A stretch of 64,000 bases of DNA, from contig NZ_FONV01000002.1 in assembly GCF_900113015.1 (NCBI RefSeq), positions 124,001 to 188,000 of the forward strand. The letters are read 5' to 3'. The notes below the pieces were generated by a model. That model ran no database searches, had not been told where the DNA came from, and saw only the letters and a list, made by a program, of their open reading frames with translations. This DNA is from Actinoplanes philippinensis. GTDB taxonomy: Bacteria; Actinomycetota; Actinomycetes; Mycobacteriales; Micromonosporaceae. The position numbers and the translations under genes were made by a program. Below, in pieces: positions 1 to 64,000 of this stretch. The first letter of the stretch is position 1. Every line of letters begins with the position of its first letter.

Positions 1-896
1 TCGCGCACCGCCTGCGGGACCGGTTTCCGGAAGGTCGTCTGTTCGTGGATCTGGGGACGCGGACCGGCTCCCCCGCATCGCCTTTCGACGTGCTGGGCGG
101 TCTGTTGCGCAGCGTCTCTCCCACGTCGCCGCTGCCCGCCTCGCTCGCCGAGCGGTCCGCGCTGTGGCGCACGACATCGGCCCGGCGCCGATTGCTCCTC
201 GTGCTCGACGACGCCGCGGACAGCGCCCAGGTGGCGCCGCTGCTGCCGAGTGGCGCCGGTTGCGCGGTGCTCGTGACCGCGGTGCGCAGGTTGCTGGACC
301 TGCCGACGGCGCGCTGGCGCCGGCTCGGCGCGCTGAGCGCCGCCGAGGCGCTGCACCTGCTCGGCGCCATCGCCGGCCACGATCGGGTGGCTCGTGAGCC
401 GGCAGCCGCCGCGCGGCTGGTGGGCGCCTGTTCACACCAGCCGCTGTCGGTTCGGGTGGCCGCCGCCCGGCTGCTCGACCGGCCCGGCTGGACGGTCGAG
501 CGGATCATGGCGCAACTCGACGACGACCTGCGCCGGCCCGTGGTGATGCACGAGGATTGCAAGATCGTCGACGCGCCGATCCGACGAGCGGAGGCCGGTC
601 TGCGCCCCTCCGCCGCGCGGGTGTTCCGGATCGGCGCTCTGCCCGCGACGGCCGAGCGCAGCGTCGAGGACGTGATGCTCATGCTGCGGCTGTCCCGGCC
701 GCAGGCGCGCGCCGCCCTGGAGGATCTGGTCGACGCGCACCTCGTGGAGGAGTCCGCCGCCGATCTCTATCGCTACCCGGTGCTGGTGCAGGCCTACGCG
801 CGGCGGCGGGCCGAGCAGGTCGAGGGCCCCGGCGACTGCCGGACGGCGCTCGCGCGGCTGGCCGCGGGACACGCGCCGACGACCGTCACGGTGTAG
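1..896 (+). CDS. AfsR/SARP-type NB-ARC regulator, C-terminal part (5' end outside window)
   Basis: The reading frame is open from the first bases of the window and ends in TAG at 894-896, so this is the 3' part of a longer gene. The visible ~295 residues match the NTPase half of AfsR/SARP-family activators: an RLRDRFPEGRLFVDL-like beta strand, LLLVLDDAADSAQVAPLLP (Walker B region), a VLVTAVRRLL sensor strand, then CSHQPLSVRVAAARL corresponding to the GLPLA box, and a winged-helix segment. The N-terminal DNA-binding and BTAD parts and the P-loop would lie upstream. It stops soon after the winged helix, so no TPR tail is present. Family knowledge: such proteins usually activate secondary-metabolite or morphogenesis genes. 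The target is not visible. An internal GTG at 45 is not the real start, because homology continues upstream of it. Confidence 0.82.
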   Translation, partial: AHRLRDRFPEGRLFVDLGTRTGSPASPFDVLGGLLRSVSPTSPLPASLAERSALWRTTSARRRLLLVLDDAADSAQVAPLLPSGAGCAVLVTAVRRLLDLPTARWRRLGALSAAEALHLLGAIAGHDRVAREPAAAARLVGACSHQPLSVRVAAARLLDRPGWTVERIMAQLDDDLRRPVVMHEDCKIVDAPIRRAEAGLRPSAARVFRIGALPATAERSVEDVMLMLRLSRPQARAALEDLVDAHLVEESAADLYRYPVLVQAYARRRAEQVEGPGDCRTALARLAAGHAPTTVTV

Positions 897-924
897 GTCC
901 GGGCGCTCCCGCGGCCGGTCCGGA

Positions 925-1398
925 TCACTCGCCGAGCAGCATCAGCGGGTCCCCGTCGAACCAGGCGTTGGCGATCTCCAGGTGACTGATGCGCCACCGC
1001 TCGCCGTCGCGGACCATCGTGGCGGTGTAGCGGTTCATCATCAGCGCGTGGCGTGTGACGGACGGGTCGGAGCCGGTGCCGGGCTTGTAGTGCTGCGCCT
1101 GGGCGTAGGCGTACACGGTCGCGACGTCGCCGTCGAAGGTGGCCCGTACATTGCTGATGGCGTGGCTGCTGTCCAGCGGTCCCACCGCGCCGATGAGGGC
1201 GGAGACGACGGTGTCGCGCGGGGCGAGCGGCGGGAAGTCGTAGCCGATGCGCCGCATGGCCGGGCCGAGGTCGACGACGGCGTCCTCGGTCAGCGACGAG
1301 GCCAGCAGATCGGCATCGCCGAGGTCCAGCCCCGCGGTGTAGCGGTGCAGCGTGTCGACGACGGCGGCGTGATCGATGAGGGTGGAGATGTCGGTCAT
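925..1398 (-). CDS. SnoaL-like / NTF2-fold protein
   Basis: A 157-residue protein starting at ATG 1398 (MTDISTLID). The open frame runs further upstream, but that extension is Arg/Pro-rich noise. The layout is typical of SnoaL_4-type NTF2 folds: an N-terminal helix pair with VDTLHRYTAGLDLGDADLLAS, LTEDAVVDLGP, a central strand with SHAISNVRATFDGD, and a C-terminal RDGERWRISHLEIANAWFDGD. Members are small ring-cyclase or hydratase-like enzymes or ligand-binding proteins. The substrate cannot be inferred. It converges with the upstream regulator gene, with only 28 bp between their ends. No operon partner is visible. Function beyond the fold is unknown. Confidence 0.8.
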   Translation of the reverse strand: MTDISTLIDHAAVVDTLHRYTAGLDLGDADLLASSLTEDAVVDLGPAMRRIGYDFPPLAPRDTVVSALIGAVGPLDSSHAISNVRATFDGDVATVYAYAQAQHYKPGTGSDPSVTRHALMMNRYTATMVRDGERWRISHLEIANAWFDGDPLMLLGE

Positions 1399-1555
1399 GG
1401 ATCCAGTTGACCCGCCGCGCGCATACGCGACGCCGACAGGACGATGACGTCCCGCCCCCACTCTGGGCACCGGCCGCACGCGGCTTGCCGGGGCACGTCG
1501 TGACCGGCGGGGCGGGGCACCCCGGTGGCCGGGACGGCCCGGGCCGGGCGCCCGG

Positions 1556-2716
1556 TCAGGAACGGCGGCGGGCCAGGTAGGCGGCGCGGCGGCCGGGGGT
1601 GGCGGCCAGGTCGGCGGCGGTACGGGCGAGCAGCTTCGCCGCGTGCAGAAGGGCCTCGTCGGCGGCCGGGCCCGCGGTCTCGGCGGCGAACTCGTGCGTG
1701 TGCGGCATGGCGGTGACTCCACGGAGCCCGATCATCGGGTGGATCGACGGCACGACGTGGCTGACGTTGCCCATGTCGGTGGAGGCCGCCGCGAACCCGT
1801 GCGGCAGAGCGACCGCCGTGCGGCCGAACGCCGCCAGGTGGCCGCTGTAGCGTTCGATCAGCCAGGGGTCGTTGCGCAGATCGAGGTAGTCGGGTTCGGT
1901 GCGGCGGAACTCGACGCTGGCGCCGGTGGCCAGGGCGCCGGCCTCGAAACAGGCGTTCACCCGGCGGCGGAGCGCGTCGAGCTGGGTGGCGTCGGGGGTG
2001 CGGACCTCGTATTCGAGAACACTGCGCTCGGGGATGATGTTGGTCTTGTCGCCGCCGGACCGGACGAAGCCGGCGATCCGGTAACCGGGTGGGGTCTGCT
2101 GACGAAGCAAGCCGATCGCCACCTGGGAGACGACCGCGGCGTCCGACGCGTTGACACCGTCCCACGGGGCGCCCGCGGCGTGGGCGGGACGGCCCTCGAA
2201 CGTGACCGCGAAGCGGCTGCACGCCTGGGTGCTGTCGCCCGGGCCGGCGGTGTCGGCGGTGGCTCCGGGGTGGGCCATCATCGCCACTGTCACGTCGTCG
2301 AAGGCGCCACGCTCCAGCATCAGCTGTTTGCCGGCGCCGCTCTCCTCGGCGGGGGTGCCGAGCAGGGCTATCCGGAACCCGTACCGGTCGGCGGCGGCAC
2401 GTAACGCGATGGCGGCGCCGGCCGACGACGCGCAGATGATGTTGTGGCCGCAACCGTGACCGATGCCGGGGAGCGCGTCGTACTCCGCGCAGACGCCGAT
2501 GGTCAGATCACCGTCGCCGTAGGTGGCGAGCAGCGCGGTCGGCAGGTCGCAGAAGCCCTCGGTGACGTCGAACCCGGCCTCGGTCATGAGGGCCGCGAGT
2601 TTCGCCACCGAGGCGTGCTCGTCGAACGCGATCTCCGGCTCGGCGTGCAGACTGTGGCTGAGCCCGATCAGCCGGGCCTGCCATTCGTCCACCGCGGCGT
2701 CCGTCCCCACCGACAT
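1556..2716 (-). CDS. M20D-family amidohydrolase (AbgB/IAA-amino-acid hydrolase-like)
   Basis: A 386-residue cytosolic zinc peptidase-family protein. ATG at 2716 (MSVGTDAAVDEW) is preferred because the first 22 codons of the longer frame look non-coding. Family features are visible: HSLHAEPEIAFDEH at the N-terminus, GVCAEYDALPGIGHGCGHN (metal-binding Asp and the Cys/His ligands of the M20D group), TPAEESGAGK (catalytic Glu-Glu), MMAHPG, and a lid domain followed by STDMGNVSHVVPSIHPM, where the last metal-binding His lies. M20D enzymes hydrolyse N-acyl amino acids, aminobenzoyl-glutamate or similar amides. The exact substrate is not deducible. It lies downstream of the sortase-anchored protein gene, with a terminator between them, so it is probably its own transcription unit. 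Confidence 0.88.
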   Translation of the reverse strand: MSVGTDAAVDEWQARLIGLSHSLHAEPEIAFDEHASVAKLAALMTEAGFDVTEGFCDLPTALLATYGDGDLTIGVCAEYDALPGIGHGCGHNIICASSAGAAIALRAAADRYGFRIALLGTPAEESGAGKQLMLERGAFDDVTVAMMAHPGATADTAGPGDSTQACSRFAVTFEGRPAHAAGAPWDGVNASDAAVVSQVAIGLLRQQTPPGYRIAGFVRSGGDKTNIIPERSVLEYEVRTPDATQLDALRRRVNACFEAGALATGASVEFRRTEPDYLDLRNDPWLIERYSGHLAAFGRTAVALPHGFAAASTDMGNVSHVVPSIHPMIGLRGVTAMPHTHEFAAETAGPAADEALLHAAKLLARTAADLAATPGRRAAYLARRRS

Positions 2717-2762
2717 CCCGTCATCGTAGGCCGAGGCCGCGGCCAGGGCATTTCCACACGAC

Positions 2763-2794
2763 GCCGGGCCGGCCGTTCCCACGGCCGGTCCGGC
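2763..2794 (-). terminator. Strong GC hairpin after the LAXTG protein gene
   Basis: Two 13-base arms (2763-2775 and 2782-2794) pair with a single G-T wobble around a 6-base loop. The hairpin begins 8 bp past the stop codon of the gene at 2802-4220 and lies before the M20 gene start. There is no clear U tract, which is usual for actinobacterial hairpin terminators. Confidence 0.65.
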
Positions 2795-2801
2795 GATCGG
2801 G

Positions 2802-4220
2802 TCAGTCGCGGCGGGGCCGTCGCCTGGTCAGGACGAGTGAGATCAGGCCGGCCAGGAGCAGACCGGCGCCGGCGAATCCGAGCACCGTCACATCGGAGCC
2901 GGTCAGCGCGAGGGCGCCGCCGTCCGTACCGTCGTCGGTGGGGCCTGCCGTGTCGGGGACCAGGACCGGACCGTCATCGTCGGTGGCGCCGGACGGTGAT
3001 GCCGAGGCCACGGGCGAACCGGATCCGCCGTCGCCGCCGTCGGTACCGTCGGTACCGTCGTCACCGCCGTCGGTACCGTCACCGTCGTTGCCCGGAAAGC
3101 CGCCCGGGTAGGAGCCACCATGGTGCGAACCGCCCGGGTACGAACCGCCCGGATACGGCCGGCCAGGGTGGGGGCTGGGTCGTGTCCCGGGGCCGCTGTG
3201 CCCGGCGGCGTCGGGCGCGGCGGCCGTGACCGACAGCCGGCCGAGGACGATGTCGAGCAGGCGGGCCGCGCCGAGCTTGATCTCGACGCGGACGGTTCCG
3301 GCTTCGGCGGAGACGATGCGGCCGCGGCGGGACTCGTCGGGGCGGCCGAGGGAGACGCGGACCTCGAGCCTGACGGGCGGGCCCTGCGCGGCCCCGCTGA
3401 GCAGGGCGAGGGAGACGGCGTCGCCGGAGTCCCGGAGCACGTGGACCGGCTTGCCGGAGGTGGCGACGTGGAGCACCGCCGGCCGGTAGGTCACCGTGGC
3501 GTCCCGGGGGCCGGCGCCGGCGACGACCTCCAGGGTCGGCTGGTTGACGACCTCGACCGAGATCTCCTGCGGAGTCCCGTCGAAGAGGGTGAGGTCACCG
3601 AGGGCGGCGCCGGCGCCGGACCGTACGCCGACCTTGCCGTTGCGCAGTCTGACCAGGTCGGTGGCGCTCTGGGTGGAGCCGGTCGGCCCGATCTTGAGCA
3701 GGCTGGTCGGGAGGCCGTTGGCGTTGACGGCGCCGTCCAGCACGGACAGCCCGCCGAGCATGGTCGCCGCCCTGGTCAGCGGCCCGATCTTGCCGCAGAG
3801 GTAGCCGTCGTCCCAGGTCGCCTGGGCCGTCGACCGGCCGGCGGCGACGGTGGCGAGTCCGGCGGCCCGGAAGGGGACGAGGGTCTTCTCGTCGGGGCCG
3901 CGCGGGCCGGGCGCGACGTGCCGGGCGCCGGCGCCACCGCCGGGCAGTCCGAGGATCCGGGCGTCGGCGTGCCGCCCGGAGGCGATGCTGCGCGGCCGGC
4001 CGGCGCTGTCGACGGTGCCCTCCGCGCTCGCGAGGTGCACGCCGGTGAGGGCGGGCAGTCCTCTGGCGAGCGGTCCCGGGTCGAGGACGGCGATGGTCGC
4101 GAGGTCGGCCCGGGAGCGCGCGGTGAAGTTCCCGGCGCAGTCCCGGGGCGTCGTCGCGGCGACGGGCGCGGCGGGAACGGCGAGCGCGGCGGCCACCAGA
4201 GCGTGCAGAGCGATCGGCAT
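2802..4220 (-). CDS. Secreted sortase-anchored surface protein (LAXTG signal)
   Basis: A 472-residue exported protein. The N-terminus is a signal peptide (MPIALHALVAAALAVPAAPVAA). The mature part has beta-rich sequence with choice-of-anchor-like character (DCAGNFTARS..., VSLGRPDESRRGRIVSAEAGTVRVEI). A Pro/Gly/Ser-rich then Asp/Gly/Thr-rich stalk follows (PGGSYPGGSHHGG, DGTDGGDDGTDG). The C-terminus carries LALTG at about residues 435-439, a hydrophobic helix and the RRRPRRD tail. LAXTG is the recognition form of class E sortases in GC-rich actinobacteria, so the protein is probably covalently linked to peptidoglycan. A GGAAGGGA ribosome site precedes ATG 4220. No sortase gene is in the window. 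The role (adhesion, aerial-surface or wall matrix) is unknown. Confidence 0.82.
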   Translation of the reverse strand: MPIALHALVAAALAVPAAPVAATTPRDCAGNFTARSRADLATIAVLDPGPLARGLPALTGVHLASAEGTVDSAGRPRSIASGRHADARILGLPGGGAGARHVAPGPRGPDEKTLVPFRAAGLATVAAGRSTAQATWDDGYLCGKIGPLTRAATMLGGLSVLDGAVNANGLPTSLLKIGPTGSTQSATDLVRLRNGKVGVRSGAGAALGDLTLFDGTPQEISVEVVNQPTLEVVAGAGPRDATVTYRPAVLHVATSGKPVHVLRDSGDAVSLALLSGAAQGPPVRLEVRVSLGRPDESRRGRIVSAEAGTVRVEIKLGAARLLDIVLGRLSVTAAAPDAAGHSGPGTRPSPHPGRPYPGGSYPGGSHHGGSYPGGFPGNDGDGTDGGDDGTDGTDGGDGGSGSPVASASPSGATDDDGPVLVPDTAGPTDDGTDGGALALTGSDVTVLGFAGAGLLLAGLISLVLTRRRPRRD

Positions 4221-4355
4221 GAGGTCCCTTCCGGAAGGGGCGGGTTGTCCGATCTCTCATCGCCTTGCGCAGTTTGCTAGGTACGGACCCTTAGGACCTC
4301 TTTCACAGTGAGCGTCTATGCCCAAAACCGACAGTTCCCCCCTTAACCGCCTTTC

Positions 4356-6104
4356 TCAACGATCGGTACGGTCCTCCGGATAGCTGGCGCCGCCGGTGGA
4401 TTCCTCGGTCAACGGCCGGGCACCACCCTCGGGCGGCCCAGCAGGCGACTGCCCACCGGCCGCGAGCTGCGGGAACTTCGCATCGAAGGCGGGCCGCTCG
4501 GAGCGGATCCGGGGCATCCGGTCGAAGTTGCGCAGCGGCGGCGGACTGGACGTCGCCCACTCGAGCGAGTTCCCGTGCCCCCACGGGTCGTCGGCGGTGA
4601 CCACCGCGCCGATCCGGTACGACTTCCACACGTTGTAGAGGAACGGCAGCGTGGCCGCCCCCAGCACGAACGAGCCGATCGTGGAGACCATGTTCAGAGT
4701 GGTGAAGCCGTCGTCGGGCAGGTAGTCGGCGTACCGCCGGGGCATGCCCTCGTTGCCGAGCCAGTGCTGCACCAGGAAGGTGGTGTGGAAACCGACGAAG
4801 GTCAGCCAGAAATGCACCCGGCCGAGCCGCTCGTCGAGCATCCGGCCGAACATCTTCGGGAACCAGAAGTAGATGCCGGAGAAGACCGCGAACACGATCG
4901 TCCCGAACAGCACGTAGTGGAAGTGCGCCACCACGAAATAGCTGTCGGTCACGTGGAAGTCGACCGGCGGCGACGCGAGCAGCACTCCGGTCAGACCGCC
5001 CAGCAGGAACGTCACCATGAACCCGACGGCGAACAGCATCGGCGACTCAAACGTCAGCTGGCCACGCCACATCGTCCCGATCCAGACGAAGAACTTCATC
5101 CCGGTCGGGATCGCGATCAGGTAGCTGAGCAGGCTGAAGAACGGCAGCAGCACCTGCCCGGTGGCGAACATGTGGTGCGCCCACACGCTCATCGACAGCA
5201 TGGTGATCAGGACCGTGGCGGCGACCAGCGTCTTGTACCCGAAGACCGGCTTGCGGCTGAAGACCGGCACCACCTCGGTGATGATCCCGAAGAACGGCAG
5301 CGCGATGATGTACACCTCGGGATGACCGAAGAACCAGAACAGGTGCTGCCACAGCATCGGGCCGCCGGTCGCCACGTCGAACACCTGCGCGCCGAGCACC
5401 CGGTCGGCGGCCAGGGCGAAGAGCGCCGCCGCCAGGAACGGGAAGACCAGCACCACGAGCACGCTGGTGAGCAGGATGTTCCACGTCATGATCGGCATCC
5501 GGAACATGGTCATTCCGGGCGCCCGCAGGCACAGGATCGTGGTGATCATGTTGACCGCGCCGAGGATCGTGCCGACACCGGAGATCGCCAGCCCGACGAT
5601 CCACATGTTGCCGCCGACCCCCGGCGAGTGCTGCCACGTGCTCAGCGGCGTGTACGCCGTCCAGCCGAAGTCGGCCGCCCCGCCCGGCACCAGGAACCCG
5701 CCGAACGCGATCAGACCACCGAAGAAGTACAGCCAGTACGCGAACGCGTTGAGCCGTGGGAACGCCACGTCCGGAGCGCCGATCTGGATCGGCACCACGT
5801 AGTTGGCGAACGCGAACACGATCGGCGTCGCGAAGAACAGCAGCATGATCGTGCCGTGCATGGTGAACAACTGGTTGTACTGCTCCGGCGAGAGCAGCTG
5901 CATGCCCGGACGGCCCAGCTCGGCCCGCATCAGCAGCGCCATCGCGCCGCCGAGCACGAACCACGCGAACGCCGTGACCATATACATGATCCCGATCTGC
6001 TTCGCGTCGGTGGTGCGGATCGTCCGGGCCAGCCAGGAACCTCTGACCTGTCGCCGCAGAGGCCACGACCGGGACTGCACAGGGCGCGGGGAAACAGCGG
6101 TCAT
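4356..6104 (-). CDS. ctaD: Cytochrome c oxidase subunit I (aa3 type)
   Basis: A 582-residue, 12-helix heme-copper oxidase subunit I. ATG 6104 is chosen because GGGAGGA lies just upstream and the preceding 19 codons show no homology. Ligands are visible: TMHGTIM (His83, low-spin heme a), GHPEVYI (CuB His, the cross-linked Tyr, and the D-channel Glu), VWAHHMF (two CuB His) and HFHYVLFG (both heme His). PTGMKFFVW carries the K-channel Lys, and [15 protein letters not shown] the D-channel Asp/Asn entry. It pumps protons while reducing oxygen at the cytoplasmic membrane. Neither ctaC/ctaE nor the bc1 genes adjoin it, so it is a stand-alone copy. Actinobacteria often carry an additional ctaD away from the main cluster. 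Whether this is the main or an alternative copy cannot be told here. Confidence 0.96.
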
Positions 6105-6256
6105 CGAAAGTCCTCCCTGGACTGTTCGTACTCCCCGGCAAAGATCATCACAACCCGGCAAACCCGGCGCCGTGCCGCGGCCTCGGTCGGCGTTCCCCCA
6201 TCCGGTACGCGTAAACGGGTCCGCCGAACTCCCGCGTCCGGCGGCCCGCCCGGTCG

Positions 6257-6532
6257 TCAGCGGCCCGGTTCCGGGCGGTACGGCTCGAGCCGCGGGAACG
6301 GATAGCCCAGCACACCGAAATAGACCACACAGAACGTGGCGAAGAGCAGGAAGCTGATCGTGCCCAGCAGGATGCCCACCCGGGCCTGCCCCGGACGCCG
6401 GCCGTCCGCGCCGGTCGGGCTCAGGAACCCGAGGACGATCGCCAGCAGTCCGGCCAGCGGACCGGGAGCGGGCAGGAAACTCAACAGGCCCGCGACGAGC
6501 GAGCTCCAGGCCAGGGTTCGTGTCTCAGTCAT
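6257..6532 (-). CDS. Small membrane protein (DUF4190-like)
   Basis: A ~91-residue protein with two or three hydrophobic segments ([51 protein letters not shown]) and a [12 protein letters not shown] stretch resembling the A..G..LG pattern of DUF4190-type proteins. ATG 6532 is used; a GTG at 6541 in the same frame is possible. The ribosome site is weak. It ends 152 bp before the ctaD start on the same strand. Separate transcription seems likely. Function is unknown. Confidence 0.62.
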
Positions 6533-6617
6533 GCCGGTCACGCTACGGATCCGGACGTTCCGGCGAATCGCCGTCGAGAGCGGCTTCCGGCCTGGTCCCT
6601 GAGAGCTAGGCGGGTGA

Positions 6618-7274
6618 CTATCCGGCCGGGGTGACGATGCCCTGCTCGTAGGCGTGGATCACCGCCTGGACCCGGTCGCGCAGACCCAGCTTGGCCAGGA
6701 TGCTGCCGACATGCGTCTTGATCGTGTGCTCACTGAGCGTCAGGTCGGCGGCGATCTCGGCGTTGCTGCGGCCCCGGGCCAGAAGAGTGAGGACCTCCAG
6801 CTCACGGCCGGTCAGCGGGGTGCTCGCCGGGCGGCGCGGCTCGCGCGGGGCGACCCGCAGGAACTCGGCCAGCAGATGCCGGGTCGCCCGCGGGGTGAGC
6901 AGCGCGTCCCCGTCGGCGACCACCCGGATCGCGGTGATCAGCTCGGCCCGCGGCGTGTCCTTCACGAGAAACCCGGACGCCCCGGCCCGCAACGAGTCCA
7001 GCACGTTCTCGTCCAGGTCGAACGTGGTCAGGATGATCACCCGCGCGTCCGGGGCGGCGGCCACCGTCTCGGCGGTGGCACGGATCCCGTCGACGCCGGG
7101 CATCCGCAGATCCATCAACACCACATCGGCCCGTGTCTCGAGCACCAGCGCGGCCGCGCCCGCCCCGTCGGCGAGCTCACCGACCACCTCGATCCCCGGC
7201 TGCGCCGCCAGGATCAGCCCCAGCCCGACCCGCACCAGCTCCTCGTCATCGACCAGCACGACGCGGATCGTCAT
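6618..7274 (-). CDS. NarL/LuxR-family response regulator
   Basis: A 218-residue two-component regulator. The receiver domain starts MTIRVVLVDDEELVR (acidic pair DD), has the phosphorylation Asp in VVLMDLRMPGVDG, the switch Thr in VIILTTF and the Lys in FLVKDTP. The C-terminal LuxR helix-turn-helix is LTGRELEVLTLLARGRSN followed by LSEHTIKTHV. The ATG overlaps the TGA of the upstream kinase gene (ATGA, 7271-7274), giving translational coupling and naming the kinase as its partner. Family knowledge: phosphorylated dimers bind promoter DNA, often of an adjacent transporter or the operon itself. No obvious target gene adjoins it; the downstream neighbour is the small membrane protein. Confidence 0.93.
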   Translation of the reverse strand: MTIRVVLVDDEELVRVGLGLILAAQPGIEVVGELADGAGAAALVLETRADVVLMDLRMPGVDGIRATAETVAAAPDARVIILTTFDLDENVLDSLRAGASGFLVKDTPRAELITAIRVVADGDALLTPRATRHLLAEFLRVAPREPRRPASTPLTGRELEVLTLLARGRSNAEIAADLTLSEHTIKTHVGSILAKLGLRDRVQAVIHAYEQGIVTPAG

Positions 7275-8908
7275 CGGCCGTACCCCCTGGTCAGTCGCAG
7301 GGTGACCAGCCACCGGTCCCCGACCGGCCCCTGCTCCACCGTGCCCCCGACGGCGGTCGCGCGCTCCCGCATGTTCCGCAGCCCCTGCCCTTCGGTGACC
7401 GGCCCGCCCCCGTCCCCCCGATGATTGCCGACCGTGATCCACGGCCCGTCGTCCCCCTCGGCCATCTCCACCGTGACGGCCGCGCCGGGCGCATGCTTCA
7501 GCGCGTTGGTGAGCGCCTCCTGAACGATCCGGTAGGCGGCGAGCCCCGCCGCCCCACCGATCGGCGCGGCAAGCTCATCACGCAGCTCAGCCACGGTCCC
7601 GGCCCGCCGGACGGTCGCCACCAGCGCCGCGATGTCCCCACTTCCGGGCGGTTCCCGCAGCCCACCGGGGCCGCAGGCCCCCTCCGCCCCGCCGTCCACC
7701 AGTTCCCCCGCGCCCGAGGCCGCCGGCGAGTCCGCGGCACACGGCCTTTCCTCGCCGTCCACCGGTGCTTCCACGCCTGAGGCCGCCGATGCCGGCGTGG
7801 AGGAGCGCAGCGGGCCGAGAGTGGCACGCAGGTCAGCCATCGTGCGACGGCCGGTGGCGGCGATCAGCTCCAGGGTCGCGGGGTCCACCCGACCGGCCTC
7901 CGCGCCGGCGGCAGCGCCCTCGGCCAGCACGACCATGACCGCGACCGAATGCCCCAGCACGTCATGCATGTCTCGCGCGATCCGGTTACGTTCCTCGGCC
8001 GCGGCACGCTCGGCCTCGGCCGCGGCACGCTCCGACTCGGCGGCCGCCCTCCGGGCTTCGGCTGTCGCTCGTTCGGACTCCGCCGCGGCGCGTTCGGACT
8101 CGGCCGCCGCTCGCTCCGCCTCCGCCGTGGCTCGTTCGGACTCGGCTGTCGCTCGTTCGGACTCGGCCGTGGCTCGTTCGGTTTCGGCGTGGCGGAGGGC
8201 TCGTTCGGCGGCCATCCGCTCCTCGAACTGTCTCGTCTCGCGGCGGCGGGCAGCCGTCAGGGTGCCGGCCAGCCAGGCCACGACCGCGGCCAGGGCGAGG
8301 TTGAGCCATTCGTAGGGCTCGTACTCGGCGGGGCGCAGCATCAACACAGCCGGCGCGGCGAGCAGCGCGAGCGTCAGAAAGGCATACGAGTGGGTACGCC
8401 GTCCGTAGGCGGCGATCGCGTGCAGGGCGACGAGTGGCCCGACCGGAACGAGCGGGCTGGGCCACCCCGCGAGGCCGAAGATCACCGCACTGGGTGCGAT
8501 GAGCAGATTGGTCAGCAGTGGACTCTGCCGGCGCAGAGCCAGCGGAAGAGTATTCCCGGCCAGCACAACGAAAGCCCAGCCCGGAGCGGCATCGGCGGTC
8601 AGCGGCAGCAGACTGATCACGAACGCCAGAACCGCGATCCCACCGTCGACCGCAAGCTGCCCCCGCCGAGCGACCGTCCCCAGCTCGAACTGTCGCGTCA
8701 CCATCTGCCGAACCCGGTCCACGGGCGCTTCCACCCCGGCGCCCGGCCCGTCCCCTCCTTCCGCCGCCACCGACCCGGCACCCGGCCCGTCCCGGCCATC
8801 CGCCACCACCGACCCGGCACCCGACCCGTCCCGGCCATCCGCCACCACCGACCCGGCACCCGGCCCGTCCCGGCCATCCGCCACCACCGACCCGGCCTTC
8901 GTCTCCAT
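7271..8908 (-). CDS. Sensor histidine kinase with tandem-repeat N-terminus and perfect heptad linker
   Basis: A 545-residue HisKA_3/DesK-type kinase. The ATG at 8908 follows a good GGGAGGGGGCGGG site. Residues 5-56 are four copies of a 13-residue unit (AGSVVADGRDGPG-like). About five membrane helices follow (for example GIAVLAFVISLLPLTA, TLPLAL, LLIAPSAVIFGLA). Nine consecutive heptads of the ERATAES type then form a charged coiled coil that runs straight into RNRIARDMHDVLGHS, which holds the phospho-His. A 60-residue Ala/Gly/Glu-rich insert separates the dimerisation helices from the ATPase domain. The N box (EALTNALKHA) is intact, while the G1 box is non-canonical (VGNHRGDGGG). It is translationally coupled to its regulator. 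The ligand is unknown. Confidence 0.9.
   Translation of the reverse strand: METKAGSVVADGRDGPGAGSVVADGRDGSGAGSVVADGRDGPGAGSVAAEGGDGPGAGVEAPVDRVRQMVTRQFELGTVARRGQLAVDGGIAVLAFVISLLPLTADAAPGWAFVVLAGNTLPLALRRQSPLLTNLLIAPSAVIFGLAGWPSPLVPVGPLVALHAIAAYGRRTHSYAFLTLALLAAPAVLMLRPAEYEPYEWLNLALAAVVAWLAGTLTAARRRETRQFEERMAAERALRHAETERATAESERATAESERATAEAERAAAESERAAAESERATAEARRAAAESERAAAEAERAAAEERNRIARDMHDVLGHSVAVMVVLAEGAAAGAEAGRVDPATLELIAATGRRTMADLRATLGPLRSSTPASAASGVEAPVDGEERPCAADSPAASGAGELVDGGAEGACGPGGLREPPGSGDIAALVATVRRAGTVAELRDELAAPIGGAAGLAAYRIVQEALTNALKHAPGAAVTVEMAEGDDGPWITVGNHRGDGGGPVTEGQGLRNMRERATAVGGTVEQGPVGDRWLVTLRLTRGYGR
7991..8179 (-). repeat. 21-bp tandem repeats encoding nine heptads of a kinase linker
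   Basis: Nine consecutive 21-bp units encode E/R-R-A-A/T-A-E-S/A/E heptads without interruption. The register is constant up to the H-box helix, which suggests a rigid coiled-coil extension expanded by in-frame duplication. Confidence 0.85.
8741..8896 (-). repeat. 39-bp tandem repeats at the kinase N-terminus
   Basis: Four in-frame 39-bp units code for 13 residues each (SVVADGRDGPGAG-like). The first three are almost identical and the fourth has diverged (SVAAEGGDGPGAG). They sit between the start codon and the first membrane helix, so the repeat should be cytoplasmic and disordered. Confidence 0.8.
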
Positions 8909-9066
8909 CCCGCCCCCTCCCGCACAAGCTCAGCCGATCCTCGCCCCGCCCGCCACCAACGACGGCGAACCGCCGCTCACACACCTCCGACTCCCCCGTT
9001 ACCGCGTTACGGGAAGGCTGAGGAACATGGCCGTCATACAGCACGGTTCTGCCACGTCGGAAGAGG

Positions 9067-11094
9067 TCAGGGTGAGGACGAAGGGCCTGGGTCCGACCAG
9101 TCGGGTGGGTCGGCGGGGTGCAGCTGGGGATCGTCGACGAAGAAGGTCCGGACCCTGCCGACGGGCGTGAGCGGGCCCTCGAATCGCACCGTGACACGGC
9201 CGATGCCGCTGCCCTGAACCCAGCCGGGGCCGTGCTCGTCATGCCGGACGTCCTGACCGGAGCGCCAGACCGGAACAGGCGACACGGCCGCCACACCCGA
9301 CGGCGGCACCACCGCGACCGGCCCGGCACCCGACGGCACCGCCGCGACCGGCCCGGCACCCGACGGCACCGCCGCGCCGGGGCCGTCAGCAGACGACGAA
9401 GCGAACGCCTGACCGGTTGCGACCGCGGAGGTAGCGAACCCAGCGGTAGACGACGATCCCGGCCGACCAGCGCCGACAGCGGGCGGCGACTCCACCGGAC
9501 CAGCTCCCGTAGCGGAGGTGGACCCTTGCAGGCCGGCCCCGGTAGCGGCCAACGGGCCGGCCCCGGTAGCGGGCGCGGACCCCACCGGAGGAATCCCCGT
9601 AACGGGCGCGGACCCCATCGAACCGGGCCCGGCGGTGGACGGAGCCCCCGGCGGATCAGACCCGGCAGCAGGCCGCGCCCGTAGTGGACCAGCCCCACCG
9701 TCTGGCGATGCCGAGACGGACGCAGCATCGTCGGATGGCTGCTCCGACGAGTCCGGATGTGGGACAGACGCCGGCGAAGCGGATCCCGTGCTCGGCGCTG
9801 ATCCCGGAACAACCGGACCGGCGGCGCTCGATCCCGGCGAGACGGGCTCCGCGTCGAGTGGCCGGCCTGACGGTGGCTGCGAGGTAGCGACTCGGGACGG
9901 CGTCGGAGCGGGTGGGGCGAACGACGGCGCGGCGAACGACGGCGCGGCGGACGGCGGCGCGGCGGACGGCGGGGTGGGTGCGGGGTCCTCGGGGAAGCTG
10001 AACGGTGGTGGATCCTCGCCGGCGGCGGAGAAGAGGTCGTCCTGGGCGAAGTCGTACAGCGTGGAGACACCCACGCCGAGGAGGCGGATACCGCCCGCGG
10101 TGGGGACCTCGGTCAGCAGGCGGCGGGCCAGCTGGGCGATCAGGGCGCCGTCGTCGGTGGGCTGGTCGCGGGTCACGGCTCGGGTGACCGTGGTGAAGTC
10201 GGGGTGACGGACCTTGATGTTCACGGTGCGGCCGGTCAGGCCGCTGCGGCGGAGACGGCCGGCCACCCGGGCGGAGAGCAGGTCCAGCTCGTGGGTCAGG
10301 CGGGCCGGATCGCGGACGTCTATGTCGAAGGTCTCCTCGGCGGAGACGGACTTGGCCTCCCGGGAGCTGACCACCGGACGTGGGTCGTCGGCCCGGGCCA
10401 GGCGGAACAGGCCGTGGCCGTGCGCGGTGCCGAACCAGTCGACCAGATCCTCCAAGGAGGCGGCGGCCAGGTCGCCGACCGTGCGGATGCCGGACCGGTG
10501 CAGGCGCTGCTCGGTGGCGGGTCCGACGCCGCCGAGGCGGCGGACCGGCAGCGGGTGCAGGACCAGCAGTTCGTCGCCGGGTGGGACGATCGTGAGGCCG
10601 TCGGGCTTGTGCAGGTCGGAGCCGATCTTGGCGAGCAGTTTGCTGGAGGCGGCCCCGATCGAGCCGGTCACCCCGCCGGTGGCGGCGGCGATGTCCGCTT
10701 TCAGCCGGAGAGCCAGCGCGGTCACCGCGGGGACGCTCAGGTCGGTGCCGGTGGGGGCCAGATCGATGTACGCCTCGTCGATGCTGACCTGCTCGACCAG
10801 CGGCGACACCCCGGCCAGCAGCTCCATGACGACCGCGCTGGTCTTCTGATACGCCGGGAACCGTGGCGACAGGAAAGCCGTGTTCGGCGGACAGCGACGA
10901 CGGGCCTGGGCCATCGGCATCGCCGAGTGGGCGCCGAAAGCCCGCGCCTCATACGACGCCGTGGACACCACACCACGCCCGGCCACACCGCCGACGATCA
11001 CCGGCTTGCCGCGCAGCGACGGCTTGTCGCGCTGCTCGACCGCGGCGAACATCGCGTCGAGGTCGACGTGGAGAATGCTCGCTTCCCTCCTCAC
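9067..11094 (-). CDS. dinB: DNA polymerase IV (Y family) with long low-complexity insert
   Basis: A 675-residue translesion polymerase, where typical DinB is 350-420 residues. The N-terminal polymerase core is complete: HVDLDAMFAAVE (first catalytic Asp; the steric-gate position is Phe), SYEARAFG, SIDEAYID (catalytic Asp-Glu), the VGPATEQRL helix-hairpin-helix and a little-finger domain (GRTVNIKVRHPDFTTVTRAVT). After about residue 350 comes roughly 220 residues of Pro/Ala/Ser/Gly, including three 10-residue VPSGAGPVAA-type repeats. A compact C-terminal module follows (VWRSGQDVRHDEHGPGWVQG, VTVRFEGPLTPVGRVRTF), which other actinobacterial DinB proteins also carry. It starts at GTG 11094. No classical beta-clamp motif is obvious. 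It is probably SOS or damage-related, but I see no clear SOS box. Confidence 0.92.
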   Translation of the reverse strand: MRREASILHVDLDAMFAAVEQRDKPSLRGKPVIVGGVAGRGVVSTASYEARAFGAHSAMPMAQARRRCPPNTAFLSPRFPAYQKTSAVVMELLAGVSPLVEQVSIDEAYIDLAPTGTDLSVPAVTALALRLKADIAAATGGVTGSIGAASSKLLAKIGSDLHKPDGLTIVPPGDELLVLHPLPVRRLGGVGPATEQRLHRSGIRTVGDLAAASLEDLVDWFGTAHGHGLFRLARADDPRPVVSSREAKSVSAEETFDIDVRDPARLTHELDLLSARVAGRLRRSGLTGRTVNIKVRHPDFTTVTRAVTRDQPTDDGALIAQLARRLLTEVPTAGGIRLLGVGVSTLYDFAQDDLFSAAGEDPPPFSFPEDPAPTPPSAAPPSAAPSFAAPSFAPPAPTPSRVATSQPPSGRPLDAEPVSPGSSAAGPVVPGSAPSTGSASPASVPHPDSSEQPSDDAASVSASPDGGAGPLRARPAAGSDPPGAPSTAGPGSMGSAPVTGIPPVGSAPATGAGPLAATGAGLQGSTSATGAGPVESPPAVGAGRPGSSSTAGFATSAVATGQAFASSSADGPGAAVPSGAGPVAAVPSGAGPVAVVPPSGVAAVSPVPVWRSGQDVRHDEHGPGWVQGSGIGRVTVRFEGPLTPVGRVRTFFVDDPQLHPADPPDWSDPGPSSSP

Positions 11095-11158
11095 CCCCGC
11101 AGCCTATGCGCGGGGTATGACAATCCCGTCCGACCACCGACGACGGCCACCCGGCAGA

Positions 11159-11298
11159 CGGCCGCAGGCGCCGCAACAGGGCGACACACGGACGGGCCGC
11201 AGGCGCCGCAACAAGGCGACACACGGACGGGCCGCAGGCGCCGCAACAAGGCGACACACGGACGGGCCGCGGGCAGCGACATGAAGGCGACGCGCGGG
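11159..11298. repeat. 35-bp tandem repeat, three copies plus a decayed fourth
   Basis: Units at 11159-11193, 11194-11228 and 11229-11263 are nearly identical (ggccgcaggcgccgcaacaa core). A diverged copy runs to about 11298. The 35-bp period is not a multiple of three, so this is not coding. It occupies the space upstream of the dinB start within the 485-bp gap 11095-11579. Confidence 0.85.
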
Positions 11299-11579
11299 CG
11301 GCGACACAAGGGCGATGCGCGACGGCGGCATGAAGCGCTCCTCTCCAGCGGATTCCGCCTTCGGCGGATGGTGGCGGAGAGTAGATGCACACCCTTGGGA
11401 GCGATAACAAAAACTCGCCGGGCGACTCCGGGAGCCGCTTTACAGGTCTCCGAAAGCTGTGCCACGATACGGCTCGATCAGAAGTAAGTGGACATTCTCC
11501 CAGCTAGCGGGCACACAACACGCATTATCTTCGATATCTGCCGGTCGAGCGTGGCCATTTCGACGAAGGAAGCGAGACG
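11299..11579. other. Gene-free stretch upstream of the ECF sigma gene
   Basis: This is the remainder of the 485-bp gap between dinB and the sigma-factor gene. It contains a small hairpin around 11358-11371 (ccgcc-ttc-ggcgg) and a less GC-rich segment at 11400-11550 that probably carries the promoter of the gene at 11580. I cannot assign -35/-10 boxes with confidence. No convincing small ORF is present. Confidence 0.45.
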
Positions 11580-13667
11580 GTGACGGACAGTCAGATCACG
11601 GCGGCGCGGGGCGTGTCGGACCTGGTCCGCGACGCGCAGCGTGGGAGCGTTCCCGCCCTGGATCAGCTGATCACCGGCCACCTGTCGCTGATCTACAACA
11701 TCATCGGCCGCGCGCTGCACGGGCATCCGGATGTCGACGATCTGGTGCAGGACACCATGCTCCAGGCGATCAACGCGCTGGGCGGGCTGCGTGACCCGGA
11801 GCGGTTCCGGTCGTGGCTGGTGGCGATCGCGTACCGCCGGGTCCAGATGCACATGCGTACCCGGAAGATGACCCTGATGCGTCACCTGCCGGAGCCGGTG
11901 GACGTGCCGGACCCGGGCGGCGATTTCGCCGAGCGGACCACCGCCGAGCTGGTCGTCGCCGATCAGCGGCGGGAGCTGGCCGAGGCTACCCGCTGGCTGG
12001 AGGACGGTGACCGGGAGCTGCTGGGCCTCTGGTGGCAGGAGGCGCGCGGCGATCTGACCCGAGCCGAGCTGGCGGCGGCGCTGGAGGTGAAGCCGAAGCA
12101 CGCCGCGGTCAAGGTGCAGCGGATGAAGGCGCAGCTGGAGCTCTCCCGCGGGGTGGTACGGGCGTTGCGGGCGAAGCCGATCTGCCCGGAGCTGTCGAGC
12201 ACGATCCGGTTCTGGGACGGGACCGTCGACTCGGTGTGGCGCAAGCGGCTGGCCCGGCATGTGCGGGCCTGCCCGAAGTGCCACTTCCACCAGGCCGGGA
12301 TGGTGTCGCCGGAGCGGCTGCTGCTGGGGATGGCCGCGCTGCCGGTGCCGGTGGCGCTGTGGGCCGGCATCCAGGCGGCGTTCCAGGCCGGGGCGACCGC
12401 TCCGCCGCTGATCACGACCGCCTCGCTGGCCGTTCACGTGGCGCAGCACAAGACGCTGGTCGCGGCGGTGGCGGCGGCGACCGTGGCGGTGGGCGGCGGG
12501 TTGACGTTCGCGGTGGTGAACGAGCCGGACACGCCGCGGGCCGCCGCTCCCCCGCCGGCTGCCGCGACGACTCCGCCGGCGCTGCCGTCGGCGGCCGCGC
12601 CCACGCCGACCGCCGGCGCCGTGAGCAAGGCGCCGGTGGCCCCGAGGGCCGGCACGACGGACATCTTCGTGGCGCCGGGTGGTTCGGACGACGGGGACGG
12701 CACGCAGGCCCGGCCGTACGCGTCGGTGGCCAAGGCCGTCGCGGTGGTGAAGCCGGGGCAGACGATCGCCTTACGCGCCGGCACCTACCGCCCGGCCGGT
12801 CCGATTTCGATCACCACGAGCGGCACCGCGGAAAAGCCGATCACGATCAGTGGGTACGGCTCCGAGCGCGCCATCATCGACGCCTCGGCGATCCCCGCGG
12901 ACCAGTGGGCGATCACTCAGAAGGCGTCGTTCTGGACGGTGCGGGATCTGGAGGTCACCGGCGCCCGCAACGCCACCTGGACCTGCCTGGCCTGTACGAA
13001 CAACACGTTCCAGCGGCTGACCGTGCACGACAACGCGGGGGTGGGGCTGATGCTGCGCGACGCCGGCACCGCGGCCAATCAGGTGCTGGACAGCGACTTC
13101 TACGCCAACCAGGGTTCGGGGCTGTCGGTGCAGTTCGGTGACGGCGACGGCAACGTGGTGCGCGGCAACCGCGCGTGGGGCAACCGCCAGGACGGCATCG
13201 ACCTGGGCTCGTTCCGCAGCCGGGTGGACGTGCAGCACAACTGGTCGTACCGCAACGGCGCCAACGGGTTCGCGCTGGGTGGCGGCAGTCCGGCGGCGGC
13301 AGCCGCGCACACGGTCCGGCACAACGCCGCGTGGGGCAACGACGGGCACGGTTTCGTCGACGAGGGCAACACGGCCGCGATCGAGCTGGCCAACAACACC
13401 GCTTTCGCGAACACCGGGCTGGGTTTCTCGATGACGACAGCGCCGGCGGTGCTGCGCAACAACGCGGCGGCCGGCAACGACCGTGGCGATCAGGCGCTGT
13501 CGGCCGGGGCGAAGCCGAACAACAACAGCTGGCAGGTGGACGCGTTCCCGTTCCGCTCCGAGGACGCGTCGGTGGCCGAGGGCGCCCGGACGGCCGCCGG
13601 CGGGCTGCCCGGCACCGACTACCTGTCGACCGGCAACGGCATCGGGGCCTCGATGTCCGGCGAGTAA
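11580..13667 (+). CDS. Membrane-tethered ECF sigma factor fused to an extracytoplasmic parallel beta-helix
   Basis: A 695-residue single protein from GTG 11580 (ggaag site upstream). Residues ~10-95 form sigma region 2 (HPDVDDLVQDTMLQA, RFRSWLVAIAYRRV). Residues ~135-190 form region 4 (DRELLGLWWQEARG, AELAAALEVKPKHAAVKV). A zinc-type H227-x3-C231-x2-C234 motif follows, as in ZAS anti-sigma factors. One membrane helix lies at about 292-313, then a Pro/Ala/Thr stalk, and from residue 361 DIFVAPGGSDDGDGTQARPY opens a right-handed beta-helix with repeated N-N-x-A/V rungs, resembling PL9 pectate-lyase-like proteins. The topology puts sigma inside and the beta-helix outside. Family knowledge: some actinobacterial ECF groups (ECF53-like) have C-terminal membrane and carbohydrate-related extensions. 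It is probably co-transcribed with the two genes downstream (42-bp gap). Confidence 0.88.
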   Translation: MTDSQITAARGVSDLVRDAQRGSVPALDQLITGHLSLIYNIIGRALHGHPDVDDLVQDTMLQAINALGGLRDPERFRSWLVAIAYRRVQMHMRTRKMTLMRHLPEPVDVPDPGGDFAERTTAELVVADQRRELAEATRWLEDGDRELLGLWWQEARGDLTRAELAAALEVKPKHAAVKVQRMKAQLELSRGVVRALRAKPICPELSSTIRFWDGTVDSVWRKRLARHVRACPKCHFHQAGMVSPERLLLGMAALPVPVALWAGIQAAFQAGATAPPLITTASLAVHVAQHKTLVAAVAAATVAVGGGLTFAVVNEPDTPRAAAPPPAAATTPPALPSAAAPTPTAGAVSKAPVAPRAGTTDIFVAPGGSDDGDGTQARPYASVAKAVAVVKPGQTIALRAGTYRPAGPISITTSGTAEKPITISGYGSERAIIDASAIPADQWAITQKASFWTVRDLEVTGARNATWTCLACTNNTFQRLTVHDNAGVGLMLRDAGTAANQVLDSDFYANQGSGLSVQFGDGDGNVVRGNRAWGNRQDGIDLGSFRSRVDVQHNWSYRNGANGFALGGGSPAAAAAHTVRHNAAWGNDGHGFVDEGNTAAIELANNTAFANTGLGFSMTTAPAVLRNNAAAGNDRGDQALSAGAKPNNNSWQVDAFPFRSEDASVAEGARTAAGGLPGTDYLSTGNGIGASMSGE

Positions 13668-13709
13668 TACAGATGCACGCTGATCGACGGAGAGGTCACA
13701 CTGGCCCGC

Positions 13710-14771
13710 ATGCACTCCGCGATCACGGTGACCCCGGCGCAGCTGCCCGACCTGCTCCTGCATGTCGCGGTGGCCCGGCCGGTGTTCCTGTGGGGCGCTC
13801 CCGGGATCGGCAAGAGCTCGCTGGTCCGTGACTTCGCCGCCTCGCTGGGGCTGGAGTGCGTCACCCTGGTCGGCACCCAGCTGGCCGCCGAGGACCTGAT
13901 CGGGGTGCCGGAGCTGCACGACGGCCGCAGCCGGTTCGCGCCGCCGGAGTCGATCGCGCGCGACGAGCCGTACTGCCTGTTCCTGGACGAGCTGAACTCG
14001 TCGAGCCCGGAGGTGCAGAAGGCGTTCTACTCGCTGATCCTGGACCGCCGGATCGGCGCCTACGAGCTGCCGGCCGGGTCGATCGTGATCGGCGCCGGCA
14101 ACCGGACCAGCGACAACGCGCTCGCCCGCCCGATGGCCTCGGCGCTGGTCAACCGGCTGATCCACGTGCACCTGCGGGCGTCCTGGGCGGACTGGTCGGC
14201 CTGGGCGGGCGACGCCGGCATCCACCACTGGGTGACCGGCTACCTCACCGAGCGCCCGGATCACCTGTGGTCGGCGCCGCCCAAGGTGGAGGAGGCATTC
14301 TCCACCCCGCGCAGCTGGCACATGCTCTCCGACGCGCTGCGTTCCTACGGCGACGACATCAGCGAGGAGACGCTGGGCCTGCTGGCGGCGGGCACGCTCA
14401 GCCCGGCGCACGCGACCGCCTTCGGCGGCTACGTCAAGATCGTCAGGCATCGGTACGGGCTGGACGCGATCGTCCGTGGCGACGCCGGCTGGCCGTCCCG
14501 CCCGGACGACCGGGACCTGCTCTACTTCCTGGCCGAGGCGTTCCGGGCCCGGCTGATCAAGGACCTGCCGGCCGGCAAGACGCACGCCTCGGCGAACCTG
14601 CGCCAGTTCGCGCACCGGGCCAAGGCGATGCTGGTGGAGCTGGCCGAGCTGTCGCTGGAGTGCGGCCGTCTGGTGATCGCCCCGGATCCGGACGGCAACC
14701 CGGTGCTGCCCGCCTGGTTCCTCGTCGAGGTGAGCCGTGACCTGCCGCGCCTGGTCGCGGCCCGGGCCTGA
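13710..14771 (+). CDS. MoxR-type AAA+ ATPase
   Basis: A 353-residue AAA+ protein. Walker A is GAPGIGKS (residues 29-36), Walker B is CLFLDE (89-94), and sensor 1 lies in IVIGAGNRTSDN. The substrate-facing C-terminal part is helical. The annotated ATG is 13710. A GGAGAGG site at 13689-13695 is 14 bp away, so a CTG at 13701 could be used instead. MoxR ATPases work with VWA-domain partners as chaperones or metal-insertion and maturation machines. The next gene, 8 bp downstream, is exactly such a partner. The gene upstream is the membrane ECF sigma factor. The client of this pair is unknown. Confidence 0.9.
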   Translation: MHSAITVTPAQLPDLLLHVAVARPVFLWGAPGIGKSSLVRDFAASLGLECVTLVGTQLAAEDLIGVPELHDGRSRFAPPESIARDEPYCLFLDELNSSSPEVQKAFYSLILDRRIGAYELPAGSIVIGAGNRTSDNALARPMASALVNRLIHVHLRASWADWSAWAGDAGIHHWVTGYLTERPDHLWSAPPKVEEAFSTPRSWHMLSDALRSYGDDISEETLGLLAAGTLSPAHATAFGGYVKIVRHRYGLDAIVRGDAGWPSRPDDRDLLYFLAEAFRARLIKDLPAGKTHASANLRQFAHRAKAMLVELAELSLECGRLVIAPDPDGNPVLPAWFLVEVSRDLPRLVAARA

Positions 14772-14779
14772 GGCCGGCC

Positions 14780-16573
14780 GTGGCGCGCAAGCCGAAGCGG
14801 AGCGTGGAGGCGGACCCGAACACGCTGGCCGTCCAGGAGGCGTGGGGTGAGCTGGCCGGGCACCCGCTGTTCGAGCCGATGACCGAATTCGATTATCCAC
14901 GGCCGCACGCGACGGTGGAGCTCGTGACGACGCCGCTGCCCGCTCCGGCCCGGGTGTCGGCGGACGGCTCGATCGTGGTGAGCCGGGCCCGCCGCCTGGA
15001 CAAGGAGGAGTGGCGCTGGGTGCTCGCGCACTGCCTGCTGCACCTGGGCTTCGACCATCTCGCGCCGCGGGCCGAGGAGGAGGACGACGCCGCTTTCCGG
15101 GCGGCGGCCTGCCTCGCGGTGGCCCGGTTCCAGCGGGCGGTGAAGCTGGGCCGGGAGCCGGATCCGCTGCCGGACCTGCTGCCCACGGCCGAGGAGGACG
15201 AGCTGGCGGCCCGGTGGCGCCGGCGGGGCGTGCCGCCGGAGCTGGCCGCCGCGCCCGACCTGGACCTGACCCCGTTCCGGTGCCGGCCGGGCGCCGAGCC
15301 GCGCTGGCCGGAGCGGTTCGCGCTGGGCCTGTCGGCGGCCGCGGTGGCCGGGGTCGAGGTGGCCGGCGGCGCCCGTGAGTCGGTGACCGGCCGGGCCACC
15401 CGACGGGAGCCGTGGGATCGGGCGATGGGCTGGTTCCTCGGGTCGTACCCGCTGCTCGGCGGGGTGGCGGCCGGGTTCACCCTGGTCGCCGAGGGGCCGC
15501 TGGCCCGGGCGTGGGGCATCTCGATCGCGGCGGTGTCGGCGGAGGCCGGCGAGATCTACGTGAACCCGTGGCGGACGCTGAGCGAGGAGGAGTGGCGGTT
15601 CGTGCTGGCCCACGAGCTGCTGCACGTGGCGCTGCGGCACGCCGACCGGGGCGGCGGCCGGGACCCGTACCTGTGGAACGTCGCCTGCGACTTCGTGATC
15701 AACGGCTGGCTGGTGGAGATGGGGGTCGGCGTGCTGCCGGACGGGGTGCTGCACGATCCCGCGTTCGCCGGCTCGTCGGCCGAGCAGGTGTACGACCGGA
15801 TCGCCGGTGACCTGCGCCGGATGCGGAAGCTGTCGACGCTGCGCGGTCAGGGGGCCGGGGACATGCTCGGCGCCCCGCTGCCGTGGGCCGGGCGGCGGGG
15901 CGGCGGCGTGGACCTCGACGAGTACTGCCGCCGGGCTCTGCTGACCGGTTTCGCCTATCACCAGAGCAGTGGGCGGGGCCTGCTGCCGGCCGGGCTGGTC
16001 GCCGAGATCCGGGTTCTGGAGCAGCCGCCGGTGCCGTGGGACGTGCGGCTGGCCCGGTGGTTCGAGGAGTTCGTGCCGCTGGTCGAGCCGGTCCGGACGT
16101 ACGCCCGGCCCTCGCGCCGCCAGGCCGCCACCCCGGACATTCCGCGTCCCGGGCGGCACCGGCCGGAGGAGGCGGTCCGGCGCAGCACGTTCGGTGTGGT
16201 GGTGGACACGTCCGGCTCGATGGGCACGGTGCTGATGGGCAAGGCGCTCGGCGCGATAGCGTCCTACGCGACGGCCCGGGACGTGCCGGCCGCGCGGGTG
16301 GTGTTCTGCGACGCGGCCGCCTACGACGCCGGTTACCTGCCGGTGGACGGGATCGCCGGCCGGGTCCGGGTGCGCGGCCGCGGCGGCACCGTCCTGCAGC
16401 CCGCGATCGACCTGCTGGAACGCGCCGACGACTTCCCGCCGGGCGGCCCGATCCTGGTGATCACCGACGGCGAGTGCGACGTGCTGCGGATCCGGCGCCC
16501 GCACGCCTACCTCGTGCCGCGCGGCGCCCGCCTCCCGTTCACCCCGCGCGGCCCGGTGTTCACCGTCCGCTGA
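14780..16573 (+). CDS. VWA / metallopeptidase-like partner of MoxR (DUF2201 type) with duplicated zinc-site module
   Basis: A 597-residue cytosolic protein. The C-terminus is a VWA-like domain with the MIDAS motif DTSGSM (Asp476, Ser478, Ser480), RGRGGTVLQPA and ITDGECD. The middle part has the zinc-peptidase signature HELLHVALRH (His278, Glu279, His282), preceded by LSEEEWRFVLA. A very similar block occurs earlier, LDKEEWRWVLAHCLLHLGFDH (His84, Cys85, His88), in which the catalytic Glu is Cys, so the first copy should be inactive or structural. It starts at GTG 14780, 8 bp after the ATPase gene, and surely shares its transcript. By family precedent the VWA part binds client or ATPase in a metal-dependent way. 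Proteolysis by the second site is possible but untested. Confidence 0.88.
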   Translation: MARKPKRSVEADPNTLAVQEAWGELAGHPLFEPMTEFDYPRPHATVELVTTPLPAPARVSADGSIVVSRARRLDKEEWRWVLAHCLLHLGFDHLAPRAEEEDDAAFRAAACLAVARFQRAVKLGREPDPLPDLLPTAEEDELAARWRRRGVPPELAAAPDLDLTPFRCRPGAEPRWPERFALGLSAAAVAGVEVAGGARESVTGRATRREPWDRAMGWFLGSYPLLGGVAAGFTLVAEGPLARAWGISIAAVSAEAGEIYVNPWRTLSEEEWRFVLAHELLHVALRHADRGGGRDPYLWNVACDFVINGWLVEMGVGVLPDGVLHDPAFAGSSAEQVYDRIAGDLRRMRKLSTLRGQGAGDMLGAPLPWAGRRGGGVDLDEYCRRALLTGFAYHQSSGRGLLPAGLVAEIRVLEQPPVPWDVRLARWFEEFVPLVEPVRTYARPSRRQAATPDIPRPGRHRPEEAVRRSTFGVVVDTSGSMGTVLMGKALGAIASYATARDVPAARVVFCDAAAYDAGYLPVDGIAGRVRVRGRGGTVLQPAIDLLERADDFPPGGPILVITDGECDVLRIRRPHAYLVPRGARLPFTPRGPVFTVR

Positions 16574-16629
16574 GAGACGCCGCGAGGGAGACGCCCGAAG
16601 AGAAGCCCGCGGACAGGTTCGCGGAGATG

Positions 16630-17127
16630 TCAGCCGAGGCGTGCGCCGAGGTTCGCCGGGACGATCCAGGCCGGGTAGGGCTCGTCCGCCGGGTCGCGGT
16701 CCGGCCCGCCTGCGGCGGTGGCGCGCAGCAGCAGCGACGTGCCGTCGGCGCCGACGATCCGCAGGCCGCGGGGCACCTTGCCGCGCTGCCCGGTGGGTCC
16801 CAGGTCGGGCAGGGCGACCAGTTGCCAGGAGCGGAACTCCGGCGGGCGGACGGCGTCCAGCAGCAGCACGACCAGCACCGCGGCGCGGTCCGGCCGGTTG
16901 CCGAGGGGTGGCGGCAGGCGGTCCGGCGCCGGCAGGTCGGTCTCTTGCGGCCAGATCGCGCCCCAGAGGTACGCGAGAGCGCCGTTGACGTACCGGATCC
17001 GCAGTCCCGCCGGTGACGGCCCGCCGGGGGCGCCGTCCGTGCCGAAGCGTTCGACCGCCTCGATCTCCGGGTGGGCACAGCCGCGCAGAAGCTTGTCGAT
17101 CACGTCGAGGACCTGGTTGAGGCGCAA
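16630..17127 (-). CDS. Hypothetical protein, unknown family
   Basis: A 165-residue protein. TTG 17127 is chosen because GGAG lies 8 bp upstream and the sequence then reads as a plausible helix (RLNQVLDVIDKLLRG). GTG 17103 is an alternative. The body has mixed alpha/beta character with RIRYVNGALAYLWGAIWPQE, AAVLVVLLLDAV, FRSWQLVALPDLG and a C-terminal YPAWIVPANLG. I recognise no motif. It converges with the VWA gene (57 bp) and diverges from the NYN gene (96 bp). Long frames in other phases exist here, but this one has the more protein-like composition. Confidence 0.55.
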   Translation of the reverse strand: MRLNQVLDVIDKLLRGCAHPEIEAVERFGTDGAPGGPSPAGLRIRYVNGALAYLWGAIWPQETDLPAPDRLPPPLGNRPDRAAVLVVLLLDAVRPPEFRSWQLVALPDLGPTGQRGKVPRGLRIVGADGTSLLLRATAAGGPDRDPADEPYPAWIVPANLGARLG

Positions 17128-17223
17128 CGGCGGGGCTCCGATCGTCCGGCGGTGTCGCCGAGTCAACCGGCTTTCGGCGCGGGCCGACCGCCCACCGTGT
17201 GCGACGCGGGGTAGGTTTCGGTC

Positions 17224-18462
17224 ATGGACCGCGTACGTGCCGCGCTGTACCTGGACTTCGACAACGTGTTCAGCGCGCTGATCAGGCAGGACCCGGATGT
17301 CGCCATCCAGTTCGCCGAGGAGCCGGGCGCCTGGCTCTCCCGGCTGACCACCTCGCTGACGGTGGAGGGGCCCCGGCGCTGGCTGATCCTGCGGTGCTAC
17401 ATGAATCCGGGCGGCTGGGTGCCGCACCCCGATCCGGCCTCCGGCCTGCAGCGGCTCTACTACTCGCGGTTCCGGCCGTTCTTCGTGAACGCGGGCTTCG
17501 AGGTGATCGACTGCCCGCGGCTGACGCACACGAAGAACGCGGCGGACATCCGGATGGTGGTCGACGCGGTGGACGCGCTGGCCGACCCGGTGACGTATGA
17601 CGAGTTCGTGATCGCGTCAGGCGACTCGGACATGACGCCGCTGCTGGTGCGGTTGCGGCGCTCGGACCGGCGGACCACGATCGTGTCCCCGGCCGACGCG
17701 GCGCTGGCGTTCACCTCGATCGCGGACCGGTTGATCACCAGCCAGGAGCTGCTGGAGCTGGTGCAGGGCGAGCCGGTGGAGAGCGAGGAGGTGCCGGTCG
17801 CGGGGCCGGGGGAGCCGGAGTCCGAGGCGTCCTACGAGCAGTTCCGTGACCTGGTGACGTGGCGGTTCACCGCGGCGCCCGGCCCGCTCAACCTGGCCTC
17901 GCTCGCCCACGACCTGCGCCGGCAGCTGGGCACCGGGGTCGACTCGACGAACTGGTTCGGCTTCGGCGGGTTCGTCCGCGCGCTGGAGAGCCTGCGCTTG
18001 CCGTACGCCAAGTTCTCGAATCATTTCGTCTGGGACGACAGCCGGCACGGCCCGCCGGAGTCGACCGGGACGGCCGGCCCCGCGCCGGAGTCGGTGGTGC
18101 GGCTCAGTGCTCCGCTCGGCCTGCCGCGGCTGCCCCGGGAGATGTGGCCGCCGGTCTACCGGGCGCTCGCCGAGTATGCGTCGTCGCACCACTTCAACCT
18201 GACCGAGGCCACCCGCTGGGCCCGTGACCTGCTGGCCGAGCAGGGGGTGGATGTGAGCCGGTCGGCGATCGCGTTCGTCACCCGGGGCACCGCGTTCGGT
18301 GGGGCGCCGCTCTACCGGCAGCCGCCGCCGGATGCCGAGGAGATCGCCACGGCGTTCGCCGACAATGTGCTGAACAGGGCGGACGCGGCCGCGATCGCCC
18401 TCACCGACGAGGAGTGCGCCGAGGTCCGCGGCTGGCTGGGCGCCCCCGACCCGAAGGCTTAG
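17224..18462 (+). CDS. NYN-domain (PIN-like) RNase with OST-HTH/LOTUS-like domain
   Basis: A 412-residue protein. Residues 1-170 form a NYN domain: LYLDFDNVFSAL (Asp11, Asp13, Asn14), THTKNAADIRMVVDA, SGDSDMTPL, and the IVSPADAAL strand. These supply the acidic metal-binding cluster expected for PIN-like nucleases. A second module at about 205-275 (FRDLVTWRFTAAPGPLNLA, LRRQLG, NWFGFGGFVRALESL, FVWDD) has the pattern of an OST-HTH/LOTUS RNA-binding winged helix. The C-terminal third (residues ~300-410) may be another similar helical unit. Family knowledge: such proteins act on structured RNA or RNA-protein complexes. Target RNA is unknown. It is transcribed alone and overlaps the tetR stop codon by 4 bp in convergent orientation. 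Confidence 0.87.
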   Translation: MDRVRAALYLDFDNVFSALIRQDPDVAIQFAEEPGAWLSRLTTSLTVEGPRRWLILRCYMNPGGWVPHPDPASGLQRLYYSRFRPFFVNAGFEVIDCPRLTHTKNAADIRMVVDAVDALADPVTYDEFVIASGDSDMTPLLVRLRRSDRRTTIVSPADAALAFTSIADRLITSQELLELVQGEPVESEEVPVAGPGEPESEASYEQFRDLVTWRFTAAPGPLNLASLAHDLRRQLGTGVDSTNWFGFGGFVRALESLRLPYAKFSNHFVWDDSRHGPPESTGTAGPAPESVVRLSAPLGLPRLPREMWPPVYRALAEYASSHHFNLTEATRWARDLLAEQGVDVSRSAIAFVTRGTAFGGAPLYRQPPPDAEEIATAFADNVLNRADAAAIALTDEECAEVRGWLGAPDPKA

Positions 18463-19061
18463 AAGAGTCGCCGGGCCGCCGCCTGCCAGGCTTTCACCAG
18501 GTCGACGGTCTCCGGCTCGCGCAGCCACTGGATCTGGAGGCCGTCCATCATGGCGACGACCTGGGCGGCCAGCTCGCGGGGGTCGTCCACGACGCCGTCG
18601 GCGAGGGCGGCGAACTCCTCCAGGGTGCGCCGCTGGCGGGTCTTGAAGTAGGTGTGCGCCGGGTGGCCGGGGGCCAGCGACTCGGCCTCCAGCACCGCGA
18701 AGAGCCGGACGATCTCCGGTTGCTCGGCGTTGCGCCGGACCACGGCGTCGCACACCTCGGCGAGGGTGATCCGGCCGTCGGCCCAGAGCTGGTGGGCGGG
18801 GCGGCCCAGTTTCTCGGCGAGCGAGCGGGCGTCCTGCTCGTCGCGGTACTCCAGGACGGCGACGAGCAGGCTGTCCTTGGAGCCGACGTGGTGCAGCATG
18901 CCGGGCACGGTCAGCCCGCATCCGTCGGCGACGTCCTGCATCGACAGACCCCAGAAGCCCCGCTCGGCGATCAGTTTCGTGGTCATCTCGAGGATCTGCC
19001 GGCGGCGCTCGGCGGCGGGCAACCGGGCGCGGTCGCGGCGGAACGGTGGGGAGGTCTGCAC
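18459..19061 (-). CDS. TetR-family repressor of the adjacent beta-glucosidase gene
   Basis: A 200-residue regulator. The N-terminal HTH is typical: RRQILEMTTKLIAERGFWGLS, then MQDVADGCGLTVPGMLHHVGSKDSLL. The C-terminal ligand-binding part has a TetR_C-like helical profile. It is divergent from the GH3 gene. The 112-bp gap holds an 18-bp palindrome (19129-19146), so it probably represses the GH3 gene and possibly itself, with a sugar or glucoside as inducer. The inducer is inference. Most glycosidase operons of actinobacteria use LacI or ROK repressors, so a TetR here is slightly unusual. Confidence 0.9.
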   Translation of the reverse strand: MQTSPPFRRDRARLPAAERRRQILEMTTKLIAERGFWGLSMQDVADGCGLTVPGMLHHVGSKDSLLVAVLEYRDEQDARSLAEKLGRPAHQLWADGRITLAEVCDAVVRRNAEQPEIVRLFAVLEAESLAPGHPAHTYFKTRQRRTLEEFAALADGVVDDPRELAAQVVAMMDGLQIQWLREPETVDLVKAWQAAARRLF

Positions 19062-19084
19062 AGCTCTTTCCTACCAGCAGACCC

Positions 19085-19114
19085 TTGCCACACCACTTCT
19101 GACCTGGCTATGTT
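19085..19114 (+). promoter_or_regulatory. Candidate sigma70-type promoter for the GH3 gene
   Basis: TTGCCA at 19085-19090 and TATGTT at 19109-19114 are separated by 18 bp. Transcription would start near 19121, placing the palindrome at 19129-19146 just downstream as a roadblock operator. Confidence 0.45.
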
Positions 19115-19128
19115 TCTGAGGAGTTAAT

Positions 19129-19146
19129 ACCTAGTAGGTACTAGGT
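19129..19146. promoter_or_regulatory. 18-bp palindromic TetR operator
   Basis: The sequence ACCTAGTAGGTACTAGGT is a perfect 8-bp inverted repeat around a 2-bp centre. Size, symmetry and position between divergent tetR and glycosidase genes are typical of a TetR-family operator. It lies 28 bp before the GH3 start codon and 67 bp from the tetR start. Confidence 0.75.
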
Positions 19147-19173
19147 AGTGGATGCTCAGTAAGGACGGGACCG

Positions 19174-21378
19174 ATGGGACTCAGCACCTCGGAACAGGCC
19201 GCGATCACCAGTGGCAAGGACTTCTGGCACACCGAGGGCGTCGAGTCCGCGGGCATCTCCTCGGTCACCGTCACCGACGGCCCGCACGGGGTCCGGATGC
19301 AGGCCTCCAGCGAGGACGTGCTGGCCGGCGTGCCCGCCACCTGCTTCCCGCCGGCCGTGGCCGGCGCCTCCACGTGGGACCCGGAGCTGCTGCGGCGGAT
19401 GGGTGAGGCGCTCGGCGACGAGTGCCGCGCGCAGGACGTGGCGGTGCTGCTCGGACCCGGCGTCAACCTCAAGCGCAGCCCGCTCGGAGGCCGCAACTTC
19501 GAGTACTTCTCCGAGGACCCGATCCTCACCGGGGTGCTCGCCACCGCCTGGGTGCAGGGCCTGCAGAGCAAGGGGGTCGGCGCGTCGCTCAAGCATTTCG
19601 CGGTCAACAGCCAGGAGACCGACCGGATGCGGATCAGCGCCGACGTCGACGAGCGCACCCTGCGGGAGATGTACCTGCGGGCGTTCCACAAGGTGGTGAC
19701 CCGGGCCCAGCCGTGGACCGTGATGTGCGCCTACAACCGGGTCAACGGGATCTACGCGAGCGAGCACCACTGGCTGCTCACCCAGGTGCTGCGCGGCGAG
19801 TGGGGGTTCGAGGGGCTGGTCGTCTCGGACTGGGGCGCCGTGGTCGACCGGGTCGCGTCGGTCGCGGCCGGGCTCGACCTGACCATGCCGGGGCCGGACG
19901 CGACCGGCGACGCCGCGCTGGTGGACGCCGTGGCGTCGGGACGGCTCGACCCGGCGCTGCTGGAGCGGAGCGCGGAGCTCGTACGCACGCTGGTGGAGAA
20001 GGCCGGGAAGCGGCCCGCCGGGAGCTACGACGCGGACGCCCACCACGCGCTCGCCCGGGAGATCGCCGCCCGGGCGATCGTCCTGCTGAAGAACGACGAC
20101 GGCCTGCTGCCGCTCGCACCGGGCGAGAAGACCGTCGCGGTGCTCGGCGAGTTCGCCCGCACCCCCCGATACCAGGGTGGCGGCAGTTCGCAGATCACCC
20201 CGACGAGGCTCGACGACGCGCTCACCGAGATCACCGCGTCGACGTCGGCGGCCGTCACGTTCGCGCCCGGTTACACCGTCAAGGGCGAGGCCGACGAGGC
20301 GCTGCTGGCCGAGGCGGTGGCGACCGCCCGGAGCGCGGACGTGGCGATCGTCTTCGTCGGCAGCGTGCACGAGACCGAGGGCGCCGACCGGGAGTCGATC
20401 GACCTGCCCGCCCCGCAGGTCGCGCTGATCGAGCGGGTCGCCGCCGCCAATCCGGACACGATCGTGGTGCTCTCCAACGGCGCGGTCCTCGCCACCCGGC
20501 CGTGGGACGAGCACGTTCCCGCCCTGGTCGAGGGCTGGCTGCTCGGGCAGGCCGGCGGCAGCGCGCTGGCCGACGTGCTGTTCGGTCGGGTCAACCCGTC
20601 CGGGCGGCTCGCCGAGACCATCCCGGTGCGGCTCGCCGACCACCCGTCCTACCTCGACTTCCCCGGCGAGCACGGCCACGTCCGGTACGGCGAGGGCCTG
20701 CACGTCGGCTACCGCGGGTTCGACGCGCGCGGGCAGGAGGTGGCGTACCCGTTCGGCTTCGGGCTGTCGTACACCACGTTCGGCTACGGCGCGGCCCGCG
20801 CGTCGGCGACCGCCGCCGGTGTCGAGGTGCGCGTCCCGGTGACCAACACCGGCGGGCGTGACGGCCGCGAGGTGGTGCAGGTGTATGTGAGCCTGCCCGG
20901 CTCGGCGGTGCGCCGTGCCCCGCGCGAGCTGAAGGCGTTCGCCAGTGTCGAGATCGGCGCCGGCGACACCGCCGAGGTGCGGCTGACCGTCGAGCGCGAG
21001 GACCTCGCCTACTGGGACACCCGGCTCGGCCGGTGGATCGTCGAGGACGGCGAATACCTGATCGAGGTCGGCTCGTCGTCGCGGGACGTGCGCGCGTCGG
21101 TGACCGTGCACGTGGCCGGCGACCCGGCGCGGGTGCCGCTGACCACCGAGTCGAGTGTGGGCGAGTGGTTCGCCGATCCGCGCGGCGCCGAGGTGCTGGG
21201 CGCGGCGTTCGCGGCGGCCGCGAGCGAGCAGGCCGGGGGCGGGCTGATGTCGGCGATGACCGCCAACCCGGAGATGCTGATGATGCTGGGCAGTCTGCCG
21301 CTGAGCCGGATGGCCGCCTTCCCGGGCAGCCCGCTGAACGCCGGCGACCTGGACAAACTGGTCGAAGCAGCGAACTGA
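19174..21378 (+). CDS. Glycoside hydrolase family 3 beta-glucosidase
   Basis: A 734-residue enzyme with GH3 N-terminal (TIM barrel), GH3 C-terminal and fibronectin-III-like domains. Visible landmarks are VTVTDGPHGVR at the start, GPGVNLKRSPLGGRNFEYFSEDP, SLKHFAVNSQETDR (substrate-binding Lys-His), and VVSDWGAV carrying the nucleophile Asp. A C-terminal domain has HVGYRGFDARGQEVAYPFGFGLSYT and the FnIII part begins near GVEVRVPVTNTGGRDGREVVQVYV. There is no signal peptide, so it should be intracellular and act on imported beta-glucosides or cello-oligosaccharides. A AAGGA site precedes ATG 19174. The divergent TetR protein and intervening palindrome suggest induction by substrate. Confidence 0.94.
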   Translation: MGLSTSEQAAITSGKDFWHTEGVESAGISSVTVTDGPHGVRMQASSEDVLAGVPATCFPPAVAGASTWDPELLRRMGEALGDECRAQDVAVLLGPGVNLKRSPLGGRNFEYFSEDPILTGVLATAWVQGLQSKGVGASLKHFAVNSQETDRMRISADVDERTLREMYLRAFHKVVTRAQPWTVMCAYNRVNGIYASEHHWLLTQVLRGEWGFEGLVVSDWGAVVDRVASVAAGLDLTMPGPDATGDAALVDAVASGRLDPALLERSAELVRTLVEKAGKRPAGSYDADAHHALAREIAARAIVLLKNDDGLLPLAPGEKTVAVLGEFARTPRYQGGGSSQITPTRLDDALTEITASTSAAVTFAPGYTVKGEADEALLAEAVATARSADVAIVFVGSVHETEGADRESIDLPAPQVALIERVAAANPDTIVVLSNGAVLATRPWDEHVPALVEGWLLGQAGGSALADVLFGRVNPSGRLAETIPVRLADHPSYLDFPGEHGHVRYGEGLHVGYRGFDARGQEVAYPFGFGLSYTTFGYGAARASATAAGVEVRVPVTNTGGRDGREVVQVYVSLPGSAVRRAPRELKAFASVEIGAGDTAEVRLTVEREDLAYWDTRLGRWIVEDGEYLIEVGSSSRDVRASVTVHVAGDPARVPLTTESSVGEWFADPRGAEVLGAAFAAAASEQAGGGLMSAMTANPEMLMMLGSLPLSRMAAFPGSPLNAGDLDKLVEAAN

Positions 21379-21383
21379 GGACG

Positions 21384-21758
21384 TTACGTTCGCGCCCGTG
21401 TGAGCAGTGCCTGGATCCGGGACACCAGCTCGCGCGGGCTGAACGGTTTCGTCACGTAGTCGTCCGCGCCCGCGCTGAACCCGCCCTCGACGTCCTGCTC
21501 CTGGACGCGGGCGGTGAGCATGATGATCAGCATGCCGGCGGTGGACGGATCGGCCCGCAGCATCCGGCACACGTCGATGCCGGAGAGCCCGGGCATCGAG
21601 ACGTCCAGCACCGCCAGCGTCGGCAGCCGGGCGCGCGCCGTGTCCACCGCGGCCTGACCGTCACCGACCGCGAGAACCTCCAGGCCCGCCTGCTCCAGCT
21701 TGAAGGCCACCAGGTCGCGGATGTCGGCGTCGTCGTCAGCCACCAGGACGGTAGTCAC
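21384..21758 (-). CDS. Single-domain response-regulator receiver
   Basis: A 124-residue CheY-like protein with no output domain. It starts at GTG 21758 with GGGGAAG upstream. Visible residues are VADDDADIRDL (acidic pocket), LAVLDVSMPGLSG (phosphorylated Asp), IIMLTAR (switch Thr) and DYVTKPFSPRELVSRI (conserved Lys-Pro). The frame extends further upstream, but that part has no homology. The stop is 5 bp from the GH3 stop, in convergent orientation. No kinase adjoins it, so it probably acts in a phosphorelay or by protein contact with an unlinked kinase. Confidence 0.88.
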   Translation of the reverse strand: MTTVLVADDDADIRDLVAFKLEQAGLEVLAVGDGQAAVDTARARLPTLAVLDVSMPGLSGIDVCRMLRADPSTAGMLIIMLTARVQEQDVEGGFSAGADDYVTKPFSPRELVSRIQALLTRART

Positions 21759-21942
21759 GCGGCTTCCCCCGATCCGTTGCACTGTTGTTCGGACCATATA
21801 CCGGCGAACACGGTGATGTCGGGTGATCTTTGTAAATCTGCTCCGCAACCGGGCCGCAACCGGCGTGCGCCCGGTCTGCAGCCGGCGGACGGTGTGCTGA
21901 GAGCCAGACCACACAGCGCACCACCACGGTTGGGAGGAACCG

Positions 21943-22176
21943 ATGAACGCCACGATCGACGACATCCGCTGCGAAGCCCTCTTCGCCTCCGACCTGCAGC
22001 GCTCCTGGGCGCCCACGGCGGAGTCGATCCGGGACGCGGTCACGGACGTCGTGCACCGGATCGGCGAGAACGGATGCGCGGAACTGGTCGCCCAGGAGTT
22101 CGGGGAGCACCCCGACTGTGCGATCGGGCGGATGCGCTGGGCCCGCGACGCGATCCGGCTGGCCTTCGCCGCATGA
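21943..22176 (+). CDS. Small conserved actinobacterial protein
   Basis: A 77-residue protein with an excellent ribosome site (GGGAGGA, then ATG). The sequence is helical and contains TIDDIRCEALFASDLQRS, an acidic middle, and ELVAQEFGEHPDCAIGRMRWAR. I recall similar small proteins with this IDDIRCEALFAS start in other actinobacteria, with no assigned function. Two cysteines and an E-H-P-D-C stretch are notable, but no zinc finger is evident. It is oriented toward the trp leader, 99 bp downstream. It is probably its own transcription unit. Confidence 0.75.
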   Translation: MNATIDDIRCEALFASDLQRSWAPTAESIRDAVTDVVHRIGENGCAELVAQEFGEHPDCAIGRMRWARDAIRLAFAA

Positions 22177-22275
22177 CGGACGGTCCGCCGGGCCTCTTTC
22201 GACCACGGGGTACGCGTAGCCCGTACCTCTGAAGGGGTCTGGCGCGACCGGCCGCCCGACCGTAAGCTTGCCGCC

Positions 22276-22311
22276 ATGCGCGCACAGTTGACCATGTGGT
22301 GGCCCGCCTGA
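22276..22311 (+). CDS. trpL: trp leader peptide (11 residues, tandem Trp)
   Basis: A short ORF encoding MRAQLTMWWPA with two adjacent tryptophan codons at 22297-22302, too short for the ORF prediction. It is followed by mutually exclusive hairpins and an intrinsic terminator, then by the anthranilate synthase gene. This is the classic transcription-attenuation arrangement. No strong ribosome site is visible, and a TAAGCT at 22263-22268 could be a -10 box for a near-leaderless transcript. Confidence 0.85.
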   Translation: MRAQLTMWWPA

Positions 22312-22364
22312 CCGGCGGCCATCTCCCGCGCATCCCGCGGCCGCCTCGCTGAGGCGGCCTTTTT
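22304..22364 (+). promoter_or_regulatory. trp attenuator: alternative 1:2, 2:3 and 3:4 RNA pairings
   Basis: Segment 1 (ccgcc, 22304-22308) pairs with segment 2 (ggcgg, 22314-22318) immediately after the Trp codons. Segment 2 (ggcggcc, 22314-22320) is also perfectly complementary to segment 3 (ggccgcc, 22339-22345), the antiterminator. Segment 3 (22339-22347) pairs with segment 4 (22351-22359) in the terminator. A ribosome stalled at the Trp codons would cover segment 1, free 2 to pair with 3 and allow read-through. With ample Trp-tRNA the terminator forms. Confidence 0.85.
22339..22364 (+). terminator. trp attenuator terminator
   Basis: A perfect 9-bp stem (ggccgcctc / gaggcggcc) with a 3-base loop is followed by TTTTT at 22360-22364. 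A U tract like this is rare in the surrounding GC-rich sequence. It lies 45 bp before the trpE(G) start. Confidence 0.9.
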
Positions 22365-22409
22365 CGTGGCCGGATCTCGGCCCGGTGGCCCTCACCGAAA
22401 CGAGGGACC

Positions 22410-24215
22410 ATGCCCTACGCACTGCTGCACCGCGACGGCGCCGACCACGTCGACGTCCTCACCGGCGACGTCGTCACCGTGGCGGCACTCGACGACATCC
22501 CGATGACGCCCGGCACGCCGGTGCTCGCCGTCATCCCCTACCGGCAGATCACTGAGCGTGGCTTCGAGTGCGTCGACGACGGCACGCCGCTCGAATGTCT
22601 GCTGGTCAGGGCACGCCACACCGAGCCGTTGTCGAACTTCCCGCCAGGCGAGATCGCCCTGCGTGACGGCGGTTTCGATCTGTCCGACCAGGAGTACGCC
22701 GCGGTCGTCGAGGATGTGCTGCGCGACGAGATCGGGCACGGCGAAGGCGCCAACTTCGTCGTCCACCGCACCTATCAGGCCCGCTTCGAGGGCGACCCGC
22801 GGGCCGCGTTCGGCCGGCTGCTGCACGGTGAACAGGGCACCTACTGGACGTTCCTGGTCGACACCGGCAACCGGATCCTGATCGGCGCCACCCCCGAACG
22901 GCACGTCAGCGTCCTCGACGGCATCGTCATGATGAACCCGATCAGCGGCACGTTCCGGCACGGATCCGGCGACATCCTCGACTTCCTGCGTGACCCCAAG
23001 GAGATCGAGGAGCTGTACATGGTCCTCGACGAGGAACTCAAGATGATGGCCCGCGTCGCCGAGCACGGCGGGCAGGTCGCCGGGCCGTACCTCAAGGAGA
23101 TGGCCCGCCTCACCCACACCGAATACCTGCTGGCCGGGCGCGGCTCCCTCGACGTGCGCCGCGTCCTGCGGGAGACCATGTTCGCCCCGACCGTCACCGG
23201 CAGCCCCATCGAGAACGCCTGCCGCGTCATCGCCCGCCACGAGCGCCGCGGCCGCCGCTACTACGCCGGGGTCCTGGCGCTGCTCGACCACGACGAGGCC
23301 GGCCGGCAGACGCTCGACGCGCCGATCCTGATCCGTACCGCCGAGATCACCCCCGACGGCCTGCTGCGGGTGCCGGTCGGCGCCACGCTGGTCCGCCATT
23401 CCACCCCCGCGGGCGAGGTGGCCGAGACCCACACCAAGGCGGCCGGCCTGCTGTCCGCGCTCGGCGCGGTTCCTTCCCACCCCGCGGCGGTACGGGCGAC
23501 CGCACAGTCCCCGGCGGTCCAGCGCCTGCTCGCCGCCCGCAACGACGACCTGGCCCGCTTCTGGCTCGACTCGCGTGCCCCCGGCGCCCTGACGGTCCCG
23601 TCGCTGGCGGGCCGGCGCGCCGTGATCGTCGACGCCGAGGACACCTTCACCGCCATGCTGGCCCACCAGTTGAAGGCTCTCGGCCTGGCGGTGACCGTGC
23701 GGCCGTGGCGGTCGGTCACCGCCGGGTCCCTGCTCGACGCGGCCGATCTGGCGGTGTTCGGCCCGGGCCCCGGCGACCCGTCGGACCCCGGCGACCCGAA
23801 GATGACGGCGCTGAACGGGCTCGTCACCGCGGTGCTGGCGGCCGGACGGCCCCTCTTCGCGGTCTGCCTGGGCCAGCAGATCCTCGCCTCCCTGCTGGGC
23901 CTGCCGCTGCGCCGCCGGGACTCGCCGTATCAGGGCCTGGCCCGCGACATCGACCTCTTCGGCACGCCGCGGCGGGTCGGCTTCTACTCCAGCTTCTCGG
24001 CGGTCGCCCGGCAGAGCGTGGCGGCCACCCCCTACGGCCCGGTCACCCTCGCCGTCGACCCGTCCGACGACACCGTCCACGCCCTCCGCGGCCCCGGTTT
24101 CGCCGGCGTCCAGTTCCACCCGGAGTCGGTGCTGAGCCGCGACGGCGTGGAGATCCTCCAAGAACTCCTCCCGCCACTTCTCACCGATGTGGTTAGCCCG
24201 GCGATTCCGGGGTAG
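22410..24215 (+). CDS. trpE(G): Fused anthranilate synthase TrpE(G), PhzE-like type
   Basis: A 601-residue single-chain enzyme converting chorismate plus glutamine to anthranilate. The N-terminal ~390 residues are a chorismate-binding domain with VLAVIPYRQITERGFE, GEGANFVVHRTYQARFEGD, MNPISGTFRHG, ELYMVLDEELKMMARV and APTVTGSPIENACRV. The C-terminal ~200 residues are a class I glutamine amidotransferase with the Cys nucleophile in AVCLGQQILASLLG and the His/Glu pair in QFHPES. Block by block it resembles PhzE (2-amino-2-desoxyisochorismate synthase) more than ordinary TrpE. However, fused enzymes of this kind make anthranilate in Streptomyces. The upstream Trp attenuator argues for tryptophan synthesis. 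No other trp or phz gene is nearby. Confidence 0.9.
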   Translation: MPYALLHRDGADHVDVLTGDVVTVAALDDIPMTPGTPVLAVIPYRQITERGFECVDDGTPLECLLVRARHTEPLSNFPPGEIALRDGGFDLSDQEYAAVVEDVLRDEIGHGEGANFVVHRTYQARFEGDPRAAFGRLLHGEQGTYWTFLVDTGNRILIGATPERHVSVLDGIVMMNPISGTFRHGSGDILDFLRDPKEIEELYMVLDEELKMMARVAEHGGQVAGPYLKEMARLTHTEYLLAGRGSLDVRRVLRETMFAPTVTGSPIENACRVIARHERRGRRYYAGVLALLDHDEAGRQTLDAPILIRTAEITPDGLLRVPVGATLVRHSTPAGEVAETHTKAAGLLSALGAVPSHPAAVRATAQSPAVQRLLAARNDDLARFWLDSRAPGALTVPSLAGRRAVIVDAEDTFTAMLAHQLKALGLAVTVRPWRSVTAGSLLDAADLAVFGPGPGDPSDPGDPKMTALNGLVTAVLAAGRPLFAVCLGQQILASLLGLPLRRRDSPYQGLARDIDLFGTPRRVGFYSSFSAVARQSVAATPYGPVTLAVDPSDDTVHALRGPGFAGVQFHPESVLSRDGVEILQELLPPLLTDVVSPAIPG

Positions 24216-24224
24216 CGAGACAGT

Positions 24225-24269
24225 GTCGGTGGTCCAAGGTGATCGAGAGCCTCACCTTGGACCACCGAC
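24225..24269 (+). terminator. 18-bp perfect hairpin terminator after trpE(G)
   Basis: Arms 24225-24242 and 24252-24269 are perfectly complementary over 18 bp with a 9-base loop. The hairpin starts 9 bp after the trpE(G) stop codon. There is no U tract, as is common in actinobacteria. It should insulate the small gene downstream. Confidence 0.88.
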
Positions 24270-24394
24270 CCATTTCCGGTACGGCCCCGCGGCTGCTCCG
24301 TGGAGGGAAAGCCCGGCGGAGTGGGGCCCGGCGGGTTTATGGTCGCGAGGGATACGGGTATCCGGCTGGCGTCGCTGACCTCCGGAGGACAACC

Positions 24395-24667
24395 TTGGCC
24401 GAGCCACACATCACCCTGGACCCGCGGACGCTGACCCCGGTCGAGCAGAAGCTTCGCGGGCCGTTGGAGGACCAGCTCAGTTCCGCGCTTCAGGCCGCGA
24501 CCGTCAAGGTCGAGCAGCACTATGCCGGAGAAAGCGTCGAGCAGGTCACCGCGATGCTCCTGGAGCAGGCCAGAGCGGGCCTGCACCCGGACATCGCCGT
24601 CGGTTTCCACCCCGACCACGAGCAGCTGCGCCACGTGGCCGAGGTGATCGTCAACCGAGCCCACTGA
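24395..24667 (+). CDS. Small hypothetical protein
   Basis: A 90-residue protein. TTG 24395 is preferred because GGAGGA stands 8 bp upstream; the longer frame from 24239 would run through the terminator hairpin region and lacks a ribosome site. Content: EPHITLDPRTLTPVEQKLRG, a helix with EDQLSSALQAATVKVEQHYAGE, and LEQARAGLHPDIAVGFHPD near the end. It is soluble, mostly helical and acidic. I do not recognise a family. It converges with the lipoprotein gene, with a 49-bp gap. Confidence 0.6.
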   Translation: MAEPHITLDPRTLTPVEQKLRGPLEDQLSSALQAATVKVEQHYAGESVEQVTAMLLEQARAGLHPDIAVGFHPDHEQLRHVAEVIVNRAH

Positions 24668-24716
24668 CGGCCGCGATCGTGCACGTGCCGGGCCGGCACG
24701 TGCACGACGGGTGCGG

Positions 24717-25451
24717 TCAGGAGGACATGATGTCCTTGGCGGCGGGGGCCTTCAGGTCGACCGGGGTGCCGAAGTCGGAGTACTTCATGTCGAACTCGTA
24801 GGCCGGCTCCGACCCGACCGCCGGCATCGTGAACTTGTAGGCGACCAGGCGGCCGTCCTCGATGTCGGCCTGGAACGGCAGTTTCGTGGTGGCCATCTTG
24901 CCGAGCGCCTCCGTGCCGATGCCCAGCTGCTTGGCCGATTTCGTCAGGTCGATGGTGCCCTTGACGGTGTCGTCGTCGACCCACGCCACCTCGGCCGCGG
25001 ACTCCAGGCTCTTCGCCATCTGGGTGGCGTCGAAGTTGCCGAGGGTGCCGAGCTGCCCGGAGCTGTCGAGCTTGCGCCACTTCTTGCCGTCGAAACCGGG
25101 CAGCCCGCCCGACTCCTTCAGCGCGATCTTGACGTAGGTGACGCCGTCGACGACGCGCAGCGTGGTGGTGCCCTCGGCGCCGGCCGAGGTGCTCTCCAGG
25201 ACGAACTCGGCGTTCTTGCTCTTCGGGTCGGCGATGCCGGTCATCGTGCCCTGGGCGCCGAGGCCGACAGTGGTCTTGTAGGAGTCCTTCTGCAGCTCGG
25301 CGGTGGCCGCGGCGAGGGCGGCGGTCGCGTCCTTCTGCTTCTCGGCCGCGGCCGGCGCGCTGCCGCCGGTGGTGGAGCCGCCCTCCGTCGAGCCGGCGCA
25401 GCCGCCGGCCGCCAGCACCCCGGCAGCGACGAGCACCAAAAGCTTCTTCAC
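24717..25451 (-). CDS. Secreted lipoprotein (LppX/LprG-like fold possible)
   Basis: A 244-residue protein starting at GTG 25451 with GGGGAGG upstream. A typical signal peptide (VKKLLVLVAAGVLAAG) ends in the lipobox LAAGGC, so the mature Cys is lipid-modified and the protein sits on the outer face of the membrane. An Ala/Ser/Gly linker leads to a domain rich in beta strands with TVGLGAQGTMTGIADPKS, TTLRVVDGVTYVKIAL and FDGKKWRKLDSS. The profile resembles the LppX/LprAFG lipoproteins, which bind lipids in a hydrophobic half-barrel. That assignment is a guess from layout. It lies 72 bp downstream of the GH63-like gene. Confidence 0.78.
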   Translation of the reverse strand: MKKLLVLVAAGVLAAGGCAGSTEGGSTTGGSAPAAAEKQKDATAALAAATAELQKDSYKTTVGLGAQGTMTGIADPKSKNAEFVLESTSAGAEGTTTLRVVDGVTYVKIALKESGGLPGFDGKKWRKLDSSGQLGTLGNFDATQMAKSLESAAEVAWVDDDTVKGTIDLTKSAKQLGIGTEALGKMATTKLPFQADIEDGRLVAYKFTMPAVGSEPAYEFDMKYSDFGTPVDLKAPAAKDIMSS

Positions 25452-25523
25452 AGTTGCCTCCCCGTTGAGACCCGGCACGGGCCGGGCGTCCGAGTGGGCC
25501 ACTTTAGCGACAAATGCCGATCT

Positions 25524-28169
25524 TCACATCCCGGGGTGCCGGCGGAGGTTGAAGACGAGGTCGATGACCAGCGCGGTCCACCCGGTCTGGTGCCACGCCC
25601 CGAGCCCGGCCCCGTTGTCGCCGTTGAAGTACTCCGGGAAGACGATCAGGTCCTTCCAGTCGGGGTGGTTCTGGAACAGGTCGGTGGCGCCGTAGATGGG
25701 CCGCCGTCCGGTCTCCGGGTCGGGCACGAACAGGGCGATCAGCCGGCGCGACAGGTCGTCGGCGATCTCGGTGAGCCCGGCCTTGCTCTGCGAACCGGTG
25801 GGGTACTCGGCCTTCAGGTCGTCGCCGTAGAACTCGGCGTACTCCCGGAGCGCCTGGACCAGCAGATAGTTGACCGGCATCCAGACCGGGCCGCGCCAGT
25901 TGGAGTTGCCGCCGAACAGGCCGCTGGTGCTCTCGGCCGCCTCGTAGCCGACGGTGAAGTGCGAGCCGCCGAGGGTCACGGTGAACGGTTTCTCCAGGTG
26001 CGCGCGGGACAGGGTGCGCAGCCCGTACGGCGAGAGGAACTCCTCCGGGTCGAGCAGCCGGGCCAGGATCCGCAACAGCTGGTCCTGGCCCACCATGCTG
26101 AGGAGGCGCTGCCGGCGCCGGTCGGCGCCGCCGAGCCGCCGCGCGCTGATCACGTCGCCGAACTCGCCGCGGTGGTGCAGCATCCAGCGGACCCGGGCGC
26201 TGATCTCGGGCAGCCGGTTGAGGGTGTCCGCGGTGAGCCGGGTGGTGGCGGCGAGCGGCAGCAGGCCCACGATGGAGCGTGCCTTGAGCGGCACCCGGTG
26301 GCCGTCGGGCAGGCGCAGCACGTCGTAGAAGAAGCTGTCCTCCTCGTCCCACAGCCCCTGCCGGTAGGCGGCCTCCGCGATGTACGTGAAGTGCTCGAAG
26401 AACTTGGTGGCCATGTCCTCGTACGCCCGGTCGTGCAGCGCCAGCAGGATCGCCATGTCGAGCAGGTTCAGCGCGTACATGGCCATCCAGCCGGTGCCGT
26501 CGGACTGTTCGAGCACACCGGCGACCGGCAGCGCCGCCGACCTGTCGAACGGGCCGACGTTGTCCAGGCCGAGGAAGCCGCCCTCGAAGACGTTGTTGCC
26601 GCCGACGTCCTTGCGGTTGACCCACCAGGTGAAGTTGAGCAGCAGCTTGTGCATCACCCGGGACAGGAAGTCGAAGTCACGACCGCCGTCGATCTTGAAC
26701 ACCTGCAGCGCCGCCCACGCGTGTACGGGCGGGTTGACGTCGGAGAACGACCACTCGTACGCCGGGATCTGCCCGTTGGGGTGCATGTACCACTCGCGGA
26801 GAAGCAGCAGGAGCTGGGACTTCGCGAAGCCGGGATCGACGCGCGCGATGCTGACGCAGTGGAAGGCCAGGTCCCACGCGGCATACCAGGGGTACTCCCA
26901 CGGATCGGGCATGCTGATCACGTCGAAGCTGTTCATGTGCCACCAGTTGTGGTTGCGCCCGTAGCGCCGGCCCGGTGGCGGCGGCGCGTTGCCGGGGTCG
27001 CCGTGCAACCACTGCTTCACGTCGAAGTGGTAGAACTGCTTGCCCCACATGAGACCGGCGACGGCCTGGCGGGCGACGTCCCTCTCGGCGGCGGTCGCCG
27101 TCTCCGGCAGCACCTCGGCGAAGAACTCGTCGGCCTCGGCGCTGCGCGCGGCCATCACCGCGGCCCAGCCGTCCCCCAGGTCCGCGGGCGGCAACGGGCG
27201 CTCGCTCTGGGTCAGCCGCAGCCGGAGGGTACGGGTCTCGCCCGCCCCCATCCACAGCCGGTAGTGCAGCGCCCCCTTGGTGCCGACGCCGTCCGGGTTG
27301 ACCGTCGGCGTGTGGTGGATCAGGTGGTCGTTGATGCCGTCCTTCGGGTATGGACTGCGCCCCGGCAGCCCCCACAGGCGCTGCGAGTTCGTCTCGTTGT
27401 CGCACATCAGCGCGACCGGCGCGCCGTGGGCGTCGAGGGTGATGTGGCCGAGCGACCGGTGCTGCCCCTGGAGCCGCCCGGGTGTGCCGGTGATGGCCGG
27501 TGTCTGCCGCCCGGGCAGCCCCCACGACCAGGTGTTGCGGAACCACAGGGTGGGCAGCACGTGCAGGATCGCCGGGTCGGGCCCGCGGTTGCTGACGGTG
27601 ATCGCGATGCAGACGTCGGCGGGGCCCGCCTTGGCGTAGTCGACGGTGACCGCCCAGAACCGGTCGGAGTCGAAGATGCCGGTGTCGACCAGCTCGTACT
27701 CCGCCTCGTTGCGGGTGCGGGCGCCGTTGACCCGGACCAGTTCGTCGTAGGGGAACGCGGCCTGCGGGTAGTGGTACCGCCAGCGCATCCACGAGTGGGT
27801 GGGCGTGGAGTCCTGATACCACCAGTAGTCCTTGGCGTCCTCGCCGTGGTTGCCGCCGTCGCCGCCGAGGCCGAACATCCGCTCCTTGAGGATCGGGTCC
27901 CTGCCGTTCCAGAGGGCGAGCGCGAAGGCGAACGTCTGCCGGTCGTCGCAGAGGCCGGCCATGCCGTCCTCGTTCCAGCGGTACGCCCGGGAGCGCGCGT
28001 GATCGTGCGGGAAGTAGTCCCAGGCCGTGCCGTGCTCGCTGTAGTCCTCCCGGACGGTCCCCCAGGCACGCTCCGCCAGGTACGGACCCCACGCCCGCCA
28101 AGGCTGCTCACCGGAATCGGCCTGCGCCAGGCGTACGCGTTCCGACACGTCCGTTCTCACCCCCACCAT
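25524..28169 (-). CDS. GH63-like (MGH1-type) glucosidase
   Basis: An ~881-residue cytosolic enzyme of the GH63/MGH1 (mannosylglycerate/glucosylglycerate hydrolase or processing alpha-glucosidase-like) clan. N-terminal landmarks are [20 protein letters not shown] and [17 protein letters not shown]. The catalytic (alpha/alpha)6 barrel shows [15 protein letters not shown] (general acid Asp region), [31 protein letters not shown] and [16 protein letters not shown]. The C-terminus has [25 protein letters not shown] 28169 is chosen; GTG 28199 in the same frame is possible but has no ribosome site. It is divergent from the debranching-type enzyme (78 bp), so the two are probably co-regulated in alpha-glucan or compatible-solute breakdown. 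The exact substrate is open. Confidence 0.88.
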
Positions 28170-28247
28170 CCCGGAGTCGATCACACTGAAGACTGTCACG
28201 CCGATGTGTCAAGCGTGTAAGGCTCCGACCGGTTAGGGGTTTGTCCC

Positions 28248-30161
28248 GTGCCTACGGCCCGCCCGATCAGCTTCGGTCCTCAGGTCTGTGCCCGCCTCGC
28301 TGAGGGCTCCACACGGGAGTGGCTGGTACCCGATGGAGCCGGTGGGTATGCCATGGGAACGGTCAGCGGTCTGCGTACCCGGCGCTACCACGGCCTGCTG
28401 ATCGTCGCGGGAGACACTCCGGCGTCGCGCCGTCTGGGCCTGGCCGCCCTCGATCCGGTCGTCACCCTGCCGTCCGGCGCGGTCGTCCGGCTCGGCGTGC
28501 ACGAGTGGTCGGACGGCGCGGTCGCTCCGGCCGGGCACCGGCTGCTCGCCGGGTTCACGCTGATCGACGGGGTGCCGCGGTGGCGGTGGCGGCTCGGCGA
28601 CGTGGTGGTGGAGCGGGAGATCGCCGCCGTGCCCGGCCGGCCCGCGATCGCGATCGTGCACCGCCTGGTCGCCGGCGGCCCGGTCCGGCTCACCCTGGAG
28701 GCTCTCTGCACCTGGCGGGACGTGCACGGCGAGCGGACCGCGGAGGGCCCGCCCCCGGCGGTCGCCGCGACGGCGGACGGCTGCGTGGTCGAGGGCGCCT
28801 ACCGGATCAGCGGGCCGGGCTTCACCCCGGGCGGCGAGTGGTTCCGCGGCGTCCGGCACCGGGCGGAGGACGAGCGGGGCCTCAACCCTGCCGAGGATCT
28901 GTGGTACGCGGGGAGCTTCCACGCCGATCTGGGCCGTCCCGGCGAGATCGCGGAGGTGTCGGCGTGGGCGGGCGGGCTGGACGACCCGCCGCCGGCGGCC
29001 GGCCGGTCCGTGACGGCCGCGCGGCTGCGCAACCGGGAGGTCGTGGCCGCTGCCGCGCCCGCCGACGAGACCCAGGCGACGCTGGCGCTGGCCGCCGACG
29101 CGTTCGTGGTGCGCACCGGCACCGGGCCGGACGTGGTGGCCGGCTACCCGTGGTTCGGGTCGTGGTCACGGGACACGATGATCGCCTACGAGGGGCTGTT
29201 CCTGTCCACCAACCGGGCCGCCGAGGGGCGGGAGCTGCTCCGCGCCTACGCCGGCACGCTGTCCGAGGGGATGCTGGCGAACACCGCGGACACCGGCGCC
29301 GTCGAGTACAACACCGTCGACGGCACGCTGTGGTTCCTGCACGCGATCGGCCGGCACGTGGCGGTCGCCGGCGACGACGACCTGGCCGCCGAGCTGCTGC
29401 CGCTGCTGCGTGACGTGGTCACCCACCACCTGTCCGGCACGCGGTACGGGATCCGCGCCGACCCGGCCGACGGGCTGCTCCGGGCGGGTGCGCCGGGAGC
29501 GGCTCTGACCTGGATGGACGCCCGCGTCGACGGGGTTCCGGTGACCGCCCGCGCCGGCAAGCCGGTCGAGGTGAACGCACTGTGGATCAACGGGCTGGCG
29601 ACGGTGATGGAGCTGTCCGCCCGTACCGGGATCCCGCCCGGCCCCGCCGAACGCGCCTGCCCGCAGGCCCGGGAGGGGTTCGGCAGGCGCTATCCGGCGC
29701 CCGGCGGCCTGCTGCACGACGTGGTCGGCGGGGCCGAGGGCGCCGACCCGGTGCTGCGCCCCAACCAGTTGCTCGCCTGGTCGCTGCCGCACGCCCCGGC
29801 CCGCCCGGACCGGGCCGTCCTCGACCGGCTCGGCGCCGTGCTGCTCACCCCGCTCGGGCCGCGCAGCCTGGCGCCGGGCGAGCGCGGGTACTCCGGACGG
29901 CATCGCGGCACACCGGCCGAGCGGGACACCGCGTACCACACCGGAACCGTCTGGCCGTGGCTGACCGGGCCGTGGGTGACCGCCCTGCGCCGGGTCGGCG
30001 CAAGCGGCGAGGACCTGCTCGCCGACGCCGAGGCCCACCTGTCCGAGCACGGGCTCGGCTCGATCTCGGAGACCGCCGACGGCGACCCGCCGCACCGGGC
30101 CACCGGCTGTCCCTTCCAGGCCTGGTCGGTGGCCGAGCACCTGCGCGCCCGGCGGCTCTGA
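28248..30161 (+). CDS. Glycogen debranching-type amylo-alpha-1,6-glucosidase
   Basis: A 637-residue protein starting at GTG 28248 (aggggt upstream). The N-terminal GDE_N domain has REWLVPDGAGGYAMGTVSGLRTRRYHGLL. The C-terminal GDE_C (alpha/alpha)6 barrel shows PWFGSWSRDTMIAYEGL with the conserved Asp, NTADTGAVEYNTVDGTLWFLHAI, TWMDARVDG, KPVEVNALWINGL and TAYHTGTVWPWLTGPW. Such enzymes remove alpha-1,6-linked glucose from limit dextrins, without the transferase half present in eukaryotic enzymes. The divergent GH63-like gene implies a shared role in alpha-glucan turnover. There is no signal peptide, so it is cytosolic. Confidence 0.92.
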   Translation: MPTARPISFGPQVCARLAEGSTREWLVPDGAGGYAMGTVSGLRTRRYHGLLIVAGDTPASRRLGLAALDPVVTLPSGAVVRLGVHEWSDGAVAPAGHRLLAGFTLIDGVPRWRWRLGDVVVEREIAAVPGRPAIAIVHRLVAGGPVRLTLEALCTWRDVHGERTAEGPPPAVAATADGCVVEGAYRISGPGFTPGGEWFRGVRHRAEDERGLNPAEDLWYAGSFHADLGRPGEIAEVSAWAGGLDDPPPAAGRSVTAARLRNREVVAAAAPADETQATLALAADAFVVRTGTGPDVVAGYPWFGSWSRDTMIAYEGLFLSTNRAAEGRELLRAYAGTLSEGMLANTADTGAVEYNTVDGTLWFLHAIGRHVAVAGDDDLAAELLPLLRDVVTHHLSGTRYGIRADPADGLLRAGAPGAALTWMDARVDGVPVTARAGKPVEVNALWINGLATVMELSARTGIPPGPAERACPQAREGFGRRYPAPGGLLHDVVGGAEGADPVLRPNQLLAWSLPHAPARPDRAVLDRLGAVLLTPLGPRSLAPGERGYSGRHRGTPAERDTAYHTGTVWPWLTGPWVTALRRVGASGEDLLADAEAHLSEHGLGSISETADGDPPHRATGCPFQAWSVAEHLRARRL

Positions 30162-30220
30162 CACCCGGACCGCCCCGGTTCTGCACCCGGGCGGCAACCC
30201 GGCTCCGGCAGGCTCATCTG

Positions 30221-31687
30221 GTGCGACGAGACCGGTGGGCCGAGAGCGCGTGGCTGAGCGCCCTGGTGATCAGCATCGTGCTGCGGGTCGTCCTCGACCG
30301 CGCGGGCTACGACTATCTGGTCACGGTGGCGCCGTACATGCTGGTCAGCTTCGCGACCCCGTTCGTCATCCTGGCCGGCACGCTGCGGCACCGGCCACCG
30401 CACCGGGCGGGCTGGTTCCTGATGGTGGCCGCGCAGCTCTTCTACGCCGCCGCCGACACCCTGACCGTGCTCGACGACTGGCTGTCCGGCGAGTTCCTCG
30501 AACCCACCCCGGCCGACCTGCTGTACTTCGCCTACTACCTGCTCATCGCGTCGGCGGTGCTGCTGTTCATCCGGCGCCGCAGCCCCGGCTGGGACATGCC
30601 GAGCATGATCGACGCGCTGATCGTGGCGGTCAGCGCCGGCCTGATCACCTGGGTCTTCGTGCTCCAGCCGCTGACCTCGAACTCCGAGCTGCCGCTGCCC
30701 GCGAAGCTGACCCAGTCGGCGTACCCCGTCCTCGATCTGATGCTGTTGATCCTCGCGGTCCGCCTGGCGATCGGCACCGGCACCCGCGGCTCGGTCCTCT
30801 ACCTGCTGCTCGGCAGCCTGGTCCTGATGCTCGCCGTGGACACCTGCTACCTGGTGCAGAACATCGTCGACGGCGGCGGGGTGTCCGAGACGTACCTGGA
30901 CGCCGTCTGGATGGCGTCGCTCGGCCTGCTCGGCAGCGCGGCCCTGCACCCCGGGGTCCGGCAGTTCGACCGGCGCAGCGGCACCGCCCTGCCGGACGCG
31001 TCCCCGGCCCGGCTGGGCATCCTCGCCGTCGCCGTGCTGATGGCCCCCGGCGTCCAGGTCGCCGTCTGGCTGCTCGGGTGGCCGCTCAACATCCCGCTGA
31101 TCAGCGGCAGCTGCGCGGTCATGTTCCTGCTGGTGATGGCCCGGATGGCGGGGCTCGTCGGGGCCCAGCGCCGGGCCGCGATCACCGACTCGCTGACCGG
31201 GCTGCGCACCCGCCGCTTCTTCGCCGAGGCCCTCGGCGGGGAGTGCCGGCGCGCCGCCCGGACCGGGCACCCGGTCGGCCTGCTCGTGATCGACGTCGAC
31301 CACTTCAAGAGGATCAACGACGGGTACGGCCACCCGGCCGGCGACCAGGTGCTGCGCGAGGTGGCCCGCCGTCTCACCGCGGCGTCCCGGGCCGGTGGCG
31401 TGGTCGCCCGCTACGGCGGCGAGGAGTTCGTGGTGCTCGCCCCGCACACCGGCACCGACGAGCTGCTCACCCTGGCCGAACGCTTCCGCACCGAGGTCGC
31501 CGGCCTGCCCGTCGACATCGGCGGCGACCTGCTGTCGGTGACCGTCTCGGTGGGCGCCGCGGCGGCCGTCCAGCCGGACGAGGAGGCGCTGCTCCGCGCC
31601 GCCGACGAGGCCCTTTACGCCGCCAAGGCCGCGGGCCGCAACCGTTCCGTGCTGGCCGACGCCCCGGTGCCGGCCACCCGGGCCTGA
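30221..31687 (+). CDS. Membrane diguanylate cyclase (GGDEF), no I-site
   Basis: A 488-residue protein. GTG 30221 is the likely start; the frame upstream is an antisense shadow of the preceding gene. About eight to nine hydrophobic helices (WLSALVISIVLRVVL, LLYFAYYLLIASAVLLFI, SVLYLLLGSLVLMLAVD) form an MHYT/MASE-like sensor region without a recognised name. The C-terminal GGDEF domain has DSLTGLRTRRFF, LVIDVDHFKRINDGYGHPAGDQVL and the active-site RYGGEEFVVL. The residues before it read RAGG instead of RxxD, so the product-inhibition I-site appears absent. It should make cyclic di-GMP, which controls development in actinobacteria. It converges with the response regulator gene, with the stop codons directly adjacent. 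Confidence 0.92.
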   Translation: MRRDRWAESAWLSALVISIVLRVVLDRAGYDYLVTVAPYMLVSFATPFVILAGTLRHRPPHRAGWFLMVAAQLFYAAADTLTVLDDWLSGEFLEPTPADLLYFAYYLLIASAVLLFIRRRSPGWDMPSMIDALIVAVSAGLITWVFVLQPLTSNSELPLPAKLTQSAYPVLDLMLLILAVRLAIGTGTRGSVLYLLLGSLVLMLAVDTCYLVQNIVDGGGVSETYLDAVWMASLGLLGSAALHPGVRQFDRRSGTALPDASPARLGILAVAVLMAPGVQVAVWLLGWPLNIPLISGSCAVMFLLVMARMAGLVGAQRRAAITDSLTGLRTRRFFAEALGGECRRAARTGHPVGLLVIDVDHFKRINDGYGHPAGDQVLREVARRLTAASRAGGVVARYGGEEFVVLAPHTGTDELLTLAERFRTEVAGLPVDIGGDLLSVTVSVGAAAAVQPDEEALLRAADEALYAAKAAGRNRSVLADAPVPATRA

Positions 31688-32365
31688 TCAGGCCAGCCAG
31701 CCCGGTCGGATCAGGCCGGCCTCGTAGGCGACGATCACCAGCTGCGCCCGGTCGCGGGCGCCCAGCTTGATCATCGTGCGGCTGACGTGGGTCTTCGCGG
31801 TGGCCGGGCTGATCACCAGGCGGGCGGCGATCTCGTCGTTCGACAGGCCCTCGCCGACCAGCACCAGCACCTCGCGCTCCCGGTCGGTGAGCTGGTCCAG
31901 GTCGCGGGGCGGCGCGGGCGGGCGGCCGTGCGCGACGGCCGCGGCGGCGAACGAGCCGATCACCCGGCGGGTGACGCCCGGCGACAGCAGCCCGTCCCCG
32001 GCGGCGACCGCCCGCACGCCCCGCAGCAGGTCCACCGGCTCGGTGTCCTTCACCAGGAACCCGGAGGCCCCGGCCCGCAACGCCTCGAACACGTACTCGT
32101 CGAGCTCGAACGTGGTCAGGATGACGACCCGGGTGGCGGCCAGCGCCGGGTCCGCGGCGATCCGCCGGGTGGCCTCCAGCCCGTCCACCCCGGGCATCCG
32201 GATGTCCATCAGCACCACGTCCGGCCGGGTCTCTCGCACCACCTCGACCGCCCGCAGACCGTCGGCCGCCTCACCGACCACCTCGATGCCCGGCTCGGCG
32301 TCGAGCAGCGCCCGGAAGCCCGCCCGCACCAGCGCCTGGTCGTCCGCCAGCACCACCGAGATCAT
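31688..32365 (-). CDS. NarL/LuxR-family response regulator
   Basis: A 225-residue regulator. The receiver has [14 protein letters not shown], phospho-Asp in [25 protein letters not shown] and FLVKDTEP. The LuxR HTH is [20 protein letters not shown] then [14 protein letters not shown]. Its ATG overlaps the TGA of the kinase gene (ATGA at 32362-32365), as in the pair at 7 kb, but the two regulators are clearly different paralogues. Targets are unknown. The divergent DUF1707 protein gene beyond the kinase is a candidate. Confidence 0.93.
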
Positions 32366-33747
32366 CCGGCCTCCCCCGTCCGTCCGCTGTCCGGCCCCAC
32401 ACTGCCACCCGCCGTGCCGGTCTCGCCCACGCCCGCCTTCCCCGCTCGCCCGGCACCCGGGGTGGCCGGGCGCGCCGCGTCCGGCGTCCCGCCCGGATCC
32501 GCGCCCGGCGTCAGCGGGAGGACCGCGCTGACCCGGTAATCGCCGGTCCCGTCGGCGCACGGCCCGGCCGTCAGGGTGCCGCCCAGGCTCTCGGCCCGGG
32601 CCCGCATGCCGGTCAGGCCGCTCGCATCCCCCGCGGGCGGGGCCGCGCCGATCACCCCGGTGTTCGTTATCGACAGGTGCAGCGCGCCCGGGGCGTGCCG
32701 GATCTCGACCACCGCGGCCGGATCGGGCCCGGCGTGCTTGCGGACGTTCGTCAGTGACTCCTGGACGATCCGGTAGGCGGCGCGATCGACCTCGGCGGGC
32801 AGATCCCGCGGCTCGCCGAGGATCGCGGTGCGGACCGGGAACCCCGCGTCGGCGGTCAGGTCGCTCAGCCGGCTCAGGCCCAGCGCGGGCTGGCGGGGCG
32901 CGGCCTCCCCCTCGGTCCGTAGGACCCCCAGCACCGAACGGACCTCCCGCAGCGCCTCCGCGCTCGCCGCCTTGATCGCGGAGAGGGCCTCACGGGCCTG
33001 CTCCGGGCGGCTGTCCATCAGGTGCAGGCCCACGCCGGCCTGCACGTTGATCAGCGACAGGTGGTGGCCCAGGACGTCGTGCAGCTCGCGCGCCATCCGC
33101 AGCCGCTCCTCGGAGGCCTGGCGGCGTTTCTGCTCGGCCCGGGCCCGTTCCTGCTCCTCGTGGGCGCGGGCCAGGGCGGCCAGTTGCTCGTGCCGGACCT
33201 TCGACACCGTGCCAGCCAGCACCGCCACAGCGAGCCCGACCCCGGCGAGCAGCGCCTCGCGCAGGCTGGGCGTGACTGCGGCGGGCAGGCCGAGCGGCCC
33301 GGCCAGGACCACGTCGAGCAGCAGGTAGAGCAGCCAGGCCACCGCCGCGCCGATCGACGCCTCGGTCCGCCGGCCCGCCTTGGCCAGCGCGAACAGGGCC
33401 AGGGCGGGGGCCACCGCGTACATCCACCAGGGGTCGGCGTGGGTGGCGAACAGCAGCGAGGCCGACGCGGCGACCACGAAGACGGCGAGCGGGGCGCGGC
33501 GTTTCCAGAACAGCGCGACCGGGCCGGCGACCAGCAGCAGGTAATACAGCACCGGCGAGGTGAGGTGCACGCCGCCTCGGTCGGCGAGATTGTCCGCCCC
33601 GGCGAGATGGAAGATCGAGGCGGCGATCACCGCGCCGGGCGGCCAGCCGTTGTGCCCGTGGCGCCGCGCACGCTGCCACGGTGGACCGCCCCGGCGGCCG
33701 GGCCACTCCGGATCGCCGGGCGCCCGCCACCGGCCCACCTGCCTCAT
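32362..33747 (-). CDS. DesK/NarX-type sensor histidine kinase
   Basis: A 461-residue kinase. It has an Arg/Gly-rich N-terminus, then about five membrane helices ([80 protein letters not shown]). A coiled segment with [14 protein letters not shown] leads to the HisKA_3 box [17 protein letters not shown] (phospho-His). The HATPase domain has [11 protein letters not shown] (N box) and a G1 region that is again non-standard ([12 protein letters not shown]), then [15 protein letters not shown] Pro/Gly/Ala tail of about 45 residues follows. It pairs with the regulator downstream. No extracellular ligand domain is seen, so membrane or envelope stress is a plausible cue. Confidence 0.92.
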
Positions 33748-33973
33748 CCGCCGAACCTACGTCAGCGACACGATCGCGGCATCGGCCGGCGGGCGCGCTT
33801 CACGCCTACGACCCCGGGATCACACCGCCGCACCCGCGTACTCCTCCGGGCGTACCCCGAAGATCGGAAACGGCGCGGGATGCGCCGGACGGATGCCTCC
33901 CCGGGCCGACGCCGGCGGCCGTCGCGCGGCCGATGCTGGAGCGGTACCCGACAGAACCGCCGGAGGAGAAGCC

Positions 33974-34402
33974 ATGCACCCCCAGGGAACGGCCCGCCTG
34001 CGTACGTCCGACACCGAGCGGGAGGAGGTCGCCGAGATCCTGCGCGCCGCGATGGCCGAGGGCCGGCTGGACCTGACCGAGGGCGAGGAGCGGCTGGCCA
34101 CCGCGTACGCCGCCAAGTTCCGTGACGAGCTGGCCCCGCTCACCGCCGACCTGCCTTTCGGGGGCCGGCAGGCGCTGGCCCGGACCCCGGCCGCCCGGGC
34201 CGCGACCCGCCGCTCGGTGAGCCGGCACGCCAGCCTCGTCCTGATCATCGCAGGCGTCCTCACCGGAGTGTGGATGCTGTCGAACGCCACCTTCTTCTGG
34301 CCGGCCATCCCGCTGACGTTCCTGGTGATCGGCCTGTTCAAGCACGCCCGGTACGGCCGCTGGCGCCCCGAGTACTCGTTCGGCCACCACCACCGGCACT
34401 GA
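33974..34402 (+). CDS. DUF1707 small membrane protein
   Basis: A 142-residue protein starting at ATG 33974 behind a strong GGAGGAG site. The N-terminal half is a DUF1707 domain: LRTSDTEREEVAEILRAAMAE, GRLDLTEGEERLATAYAAKFRDEL and LTADLP. The second half has two membrane helices (LVLIIAGVLTGVWML, FFWPAIPLTFLVIGLF) and a His-rich tail (FGHHHRH). DUF1707 proteins are widespread in actinobacteria, often next to two-component systems of the DesK type. That fits the divergent kinase/regulator pair here, and I suggest it is a regulatory target. Biochemical role is unknown. Confidence 0.82.
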   Translation: MHPQGTARLRTSDTEREEVAEILRAAMAEGRLDLTEGEERLATAYAAKFRDELAPLTADLPFGGRQALARTPAARAATRRSVSRHASLVLIIAGVLTGVWMLSNATFFWPAIPLTFLVIGLFKHARYGRWRPEYSFGHHHRH

Positions 34403-34513
34403 CCGCCCGCTGTCGGGTGGCCGACCCCACGTGCGACACGCCAATCCGATCGTTGATCTTCTTCGTTCTCTCTGCCACAGTGGCCGAGTTTTGTTCGGGG
34501 AGGGACAACGCAC

Positions 34514-35335
34514 ATGATGGGTCCGTCGCACGCGCTATCCGGCGCGGCCGCCTGGCTGGCAGGCAGTTGGGCGCTCGACCAGTTCGCCGGCATCAGTCAG
34601 ACGCCGCTGGAGGTGGCGGTCGGCACGGCGATCTGTGCCGGCGGCGCGCTCCTGCCCGACCTGGACATGTCCGGCAAGGTCACCCGCAACCAGGGTGGCG
34701 CGACGGTGGCCCGCACGTTCGGTGTGGCGTCGCTGTTCGTGGCCGAGGTGGTGGAGAAGTTCTCGCTCGGCGTCTACACGGCGACGAAGCTGAAGCGCGA
34801 CCCGCGACGGGACAACGGGCACCGCACGTTCACCCACACGCTGCCGTTCTGCGCGCTGCTCGCGTGGGGCACCACCGCGCTGGCCGACAAGTACGGCTAC
34901 TGGGCGGTCATCGGCATCGTCTTCTTCATGGGCGGCCTGGCGCTGCGCGGCCTGTTCGACGAGTGGGCGGAGCGGGCCGGCTGGGTCATCGTGACCCTGG
35001 CGTCGGCGGCGATCGCCTGGTTCACCGCCGCGAACCTGCCCAGCGACCGAGGTTATCCGTTGCTGGGGCTGGCCTGCGGGGTCGGCTGTTTCGTGCACAT
35101 CCTCGGCGACATGATCACCAAGAACGGCGTGCCGATCCTCTGGCCGATCCCGATCAAGCGCCGCATGTGGATGATGATCGGCATCCCGAACAGCATGGCC
35201 GTGAAGGTCGGCGGCAAGGTCGAGGTGGTCGTCCTGCGCACCGCCTTCACGGTCATCTCGCTGCTCTCCATCGCCGGCCTGTTCATCCCGGGCGTCCTGG
35301 AACGCCTCAACCTGGACGTGTGGGCCAGCAAGTAG
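34514..35335 (+). CDS. YdjM/DUF457-type membrane-bound metal-dependent hydrolase
   Basis: A 273-residue membrane protein with a strong GGGGAGGGA ribosome site. Family signatures include an N-terminal MGPSHALSGAAAWLAG (His), GALLPDLDMSGK (Asp cluster), GHRTFTHTLPFCAL (His-His), GLFDEWAE and FVHILGDMITKNGV (His, Asp) near the C-terminus. Together these give the intramembrane metal-site pattern of the LexA-regulated YdjM/DUF457 family. About five hydrophobic segments are present. The substrate of the family is not established; phospholipid hydrolysis has been proposed for relatives. It stands alone and converges with the dehydrogenase gene, whose stop codon lies next to its own. Confidence 0.84.
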   Translation: MMGPSHALSGAAAWLAGSWALDQFAGISQTPLEVAVGTAICAGGALLPDLDMSGKVTRNQGGATVARTFGVASLFVAEVVEKFSLGVYTATKLKRDPRRDNGHRTFTHTLPFCALLAWGTTALADKYGYWAVIGIVFFMGGLALRGLFDEWAERAGWVIVTLASAAIAWFTAANLPSDRGYPLLGLACGVGCFVHILGDMITKNGVPILWPIPIKRRMWMMIGIPNSMAVKVGGKVEVVVLRTAFTVISLLSIAGLFIPGVLERLNLDVWASK

Positions 35336-35336
35336 G

Positions 35337-36521
35337 TCAGGGCTTGAGGACGACCTTGATGCAGCCGTCCTCCTTCTTCTTGAACATCTCGTAGGCGTCC
35401 GGCGCCTGCTCCAGCGGCACCCGGTGGGTCACCAGGTCACCGACGCCGAGCGGGTCGCCGTCGCCGGTCAGCAGCGGCATCAGGTCGTCGACCCAGCGCT
35501 TCACGTGGGCCTGGCCCATCCGCAGGGTCACGCCCTTGTCGAACAGGTCCATCATCGGGAACGGGTCGGCGTTGCCGCCGTACACCCCGATGATGGAGAT
35601 CGTGCCGGCCCGGCGGACCGCGTCGAACGCCGTCCGCAGCGCGCCCATCCGGTCCACGCCGAACGTCTCGGTCGCCTTGCGGGCGATCGGATCGGGCAGC
35701 ATGCCGGCCACCTTCATCGCCGCCGCCTGGACCGGGGTGCCGTGCGCCTCCATGCCGACGGCCTCGATCACCCGGTCCGCGCCACGGCCGGCGGTCAGCT
35801 CCCGGACAGCCTCGCCGACGTCGTCGACCGTACCCGTGTCGATGGTCTCGATGCCGTTGCGCGAAGCCATCGCCAGGCGCTCCGGCACGCTGTCCACGCC
35901 GATCACACGGGCCGCGCCGAGATGCCGGGCGATCCGGGCGGACATCTGCCCGATCGGTCCGAGGCCGGTGACCAGGACCGAGTCGCCGGGCTCGACGTCG
36001 GCCCACCGCACGGCCTGCCACGAGGTGGTGAGGACATCGGAGAGGAAGAGGAACCGCTCGTCGGGATGCCCGTCCGGCACCTTGATCGGGCCGAAGTGGG
36101 CCTGCGGCACCCGCAGGTACTCCGCTTGGCCACCGGGGACCTGGCCGTACAGCCTGGTGTAGCCGAACAGCGCGGCGCCGGTCCCCTGCGAGCGGGTCTG
36201 GGTGGTCTCGCACTGGGCGAAGAAGCCCCGCGAACACATCCAGCAGTGTCCGCAGGAGATGTTGAACGGGATCACCACACGGTCGCCGGGGCGGATGTGC
36301 GTCACCTCGGGCCCGACCTCCTCGACGATGCCCATCGGCTCGTGGCCGAGGACGTCGCCCTTGTCGAGGTACATGCCGAGGACGTCGTACAGGTGCAGGT
36401 CGGAGCCGCAGATCGCGGTCGAGGTGATCCGGATGATCGCGTCGGTCGGCTCTTCGATCTTCGGGTCGGGAACATTCTCCACGGACACCTTGCCGGTGCC
36501 CTGCCACGTCAGTGCTCGCAT
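35337..36521 (-). CDS. Zinc-dependent alcohol dehydrogenase (formaldehyde-dehydrogenase-like MDR)
   Basis: A 394-residue medium-chain dehydrogenase. Catalytic zinc ligands lie in TAICGSDLHLYD and GHEPMG. The structural zinc lobe is CGHCWMCSRGFFAQC (four Cys). The Rossmann fingerprint is VLVTGLGPIGQMSARIARHLGA, with an Asp in VIGVDSVPE that favours NAD. Length and the long C-terminal insertion (AAMKVAGMLPDP, FGVDRMGALRTAFDAVRRAG) fit the glutathione-independent FDH-like branch, whose members oxidise aldehydes or alcohols and are annotated as stress-related. Substrate is not determinable. It starts at ATG 36521 and is separated by 46 bp from the HEAT-repeat gene on the same strand. Confidence 0.92.
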   Translation of the reverse strand: MRALTWQGTGKVSVENVPDPKIEEPTDAIIRITSTAICGSDLHLYDVLGMYLDKGDVLGHEPMGIVEEVGPEVTHIRPGDRVVIPFNISCGHCWMCSRGFFAQCETTQTRSQGTGAALFGYTRLYGQVPGGQAEYLRVPQAHFGPIKVPDGHPDERFLFLSDVLTTSWQAVRWADVEPGDSVLVTGLGPIGQMSARIARHLGAARVIGVDSVPERLAMASRNGIETIDTGTVDDVGEAVRELTAGRGADRVIEAVGMEAHGTPVQAAAMKVAGMLPDPIARKATETFGVDRMGALRTAFDAVRRAGTISIIGVYGGNADPFPMMDLFDKGVTLRMGQAHVKRWVDDLMPLLTGDGDPLGVGDLVTHRVPLEQAPDAYEMFKKKEDGCIKVVLKP

Positions 36522-36567
36522 ACCTCCGGCATGCCCTCAGAAAACCGGTCCAATCCCGCCTCCGGCG

Positions 36568-37791
36568 TCAGCGCAGCGCGGCGAGGGCCGTCGCCGCCGC
36601 CTCCCGCACGAAGCCGCTCGGGTCCGCCGAGGCGAGCACGGTCAAGATCTTCCGGGGGTACGGGTGAAGGTGCGCCACGGTCCCCACGACACGATGCCGG
36701 ACCGTCACGTCCGTGTCCGCGGCCAGCTCGTCCACCAGCGGCTGCCAGCGCCCGCTGATGCCACCGGCCGTGGCCAGGCCGCTGAGCACGGCAGCCCGTA
36801 CCGACGCGTCCGCGTCCCGGGCCAGCGCCCTGATCGCCGGCTCGGCCCTCGGGTCGTCGTCGACCACCTGCGCCAGGCCTTTCGCCGCCCGCACCCGCTG
36901 CCGCGGGTCACCGGCCTCCGCCTCGGCCAGCAGCACCCCCACCGCCGGATCCCCGCCGATCACGCCGAGCGCTTCGCCGGCCCGGCCCCGCACCCGCTCA
37001 TCCTCGTCCCCGAGCAACACCCGCAACGCCGCCAGCAGCATCTCCTGCCGGCCAGCGCCCTCCCGGCCCGCTTCCCTCGCCGGCGTCGCCGCGCTCGCCC
37101 GGCTCGCCGCTCCGATGCGGCCGAGCACGTAGGCGGCTCGGGCTCGGACGGAGGGGTCGGGGTCGGTGGTGAGGGCCGCGAGCGGCGGCACACAGTCCCA
37201 CCGGCGCACCTCGCCGAGCCGTGTGACCGCCGCGAGCCGCACCCCCGGATCGACGTCCCGCAGCGCATCGGTGAGCACCCGGAACGCCCGCCCGTCCACA
37301 TCCGGCCCGGGAACCACCTCGACGGCCAGCACCCGGATCTCCCGTTCCGGCCGGCCGGCGCATCCAGCGAGCAGATCGACATCAGCGGCGGTCAGCACCG
37401 GCTCGCTCCACTCCAGCGCGATCCGGCACTGCTCGGCGGACCCACCGGTCACCATCCCGCGCAGCGCCTCCCGCGCTGCCGCCCGCTCCCGCCCGACCAG
37501 GTCGTCGATCATGGACGTCAGATCGTGCGGGGTGTCACCGAGGTCCCGATCGGCGGCCATCGTCAGAACGGGCAGCGCCCCCGCCCCGGCCACGTCGGCG
37601 AGCAGCATCGCCGTGATGTCCCGCCCGTCGTGATCCTGCTCGTCCAGGAACCGTTCGAGCAGTCCTCGCAGCCCCGCCGCCGGATCCCCGGCCGCCACCG
37701 CGGACGCGATCCGCTCGACGGTCTCCCGTCCGGCCTCGAACCGCTCCGCATACGCCCGCAGGCGGCCCAGCGCCTCCCCCTCGCCGATCAT
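36568..37791 (-). CDS. HEAT-repeat protein
   Basis: A 407-residue soluble protein. ATG 37791 is preferred; GTG 37809 in frame is possible. The C-terminal two thirds are six to seven HEAT/PBS-lyase-type helical pairs with the typical D-P/D-x-x-V-R-x-x-A-A pattern (DVDPGVRLAAVTRLGEV, DPDPSVRARAAYVLGRIGA, DEDERVRGRAGEALGVIGG, GDPRQRVRAAKGLAQV, DADASVRAAVLSGLATA, DTDVTVRHRVVGTVA). The N-terminal part is helical and acidic. Such scaffolds bind proteins or nucleic acids. Nothing indicates an enzymatic role. It lies downstream of metH, separated by a 25-bp tandem-repeat tract. Confidence 0.85.
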   Translation of the reverse strand: MIGEGEALGRLRAYAERFEAGRETVERIASAVAAGDPAAGLRGLLERFLDEQDHDGRDITAMLLADVAGAGALPVLTMAADRDLGDTPHDLTSMIDDLVGRERAAAREALRGMVTGGSAEQCRIALEWSEPVLTAADVDLLAGCAGRPEREIRVLAVEVVPGPDVDGRAFRVLTDALRDVDPGVRLAAVTRLGEVRRWDCVPPLAALTTDPDPSVRARAAYVLGRIGAASRASAATPAREAGREGAGRQEMLLAALRVLLGDEDERVRGRAGEALGVIGGDPAVGVLLAEAEAGDPRQRVRAAKGLAQVVDDDPRAEPAIRALARDADASVRAAVLSGLATAGGISGRWQPLVDELAADTDVTVRHRVVGTVAHLHPYPRKILTVLASADPSGFVREAAATALAALR

Positions 37792-37884
37792 GGCCCCACT
37801 CTCACGCACCCCGGCTGGTCCCGAACGCTGTCCCGGCGCCCCTTACCCAGCCCTGACAACCAGCCCCGTACGGCCCTTCATCGG

Positions 37885-38009
37885 CGCCTCGGGCACACCG
37901 CGACACCAACGCCTCGCGGGTACCGAGACGCCAGCGCCTCGGGCACACCGAGACGCCAGCGCCTCGCGGGTACCGAGACACCAGCGCCTCGCGAATGCCG
38001 AGACACCGG
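37885..38009. repeat. 25-bp tandem repeat, five units
   Basis: Units begin at 37885, 37910, 37935, 37960 and 37985, each of the form cgcctcgcgggtaccgagac plus a five-base end. Alternate units share gggcacacc or cgggtaccg variants. A partial sixth starts at 38010 just beyond the metH stop. The period is not a multiple of three. It fills most of the 240-bp gap between metH and the HEAT-repeat gene. Confidence 0.88.
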
Positions 38010-38031
38010 CGCCTGCCGCACCGGGTACGTG

Positions 38032-41631
<3,600 letters not shown>

Positions 41632-41639
41632 CGCCAACA

Positions 41640-41730
41640 CCTCCGATAGTGAGTCGGAGGCGCCCTTGTTTCGGGTGTTTCACCGGTCGAGCGTGACGGG
41701 TGGGCCCGCTGCAGCGCCTCTCGGCCGGAC
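41640..41730 (-). promoter_or_regulatory. S-adenosylhomocysteine riboswitch with SD-sequestering hairpin, upstream of metH
   Basis: Read on the minus strand, the leader contains CCGAG-AGGCGCTGCAGC (41724-41708), a CGGG-ccca-CCCG hairpin, GTCACGCTCG (about 41697-41688) and, after a linker, AAGGGCGCCTCC (41667-41656). This order and wording match the SAH aptamer consensus. GAGGCGC (41720-41714) and GCGCCTC (41663-41657) are complementary over 7 bp, the expected P4 pseudoknot. The same CCTCCGA (41660-41654) is also perfectly complementary to TCGGAGG (41646-41640), which contains the metH ribosome site. Bound SAH would hold the first pairing and free the ribosome site, an ON switch fitting SAH/homocysteine recycling. 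Confidence 0.85.
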
Positions 41731-41750
41731 CGTCAACGATACCGACTCTT

Positions 41751-43388
41751 TCACTTGGCGTCGGCGTAGGCACCAACCACTGAGACGTCCAGAGGAAAAC
41801 GCACCGTCGTGTCGCCGAACAGCAACCGGCCCGCCGATAGCGCGCTCTCCCGGACCGCCTCCACCACCGACTCGGCCTGCTCGGCGGGACAGTGCACCAC
41901 CACCTCGTCGTGCACGAAAAGGACGAGCTCGGCCTCGGTGCCGGCCAGCCGCTGACGCAGCGTCGCCAGCAGGACCAGCGCCCACTCGGCGGCTGTGGCC
42001 TGGATCACGAAGTTGCGGGTGAAGCGGCCACGGGCGCGGCCCGGCGGCGGCGCCACCTCGTCGGGCGGGTCCAGCCCGGCGTCGCGCCACGCCCCGGAGG
42101 CGGGTGGGCAGGTGCGGCCCAGCCAGGAGCGGACCAGGCCACCGGCCTCCCCGGTACGGGCGGCGGCCTCCACATACTCGAACGCGGTCGGATAGTGCCG
42201 GCGGAGCACGGCCAGGGCCGGGACGGCGTCGCCGCCGGTCTGCCCATACATCGCGCCGAGCAGGGCGATCTTGGCCTTGGCCCGGTCGCCGTCGAACGAG
42301 TCGGCGGCGAGCGCCGCATACAGGTCACCGGCGGCCGCCGCCCTGGCCAGGCGCCCGTCACCGGAGACGGCGGCCAGCACCCGGGGCTCCAGCTGGCCCG
42401 CGTCGGCGACCACGAATCGGCGGCCCGGGTCGGCGATCACCGCCCGGCGCACCACCTTGGGCACCTGGAGGGCGCCGCCGCCCCGGGTCGCCCAGCGGCC
42501 GGACACCACGCCACCCGCCACATACTCCGGGCGGAACCGGCCGTCGCGCACCCACGCGTCGCACCACGCCCAGCCGTGTGCCGTCCAGATCCGGTACAGC
42601 TCCTTGAACTCCAGCAGCGGGGCCACCGCCGGATGGTCGACCTGGCGCAGCACCCAGCGCCGCGTGTTGGGGATGTCGATGCCCGCCCGGTGGAACGCCT
42701 TGACCACCTCGGCCGGCAGGTCGGGGTGCAGCCCGTGGGTGCCGAACGCGGCGTTGATCTCGGCGGTCAGCTCGGCCAGGCGGCGGGGCGGGCCCATCGG
42801 CTGCGGCGGGCCGAGCAGCTCGCGCAGCAGCTCGTCGTGCACATCCGGCCGCCAGGGCAGGCCGGTGTGGCCCATCTCGGCCGCGACCAGCGCGCCTGCG
42901 GACTCGGCCGCCACCAGGAGCCGGAAACGGCCGGGATGGCTTGTCGCGGCGATGCGGCGCGCCTGCTCCTCGTACACCTCGATCAGGTCTTCGATCTCGG
43001 GATGATCGGCCGGGACCGCGTCGAAGAGGGCGACCTGCGCGAAACCTGGCGGCTCGGCATCCGGCCGCGGCCGGTCCGGAGGGACCGGCAGGCCGCGCAG
43101 GCGGGCGACCGCGGCCGCCAGACCGCGTGGCTCGCCCCAGCGGCCGGCATGGCCGGACAGCAGCGCCTCGGTGAGCTCCAGATCGTGGCAGCGGGCCACC
43201 CGGACCCCGGACCGCAGCAGGGGTGGGTAGACGCCGGCCGTCGACGTCCAGAGCCAGCGTGGCTGCTCGGCGGACTCCAGCGCGGCGATCGCGGCGGCCA
43301 GGTCGGGAACGTGCCACAGCTCCCCCGAAACGGCGCGACCCAGACGGCCACCAGGGCCGTCCGGGTCGGGCACCACAGCTATCAGCAC
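41751..43388 (-). CDS. Family A DNA polymerase (bifunctional 3'-5' exonuclease/polymerase type)
   Basis: A 545-residue PolA-related protein, much shorter than DNA polymerase I (~900). There is no 5' nuclease domain, and the N-terminal exonuclease-like fold is degenerate (for example WTSTAGVYPPLLRSGVRVARCHDLELTEALL). The polymerase domain is complete. Motif A is VVADAGQLEPRVLA, where canonical has D-S-Q-x-E-x-R. Motif B region is RAKAKIALLGAMYGQTGG, and motif C is LFVHDEVVVHCP. These proteins are widespread in actinobacteria beside true polA and probably act in repair or gap filling. It starts at GTG 43388 with a weak ribosome site. Its stop lies just upstream of the metH leader, so read-through transcription into metH is possible. 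Confidence 0.9.
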   Translation of the reverse strand: MLIAVVPDPDGPGGRLGRAVSGELWHVPDLAAAIAALESAEQPRWLWTSTAGVYPPLLRSGVRVARCHDLELTEALLSGHAGRWGEPRGLAAAVARLRGLPVPPDRPRPDAEPPGFAQVALFDAVPADHPEIEDLIEVYEEQARRIAATSHPGRFRLLVAAESAGALVAAEMGHTGLPWRPDVHDELLRELLGPPQPMGPPRRLAELTAEINAAFGTHGLHPDLPAEVVKAFHRAGIDIPNTRRWVLRQVDHPAVAPLLEFKELYRIWTAHGWAWCDAWVRDGRFRPEYVAGGVVSGRWATRGGGALQVPKVVRRAVIADPGRRFVVADAGQLEPRVLAAVSGDGRLARAAAAGDLYAALAADSFDGDRAKAKIALLGAMYGQTGGDAVPALAVLRRHYPTAFEYVEAAARTGEAGGLVRSWLGRTCPPASGAWRDAGLDPPDEVAPPPGRARGRFTRNFVIQATAAEWALVLLATLRQRLAGTEAELVLFVHDEVVVHCPAEQAESVVEAVRESALSAGRLLFGDTTVRFPLDVSVVGAYADAK

Positions 43389-43430
43389 CGGGTCATTGTC
43401 ACCCGGGGGTATGACACTTTCCGGCAGCGC

Positions 43431-44336
43431 CTATTTGACGGCCCCCGAGGTCAGACCCGCCTGGATCTGCCGCTGGAAGACGGCATAGACGATGATCATC
43501 GGCAGGATGGAGAGCGTGAGCGCGGCGAAGAGCTGGCCCCATTCGGCCTGGTAACCGGCGGACACGCTGATGTTCGCGATGCCCTGGGTGAGCACGTACT
43601 TGTCCTCGCTCTGCATGATCACGACCGGCAGCAGGTACTGGTTCCACTGGCCGACGATGTTGAAGATCGCGATGCTGACCAAACCGGATTTCGCCATCGG
43701 CAGCATCACCTGGAAGAACCGGCGCACGTGCCCGGCCCCGTCCACGGTGGCCGCCTCCTCGATCTCGTGCGGCAGCGTCCGGAAGAACGCGACCAGGAAG
43801 AACACCGTGAACGAGAGCGAGTAGGCGATGTAGATCACGATCAGGCCGAAGAACGAGTCCAGCAGGTTCATGGCCTGGGCGATGCCGAACAGCGGCGCCA
43901 GTGCCATGAAGGTCGGGAACGCCAGCCCGGACACGAACAGGTAGTAGATGAATCGGTTGCCGGGGAACCTGTAGCGGGCCAGCACGTAGGCGGCCATCGA
44001 CCCGAGCAGCATCGTCCCGGCCGTGCTGAGCAGCACGACGAAGACGCTGTTCAGGAAGTACTGGCCGATGTGCGCCTCGCTCCAGGCGTCGGCGAAGTTC
44101 TTGAACGCCCAGCTCTGCGGCAGCCCGAACGGCTCGTCGAGGAAGATCTCCTCGTTGGTCTTGAACGAGGCGAGCGCGACCCAGATCAGCGGGCCGACGG
44201 TGGCCAGCGCCCAGAGGAAGAGCGCCAGGTGCGCCACCCCGCCGAGCGGGTTGACCCGGCGGCCGGTCTCCTTGGCGGGGGCGGGCGGCTCGGCGGTCGT
44301 CGCGCCGGCGCTGGGGATGGTGGTGAGGTTCGTCAT
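43431..44336 (-). CDS. Sugar ABC transporter permease (MalG/NgcG-like)
   Basis: A 301-residue inner-membrane permease with six helices. The EAA loop that contacts the ATPase is EIEEAATVDGAGHVRRFFQVMLP. The N-terminus is a 30-residue Pro/Ala/Thr cytoplasmic stretch and the C-terminus ends QAGLTSGAVK, typical of the MalG half. It is the last gene of the leftward run, 22 bp after its partner permease. With the binding protein at 45311-46756 it forms importer 1, probably for N-acetylglucosamine or chitobiose by analogy to NgcEFG. No ATPase is encoded here; a shared MsiK-type ATPase elsewhere is expected. Confidence 0.93.
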   Translation of the reverse strand: MTNLTTIPSAGATTAEPPAPAKETGRRVNPLGGVAHLALFLWALATVGPLIWVALASFKTNEEIFLDEPFGLPQSWAFKNFADAWSEAHIGQYFLNSVFVVLLSTAGTMLLGSMAAYVLARYRFPGNRFIYYLFVSGLAFPTFMALAPLFGIAQAMNLLDSFFGLIVIYIAYSLSFTVFFLVAFFRTLPHEIEEAATVDGAGHVRRFFQVMLPMAKSGLVSIAIFNIVGQWNQYLLPVVIMQSEDKYVLTQGIANISVSAGYQAEWGQLFAALTLSILPMIIVYAVFQRQIQAGLTSGAVK

Positions 44337-44358
44337 CGTCTCCGGCCTCTCTCGCCGA

Positions 44359-45264
44359 TCAGGCTTCGACGCTGTCGCTACGGGTGACCCGCAGGGTCAG
44401 CCAGGCGAAGCTCAGGGCCAGGAAGAACAGCACGACGCCGATTGCCGAGGCGTAACCGGCCTGCGAGTACTTGAAGGCGTTGAGATAGATCTGCATGCTC
44501 AGCACCTGGGTCGAGTTGTTCGGGCCGCCCTGGTTCACCGTCATGATGTTGACCAGCGCGAAGGCGTCGAAGGCGGCGATGCCCAGGTAGATCCAGGCGA
44601 CCTGGATGTTGCCCCAGAGGAGGGGCAGGGTGATCTTGAAGAAGAGGGTGATCCGGCTGGCGCCGTCGAGGGCGGCCGCCTCGTAGATCTCCTGCCCGAT
44701 CGAGCCCATGCCGGCCGAGAAGAGCACCACGTAGAAGCCGACCGCCTGCCAGATCAGCACGATCAGGATGCAGGTAAGCGCCCACTTCTCGTCGGCCAGG
44801 AACAGCCACGGCTCCCACGAGTCCGGGAGCAGGCCGTTGATCATGCCGCTCTTGTCCGGGCCGTAGACGCGCTGGAAGATCACCGCGACCAGGGCCAGCG
44901 CCAGCAACTGCGGGAAGAAGAAGACCACCCGGTAGATCTTGGAGCCCCAGACGCCGCGGGTCATGCCGCCCTTGGAGCCGCCGCCGACGTTGAGCAGGAA
45001 GGCGAACAGCAGCGCGATCGCGATGGTGACGATCGGCATGACCAGCAGCAGGAAGCCGTTGTGCCGCAGAGCGGTCCAGATGACCTCGTCGTTCCAGAGC
45101 TTCACGAAGTTGTCGAAGCCGATGTCCTTGAACGTGCCGTAGCCCGACCAGTCGGTCAGCGACAGCCGGAACATCTGGAGGTAGGCGCCCACCACGAAGA
45201 TGGCGTAGAGCGCCACCGGCACGGCAAGGAAACCGATGATGAAGGGATACTTGCCGTGCCGCAT
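44359..45264 (-). CDS. Sugar ABC transporter permease (MalF/NgcF-like)
   Basis: A 301-residue permease starting MRHGKYPFIIGFLAVPVALYAIFVVGAYLQMF, with six helices. The coupling loop is IYEAAALDGASRITLFFKITLP (EAA motif). Ends overlap the pattern of the MalF/UgpA half of carbohydrate importers. It lies 46 bp after the binding-protein gene and 22 bp before the second permease gene, all on one strand. It forms the channel heterodimer with the product of 43431-44336. Confidence 0.93.
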   Translation of the reverse strand: MRHGKYPFIIGFLAVPVALYAIFVVGAYLQMFRLSLTDWSGYGTFKDIGFDNFVKLWNDEVIWTALRHNGFLLLVMPIVTIAIALLFAFLLNVGGGSKGGMTRGVWGSKIYRVVFFFPQLLALALVAVIFQRVYGPDKSGMINGLLPDSWEPWLFLADEKWALTCILIVLIWQAVGFYVVLFSAGMGSIGQEIYEAAALDGASRITLFFKITLPLLWGNIQVAWIYLGIAAFDAFALVNIMTVNQGGPNNSTQVLSMQIYLNAFKYSQAGYASAIGVVLFFLALSFAWLTLRVTRSDSVEA

Positions 45265-45310
45265 GGCGCTCGACCGTCCTACTACTCGGGGTACGGGGTT
45301 ACGAAGGTGC

Positions 45311-46756
45311 TCAGGCGCGGGTGTTCTTGGAGATCGAGGAGTCCTTGGCGACGTCCTGCGCCACCTTCTCCATCGTGTCGCAGAACTTCTGCGCGTCGCC
45401 GCCGTTGAACATCAGGGCATTGACGGCCTCGAGCGAGGCGTCGTTCATCTTCTTGTACCAGGTGTCCCACAGGTAGCCCATGAAGACGTCCTTGCCGGCC
45501 TTGCTCAGCATGTCGTTGCCGCTGGTCAGACCGGGCGAGATGGTCTGGCCGTCGGCGGCGCCGGCCACCACGGTGAGCGACTTGGTGAGCTTGGTGAACT
45601 CCAGCGCGGCGGCCTTGGAGAGCATGACCCGCAGGTACTCCTTGCCACCCTGGACGTTGGTGCCCTTGGTGGACGCGAAGTAGATCTCACCCGCGGCCGC
45701 GTTGATGGCGGTGGCCGGCAGCTGGTCCGAGGTGGTGACGCTCGGGTACGGCGCGACCGCGTACTCGAAGTTCGGCGTGATGCTGGCGGCCTGCTCGTTC
45801 TCCAGCCAGGAGCCGCACGGGTAGAACGCGACCTTGTCCTGGTTCTGCTGGAGCTGGACCTCGGTGTGACGCAGGCCGAGGAAGCTCTTGTTCATGTACT
45901 TGACGCCGATCTGGCCCCACGCCTCGGCCGCCTGCTTGATGGCCGGCGCCTGCCACGCGCCCGGCTTGAGGTTGTCGAGGTCCTTGAGGACCTGCTCGGT
46001 GCCGATCTTGGCGGCGCTGGTCATGATCGCGCGGACCATGTAGTACGACGCGTTGGCGCCCGCGTAGGCGAACGGGACGATGCCGGCCGCCTTGATCTTG
46101 TCGCACAGGGCGGTGAAGTCGGCCCACGTGGTCGGGACGGTCCAGTTGTTCTTGTCGAACAGCTTCTTGTTGTAGTACATGCCGAAGACGGTGAAGGAGT
46201 AGTTCACCGCGAACGGCTTGCGGCCGCCGTCGACGTCGTAGGTGCCCTGCTCGATCGCGCCCGGCACCAGCGTCTCCCCGACGGTCTTGCCGGGGATGTC
46301 GAAGGACGGGGCGGCGAACAGGTCGGTCAGGTCGGCGGCCTGACCGGCCTTGACGATCGCGCCGAAGTCCATCATGTCCGCACCCGAGTTGTTGATCATG
46401 TCGGGGGCGTTGCCCGCGTTGAGCCGCGGCTTGATCGTGGTGGCGATCTGCTCGGTCGCGGTGTACTTGACCTCGGACTCCGCCCACTTCTTCTTGTACA
46501 TCGGGGTGTCGACGTCGGTGGCGTACTTGGTGCCCAGACCACCGTCGAAGATCACGATCTCGACCGGGGCCTTCGGGTCGATGCCGAGCGGGTTGTCCGC
46601 CGACTTCGTACCGGTCGCCTGGTCCTTCTTCTCGTCGGAGCCGCTGCCCACACAGGCGCTGAGCATGCCCACCGCCGGGGTCGCCGCCAGGCCGACCGCC
46701 GCGGCACGACGCAGCAGGCTACGACGGTCCAGCTCGGACTTCGTTATGTCAGACAT
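45311..46756 (-). CDS. Sugar-binding lipoprotein, NgcE-like (N-acetylglucosamine/chitobiose)
   Basis: A 481-residue extracellular solute-binding protein. The N-terminus carries a twin-arginine lipoprotein signal: DRRSLLRRAAAVGLA, then the lipobox MLSAC. The mature protein shows NgcE-type landmarks: KYTATEQIATTIKPRLNAGNAPD, NNSGADMMDFG, FAVNYSFTVFGMYYNKKLF, WLENEQAA and an EYLRVMLSKAAALEFT helix. From memory of the family these match the N-acetylglucosamine/diacetylchitobiose-binding NgcE type better than other group 1 binding proteins. Ribosome site AGAGGAA precedes ATG 46756. Only 15 bp separate it from the preceding permease gene, which belongs to the other importer, so both importers are probably on one transcript. 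Confidence 0.88.
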   Translation of the reverse strand: MSDITKSELDRRSLLRRAAAVGLAATPAVGMLSACVGSGSDEKKDQATGTKSADNPLGIDPKAPVEIVIFDGGLGTKYATDVDTPMYKKKWAESEVKYTATEQIATTIKPRLNAGNAPDMINNSGADMMDFGAIVKAGQAADLTDLFAAPSFDIPGKTVGETLVPGAIEQGTYDVDGGRKPFAVNYSFTVFGMYYNKKLFDKNNWTVPTTWADFTALCDKIKAAGIVPFAYAGANASYYMVRAIMTSAAKIGTEQVLKDLDNLKPGAWQAPAIKQAAEAWGQIGVKYMNKSFLGLRHTEVQLQQNQDKVAFYPCGSWLENEQAASITPNFEYAVAPYPSVTTSDQLPATAINAAAGEIYFASTKGTNVQGGKEYLRVMLSKAAALEFTKLTKSLTVVAGAADGQTISPGLTSGNDMLSKAGKDVFMGYLWDTWYKKMNDASLEAVNALMFNGGDAQKFCDTMEKVAQDVAKDSSISKNTRA

Positions 46757-46771
46757 TGATTTCCTCTCGGG

Positions 46772-47629
46772 TCAACCCTTGACTGCGCCGGCCGTCAAAC
46801 CGGTGGCGATGTTGCGCTGAATGATCAGGAAGAAGACCACCACGGGAATGGACGTGATGATCGCACCGGCCATGAGGGGGCCCCAGGCGGTACCGCGTTC
46901 GGTCTGGTTGTAGAGCAGCCAGGCCATCAGGTTCTGTTTCTGCGGGTTGTTCAGCGTGTTGATGATGATGAATTCATTCCACGCCTGGATGAACCCGTAG
47001 ACGGAGGTGGCCACCAGACCGGGGCCGGTGAGCGGCAGGATGATCCGCCAGAACACCTGGGCGCGGGTGCAGCCGTCGATCATCGCGGCCTCGTCCAGCT
47101 CCCGGGGGATGCCGGAGATGAAACCACGCAGGGTCCAGACCGTGTACGGCAGCAGCAGCACCAGGTAGACCAGGGCCACGCCGACGAGCGAGTTGGTCAG
47201 GTTCGCGCCCTGCAGCATCAGGAACAGCGGGATGAGCAGCGCGAGGAAGGGCACCAGCTGGACCGCCAGGATGATCAGGATGATCGCCTTGCGGCCGTAG
47301 AAGCTGAACCGGGCGATCGCGAGCGCCGCCAGGAAGCCCACGACCAGAGCCGCGGCGACCGCCATGGCGGTGATGATCAGGCCGTTGATCATGCTCGGGA
47401 TGAACAGCTCCTCGCCGAGCGCCGACCTGAAGTTGTCCAGGGTGAAGTCGTTCGGGAAGAACGTCGGCGTGAAGCTGCGGACCTCGGAGTCCGGCTTGAA
47501 CGCCGTGTTCAGCACCCAGTACACCGGGAAGATCATGACCAGGCCGAAGACTATACCGGTGGTGTTCGCGAAGAACGTACCGATACGGCTACGCCCGACG
47601 GTGACGACGCCGTCGTCGTGCCTCGCCAT
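46772..47629 (-). CDS. Sugar ABC transporter permease (MalG-like), importer 2
   Basis: A 285-residue six-helix permease. The EAA loop is ELDEAAMIDGCTRAQVFWRIILP, and the C-terminus ends ATGLTAGAVKG. Its ATG shares one base with the stop codon of the upstream permease (TGATG at 47627-47631), so the two are translationally coupled. It completes importer 2 with the binding protein at 48678-49991. Substrate is a sugar, unspecified; the adjoining RpiR regulator hints at a sugar whose phosphate is sensed inside the cell. Confidence 0.93.
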   Translation of the reverse strand: MARHDDGVVTVGRSRIGTFFANTTGIVFGLVMIFPVYWVLNTAFKPDSEVRSFTPTFFPNDFTLDNFRSALGEELFIPSMINGLIITAMAVAAALVVGFLAALAIARFSFYGRKAIILIILAVQLVPFLALLIPLFLMLQGANLTNSLVGVALVYLVLLLPYTVWTLRGFISGIPRELDEAAMIDGCTRAQVFWRIILPLTGPGLVATSVYGFIQAWNEFIIINTLNNPQKQNLMAWLLYNQTERGTAWGPLMAGAIITSIPVVVFFLIIQRNIATGLTAGAVKG

Positions 47630-48603
47630 CAGTCCACCTCTCCGATCTTGAACATCTGGCGGATGTAGAAGACCATCACGCCGAGCATCAGCAACACGGT
47701 GATCACCGAGATCGCCGAGCCGTAGCTGTAGCTGGACCGCCCGAACGCCTGCGTGTACGAGAACGTCGCCAGGGTCTGGTAGACCGGCTCCGGGTGCCCG
47801 TCACGCAGCGCCCAGTTCTGGGTGAAGAGACCGAAGTTCCAGATCACCGACAGCGTGGTGACGATCATCAGGAGCGGCTTCAGGATCGGCAGGGTGATGT
47901 TGCGCAGCGCCTGCCAGGCCGAGGCGCCGTCGACCGTGGCGGCCTCGAGCAGCTCCTTCGGCACCTGGGTGAGCCCGGCGCTCAGCGAGATCGCCAGGAA
48001 CGGGATGCCGGCCCACACCACCAGCGTGGTGATCACCGCCCAGCCCTCCCACGGGTTCACGAACCAGCTGTGCGTCGCGTAGTCGAAGCCCAGCTGGGTG
48101 AGCACGTAGTTGAGGACACCGAAGTCGGAGTCGGTCAGCCAGCGGAACGACTGCGCCGCGACGAGCTGCGGCAGCGCCCAGACGAACATCATCGCGATCA
48201 TCATGAAGATCCGGACCTTGGCGTGCACCCGGCGCATCAGCAGGGCGATGCCGAGACCGGCCAGGACCGAGAGGGTCACCGAGACGACGGTGAAGGCGGC
48301 GGTACGCCCGACGACGCCCCAGAAGACACCGTCGGTCAGGGCCTTCGTGTACTGGTCGACACCGGCCCACGGCGGCGTCGCGCCGGAGAACAGCTCCTTC
48401 AGCCGCATGTTCTGGAAGGACAGCACGATCATGCGGTAGAGCGGGTAGCCCAGCATCCCGATCAGGATCAGGAGCGTGGGCAGGGAGAGCAGCCACGCCA
48501 CCCGAGAGTCGCGCTGGCTGCGGTTGCGTACCCGGGACACGTGCCGCGGCGGCGGTGCCTGCGGCGTGTCCGCCGGGGTCGGCCGGGAGTCGACGGCGTG
48601 CAT
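47629..48603 (-). CDS. Sugar ABC transporter permease (MalF-like), importer 2
   Basis: A 324-residue permease. ATG 48603 (MHAVDSRPTPADT) is taken as start, with a GAGGAA ribosome site; the longer frame lacks support. A Pro-rich cytoplasmic head precedes six helices (VAWLLSLPTLLILIGMLGYP and others). The coupling loop is LLEAATVDGASAWQALRNITLP. It lies 74 bp after the binding-protein gene and is coupled to the MalG-like gene downstream. Confidence 0.92.
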   Translation of the reverse strand: MHAVDSRPTPADTPQAPPPRHVSRVRNRSQRDSRVAWLLSLPTLLILIGMLGYPLYRMIVLSFQNMRLKELFSGATPPWAGVDQYTKALTDGVFWGVVGRTAAFTVVSVTLSVLAGLGIALLMRRVHAKVRIFMMIAMMFVWALPQLVAAQSFRWLTDSDFGVLNYVLTQLGFDYATHSWFVNPWEGWAVITTLVVWAGIPFLAISLSAGLTQVPKELLEAATVDGASAWQALRNITLPILKPLLMIVTTLSVIWNFGLFTQNWALRDGHPEPVYQTLATFSYTQAFGRSSYSYGSAISVITVLLMLGVMVFYIRQMFKIGEVD

Positions 48604-48677
48604 CTTCAGTTCCTCTTCCACCGTGAGGAGGGGTGTGCCGCCCGCCCGGCAGAAGGACGGGCGGGCGGCACGGGTCA

Positions 48678-49991
48678 TCAGGCCTCGTTGAGCGTGGCGG
48701 CGATCTGCTCGTCAGCCCACTTGGCGCCGTCGGCCACCGACTTCTTGCCGGTCAGGACGTCGGTCAGCATGGTCTGCAGGATGCTGGCCTTCTCCACGTC
48801 GGCCCACTTCTCGGCGTTCGGCGGGAACCAGCTGTTCTTCGCGGCGAGCGCGGCCGGGGCGATCTTCGGGTTGTCGGACGCGGCCTTGTCCAGCAGGTTG
48901 GTCGCGTTCGGCAGCGCGCCGGCCTTGGCCAGGCCCTCCATCGACTTGGCGTCGGTGAAGGCCTTGATCCACTGAGCGGCCAGCTCCTTGTTGCCGCTCT
49001 TGGCGGTGACGCCCAGGTTCGAGCCACCGAGGAAGGACGGGATCTCCGGCAGCGGAGCGGCGGCCAGCTTGCCCTTGACCTTGGTCGGGACCAGCGGGGA
49101 GGTCGGGTCGTTCGGGTCCTTGCGGACCTCCTCGGCCACACCCTGCTCCCACGCGTTGCCGTAGAAGATGCCGCCGGAACCCTGGGAGAAGATGCCGGCC
49201 TGCTCGTTCTCGTTCTTGGTGACGTCAGCCTTCGAGTACTTCTTGGTCAGGTCGACCCACTTCTGCAGGCCCTCCAGCGACTGCGGGGTGGAGAGCTGGC
49301 CGACCCACTTGTCGCCCTCCTTCTTCGCGATCTCGCCACCGGACGACTTGACCCAGGACATCGCGGCGTACCAGTACTGGCCCGGCATGTAGAAGGCGCT
49401 GAACTTGTTGTCCGCGGCGTTGCCGGCCTGCAGCTTGTCGGCGGCGGCCAGCAGGTCGGCGTAGGTCTTCGGGGCGTCGGCGACACCGGCCTTCTGGAAG
49501 AGGTCGGTGCGGTAGATCATCACGCGGGCGCCGGCGTAGTAGGGCACGCAGTAGACCTTGCCCTCGGACTCACACGCGCCGGAGAGGCCGGACAGCCAGG
49601 TGCCGGAGTTCTCGAAGTCACCCTTGTTGAGCTCGGCGAAGCCGCCGGAGAAGACGTACTTGGAGAACTCGGTGTTGCCGAGCTCCACCACGTCCGGCAC
49701 GTCCGAGCCGGCCAGGGTGGCGTCCAGCTTGGTGAGGTGGTTGGCCCACTGCTGGTACTCGACGTTGACCTGCGCGCCGGTGGCGTCGGTGAACCGCTTG
49801 GTGGCGTCGTCGACGACCGTCTTCCAGCTGGTCTCGGCGTCGACCATGAGCCAGACCTTGATCGTCTTGCCCTTGCCGTCGACCTGGCCGGTGGCCGAGG
49901 TCGCGCCCTCGTCGCTCCCGCCACCACCGCACGCTGCGGTACCGAAGAGCGACGCGGCGAGCGCCGCGGCGACCGCGATCTTGCGCTTCAC
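48678..49991 (-). CDS. Sugar-binding lipoprotein, importer 2
   Basis: A 437-residue group 1 solute-binding protein. GTG 49991 is the start, with GGGAGGA just upstream. A Sec lipoprotein signal (KRKIAVAAALAASLFG) ends in the lipobox GTAAC, unlike the Tat signal of importer 1. The mature protein shows the usual SBP pattern: IKVWLMVDAETSWK, WANHLTKLDATLAGSDVPDVVELGNTE, and YYAGARVMIYRTDLFQKAG. Sequence alone does not give the ligand; trehalose/maltose-like and amino-sugar ligands are both possible. It follows the RpiR gene by 41 bp, so it is probably the first transporter gene of the operon. Confidence 0.92.
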   Translation of the reverse strand: MKRKIAVAAALAASLFGTAACGGGGSDEGATSATGQVDGKGKTIKVWLMVDAETSWKTVVDDATKRFTDATGAQVNVEYQQWANHLTKLDATLAGSDVPDVVELGNTEFSKYVFSGGFAELNKGDFENSGTWLSGLSGACESEGKVYCVPYYAGARVMIYRTDLFQKAGVADAPKTYADLLAAADKLQAGNAADNKFSAFYMPGQYWYAAMSWVKSSGGEIAKKEGDKWVGQLSTPQSLEGLQKWVDLTKKYSKADVTKNENEQAGIFSQGSGGIFYGNAWEQGVAEEVRKDPNDPTSPLVPTKVKGKLAAAPLPEIPSFLGGSNLGVTAKSGNKELAAQWIKAFTDAKSMEGLAKAGALPNATNLLDKAASDNPKIAPAALAAKNSWFPPNAEKWADVEKASILQTMLTDVLTGKKSVADGAKWADEQIAATLNEA

Positions 49992-50032
49992 TGTTCCTCC
50001 CGAAGGGATTTCATTCTTTGAAAAGGGGTTCA

Positions 50033-51031
50033 TCAGCTGTCCTTCGCGGCCTTGTGCCCGTGCACGGCTTGCGCGGTGCGCTGGAACGCGGCGTGCGAAC
50101 GTTCGTGGGTTCGTTGCGCTACGGCGACGTACAGCAGGTCGAGCACGACGAGCTGCGGGTGCCGGGCGCTGAGCGCGTCCGGGCGGAAGGTCGTCGCCTG
50201 GGTTGCGGTGAGCAGAACGATGTCCGCCAACTCGGCCAGCGGGGATCGGGGGAAGCTGGTGAGCGCGATCGTGGTGGCGCCCCGGCTGTTCGCTTCCGCG
50301 AGCAGCTCGATGGTCTCGCCGGTCTCGCCACTGTGCGAGATGCCGAGCGCGACGTCGCCGGGCCGCGACAGCGCGGCGCTGGCCAGACCGTTGTGCACGT
50401 CGGTCCAGGCCCACACCGGGATGCCGATGCGATGCAGACTGAACTGCATCTCCTCGCCGACCAGCGCGGATCCGCTGGCGCCGAAGATGTTCACGCGTTG
50501 CGCGGCGGAGATCGCCACCGCGGCCCGCTCCACCTCGCCAAGATCCAGCAGCGTGGCGGTGTCGTGCATGGCCCGCGTGTCGGCCGCCATGATCTGGCCG
50601 AGGACCCGCTCGAGCGGATCGTTCGGCTGGATCTCGCGGCCGATGTCGACGGTCCAGCCGGCCGAGCGCGCCCGGCCGGTCTCCGCCGCGATGCCCAGGC
50701 GGAGGTCCGCGTAGCCGTCGAAGCCGACCGCCCGGCAGAAGCGGGTGATCGTCGCGGGCGAGGTGCCGCTGCGCTCGGCCAGCTCGACGATGGTGGCCCG
50801 GGAGGCCGCGGCCGGGTCGGCGAGCACCTGCTCGGCGACCCGCTGCAGCGCTCCGGTGAAGTCCGGCAGCAGCGTCCGGACCCGAGCGAGCACCCCGTCG
50901 GCCGGTGCACGGTTCACGCCGTTCGTGGAGATTCGCTCGCCCCCGTGGTCAGTCCCGATACGGGCGGCACCGCGAACCAGCGAGGCGGCGACCACGGTCT
51001 GCGCGGTGCCGTCCATCTCCGGCTCAGCCAT
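50033..51031 (-). CDS. RpiR/MurR-family transcriptional regulator
   Basis: A 332-residue regulator with an N-terminal HTH_6 domain (LARVRTLLPDFTGALQRVAEQ, TIVELAERSGTSPATITRFCRAVGFDGYADL) and a C-terminal SIS sugar-phosphate-binding domain (VNIFGASGSALVGEEMQFSLHRIG, DVALGISHSGETGETIELL). SIS regulators sense phosphosugars such as GlcNAc-6-P or MurNAc-6-P. Encoded first in a leftward run with two sugar importers, it almost certainly controls them. The 40-residue N-terminal extension ahead of the HTH is unusual and may be partly non-coding, but the start codon ATG 51031 is well placed. Confidence 0.93.
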   Translation of the reverse strand: MAEPEMDGTAQTVVAASLVRGAARIGTDHGGERISTNGVNRAPADGVLARVRTLLPDFTGALQRVAEQVLADPAAASRATIVELAERSGTSPATITRFCRAVGFDGYADLRLGIAAETGRARSAGWTVDIGREIQPNDPLERVLGQIMAADTRAMHDTATLLDLGEVERAAVAISAAQRVNIFGASGSALVGEEMQFSLHRIGIPVWAWTDVHNGLASAALSRPGDVALGISHSGETGETIELLAEANSRGATTIALTSFPRSPLAELADIVLLTATQATTFRPDALSARHPQLVVLDLLYVAVAQRTHERSHAAFQRTAQAVHGHKAAKDS

Positions 51032-51501
51032 CGGTCACCCTTTCAGGAAGGACTGTTTACTGTCGCGGTAAAAGTTCTTACTAACGGCCCCTTCCTGTCA
51101 AGACTGTGAAGGATGTTTTCAGAACCGTTACCGACCAGCCCGAATGACCGCGTGTTTCGGCGCAGGCGGATGACGGCCATCGATCCACAAATGGCCGATA
51201 CGACGTGACCGCCATCACATGTCCGATTTACGACCGTTTTCTGCTCGGCCGATCGTTGAGCGCGGGATGACCTTTCGGCCATCGCGGGGTGGTCCTTTCG
51301 GCCGGTATGGGTCACGCGGCGAAACCTTGTCGTTACTCCCGAAACAAGATCAAAAAATTTATCGGTACGGGCCACGCGCTGGTCAGGCCGCGAAAGAGGC
51401 GAGCACCTCATCCGAATGGCCGGAATTCTTCCCTTTGGTCGGGTGGTGCGCAGTCCCGTGGAAGCATCAGGTGATCGATTCACAAAACAGGAGAAAAGGG
51501 C
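51032..51501. other. 470-bp divergent control region
   Basis: This gene-free stretch separates the leftward rpiR operon from a rightward secreted-protein gene. It is less GC-rich than the rest and includes an AT run (gatcaaaaaatttatc near 51350-51365). There are two near-copies of gacctttcggcc (around 51267 and 51291). It holds the candidate rpiR promoter and presumably that of the gene at 51502. No ORF in it has protein-like composition. Confidence 0.5.
51070..51101 (-). promoter_or_regulatory. Candidate promoter of the rpiR/importer operon
   Basis: On the minus strand a consensus TTGACA (51101-51096) is followed after roughly 15-18 bp by TAAGAACT (51080-51073). It lies 40-70 bp upstream of the RpiR start codon. 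I see no clear dyad that would mark the RpiR operator. Confidence 0.4.
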
Positions 51502-52227
51502 ATGCGACTGCTTCCCGTGATCACCGGCGCGCTAGTCGCCGGCAGCGTCCTCGCCCCCACAGCGGCCAGGGCTGCGATCCACTTCGACCCGGCCGGCCGC
51601 CCTGGCTCCGTCCCCGCCGGCCATGTCCGCCTAGGCCCGGTCACCGGCTTCGTCGGTGCTGAGGACATCCGATTCGACCCGGCACCCAACACCGGCTTCG
51701 ACGACGCCGAGGACATCCGATTCGACCCGGCACCCAACACCGGCTTCGACGACGCCGAGGACATCCGATTCGACCCGGCACCCAACACCGGCTTCGTCGG
51801 TGCTGAGGACGTTCGCAAGGCCTTCGGCTGGGATGAGGCCGGTCTGATCCGCAACGCGCCGGAGGTCGGCTTCACCTACCACGTCGGTAAAGAGGCAATC
51901 TATGCCGTGACCTGCGAGAAAGGCGTCCGCGTCGAGGCCGGCCACAACCCCGGCAGCACCAGCGCCGGGCTGGACGCCGAAGTCGCCTGGGAAAACCCCG
52001 GGCGCACGCTGACGGGATTCCGGATCACCGGCGCCAGCAGCGGCGCCTCCAGCATGGATGTGCCCCCCGAGCCGGGCCTGCCCTGCCCGGACGACAAAGG
52101 CGGCGAGATCCGCTCGGCCAGATACCTGAACACCACCGTGACCACCGGCCTGTCCGCCGAGTTCCGCGACGTGCAGGTCTACTTCCCCCAGCACCGCACC
52201 GTGACCACGGCTCCACCGGAGCCGTGA
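51502..52227 (+). CDS. Secreted protein with three 16-residue repeats
   Basis: A 241-residue exported protein with AGGAG ahead of ATG 51502 and a signal peptide (LLPVITGALVAGSVLAPTAARA). The mature N-terminus has repeats of GF-DD/VG-AEDIRFDPAPNT, three full copies and a fourth that continues differently (GFVGAEDVRKAFGWDEAGL). From there the sequence resembles a group of actinobacterial secreted proteins whose domain begins with a DVxKAFGW motif and later FTYxV...YAVTCE. The repeats thus look like duplications of the beginning of that domain. Two Cys could form a disulfide. Function is unknown. Confidence 0.78.
   Translation: MRLLPVITGALVAGSVLAPTAARAAIHFDPAGRPGSVPAGHVRLGPVTGFVGAEDIRFDPAPNTGFDDAEDIRFDPAPNTGFDDAEDIRFDPAPNTGFVGAEDVRKAFGWDEAGLIRNAPEVGFTYHVGKEAIYAVTCEKGVRVEAGHNPGSTSAGLDAEVAWENPGRTLTGFRITGASSGASSMDVPPEPGLPCPDDKGGEIRSARYLNTTVTTGLSAEFRDVQVYFPQHRTVTTAPPEP
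51661..51804 (+). repeat. 48-bp in-frame tandem repeat, three copies
   Basis: Copies at 51661-51708, 51709-51756 and 51757-51804 are essentially identical at DNA level, including synonymous positions, except the last few codons of the third. Identity of this kind points to recent duplication. Each encodes 16 residues (EDIRFDPAPNTGFDDA). Confidence 0.92.
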
Positions 52228-52459
52228 CCCGCCATAACGAACCGTGGCCACCCATCACCGGCATACCGCGCATGCCCGCCACCGGCATACGCCCGCCACT
52301 GGCACACGCCCACGACCGGCACACCGCGCACCACCGCCACCGGCACACGCCCGCCACCGGAACACCGTGCACGCCGACCACCGGCTCACCCTGCACCCCG
52401 CCACCGGCATACCGTGCACGACCGCCACCGGAGAGCCGACCGGCCGCCGCGGGCCCGGG
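52228..52459. repeat. Degenerate short repeats between genes
   Basis: This 232-bp gap between the secreted-protein gene and murD2 (convergent) consists of irregular 15-18 bp units of the ccgccaccggcatac / ccaccggcacacgcc kind, at least eight copies. No ORF or clean terminator hairpin stands out. It may act as a diffuse termination region. Confidence 0.7.
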
Positions 52460-53812
52460 CTACTCGGCGGTGTCGCGGACCGCCTGGGCGAAGACCTCGG
52501 AGCGGTGCTCGAAGTTGCGGAAACGGCCGTAACTCGGGGCCGCCGGGGACAGCAGGACCACGCCGCCGGGTGGGGTCACCTTCCGGGCCAGGCGGACCGC
52601 GTCGACCAAATCCTCGGCCGGCTCGGTGCGTACGCGGGGCAGGCGGGCCAGGGCCTCCAGGATGCGGGGGCCGCTGTCCGGCAGGCCGATCACGGTGAGT
52701 TCGCGGTCGGCGAGGAAATCACGTAACGGTGTGTAATCGAGACCGCGATCGGTGCCGCCGACCAACACGGTGAGTGGCCGGTTCTCGTAGGCCTCGATGG
52801 CGTGCATCGCGGCATACGGACTGGTCGACAGGGTGTCGTCGACGAACGTCAGGCCGGACGGGTCCTCGATCTCGGCCAGCCGGTGCGGCAGGCCGGCGAA
52901 GTCACGCACGGCCGCCTCCAGGACCGCCCGCTCGGCCGGCACGTCGACGCCCATGCCGTCCAGCACGGCCAGCGCCACACACAGGTTGCCCTCGTTGTGC
53001 CGGCCCTTCAGGCGCAGCGCGGCCCGGTCGAACAGCGCCTCCGCACCGCACCAGACGCGCCCGTCCTCGACGCGGAAACGGGAGTCGGCGGCGGCCGCGG
53101 CGACCGGCGGGAAGTGGCTCGAGTCGAGCACCCCGCGGAGTTCGTCGCGCAGCCGCTTGTCCGTCCCGTTGACCACGATCAGCTCAGGCCCGTACCCCAG
53201 AAGGTTTAGTTTGTCCCGGTAATATTCACCCTCGCCGCCGTGCGCGTCGAGGTGCTCCGGGAACAACGAGGTGACCACCGCCACCCGGGGCGAATCGGTC
53301 AGATCGGCGCACTGATAGCTCGACAGCTCCAGCACGTAGAGCTCGGCCTCGGGCATGTCGAGCAGCGGCACGCCGATGTTGCCGCCGTAGGCGTTCGGCC
53401 GCCCGACCGCCGTCAGCAGGTGGCTGATCAGGCTGGACGTGGTGCTCTTGCCCTTGCTGCCGGTCACCCCGACGGTCGTCGCGGCGTGGTCGGCCATCCA
53501 CAGCGCGCTGCCGCCGGTCACCGGGATCCCGCGCTTGCGGAGCTCGATCATGTACGGATGGGTGGACGGCACACCCGGCGACCGCACCACCACGTCCGCG
53601 CTGGCCAGAGCGGCGAACGCGTGCTCGCCACCGGCCAGCGGGGCCAGCTCGGCCAGCTCCCCGGTCCACTCGACGGACAGGTAGTTGGCGCTGTCGTCGA
53701 CAGCGATCAGTCGGGACGGCTCGTGCCGGGCGATCGCGATCACCGCGGCCCGGCCCTCACGGCCGGTGCCCCAGACCGCCACCGATCGGCCCCGCAGGTC
53801 TGCCAGGCGCAC
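52460..53812 (-). CDS. murD2: UDP-MurNAc-L-Ala-L-Glu ligase, MurD2
   Basis: A 450-residue Mur ligase starting at GTG 53812 behind GAGGAG. The ATP site is GVTGSKGKSTTSS, and LELSSYQCADL, HLDAHGGEGEYYRDK and GRHNEGNLCVALAVLDG follow the MurD pattern. The last domain has FVDDTLSTSPYAAMHAIEAY and LLSPAAPSYGRF. It is divergent from a MurL gene 73 bp away. Published biochemistry on such pairs (Xanthomonas and actinobacteria) shows that MurD2 attaches L-glutamate to UDP-MurNAc-L-Ala and MurL then inverts it to D-Glu. The partner assigns this gene to MurD2 rather than ordinary MurD. It is cytosolic and serves peptidoglycan precursor synthesis. Confidence 0.87.
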   Translation of the reverse strand: MRLADLRGRSVAVWGTGREGRAAVIAIARHEPSRLIAVDDSANYLSVEWTGELAELAPLAGGEHAFAALASADVVVRSPGVPSTHPYMIELRKRGIPVTGGSALWMADHAATTVGVTGSKGKSTTSSLISHLLTAVGRPNAYGGNIGVPLLDMPEAELYVLELSSYQCADLTDSPRVAVVTSLFPEHLDAHGGEGEYYRDKLNLLGYGPELIVVNGTDKRLRDELRGVLDSSHFPPVAAAAADSRFRVEDGRVWCGAEALFDRAALRLKGRHNEGNLCVALAVLDGMGVDVPAERAVLEAAVRDFAGLPHRLAEIEDPSGLTFVDDTLSTSPYAAMHAIEAYENRPLTVLVGGTDRGLDYTPLRDFLADRELTVIGLPDSGPRILEALARLPRVRTEPAEDLVDAVRLARKVTPPGGVVLLSPAAPSYGRFRNFEHRSEVFAQAVRDTAE

Positions 53813-53885
53813 GTCTGTCTCCTCGGGTCGCTTCCGCCTCGGACGCACTAATATTGCCCCTCGACCTTCAGGACAGGAGTTCCGG

Positions 53886-55187
53886 GTGCAGTTCGACGTC
53901 ATGCGCTTCCCCTCGTACGCGTTCGATCCGGCGACAGGGGTGGCGACGTTCGACTACCTGTTGGACGGGCCGTCACCGCTGCGGTTCACCGAGACCATCA
54001 CGCTGCCGGTGCCGGCCGACCCGTCCGTGCCCGAGGCGCTGACCCGGGTGCTCGACCTGCTGCACGTGGTCGCCGGGGTCAGCTACTTCAAGGTCGGCGC
54101 GCCGGCCCGGGTGGTGGCGCCCAAGCCGGTCCCGGCCGCGGCGGCCGCCTTCTTCACCGCCGTCTACACCGAGGGCATGGCGGAGTACGCGTATCGCAAT
54201 CAGCTGCCGCACGTGCTGGAGCTCACCGTCGAGACGACCCCGCTCGACAGTGATCCGCCTCTCTCCCCGGTCGGCGGCCGGCCGCTCTCCGCCGTCGGCG
54301 GCGGCAAGGACTCGATCGTCACTCTCGAGATCCTGCGGGCCGCCGGGCTCGACCCGGTGCCGTTCTCGGTCAATCCCAACCACGTCATCGACAATGTGAA
54401 CGCCGCCTCCGGCCTCACCGCGCTGGCTGCCCGCCGCAAGCTCGACCCGCGGCTCTTCGAGTTGAACAAGGCCGGCGCGCTGAACGGGCACATCCCGGTC
54501 ACCGCGATCAACTCGCTGATCGCGATCGCCACCGCGACGTGGCACCGGCTCGGGCCGGTGGTGATGTCCAACGAGCGGTCCGCCTCCGACCCCAACCTGA
54601 TCTGGAACGGTCACGAGGTCAACCACCAGTGGTCCAAGGGCGTGGTCGCCGAAGGGCTGCTGCGGGATGCCGTCGCGGCATACGCGGGACTCGCCGACCC
54701 GTACTTCTCGCTGCTGCGGCCGCTCTCCGAGCTGCACATCGCGCAGCTGTTCGCCGGTCACACAGCGTATGATGACGTCGTCACCAGCTGTAACAAGGCG
54801 TTCAAGCTACACGACCCGACGGCGCGCTGGTGCGGTGACTGCCCGAAGTGCCGGTTCGTCTTCCTGGCGCTCGCGCCGCACATGTCACGGGAGCGGCTGG
54901 CGCACATCTTCGGGCGCGACCTGTTCGCCGACCCGGCCCAGACGCCCGGCTTCCTGGAGCTGCTCGGCGTCGACGCGCACAAGCCGTTCGAGTGCGTCGG
55001 CGAGGCCGAGGAGTGCCTGGTCGCGCTCTCCCTCCTGACCGACGACGCGCCGGTGCTGGTCGCGTTGCGCGCCGCCGTCCCCGACTCGGCGTGGGCCGAC
55101 GCCTCCCACTCGACCGTCTTCACGCCCGGCGGGCCGAACCACATCCCGCCGGCCTACCGCAAACTCCTCGACGAGGCGGCCACCTGA
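53886..55187 (+). CDS. murL: UDP-MurNAc-L-alanyl-L-glutamate epimerase, MurL
   Basis: A 433-residue protein starting at GTG 53886 with AGGAG upstream. It carries a PP-loop-like ATP motif GGGKDSIVTLEIL, a SNERSASDPNLIWNGHEVNHQWSK segment and a C-terminal Cys cluster WCGDCPKCRFVFLAL. This is the layout of MurL, the ATP- and Mg-dependent epimerase that converts the terminal L-Glu of UDP-MurNAc-dipeptide to D-Glu. The divergent MurD2 gene supports this strongly. The pathway replaces or supplements glutamate racemase MurI plus MurD. Its 3' end overlaps the MarR gene by 34 bp in convergent orientation. Confidence 0.88.
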   Translation: MQFDVMRFPSYAFDPATGVATFDYLLDGPSPLRFTETITLPVPADPSVPEALTRVLDLLHVVAGVSYFKVGAPARVVAPKPVPAAAAAFFTAVYTEGMAEYAYRNQLPHVLELTVETTPLDSDPPLSPVGGRPLSAVGGGKDSIVTLEILRAAGLDPVPFSVNPNHVIDNVNAASGLTALAARRKLDPRLFELNKAGALNGHIPVTAINSLIAIATATWHRLGPVVMSNERSASDPNLIWNGHEVNHQWSKGVVAEGLLRDAVAAYAGLADPYFSLLRPLSELHIAQLFAGHTAYDDVVTSCNKAFKLHDPTARWCGDCPKCRFVFLALAPHMSRERLAHIFGRDLFADPAQTPGFLELLGVDAHKPFECVGEAEECLVALSLLTDDAPVLVALRAAVPDSAWADASHSTVFTPGGPNHIPPAYRKLLDEAAT

Positions 55188-55606
55188 CGCAGCAGGCTCT
55201 TGAAGGACGCGTAAGCCGCCTCCCCCACCGAGGCGGCGGCGCGCTCCTCGATGGCCGCCACGATCGCGTCGGAACGCGCCATCTGATCCAGGCCCAGGGC
55301 GGTCGGCACGATGAGTTTGGCGCGGCGGTCGCTGGGATCGGGGCGGCGCTCCACATACCCCAGGGCCTCCAGCTCGTCGAGAAGCTTGCCGACGACCTGT
55401 TTGTGCTGGCCGGACTGCCGGGCCAGGTCGGTGGCCCGGCTCCCCTCGGCGTCGAGGTAGGCCAGCACCGCCCCGTGCTGCGGCCGCAGGCCCGCGTGGC
55501 CCTGCTCGGCCAGGGCGGCGAAAAGCTCACCCTGCACCGCGAAGAGGAGCCGGCTGGCCAGCACACCCAGGTCGGGATCCTGCTGCTTCCGCTCACTGCG
55601 CCGCAT
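55154..55606 (-). CDS. MarR-family regulator
   Basis: A 150-residue winged-helix regulator. The HTH lies in GSRATDLARQSGQHKQVVGKLLDELEALGYVERRPDPSDRR, where the final DPSDRR is the characteristic wing. Flanking helices form the dimer interface. It starts at ATG 55606 and its last 11 codons overlap the 3' end of murL on the other strand. The upstream neighbour across a repeat-filled 511-bp gap is a cupin gene. Target and ligand are unknown. Confidence 0.9.
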   Translation of the reverse strand: MRRSERKQQDPDLGVLASRLLFAVQGELFAALAEQGHAGLRPQHGAVLAYLDAEGSRATDLARQSGQHKQVVGKLLDELEALGYVERRPDPSDRRAKLIVPTALGLDQMARSDAIVAAIEERAAASVGEAAYASFKSLLRQVAASSRSLR

Positions 55607-56117
55607 GCGCGAGATGGTAACAGCGGTTCACCGTCACCTCCGCTTATTGTCTTCGCGGGTGACCATGGTTCCGGCGGCCACCGCACGAAGTTCCGGAGTT
55701 TCCCGGCTTCCGGCGCTGACCGGGCTGCGAGGCCACCGACAGCCCGACGAGCGGCGGGTCAGGGACGGCGCGGACGGGAAGGTCGAGGGGCGAACGGCGG
55801 ACGACGGGCCAGATGGCGGGCGGCGGACGACGGGCCGGGAATGGCCGGCGGCGCGCGGCGGGCGGCGGGCCGGATGGCGGACGGCGGACCGGGAATGGCT
55901 GGCGGCGGACGGCGGCGCGGGGATGGCGGACGGCGGACCGGGAATGGCTGGCGGCGGCCGGCGGCGCGGGGATGGCGCACGACGGGCCAGATGGCGGACG
56001 GCGGACGACGGGCCGGGAATGGCCGCCGGCGGCTGGACGGCGGACGGCGGGCTACGGCCAGGGCAGGGCGACGAGGCGGTGGGGCGGTGGGGCGGTGGGG
56101 CGGTAGCGTTTCCGGGC
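55607..56117. repeat. 511-bp gene-free tract of G-rich tandem repeats
   Basis: The stretch contains two near-perfect 49-bp tandem copies (55874-55922, 55923-55971; unit begins atggcggacggcggaccg). A second 50-bp direct repeat has copies at 55801-55850 and 55979-56028 (acgacgggccagatggcgg...). The plus strand is strongly purine/G-rich. Several overlapping long frames exist in it, but all are repeat translations without protein character. The left end should hold the promoter of the MarR gene. Confidence 0.85.
56075..56104 (+). promoter_or_regulatory. Potential G-quadruplex just upstream of the cupin gene
   Basis: The 8-base unit ggggcggt is repeated three times in tandem, preceded by ggcggt, giving three GGGG runs and several GG runs within 30 bases on the coding strand. 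It ends 13 bp before the GTG start at 56118, where a ribosome site would be expected, and could fold in the mRNA leader. Confidence 0.5.
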
Positions 56118-56489
56118 GTGGGTGACGAGATCTATGTGGGGAACGCCGACCCGGATGCGCTTGCCGACAAGGGCTGGCTTATGGGGTATTTCAAGCCGGA
56201 AGGCGACCCTCGGCACAGCACCGACGTCGAGATCAAGTGGGGGCGGCACCCGAAGGGGGACCGGCGGGCGGCCTGGGTCCGCGGGGAGGAGCGCACCGCC
56301 CTGCTGGTGCTGATCAGTGGCTGCTTTCACATGGAGTTTCCGGAGCGCACGGTCGTCCTCGACAAGCAGGGCGACTACGTGGTGTGGCCCCGCGGAGTCG
56401 ACCACTCCTGGTATGCCGCCGAGGAATCGGTCGTCCTCACGGTGCGCTGGCCGTCCGTCCCCGGCTACGCCGTCCGAGCGGACGACTGA
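56118..56489 (+). CDS. Small cupin-like protein
   Basis: A 123-residue beta-barrel protein. It starts at GTG 56118; no ribosome site is seen, and a G-rich repeat precedes it. The sequence has KGWLMGYFKPEGDPRHSTDVEIKWG, RTALLVLISGCFHMEFPER, and GDYVVWPRGVDHSWYAAEES. The G(X)5HxE-like first motif is weak, while the second cupin motif with PRGVDHSW is clear. Close relatives in Streptomyces are often labelled signal peptidase I, which the sequence does not support. Ligand or enzymatic role is unknown. Confidence 0.78.
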   Translation: MGDEIYVGNADPDALADKGWLMGYFKPEGDPRHSTDVEIKWGRHPKGDRRAAWVRGEERTALLVLISGCFHMEFPERTVVLDKQGDYVVWPRGVDHSWYAAEESVVLTVRWPSVPGYAVRADD

Positions 56490-56810
56490 CCGGCAGGTCA
56501 CAGCACGCCGCGGCAGGCCGACGGCGGCCACGGCAGGCTACGGCAGGCCACGGCAGGGCGGAAAGATAAGCGGCAGGCCACGGCAGGCGGGACGACTGAG
56601 CGGCAGGCCAGAGCACGCCGCAGCAGGGCGGGACGACTGGGCGGCACGTCGCGGGCCCGGGGTAACAGTGCGGGGCGCCTCAGCCCGGCGGCCGCGTTTC
56701 GGTCGTGCGGGCGCAGGACCGTCGCGGGGTGGGGACGGGACGGGAACGATGTGGTCGGGGGCGGCCTGCGGCGTACCGGAAAGGGGTCTGGAAGGGTTTG
56801 ATCCGACGGG
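56490..56810. repeat. 321-bp gap with irregular cggcaggc repeats
   Basis: Between the cupin gene and the flavoprotein gene (convergent) lie many copies of cggcaggccacggcagg-like units (56490-56660). The region around the cupin stop (gacgactgaccggcaggtcac, from about 56482) recurs at about 56594 as gacgactgagcggcaggcca, so the gene's 3' end has been copied downstream. The right half (56660-56810) is not repetitive, and I see no gene in it. Confidence 0.75.
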
Positions 56811-58355
56811 TCATTCGGCCGGGTCGTGGTGGATGCGGGCCGCGGGGACGCCCAGCTGCTGGAGGACCGCGCTGGTGCCGGCGATCATGAGGGGCGGGCC
56901 GGCCAGATAGATCTCGTGGCGGGACCATTCGCCGTAGGCGGCCACCGCGTCGGTCACCAGGCCGGACGGGTACGGGCCGGGGTCGCCCTCGGCGACGACC
57001 GGGACGACGGTGGCGCGGGGGATCTCGGCGGCCAGAGCGGTGAGGGCCTCGATGTCGTAGAGCTCGGTCAGGTCGCGGACGCCCCAGAAGAGGACCGCCT
57101 GGCGGGTGTCGGCGGTGGCGGCCAGCTCGGCGAGCATCGCCTTCATCGGGGCCACCCCGGTGTCGCCGGCGATCATGAGGACGCCCCGGCCGGGCTCGGC
57201 GGGCAGGGACATGTCGCCCTCGGCGCGGGTGACGCGGATCCGGTCGCCGGGACGGGTGTGGTGGACGAGGGTGCCGCTGACGCCGGTCTCGGTCTTGGCC
57301 CGGACGTGCAGCTCGATGACGTCGTCGCGATGGGGCGCGCCGGCCAGCGAATACGGCCGCCAGATGCCGGGGACGCCGGGGACCTCGAAGCGGGCGTACT
57401 GGCCGGGACGGTACGGCATCGGCAGGAACGGGCGCAGCCGGACCACCGCCAGGTCGTCGCGGCGCAGGTCGTGCTCGACGACCTCGGTGTCCCAGACGGT
57501 CGGCTGGTACGCCGTGAGCGTCCCCCCGTGCACGATCCACTCGTACGTGTGCTGCCACGTCCAGCGCCACGCCTGGTCGAAATCCTGCCGCCAGGCCCCG
57601 GGAGCCATGCCGGTACGCATCGACTCGGCGAGGGCCGCGCCGACGAGGTGCAGCTGGTTCCACTGGAGGCCGCACTCGGCGAGCGCGGCGCCGAGCGCGG
57701 AACAGCCGGTGACCAGCGCGGGCGGGTCGTCCATGGTGTGGACCAGCCAGGTGATGGCCCTCGCCAGCTGGGCGCGCTGGCCGTCCGGTCCGCCGGGCAG
57801 GGAGCCGAGCAGACCCGGCTGCGCCTGCTGCAGCGCATGCCACAGCCGGCCGGCCACCTCCTCGGGGCCGCCCGCGAAGGTGAGGCTGGTGCTGAGCAGG
57901 CGCTGCGTGTCACGCAGGGCGGCGTCGTCGGCCGGGTCCATGCCGTCGCGGTGCGGCCCGGGGCCGGGCAGGGTCTTGCCGGGGAAGCCACGCGGGATCG
58001 ACGGGTACGCCTGGGCGGACGGGAACTCGGTGCCGGGCGCGCCGATCGGCCGGATCCCGGAGAGCGGCGGAATATACGGCACCGGGGTGGCCGGACCGGA
58101 CGGGTTGACACCCCCGACCGGCGGCACGACACCGCGGGCCAGGGCGGCGCCGGGGTCGCGGCGGGGCTTCTCCAGCTCCGTCTCCTCTTCGTCCTTCTCG
58201 GCCGCGTCCTTCTTGGCCGCGGCGATCTCGGAGAGCGCGGCGGCGGTGTCGGCCTCGCCCGCGGCGGCGGCGTCCGGAGCGTTCCGGCGCAGGCGGATGG
58301 CCCGCAGCAGGGACAGCAGATGCGGGTCTGACCCCGGACCCGAACCAGACGACAC
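56811..58355 (-). CDS. Flavohemoglobin-family reductase with heme-less globin domain
   Basis: A 514-residue protein starting at GTG 58355. Residues 1-150 are disordered, Pro/Ala/Lys/Glu-rich. Residues ~150-275 align to the flavohemoglobin globin (LVTGCSALGAALAECGLQW, LVGAALAESM), but the proximal His, the following Tyr and the B10 Tyr are Leu, Leu and Trp, so heme binding seems lost. Residues ~285-514 are a ferredoxin-NADP reductase module: YRPGQYARFEV, RPYSLAGAP (FAD), MIAGDTGVAPMKAML (NAD phosphate loop) and LAGPPLMI. It may pass electrons to an unknown partner rather than dioxygenate NO. It is divergent from the TrmH gene (51 bp). Confidence 0.82.
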   Translation of the reverse strand: MSSGSGPGSDPHLLSLLRAIRLRRNAPDAAAAGEADTAAALSEIAAAKKDAAEKDEEETELEKPRRDPGAALARGVVPPVGGVNPSGPATPVPYIPPLSGIRPIGAPGTEFPSAQAYPSIPRGFPGKTLPGPGPHRDGMDPADDAALRDTQRLLSTSLTFAGGPEEVAGRLWHALQQAQPGLLGSLPGGPDGQRAQLARAITWLVHTMDDPPALVTGCSALGAALAECGLQWNQLHLVGAALAESMRTGMAPGAWRQDFDQAWRWTWQHTYEWIVHGGTLTAYQPTVWDTEVVEHDLRRDDLAVVRLRPFLPMPYRPGQYARFEVPGVPGIWRPYSLAGAPHRDDVIELHVRAKTETGVSGTLVHHTRPGDRIRVTRAEGDMSLPAEPGRGVLMIAGDTGVAPMKAMLAELAATADTRQAVLFWGVRDLTELYDIEALTALAAEIPRATVVPVVAEGDPGPYPSGLVTDAVAAYGEWSRHEIYLAGPPLMIAGTSAVLQQLGVPAARIHHDPAE

Positions 58356-58406
58356 AGAAGAACCCTACCCGCATGCCCCGGCACACACGCCGCGAATAAT
58401 GCCGGT

Positions 58407-59255
58407 GTGCCAGCACTGACCATCACCGACCCGGACGACCCGCGGATCGGCGACTACCGCGCCCTCACCGACGTCGAGCTGCGGACCCGGTGGGAGCCGC
58501 CGAACGGGCTGTTCATCGCCGAGGGGGAGCTGGTGATCGGGCGGGCGTTGCGCGCCGGATACCGGATGCGCTCGGCGTTCGTCGACGAGAAACGGGCCGG
58601 CCAGCTCACCGGGCTGCCGGACGGCGCGCCGCTCTACACCGCTCCCCCGGCGGTCCTGGAGTCGATCACCGGATTCCACGTGCACCGGGGCGTGCTGGCG
58701 TCGTTCCACCGCCGTCCGCTGCCGGCGCTGCCCGGCCTGCTCACCCGGGCGCGCAGCATCGCCGTGCTGGAAGGGCTGAACACGCACACCAACCTCGGTG
58801 CGCTGTTCCGGAGCGCGGCCGCCCTCGGCATCGACGCCGTGGTGCTGTCACCGAACTGTGCGGACCCGCTCTACCGCCGGGCCGTCCGGGTCAGCATGGG
58901 TGAGGTGTTCGCCATCCCGTACGCGAAGTCCGACGACTGGCCGGGCACCCTCGCCGCGATCCGGGAGGCCGGGTTCACGCTGCTGGCGATGACCCCGGCG
59001 CCGGACGCGGTGGCGCTGCGCGCGCTCACCCCGCAGCAGCGGGAACGGCCGGCGCTGCTGCTCGGCGCGGAGGGGCCGGGGCTGACCCGGGCCGCGATGG
59101 ACGCCTCCGACGTACGGGTGGTGATCCCGATGTTCAACGGCGTCGACTCGCTCAACGTGGCGACCGCGGCCGCCGTGGCGTTCTACGAGCTAGGAGCGGG
59201 GAACCAGGCGGCCGCCGGTCCAGGCCAGGCCCATGCCGGCGGCCAGCAGCAGTAA
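58407..59255 (+). CDS. TrmH/SpoU-family RNA methyltransferase
   Basis: A 282-residue SPOUT enzyme that methylates ribose 2'-OH in rRNA or tRNA using SAM. The three SpoU motifs are present: GLNTHTNLGALFRSAAALG (motif 1, Asn and Arg), LLLGAEGPGLT (motif 2) and VIPMFNGVDSLNVATAAAVAFYEL (motif 3, knotted SAM site). The N-terminal part is a substrate-binding domain (LFIAEGELVIGRALRAGY). The C-terminal 25 residues overlap the opposite membrane-protein gene by 66 bp. RNA target is not deducible. It starts at GTG 58407. Confidence 0.92.
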   Translation: MPALTITDPDDPRIGDYRALTDVELRTRWEPPNGLFIAEGELVIGRALRAGYRMRSAFVDEKRAGQLTGLPDGAPLYTAPPAVLESITGFHVHRGVLASFHRRPLPALPGLLTRARSIAVLEGLNTHTNLGALFRSAAALGIDAVVLSPNCADPLYRRAVRVSMGEVFAIPYAKSDDWPGTLAAIREAGFTLLAMTPAPDAVALRALTPQQRERPALLLGAEGPGLTRAAMDASDVRVVIPMFNGVDSLNVATAAAVAFYELGAGNQAAAGPGQAHAGGQQQ

Positions 59256-59858
59256 CGCGCCGACCGTCGGGACCGGCGGGGCCGTCGCGGGGCCGGCGCC
59301 CATCGCGAGGGCGGCCAGCATCAGCAGCACCCCGTCGGCCGGGTTGACCAGCTTCGACCGGAAGACCGCCCAGCCGAGCAGCAGCAGCCCCGTCGCCGAG
59401 ACGACCACCGCGGTGGTGAGCAGGTCGGTGACGTGCCCCTCGGCCAGCGGAGCGCTCTCCACGACGGCGTTCTCGGGCAGCGCGGCCAGCGGGACCAGCA
59501 TCGTCCCGCCGGCCAGCGTGACCAGCAGCCCGGCCAGGGCGCACCGCCGGGTGCGGGAGCCGGCGAGCAGGCCGGCCAGCGCGATCACGGCGATCACGGC
59601 GAGCCAGCCGGCCAGCAGCCCGACCGCGAGCGGGCCGGGTGGGCTCTGGACGCCGAGCGTGACCCAGCCGTAGAGGACCGCGGCGGCCGGCAGCGCCCAC
59701 AGGGCCAGTCGTGCGTACCTGCGGACCGACCAGATCCAGATCGCGTCCCGGACCGGGAGCAGGTGTCCGTCCGACTCGGCCGGGGTCGGTGCGCCGACCC
59801 AGGCAGGGGCGACCCGCAGGGGCCGCCCACTCGCCGTCTGACGATGGCTGATGCTCAT
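59190..59858 (-). CDS. Hypothetical membrane protein
   Basis: A 222-residue protein with five to six predicted helices (LALWALPAAAVLYGWVTLGV, LAVGLLAGWLAVIAVIALAGLLAG, CALAGLLVTLAGGTMLVPLAAL, LLTTAVVVSATGLLLLGWAVF, GVLLMLAALAMGAG, GALLLLAAGMGLAWTGG). A hydrophilic 40-residue N-terminus carries VRDAIWIWSVRRYARL. No motif is recognised. It overlaps the 3' end of the TrmH gene by 66 bp in convergent orientation. Coding potential is supported by ATG plus a consistent membrane-protein profile. Confidence 0.68.
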   Translation of the reverse strand: MSISHRQTASGRPLRVAPAWVGAPTPAESDGHLLPVRDAIWIWSVRRYARLALWALPAAAVLYGWVTLGVQSPPGPLAVGLLAGWLAVIAVIALAGLLAGSRTRRCALAGLLVTLAGGTMLVPLAALPENAVVESAPLAEGHVTDLLTTAVVVSATGLLLLGWAVFRSKLVNPADGVLLMLAALAMGAGPATAPPVPTVGALLLLAAGMGLAWTGGRLVPRS

Positions 59859-59976
59859 GGCTCCGCCTCAGTAGCAGGGGCAACAAGCCGAGCGGCCGGG
59901 GGCACCGGTCGGGAATCCTGCTGCGAGCATGCCAAACGACACGCCTGAACTGCGGCCGATCTCACATATTCAGCGT

Positions 59977-60077
59977 TTCTCGATGTGCGCGATTCGGTCG
60001 GGATCGAGCGCTTCGGCGCTTCTGCATGTGCGCGATGCCGTCCGGATCGAGCGCTTCAGCGCTTCTCGATGTGCGCC
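59977..60077. repeat. 43-bp tandem repeat at the 3' end of the SPFH gene
   Basis: Units 59977-60019 and 60020-60062 are highly similar (ttctcgatgtgcgcgattcg type), and a third partial unit runs 60063-60077 into the coding end of the SPFH gene. The repeat therefore duplicates the end of the gene beyond its stop codon. The neighbouring gap 59859-59976 holds nothing else I can identify. Confidence 0.85.
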
Positions 60078-61150
60078 GCCCCGTCGTAGTCGGCGCCGCC
60101 GAGCGCCGCGGTCGGCGGGATCGGGTCCGGCGCGGGCAGCGCCTCGGTCTGGGCCTCCCGCACCTCGGCGTTGAGCCGTTCCGCCTCGGCCGCCGCCGCT
60201 TCGGCCGCCTCCGCCGCCTCCCGCTCGACCGCCGCCGGATCGAGGCCGCCGTGACGTGGCTCGTCGCCGGCCATGTTCGCCAGACCGCCCAGCGCCCCGC
60301 CCAGGCCCTCCAGGGCCTTGGTCAGCTCGGTCGGCAGGATCCACACCTTGTTGGCGGTGCCGTTGGCGATCTGCGGCAGCGACTGAAGGTACTGGTAAGC
60401 CAGCACCTTCTGGGACGGGTTGGCCTGGTGGATCGCGTCGAAGACGGTGCGGATCGCCTTGGCCTGACCCTCGGCCTGCAGGATCCGCGACTGCCGGTCA
60501 CCGTCGGCGCGCAGCACGGCCGCCTGCTTCTCGCCCTCGGCGGTCAGGATCGCGGCCTGCTTGTGGCCCTCGGCGTTGAGGATGGTGGCGCGGCGCTCCC
60601 GCTCGGCGCGCATCTGCTTCTCCATCGAGTCGCGGATGCTCGGCGGCGGCTCGATCGCCTTGATCTCCACCCGGGTGACCTTGATGCCCCAGCGGCCGGT
60701 GGTCTCGTCGAGCACACTGGACAGGTGCTTGTTGATCTGGTCGCGGCTGGTCAGGGCCCGCTCCAGATCGAGGGAGCCGATCACGTTGCGCAGCGTGGTG
60801 ACGGTCAGCTGCTCGATCGCCTGCAGGAAGTGCGAGATCTCGTAGGTGGCCCGCACCGGGTCGACGACCTTGAAGTAGAGCACCGTGTCGATCGACACGA
60901 CCAGGTTGTCGGAGGTGATCACCGGCTGCGGCGGGAACGAGACGACCTGCTCCCGCATGTCCACCTTGGTCCGGACCGAGTCGATGAACGGCACCAGCAG
61001 ATTGAGGCCGGGTGACAGGGTGCGCTGATACTTGCCGAGCCGCTCGACGACGTCCATCCGCTGCTGCGGGACGATCCGCACCGACTTGGCGAGAGTGATC
61101 ACCGCGAACAGGACGATCGCGATGCCGAGCACTGCCAGAACCACTTCCAT
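60056..61150 (-). CDS. SPFH/band 7 (stomatin-like) membrane protein
   Basis: A 364-residue protein. ATG 61150 follows GGGAG; the much longer frame upstream is a shadow of the NfeD gene. One N-terminal helix (VVLAVLGIAIVLFAVITLA) is followed by the SPFH domain: VRIVPQQRMDVVERLGKYQRTLSPGLNLLVPFID, QEQ-type dimer strands and WGIKVTRVEIKAIEPP. A coiled coil with repeated AEGxKQAA units (ILNAEGHKQAAILTAEGEKQAA) and an Ala/Glu-rich helix follow. The pair with an NfeD gene 14 bp upstream is the standard stomatin operon (QmcA/YbbK type), acting in membrane microdomain organisation or quality control. Confidence 0.94.
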   Translation of the reverse strand: MEVVLAVLGIAIVLFAVITLAKSVRIVPQQRMDVVERLGKYQRTLSPGLNLLVPFIDSVRTKVDMREQVVSFPPQPVITSDNLVVSIDTVLYFKVVDPVRATYEISHFLQAIEQLTVTTLRNVIGSLDLERALTSRDQINKHLSSVLDETTGRWGIKVTRVEIKAIEPPPSIRDSMEKQMRAERERRATILNAEGHKQAAILTAEGEKQAAVLRADGDRQSRILQAEGQAKAIRTVFDAIHQANPSQKVLAYQYLQSLPQIANGTANKVWILPTELTKALEGLGGALGGLANMAGDEPRHGGLDPAAVEREAAEAAEAAAAEAERLNAEVREAQTEALPAPDPIPPTAALGGADYDGAAHIEKR

Positions 61151-61164
61151 GACGTCGCTCCCTG

Positions 61165-61605
61165 CTAAACGTTGGGTAGGTCGTCGTGCCACACCAGGAG
61201 CGTCGCGCCGCGCAGCTCGACCACCCGCACGTGATCGCCCGGAGCGAAGACCTCCTGCGGGTCCGCGGCCCGGGCCTGCCAGAGCTCCCCGTCGATCTTC
61301 ACCATGCCGGCGTCGCCGGTGACCTCGTCGATCACCGTCCCGAGCGAGCCCGAGATCGCCTCGATGCCGAACGGCCGCTCCCCCGTCTCCACCGCCGGCC
61401 GGGCGTGTCGCAGGATGATCGGACGCAACGCCGCCACCGAGACGCCGGAGACGACCGCGAAGACGATCAACTGGATCAGCAGGCCCGCGCCGAGAGCGGC
61501 GGCGCCGGCCGCGGCCAGAGCGCCGGCCGCGAAGAAGATGACGAGGAACGTGGTGGTGAAGGCCTCGGCGATGGCCAGGCCTATGGCGAGGACGACCCAT
61601 AACAC
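61165..61605 (-). CDS. NfeD-family membrane protein, partner of SPFH protein
   Basis: A ~146-residue short-type NfeD protein. Two to three helices (LWVVLAIGLAIAEAFTTTFLVIFFAAGALAAAGA, LLIQLIVFAVVSGVSVAAL) are followed by a soluble OB-fold domain (GTVIDEVTGDAGMVKIDGELWQARA, EVFAPGDHVRVVELRGATLLV). The GGGGA site fits GTG 61605 best (8-bp spacing); a GTG at 61614 would sit directly on it. It is transcribed just ahead of the SPFH gene. It probably tunes oligomerisation of its SPFH partner at the membrane. Confidence 0.9.
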   Translation of the reverse strand: MLWVVLAIGLAIAEAFTTTFLVIFFAAGALAAAGAAALGAGLLIQLIVFAVVSGVSVAALRPIILRHARPAVETGERPFGIEAISGSLGTVIDEVTGDAGMVKIDGELWQARAADPQEVFAPGDHVRVVELRGATLLVWHDDLPNV

Positions 61606-61688
61606 GGCTTCCACTCCCCGATCGTGGCACGTCCGCGCACGCTCCGAACAGTTGGACTCATGAGTTCGTCACCAGGAGAGGACACACC

Positions 61689-62993
61689 GTGACATTGCTT
61701 CCGGAGACGTCCCGCCGGATCGATGAGATAGCCGCCCGCGCGCAGTCCACCGGCCGGGCGCCGTCGCTCGCGCTCGCCGTCGTCCGTGACCGCGCGGTCC
61801 TGCACTTCACCGGCGCCGGCGAGCAGCCCCGGCCGGACCCGAAGACCCAGTACCGGCTCGGCTCGATCACCAAGACGATCACCGCGACCCTGGTCATGCA
61901 GCTGCGTGACGAGGGGTTCTTCGCCCTCGACGACCTGCTCTACCGGCACCTGCCCGGCACCCCGATCGGCGGCGTCACCCTGCGCCAGTTGCTCGGGCAC
62001 GTCTCGGGGCTCCAACGCGAGCCGGACGGCCCGTGGTGGGAACGCAACGCCGGCGGCGACGTGGACGCGCTGCTGGCCGAGCTGACCTACGAGAAGCTCG
62101 CGGGCGCCCCGTACCGCCGCTATCGCTATTCGAACCTCGCCTACGGCCTGCTCGGCGCCGTCCTGGAACGGGTCACCGGCACGACGTGGAGCGAGCTGGC
62201 CGGCAGACGTGTCCTCGACCCGCTCGGGATGAAACGCACCAGCTACCACCCGGTCGAGCCGTACGCCCGCGGCTACGTCGTGCACGCCCTCACCGGCGCG
62301 CTGCACGAGGAGCCACGCCCGGACACCGGCGCCATGGCCCCGGCCGGGCAGCTGTGGTCGACGATCACCGACATGGCCAAGTGGGCCGCGTTCCTGGCCG
62401 ACCCGGCGCCCGCCGTCCTGGCCCGGGAGACCGTCGACGAGATGTGCGCCCCCGTGGTGATCAGCGATCTGGAGTCGTGGACGGCCGGTCACGGGCTCGG
62501 CCCGCAGCTGTTCCGGGTCGGCGAACGCGTCTACGTCGGCCACGGCGGCTCCATGCCCGGCTACCTCGCGCACGTCGCCGTGCACCGGGACAGCCGGCTC
62601 GGGGCCGTCGTGTTCGCCAACACGTACGGCCTCGACAACACCAGCATCCAGCAGGTCAGCCTCGACGCCCTGACCGCCGCGGTGGAGAGCGAGCCGGTTC
62701 CGGTGCCGGCCTGGCGTCCGCCGGCCGCGCCGCGGGGCGAGGCCGCCGAGATCTGCGGCCGCTGGTGGTGGATGGGCCGCGAACACTCGATCACCCCCGA
62801 CGGCGACACGCTGCTGATGTCCGGGCCGTATGCGGAGACGCGCTACGCGCGCGAGGCCCCGGACCGCTGGCGCGGCCTCTCCGGCCCCAACGAGGGCGAG
62901 GTCCTGCGCATCCTGCGGACCGCGGAGGGCAAGGCCGACCGCCTGGACATCGCCACCCTCCGGTTCAGCCGCGACCCCCTGCATCTGGCCTGA
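61689..62993 (+). CDS. Class C beta-lactamase-like serine hydrolase
   Basis: A 434-residue protein of the beta-lactamase/D-Ala-D-Ala-peptidase superfamily. It has the nucleophile motif SITK (in YRLGSITKTITATLVMQL), YSN (RYSNLAYGLLGAVLE) and HGG (VGHGGSMPGY) in correct order and spacing. A C-terminal ~90-residue beta domain (ICGRWWWMGREHSITPDGD) resembles the DUF3471-type extension of esterase or peptidase relatives. No signal peptide is apparent, so it is probably a cytosolic esterase or peptidase rather than a secreted lactamase. AGGAGAGG precedes GTG 61689. It is divergent from the NfeD/SPFH operon. Confidence 0.9.
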   Translation: MTLLPETSRRIDEIAARAQSTGRAPSLALAVVRDRAVLHFTGAGEQPRPDPKTQYRLGSITKTITATLVMQLRDEGFFALDDLLYRHLPGTPIGGVTLRQLLGHVSGLQREPDGPWWERNAGGDVDALLAELTYEKLAGAPYRRYRYSNLAYGLLGAVLERVTGTTWSELAGRRVLDPLGMKRTSYHPVEPYARGYVVHALTGALHEEPRPDTGAMAPAGQLWSTITDMAKWAAFLADPAPAVLARETVDEMCAPVVISDLESWTAGHGLGPQLFRVGERVYVGHGGSMPGYLAHVAVHRDSRLGAVVFANTYGLDNTSIQQVSLDALTAAVESEPVPVPAWRPPAAPRGEAAEICGRWWWMGREHSITPDGDTLLMSGPYAETRYAREAPDRWRGLSGPNEGEVLRILRTAEGKADRLDIATLRFSRDPLHLA

Positions 62994-63218
62994 ATCAAAA
63001 CCGGCACATGGTACGGCCACGCCTGCCTCAACCGCACCCACGCGTCCCGTAGCGTCCCCGCGAGGCGGCTGCCCGCTCCCGGCCTCCACCGCGCCCGCCG
63101 GGCATGTGCGCCGCTCCCCGGCCGGCCCTGGGAGCCGTCTCCCGGAGACCGAAACAGCCCCCCACGACCGGACAGCCGGCCCAGGACGTCACCACCCGGC
63201 CGGCTCCGGGAGCTGTTC

Positions 63219-63243
63219 CGCGGGCGCTGGAACCGCGCCCGCG
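63219..63243. terminator. GC hairpin between convergent genes
   Basis: Arms CGCGGGCGC (63219-63227) and GCGCCCGCG (63235-63243) pair perfectly around a 7-base loop. It lies about 30 bp beyond the stop of the leftward EamA gene and may stop transcription from both sides. A related hairpin with 10-bp arms sits at 63303-63325, inside the last codons of the EamA gene. Confidence 0.6.
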
Positions 63244-63271
63244 ATCACCGCCCGGCTGGTGGGACGAGACG

Positions 63272-64000
63272 TCACGGGGTTGCCGGTTCGGAGTGCTGTA
63301 TCCCGGGCGCTGATACAGCGCCCGGAGCCGGGGGTGTGGTGCGGCGCGCTCGGCCGGGGGCGGACAGGCCGAGAGCCAGGCCGGCGGCGACCGTGGTGAT
63401 GCCGAGCCACACGGCCGGGGCGGGGAACGGGCCGCCGAGGGCCACGCCGGTCGCGGCGGCGGCGATCGGGGTGATGCCGGTCAGCAGACCGGCGCGGCCG
63501 GCGCCGATGCGGGTCACGCACGTGTACCAGAGCACGAACGCGACGGCCGTCACCAGCACCGCGAGATAGGCGCCGGCCAGCAGATCGTCGAGGCGGATCC
63601 GGGTCACGGCGGCCGGGCCCTCGACGGCCAGGCCGAGCACGGCGAACATCGCGGCGCCCATCCAGGTGGCGTGCACGGAGACGCCGAGCGGGCCGTGGCG
63701 GCCCAGCACCGGTACGGCGAGCAGGGTGAACGCGGCCTCGCAGGCGAACGTGACGGCCGCCCAGAACAGGCCGGCCGCGTCGGTGCGGCCGAGTCCCTGC
63801 ACGAGCATCGCGCCGACGGTCACGATCGAGGCGGCGGCCGGCACGCGGGCGGCGGGGCGGCGGCCTTCGAGCAGCGGGCCGGCGACGGCCAGCAGGATCG
63901 GCACGCAGGCGACGGCCACGCCGATGACCGCGGGTTCGGCGTGGCGGGAGCCCTGGACCAGCGCCACATTGAAGATCACCAGGCCGGTGACGGTGACGCC
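63272..64000 (-). CDS. EamA/DMT-family transporter, 5' end outside window
   Basis: The open frame continues to the window edge (GVTVTGLVIFN precedes the internal Met), so the N-terminus is missing. About 240 visible residues contain seven or eight helices of the EamA repeat: VIGVAVACVPILLAVAGPLLEG (conserved loop), IVTVGAMLVQGLG, LFWAAVTFACEAAFTLLAVPVL, MGAAMFAVLGLAV, AYLAVLVTAVAFVLWYTCVTRIGAGRAG, and GITPIAAAATGVALGGPFP. The C-terminal tail of 40 residues is Pro/Ala-rich. Such proteins export amino acids or metabolites. The specific cargo is unknown. Confidence 0.87.
   Translation of the reverse strand, partial: GVTVTGLVIFNVALVQGSRHAEPAVIGVAVACVPILLAVAGPLLEGRRPAARVPAAASIVTVGAMLVQGLGRTDAAGLFWAAVTFACEAAFTLLAVPVLGRHGPLGVSVHATWMGAAMFAVLGLAVEGPAAVTRIRLDDLLAGAYLAVLVTAVAFVLWYTCVTRIGAGRAGLLTGITPIAAAATGVALGGPFPAPAVWLGITTVAAGLALGLSAPGRARRTTPPAPGAVSAPGIQHSEPATP

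Follow-up and report, generated by a model that had tools for sequence, protein, structure and literature searches.

One-piece sigma factors of the groups ECF52 and ECF53 (and ECF48) are known from Actinobacteria, SCO4117 being one example (PMC8999054, PMC5826349, PMC10766802). ECF52 and ECF53 members carry a zinc segment, membrane helices and carbohydrate-type domains, and their sigma part is expected to come free when the chain is cut; genome listings already include membrane sigma factors of this one-piece kind that carry carbohydrate-type domains (PMC8999054). The promoter motif of SCO4117 is given differently in its own paper and in an earlier prediction (PMC5826349). A review names IutY of Pseudomonas putida (ECF243) as the only one-piece membrane sigma factor with characterised activation (PMC8999054). 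In Clostridium thermocellum, SigI3/RsgI3 features a pectin-binding domain outside the cell and a sigma factor for the expression of pl11 (RGL11) and ce12 (PMC4711584), while RsgI6 of SigI6/RsgI6 senses with a GH10 domain of very low activity (PMC4711584; PMC12203970).

We analyzed a 64,000-nucleotide stretch of the Actinoplanes philippinensis genome (the window), in which one gene codes for an ECF sigma factor, a zinc segment, a membrane helix, a proline-rich linker and a carbohydrate-type domain, here predicted outside the cell, in one chain, as in ECF52, ECF53 and ECF48. Set against the description of ECF52/53 in PMC8999054, the sigma part, zinc segment, membrane helix and C-terminal extension are all present. 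The predicted sensor is a disarmed PL9 beta-helix rather than the carbohydrate-binding module described for ECF52/53, the predicted regulon consists of pectin enzymes, and the candidate promoter element is TGTTGTC-N15-CATCTAC as against CSGYN-17-SRHA for SCO4117. The closest system in function is SigI3/RsgI3, where an outside pectin-binding domain likewise controls a sigma factor for pectin enzymes, including RGL11. The two only work alike, however: SigI/RsgI are two proteins rather than one chain, SigI is not an ECF sigma factor of this type, and the sensor folds are PA14 and GH10 rather than PL9. IutY similarly joins a sigma factor to a membrane-bound anti-sigma part in one chain and is activated by regulated intramembrane proteolysis, but it serves iron-siderophore signalling and has no glycan domain (PMC8999054). 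The PL9 lyases Pel9A (1RU4) and 5OLQ differ from the window protein, which lacks their lysine and is tethered to a sigma factor. In the literature searched, which lay mostly outside subscription journals, neither a PL9-fused sigma factor nor an Actinoplanes pectin regulon was found, nor any report of pectin sensing in one chain by an ECF sigma factor joined to a disarmed pectate lyase. The gene and its parts are as follows:

11580..13667, + strand: one-piece sigma factor gene, 695 residues, GTG start, single intact frame
11619..11879, + strand: sigma region 2, residues ~14-100
11964..12170, + strand: sigma region 4, residues ~129-197 (TIGR02937 to residue 187; CnrH alignment 17-187)
12171..12374, + strand: zinc anti-sigma-like segment, residues 198-265, with C202/H227/C231/C234 conserved in 140/140 sequences
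12453..12518, + strand: predicted membrane helix, residues 292-313 (hydropathy 1.98)
12519..12650, + strand: Pro/Ala-rich linker, residues 314-357 (61% Pro+Ala, poorly conserved, disordered in the model)
12651..13664, + strand: PL9-fold right-handed beta-helix, residues 358-695 (Pfam, NCBIfam and structural matches)
12984..12995, + strand: C469-x2-C472 within the beta-helix, in 140/140 sequences
13272..13274, + strand: Ala565, at the PL9 lysine position (alignment)

The initial annotation had read this gene as a single chain holding ECF sigma regions 2 and 4 and a beta-helix, and had named two separate proteins among the findings that would overturn it. The one-chain reading holds. Sigma and beta-helix Pfam domains occur together in all of the 120 matches listed among 1222 relatives from a database search, so the fusion is not a matter of chance, and two genes or a frame error are ruled out. 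Identity to the window falls to ~50% among these 120, the named ones coming from Actinoplanes and related genera, and for 13 of the 14 genus orthologues the alignment begins at residue 1 of the window protein. Among the domains for which a search had been proposed, Pfam matched Sigma70_r2 (residues 30-96, E 3e-11) and Beta_helix, whereas Sigma70_r4 gave no separate Pfam match in the window protein. Since the sigma70-ECF profile TIGR02937 (NCBIfam) spans residues 26-187, we count region 4 as covered; with this whole-length profile and the CnrH alignment, the protein shows the ECF layout of regions 2 and 4 without 1 and 3.

The zinc motif H-x3-C-x2-C, also noted earlier, corresponds to H227, C231 and C234, which together with C202, probably the fourth zinc ligand, are invariant in an alignment (A2) that combines the window protein with 139 homologues from the set of 147, P0003-P0149. 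The eight not included are P0105 and P0122 (partial), P0126 (a PL1 variant) and P0135, P0136, P0137, P0140 and P0146 (no sigma domain listed). The segment has the ligands of the ZAS-type anti-sigma signature, namely H-x3-C-x2-C plus an upstream His or Cys. An NCBIfam anti-sigma profile matches residues 216-330 weakly (E 1e-4, under the profile's own cut-off). Structure models place the sigma and anti-sigma parts unreliably (pTM 0.53-0.55) and fix neither the packing of the latter nor the domain arrangement. Across the 140 sequences, mean identity to the window is 0.70 for sigma region 2, 0.80 for sigma region 4, 0.63 for the zinc segment, 0.52 for the membrane helix, 0.24 for the Pro/Ala linker and 0.61 for the beta-helix; thus, both ends of the protein are constrained while the linker is not.

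The beta-helix, put at about 330 residues in the initial annotation, runs from ~358 to 695. It is matched in Pfam by Beta_helix (E 9e-15) and the Pel9A-like beta helix (E 5e-10), while the NCBIfam PL9 lyase profiles cover ~355-679 at scores far under their own cut-offs. In structural comparison PL9 pectic lyases match it best, well ahead of all else, placing it in the PL9 fold. The catalytic lysine of PL9 corresponds to position 565. None of the 140 sequences has Lys there, the position being occupied by Ala, Val, Thr and others. The suggestion that the domain binds or cleaves polysaccharide therefore survives in its first half: with that lysine missing throughout, the beta-helix probably binds and does not cleave. 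Two of the four Ca-site aspartates of PL9 are retained in the window protein.

What the domain might bind is indicated by a sequence element that precedes pectinase genes. In the direction of the enzyme it reads TTnTGTTGTC-N15-gCATCTAC in a base composition table of 42 sites with a spacer of 15 only (both unrelated sites and G015:C32, for which no locus was fetched, were left out), and the enzyme starts ~55-120 bases past its first base where the ORF finder called a start. Upstream of the orthologues, 12 of 15 loci have the two boxes at a fixed spacing and with no more than one mismatch; the null for this is a rough guide only, since it came from these very loci and so contains true sites. A loose form of the element has three matches in the 10.4 Mb of the window's genome: one is at the sigma gene, one beside an HTH_3 gene and one, on another contig, at a lectin-pectinesterase; the one exact site is at a pectinesterase. 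In relatives, loose-form matches also precede lectin-rhamnogalacturonan lyases of family 11, a lectin-pectate lyase and GH43. We then scanned the fixed pattern TGTTGTC-N15/16-CATCTAC in 67 genomes, 37 of them new (held-out), and found 52 exact sites against three for the reversed pattern. The 33 held-out sites precede 19 pectinesterases, 8 RGL11, 3 PL1, one GH54-type arabinofuranosidase and one secreted-looking beta-helix protein, with one site (in a genome without the sigma gene) at nothing related; these classes come from a tblastn comparison with five Pfam-typed enzyme references, with 6/33 also typed by Pfam directly. The 19 discovery sites, classed by the coordinates of Pfam pectinesterase matches and by Pfam, precede 13 pectinesterases, two RGL11, one PL1 and one GH43; one further site is at the sigma gene alone and one, in a genome without it, is unrelated. 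The 15 discovery genomes with the sigma gene have 78 pectinesterase matches, just 13 of them with an exact site, so many pectinesterases must lie outside this control; in the discovery genomes without the gene the figure is 0 of 21. At L081, L089, L096, L153 and L157, all away from the sigma locus, a gene resembling a sugar kinase (MALVAGIDSSTQSCKV..., typed by eye) precedes the element and pectinesterase.

The element is nearly restricted to genomes holding the sigma gene, a link that is a correlation among related genomes. A full-length orthologue is present in 15/30 genus genomes and the gene in 38 of the 67 scanned; 32 of these 38 have exact sites, compared to 2 of the 29 without it, and both of the latter sites fall inside unrelated frames. 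Among held-out genomes only, the figures are 19/23 versus 1/14 (Fisher 1.4e-5, indicative only, the genomes being related). Scored as positive were G032, with two matches in one frame, and G049, although its matches fall in frames of 713 and 347 residues. Six positive genomes lack an exact site (G019, G026, G038, G045, G048 and G058), with G019 and G026 having one-mismatch copies at pectin genes. G020, scored as negative, carries a pectinesterase with a one-mismatch site; it also holds a relic (L031), a beta-helix that has Ala in place of the lysine and lacks the sigma part within the fetched locus.

In more distant genomes the sigma gene and a secreted pectinesterase are arranged head-to-head (7/15 by coordinates), the enzyme mostly having a ricin-type lectin domain. 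The upstream region of the window shows the following:

11381..11409, - strand: one-mismatch element copy TGTTATC-N15-CATCTAC, facing dinB and away from the sigma gene
11396..11409, + strand: LacI-type operator-like TGGGAGCGATAACA (pattern match, genome scan)
11439..11468, + strand: housekeeping-like promoter TTTACA-N18-CACGAT of the sigma gene, in 13/15 orthologue upstreams

Since dinB is now the divergent neighbour and the copy has a mismatch, this element is probably left over from a lost divergent pectinesterase. In A. utahensis a lectin-pectinesterase separates dinB from the sigma gene, and the element there is a TGTTATC copy. We ruled out autoregulation via the element: at each of the 13 pectinesterase sites of the discovery set it faces the enzyme gene, its direction is away from the sigma gene, and it is decayed in L017, L018 and L020, three relatives with dinB at that place. 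Given this orientation, the sigma gene seems to be made from the housekeeping-type promoter.

A LacI-type box, TGGGAGCGNTNNCA, is found in 9/15 orthologue upstreams and 0/18 paralogue upstreams, with 47 strand matches in the genome as against 9 in the control. Among proteins tested from 18 LacI-box loci, 5/10 were cellulose-type enzymes. Such a box (TGGGAGCGCTCCCA) marks several cellulose-type enzyme genes (L059-L076), and the region upstream of the sigma gene has a weaker relative. Control of the sigma gene by a LacI/CebR-type regulator was set aside as a side lead, the window's box being the only one of its kind in the genome scan and overlapping the element.

The window's genome has four paralogues (L002, L003, L004, L005) that share residues ~10-350; a scan of genome contigs gave five loci. 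Their C-terminal domains are Glyco_hydro_cc in one, AbfB in two and unassigned in L004, which has no Pfam match in that part. One AbfB sigma gene is followed by a lectin-GH62, with GH43 nearby. A lectin-GH10 gene runs divergently from the other, which also has in its vicinity a LacI regulator and a CBM2 protein that gave weak esterase matches. No CAZyme was seen among the two neighbours typed for the two non-AbfB paralogues. P0126 combines the same sigma half with a PL1 pectate lyase that has Gln at the first Arg of RxPxxRxG. We tentatively suggest, giving it slightly less than an even chance, that plant-feeding Actinobacteria keep a kit of one-protein switches, each pairing a sigma factor with a former enzyme or a binding domain directed at a single plant polysaccharide and inducing the working enzymes for it. 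The window protein would then be the pectin switch; the two AbfB versions adjoin arabinoxylan-type genes (GH62, GH10), and of the other two versions one has a glycosyl-hydrolase core and one an unassigned sensor; and in the P0126 relative a PL1 pectate lyase, disarmed to the same degree, would have taken the place of PL9.

For the window protein itself, the reading that we favour, and hold to be reasonably probable, is that of a pectin sensor built on a disarmed PL9 domain and cut in the membrane to free a sigma factor for pectinase genes. At rest the zinc segment would clamp the sigma regions, while the beta-helix, held outside the cell on its Pro/Ala linker, would there bind pectin or a pectin fragment. 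Intramembrane proteolysis, as for IutY and as expected for ECF52/53, would release the sigma part, which would read TGTTGTC-N15/16-CATCTAC promoters and transcribe secreted pectin-digesting enzymes. The fusion of sensor, clamp-like part and sigma factor proposed by the initial annotation is borne out in a zinc segment, membrane helix and PL9-type beta-helix of one chain, and its "cell-wall or environmental glycans" narrow to plant pectin because of the element in front of pectinase genes.

The element could instead be the binding site of some other pectin regulator, with the one-piece sigma factor a neighbour having a different regulon or ligand. Such a regulator would suit an element that marks only part of the pectinesterase genes and the LacI-type boxes near both sigma and cellulase-type genes, and recognition of the element by the sigma factor is a prediction. 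However, two non-palindromic boxes at a fixed spacing of 15-16 bases look like a promoter, the element shares an intergenic region with the sigma gene, and it tracks that gene across genomes (32/38 versus 2/29), making this alternative unlikely. We give still less credence to a beta-helix that reads another glycan, e.g., the cell's own wall polymers, or acts as an enzyme, the pectin genes downstream being a coincidence. Ligand and activity are predictions, related beta-helices act on many polymers, and half of the Ca-site aspartates are kept in the window protein; yet the closest folds are pectic lyases by a wide margin, the lysine is missing in 140/140, the target genes are of the pectin type, and the PL1 domain swapped into P0126 is again a pectate-lyase fold.

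A different objection concerns topology. The single membrane helix of the initial annotation agrees with residues 292-313, but residues 247-265 are nearly as hydrophobic (means of the two stretches 1.83 and 1.81 across 140 homologues), and were they a second membrane helix, the beta-helix would be cytoplasmic and blind to outside pectin. The weak anti-sigma profile match runs through both stretches, basic residues lie before and not after residue 292 (mean K+R per 15 residues 1.41 ahead of the helix and 0.32 behind, 140 sequences), and the linker behind it is Pro/Ala-rich. We read residues 247-265 as anti-sigma helix 4 and regard the two-helix topology as highly improbable. Under the pectin-sensor reading, sensor fold, lost residue and predicted regulon all point to one substrate, pectin, the element itself being short. 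If true, it would show an enzyme retired into a sensor and wired to transcription within one chain, make the ligands of other fused sigma factors readable from their targets, and offer single-gene pectin-responsive switches.

Directly downstream of the sigma gene (window 13710-16573) are a MoxR-type AAA ATPase gene and a DUF2201 metallopeptidase/VWA gene, an arrangement seen in some orthologue loci only; with MoxR in 7/15 loci, these neighbours are not an essential part of the system. The dinB-type polymerase (9067-11094, - strand) has a C-terminal part formed by a long low-complexity Ala/Pro/Ser/Gly stretch, and a histidine kinase frame (7271-8908, - strand) displays tandem repeats at its N-terminus (GAGSVVADGRDG) and in a coiled coil (ERATAES).
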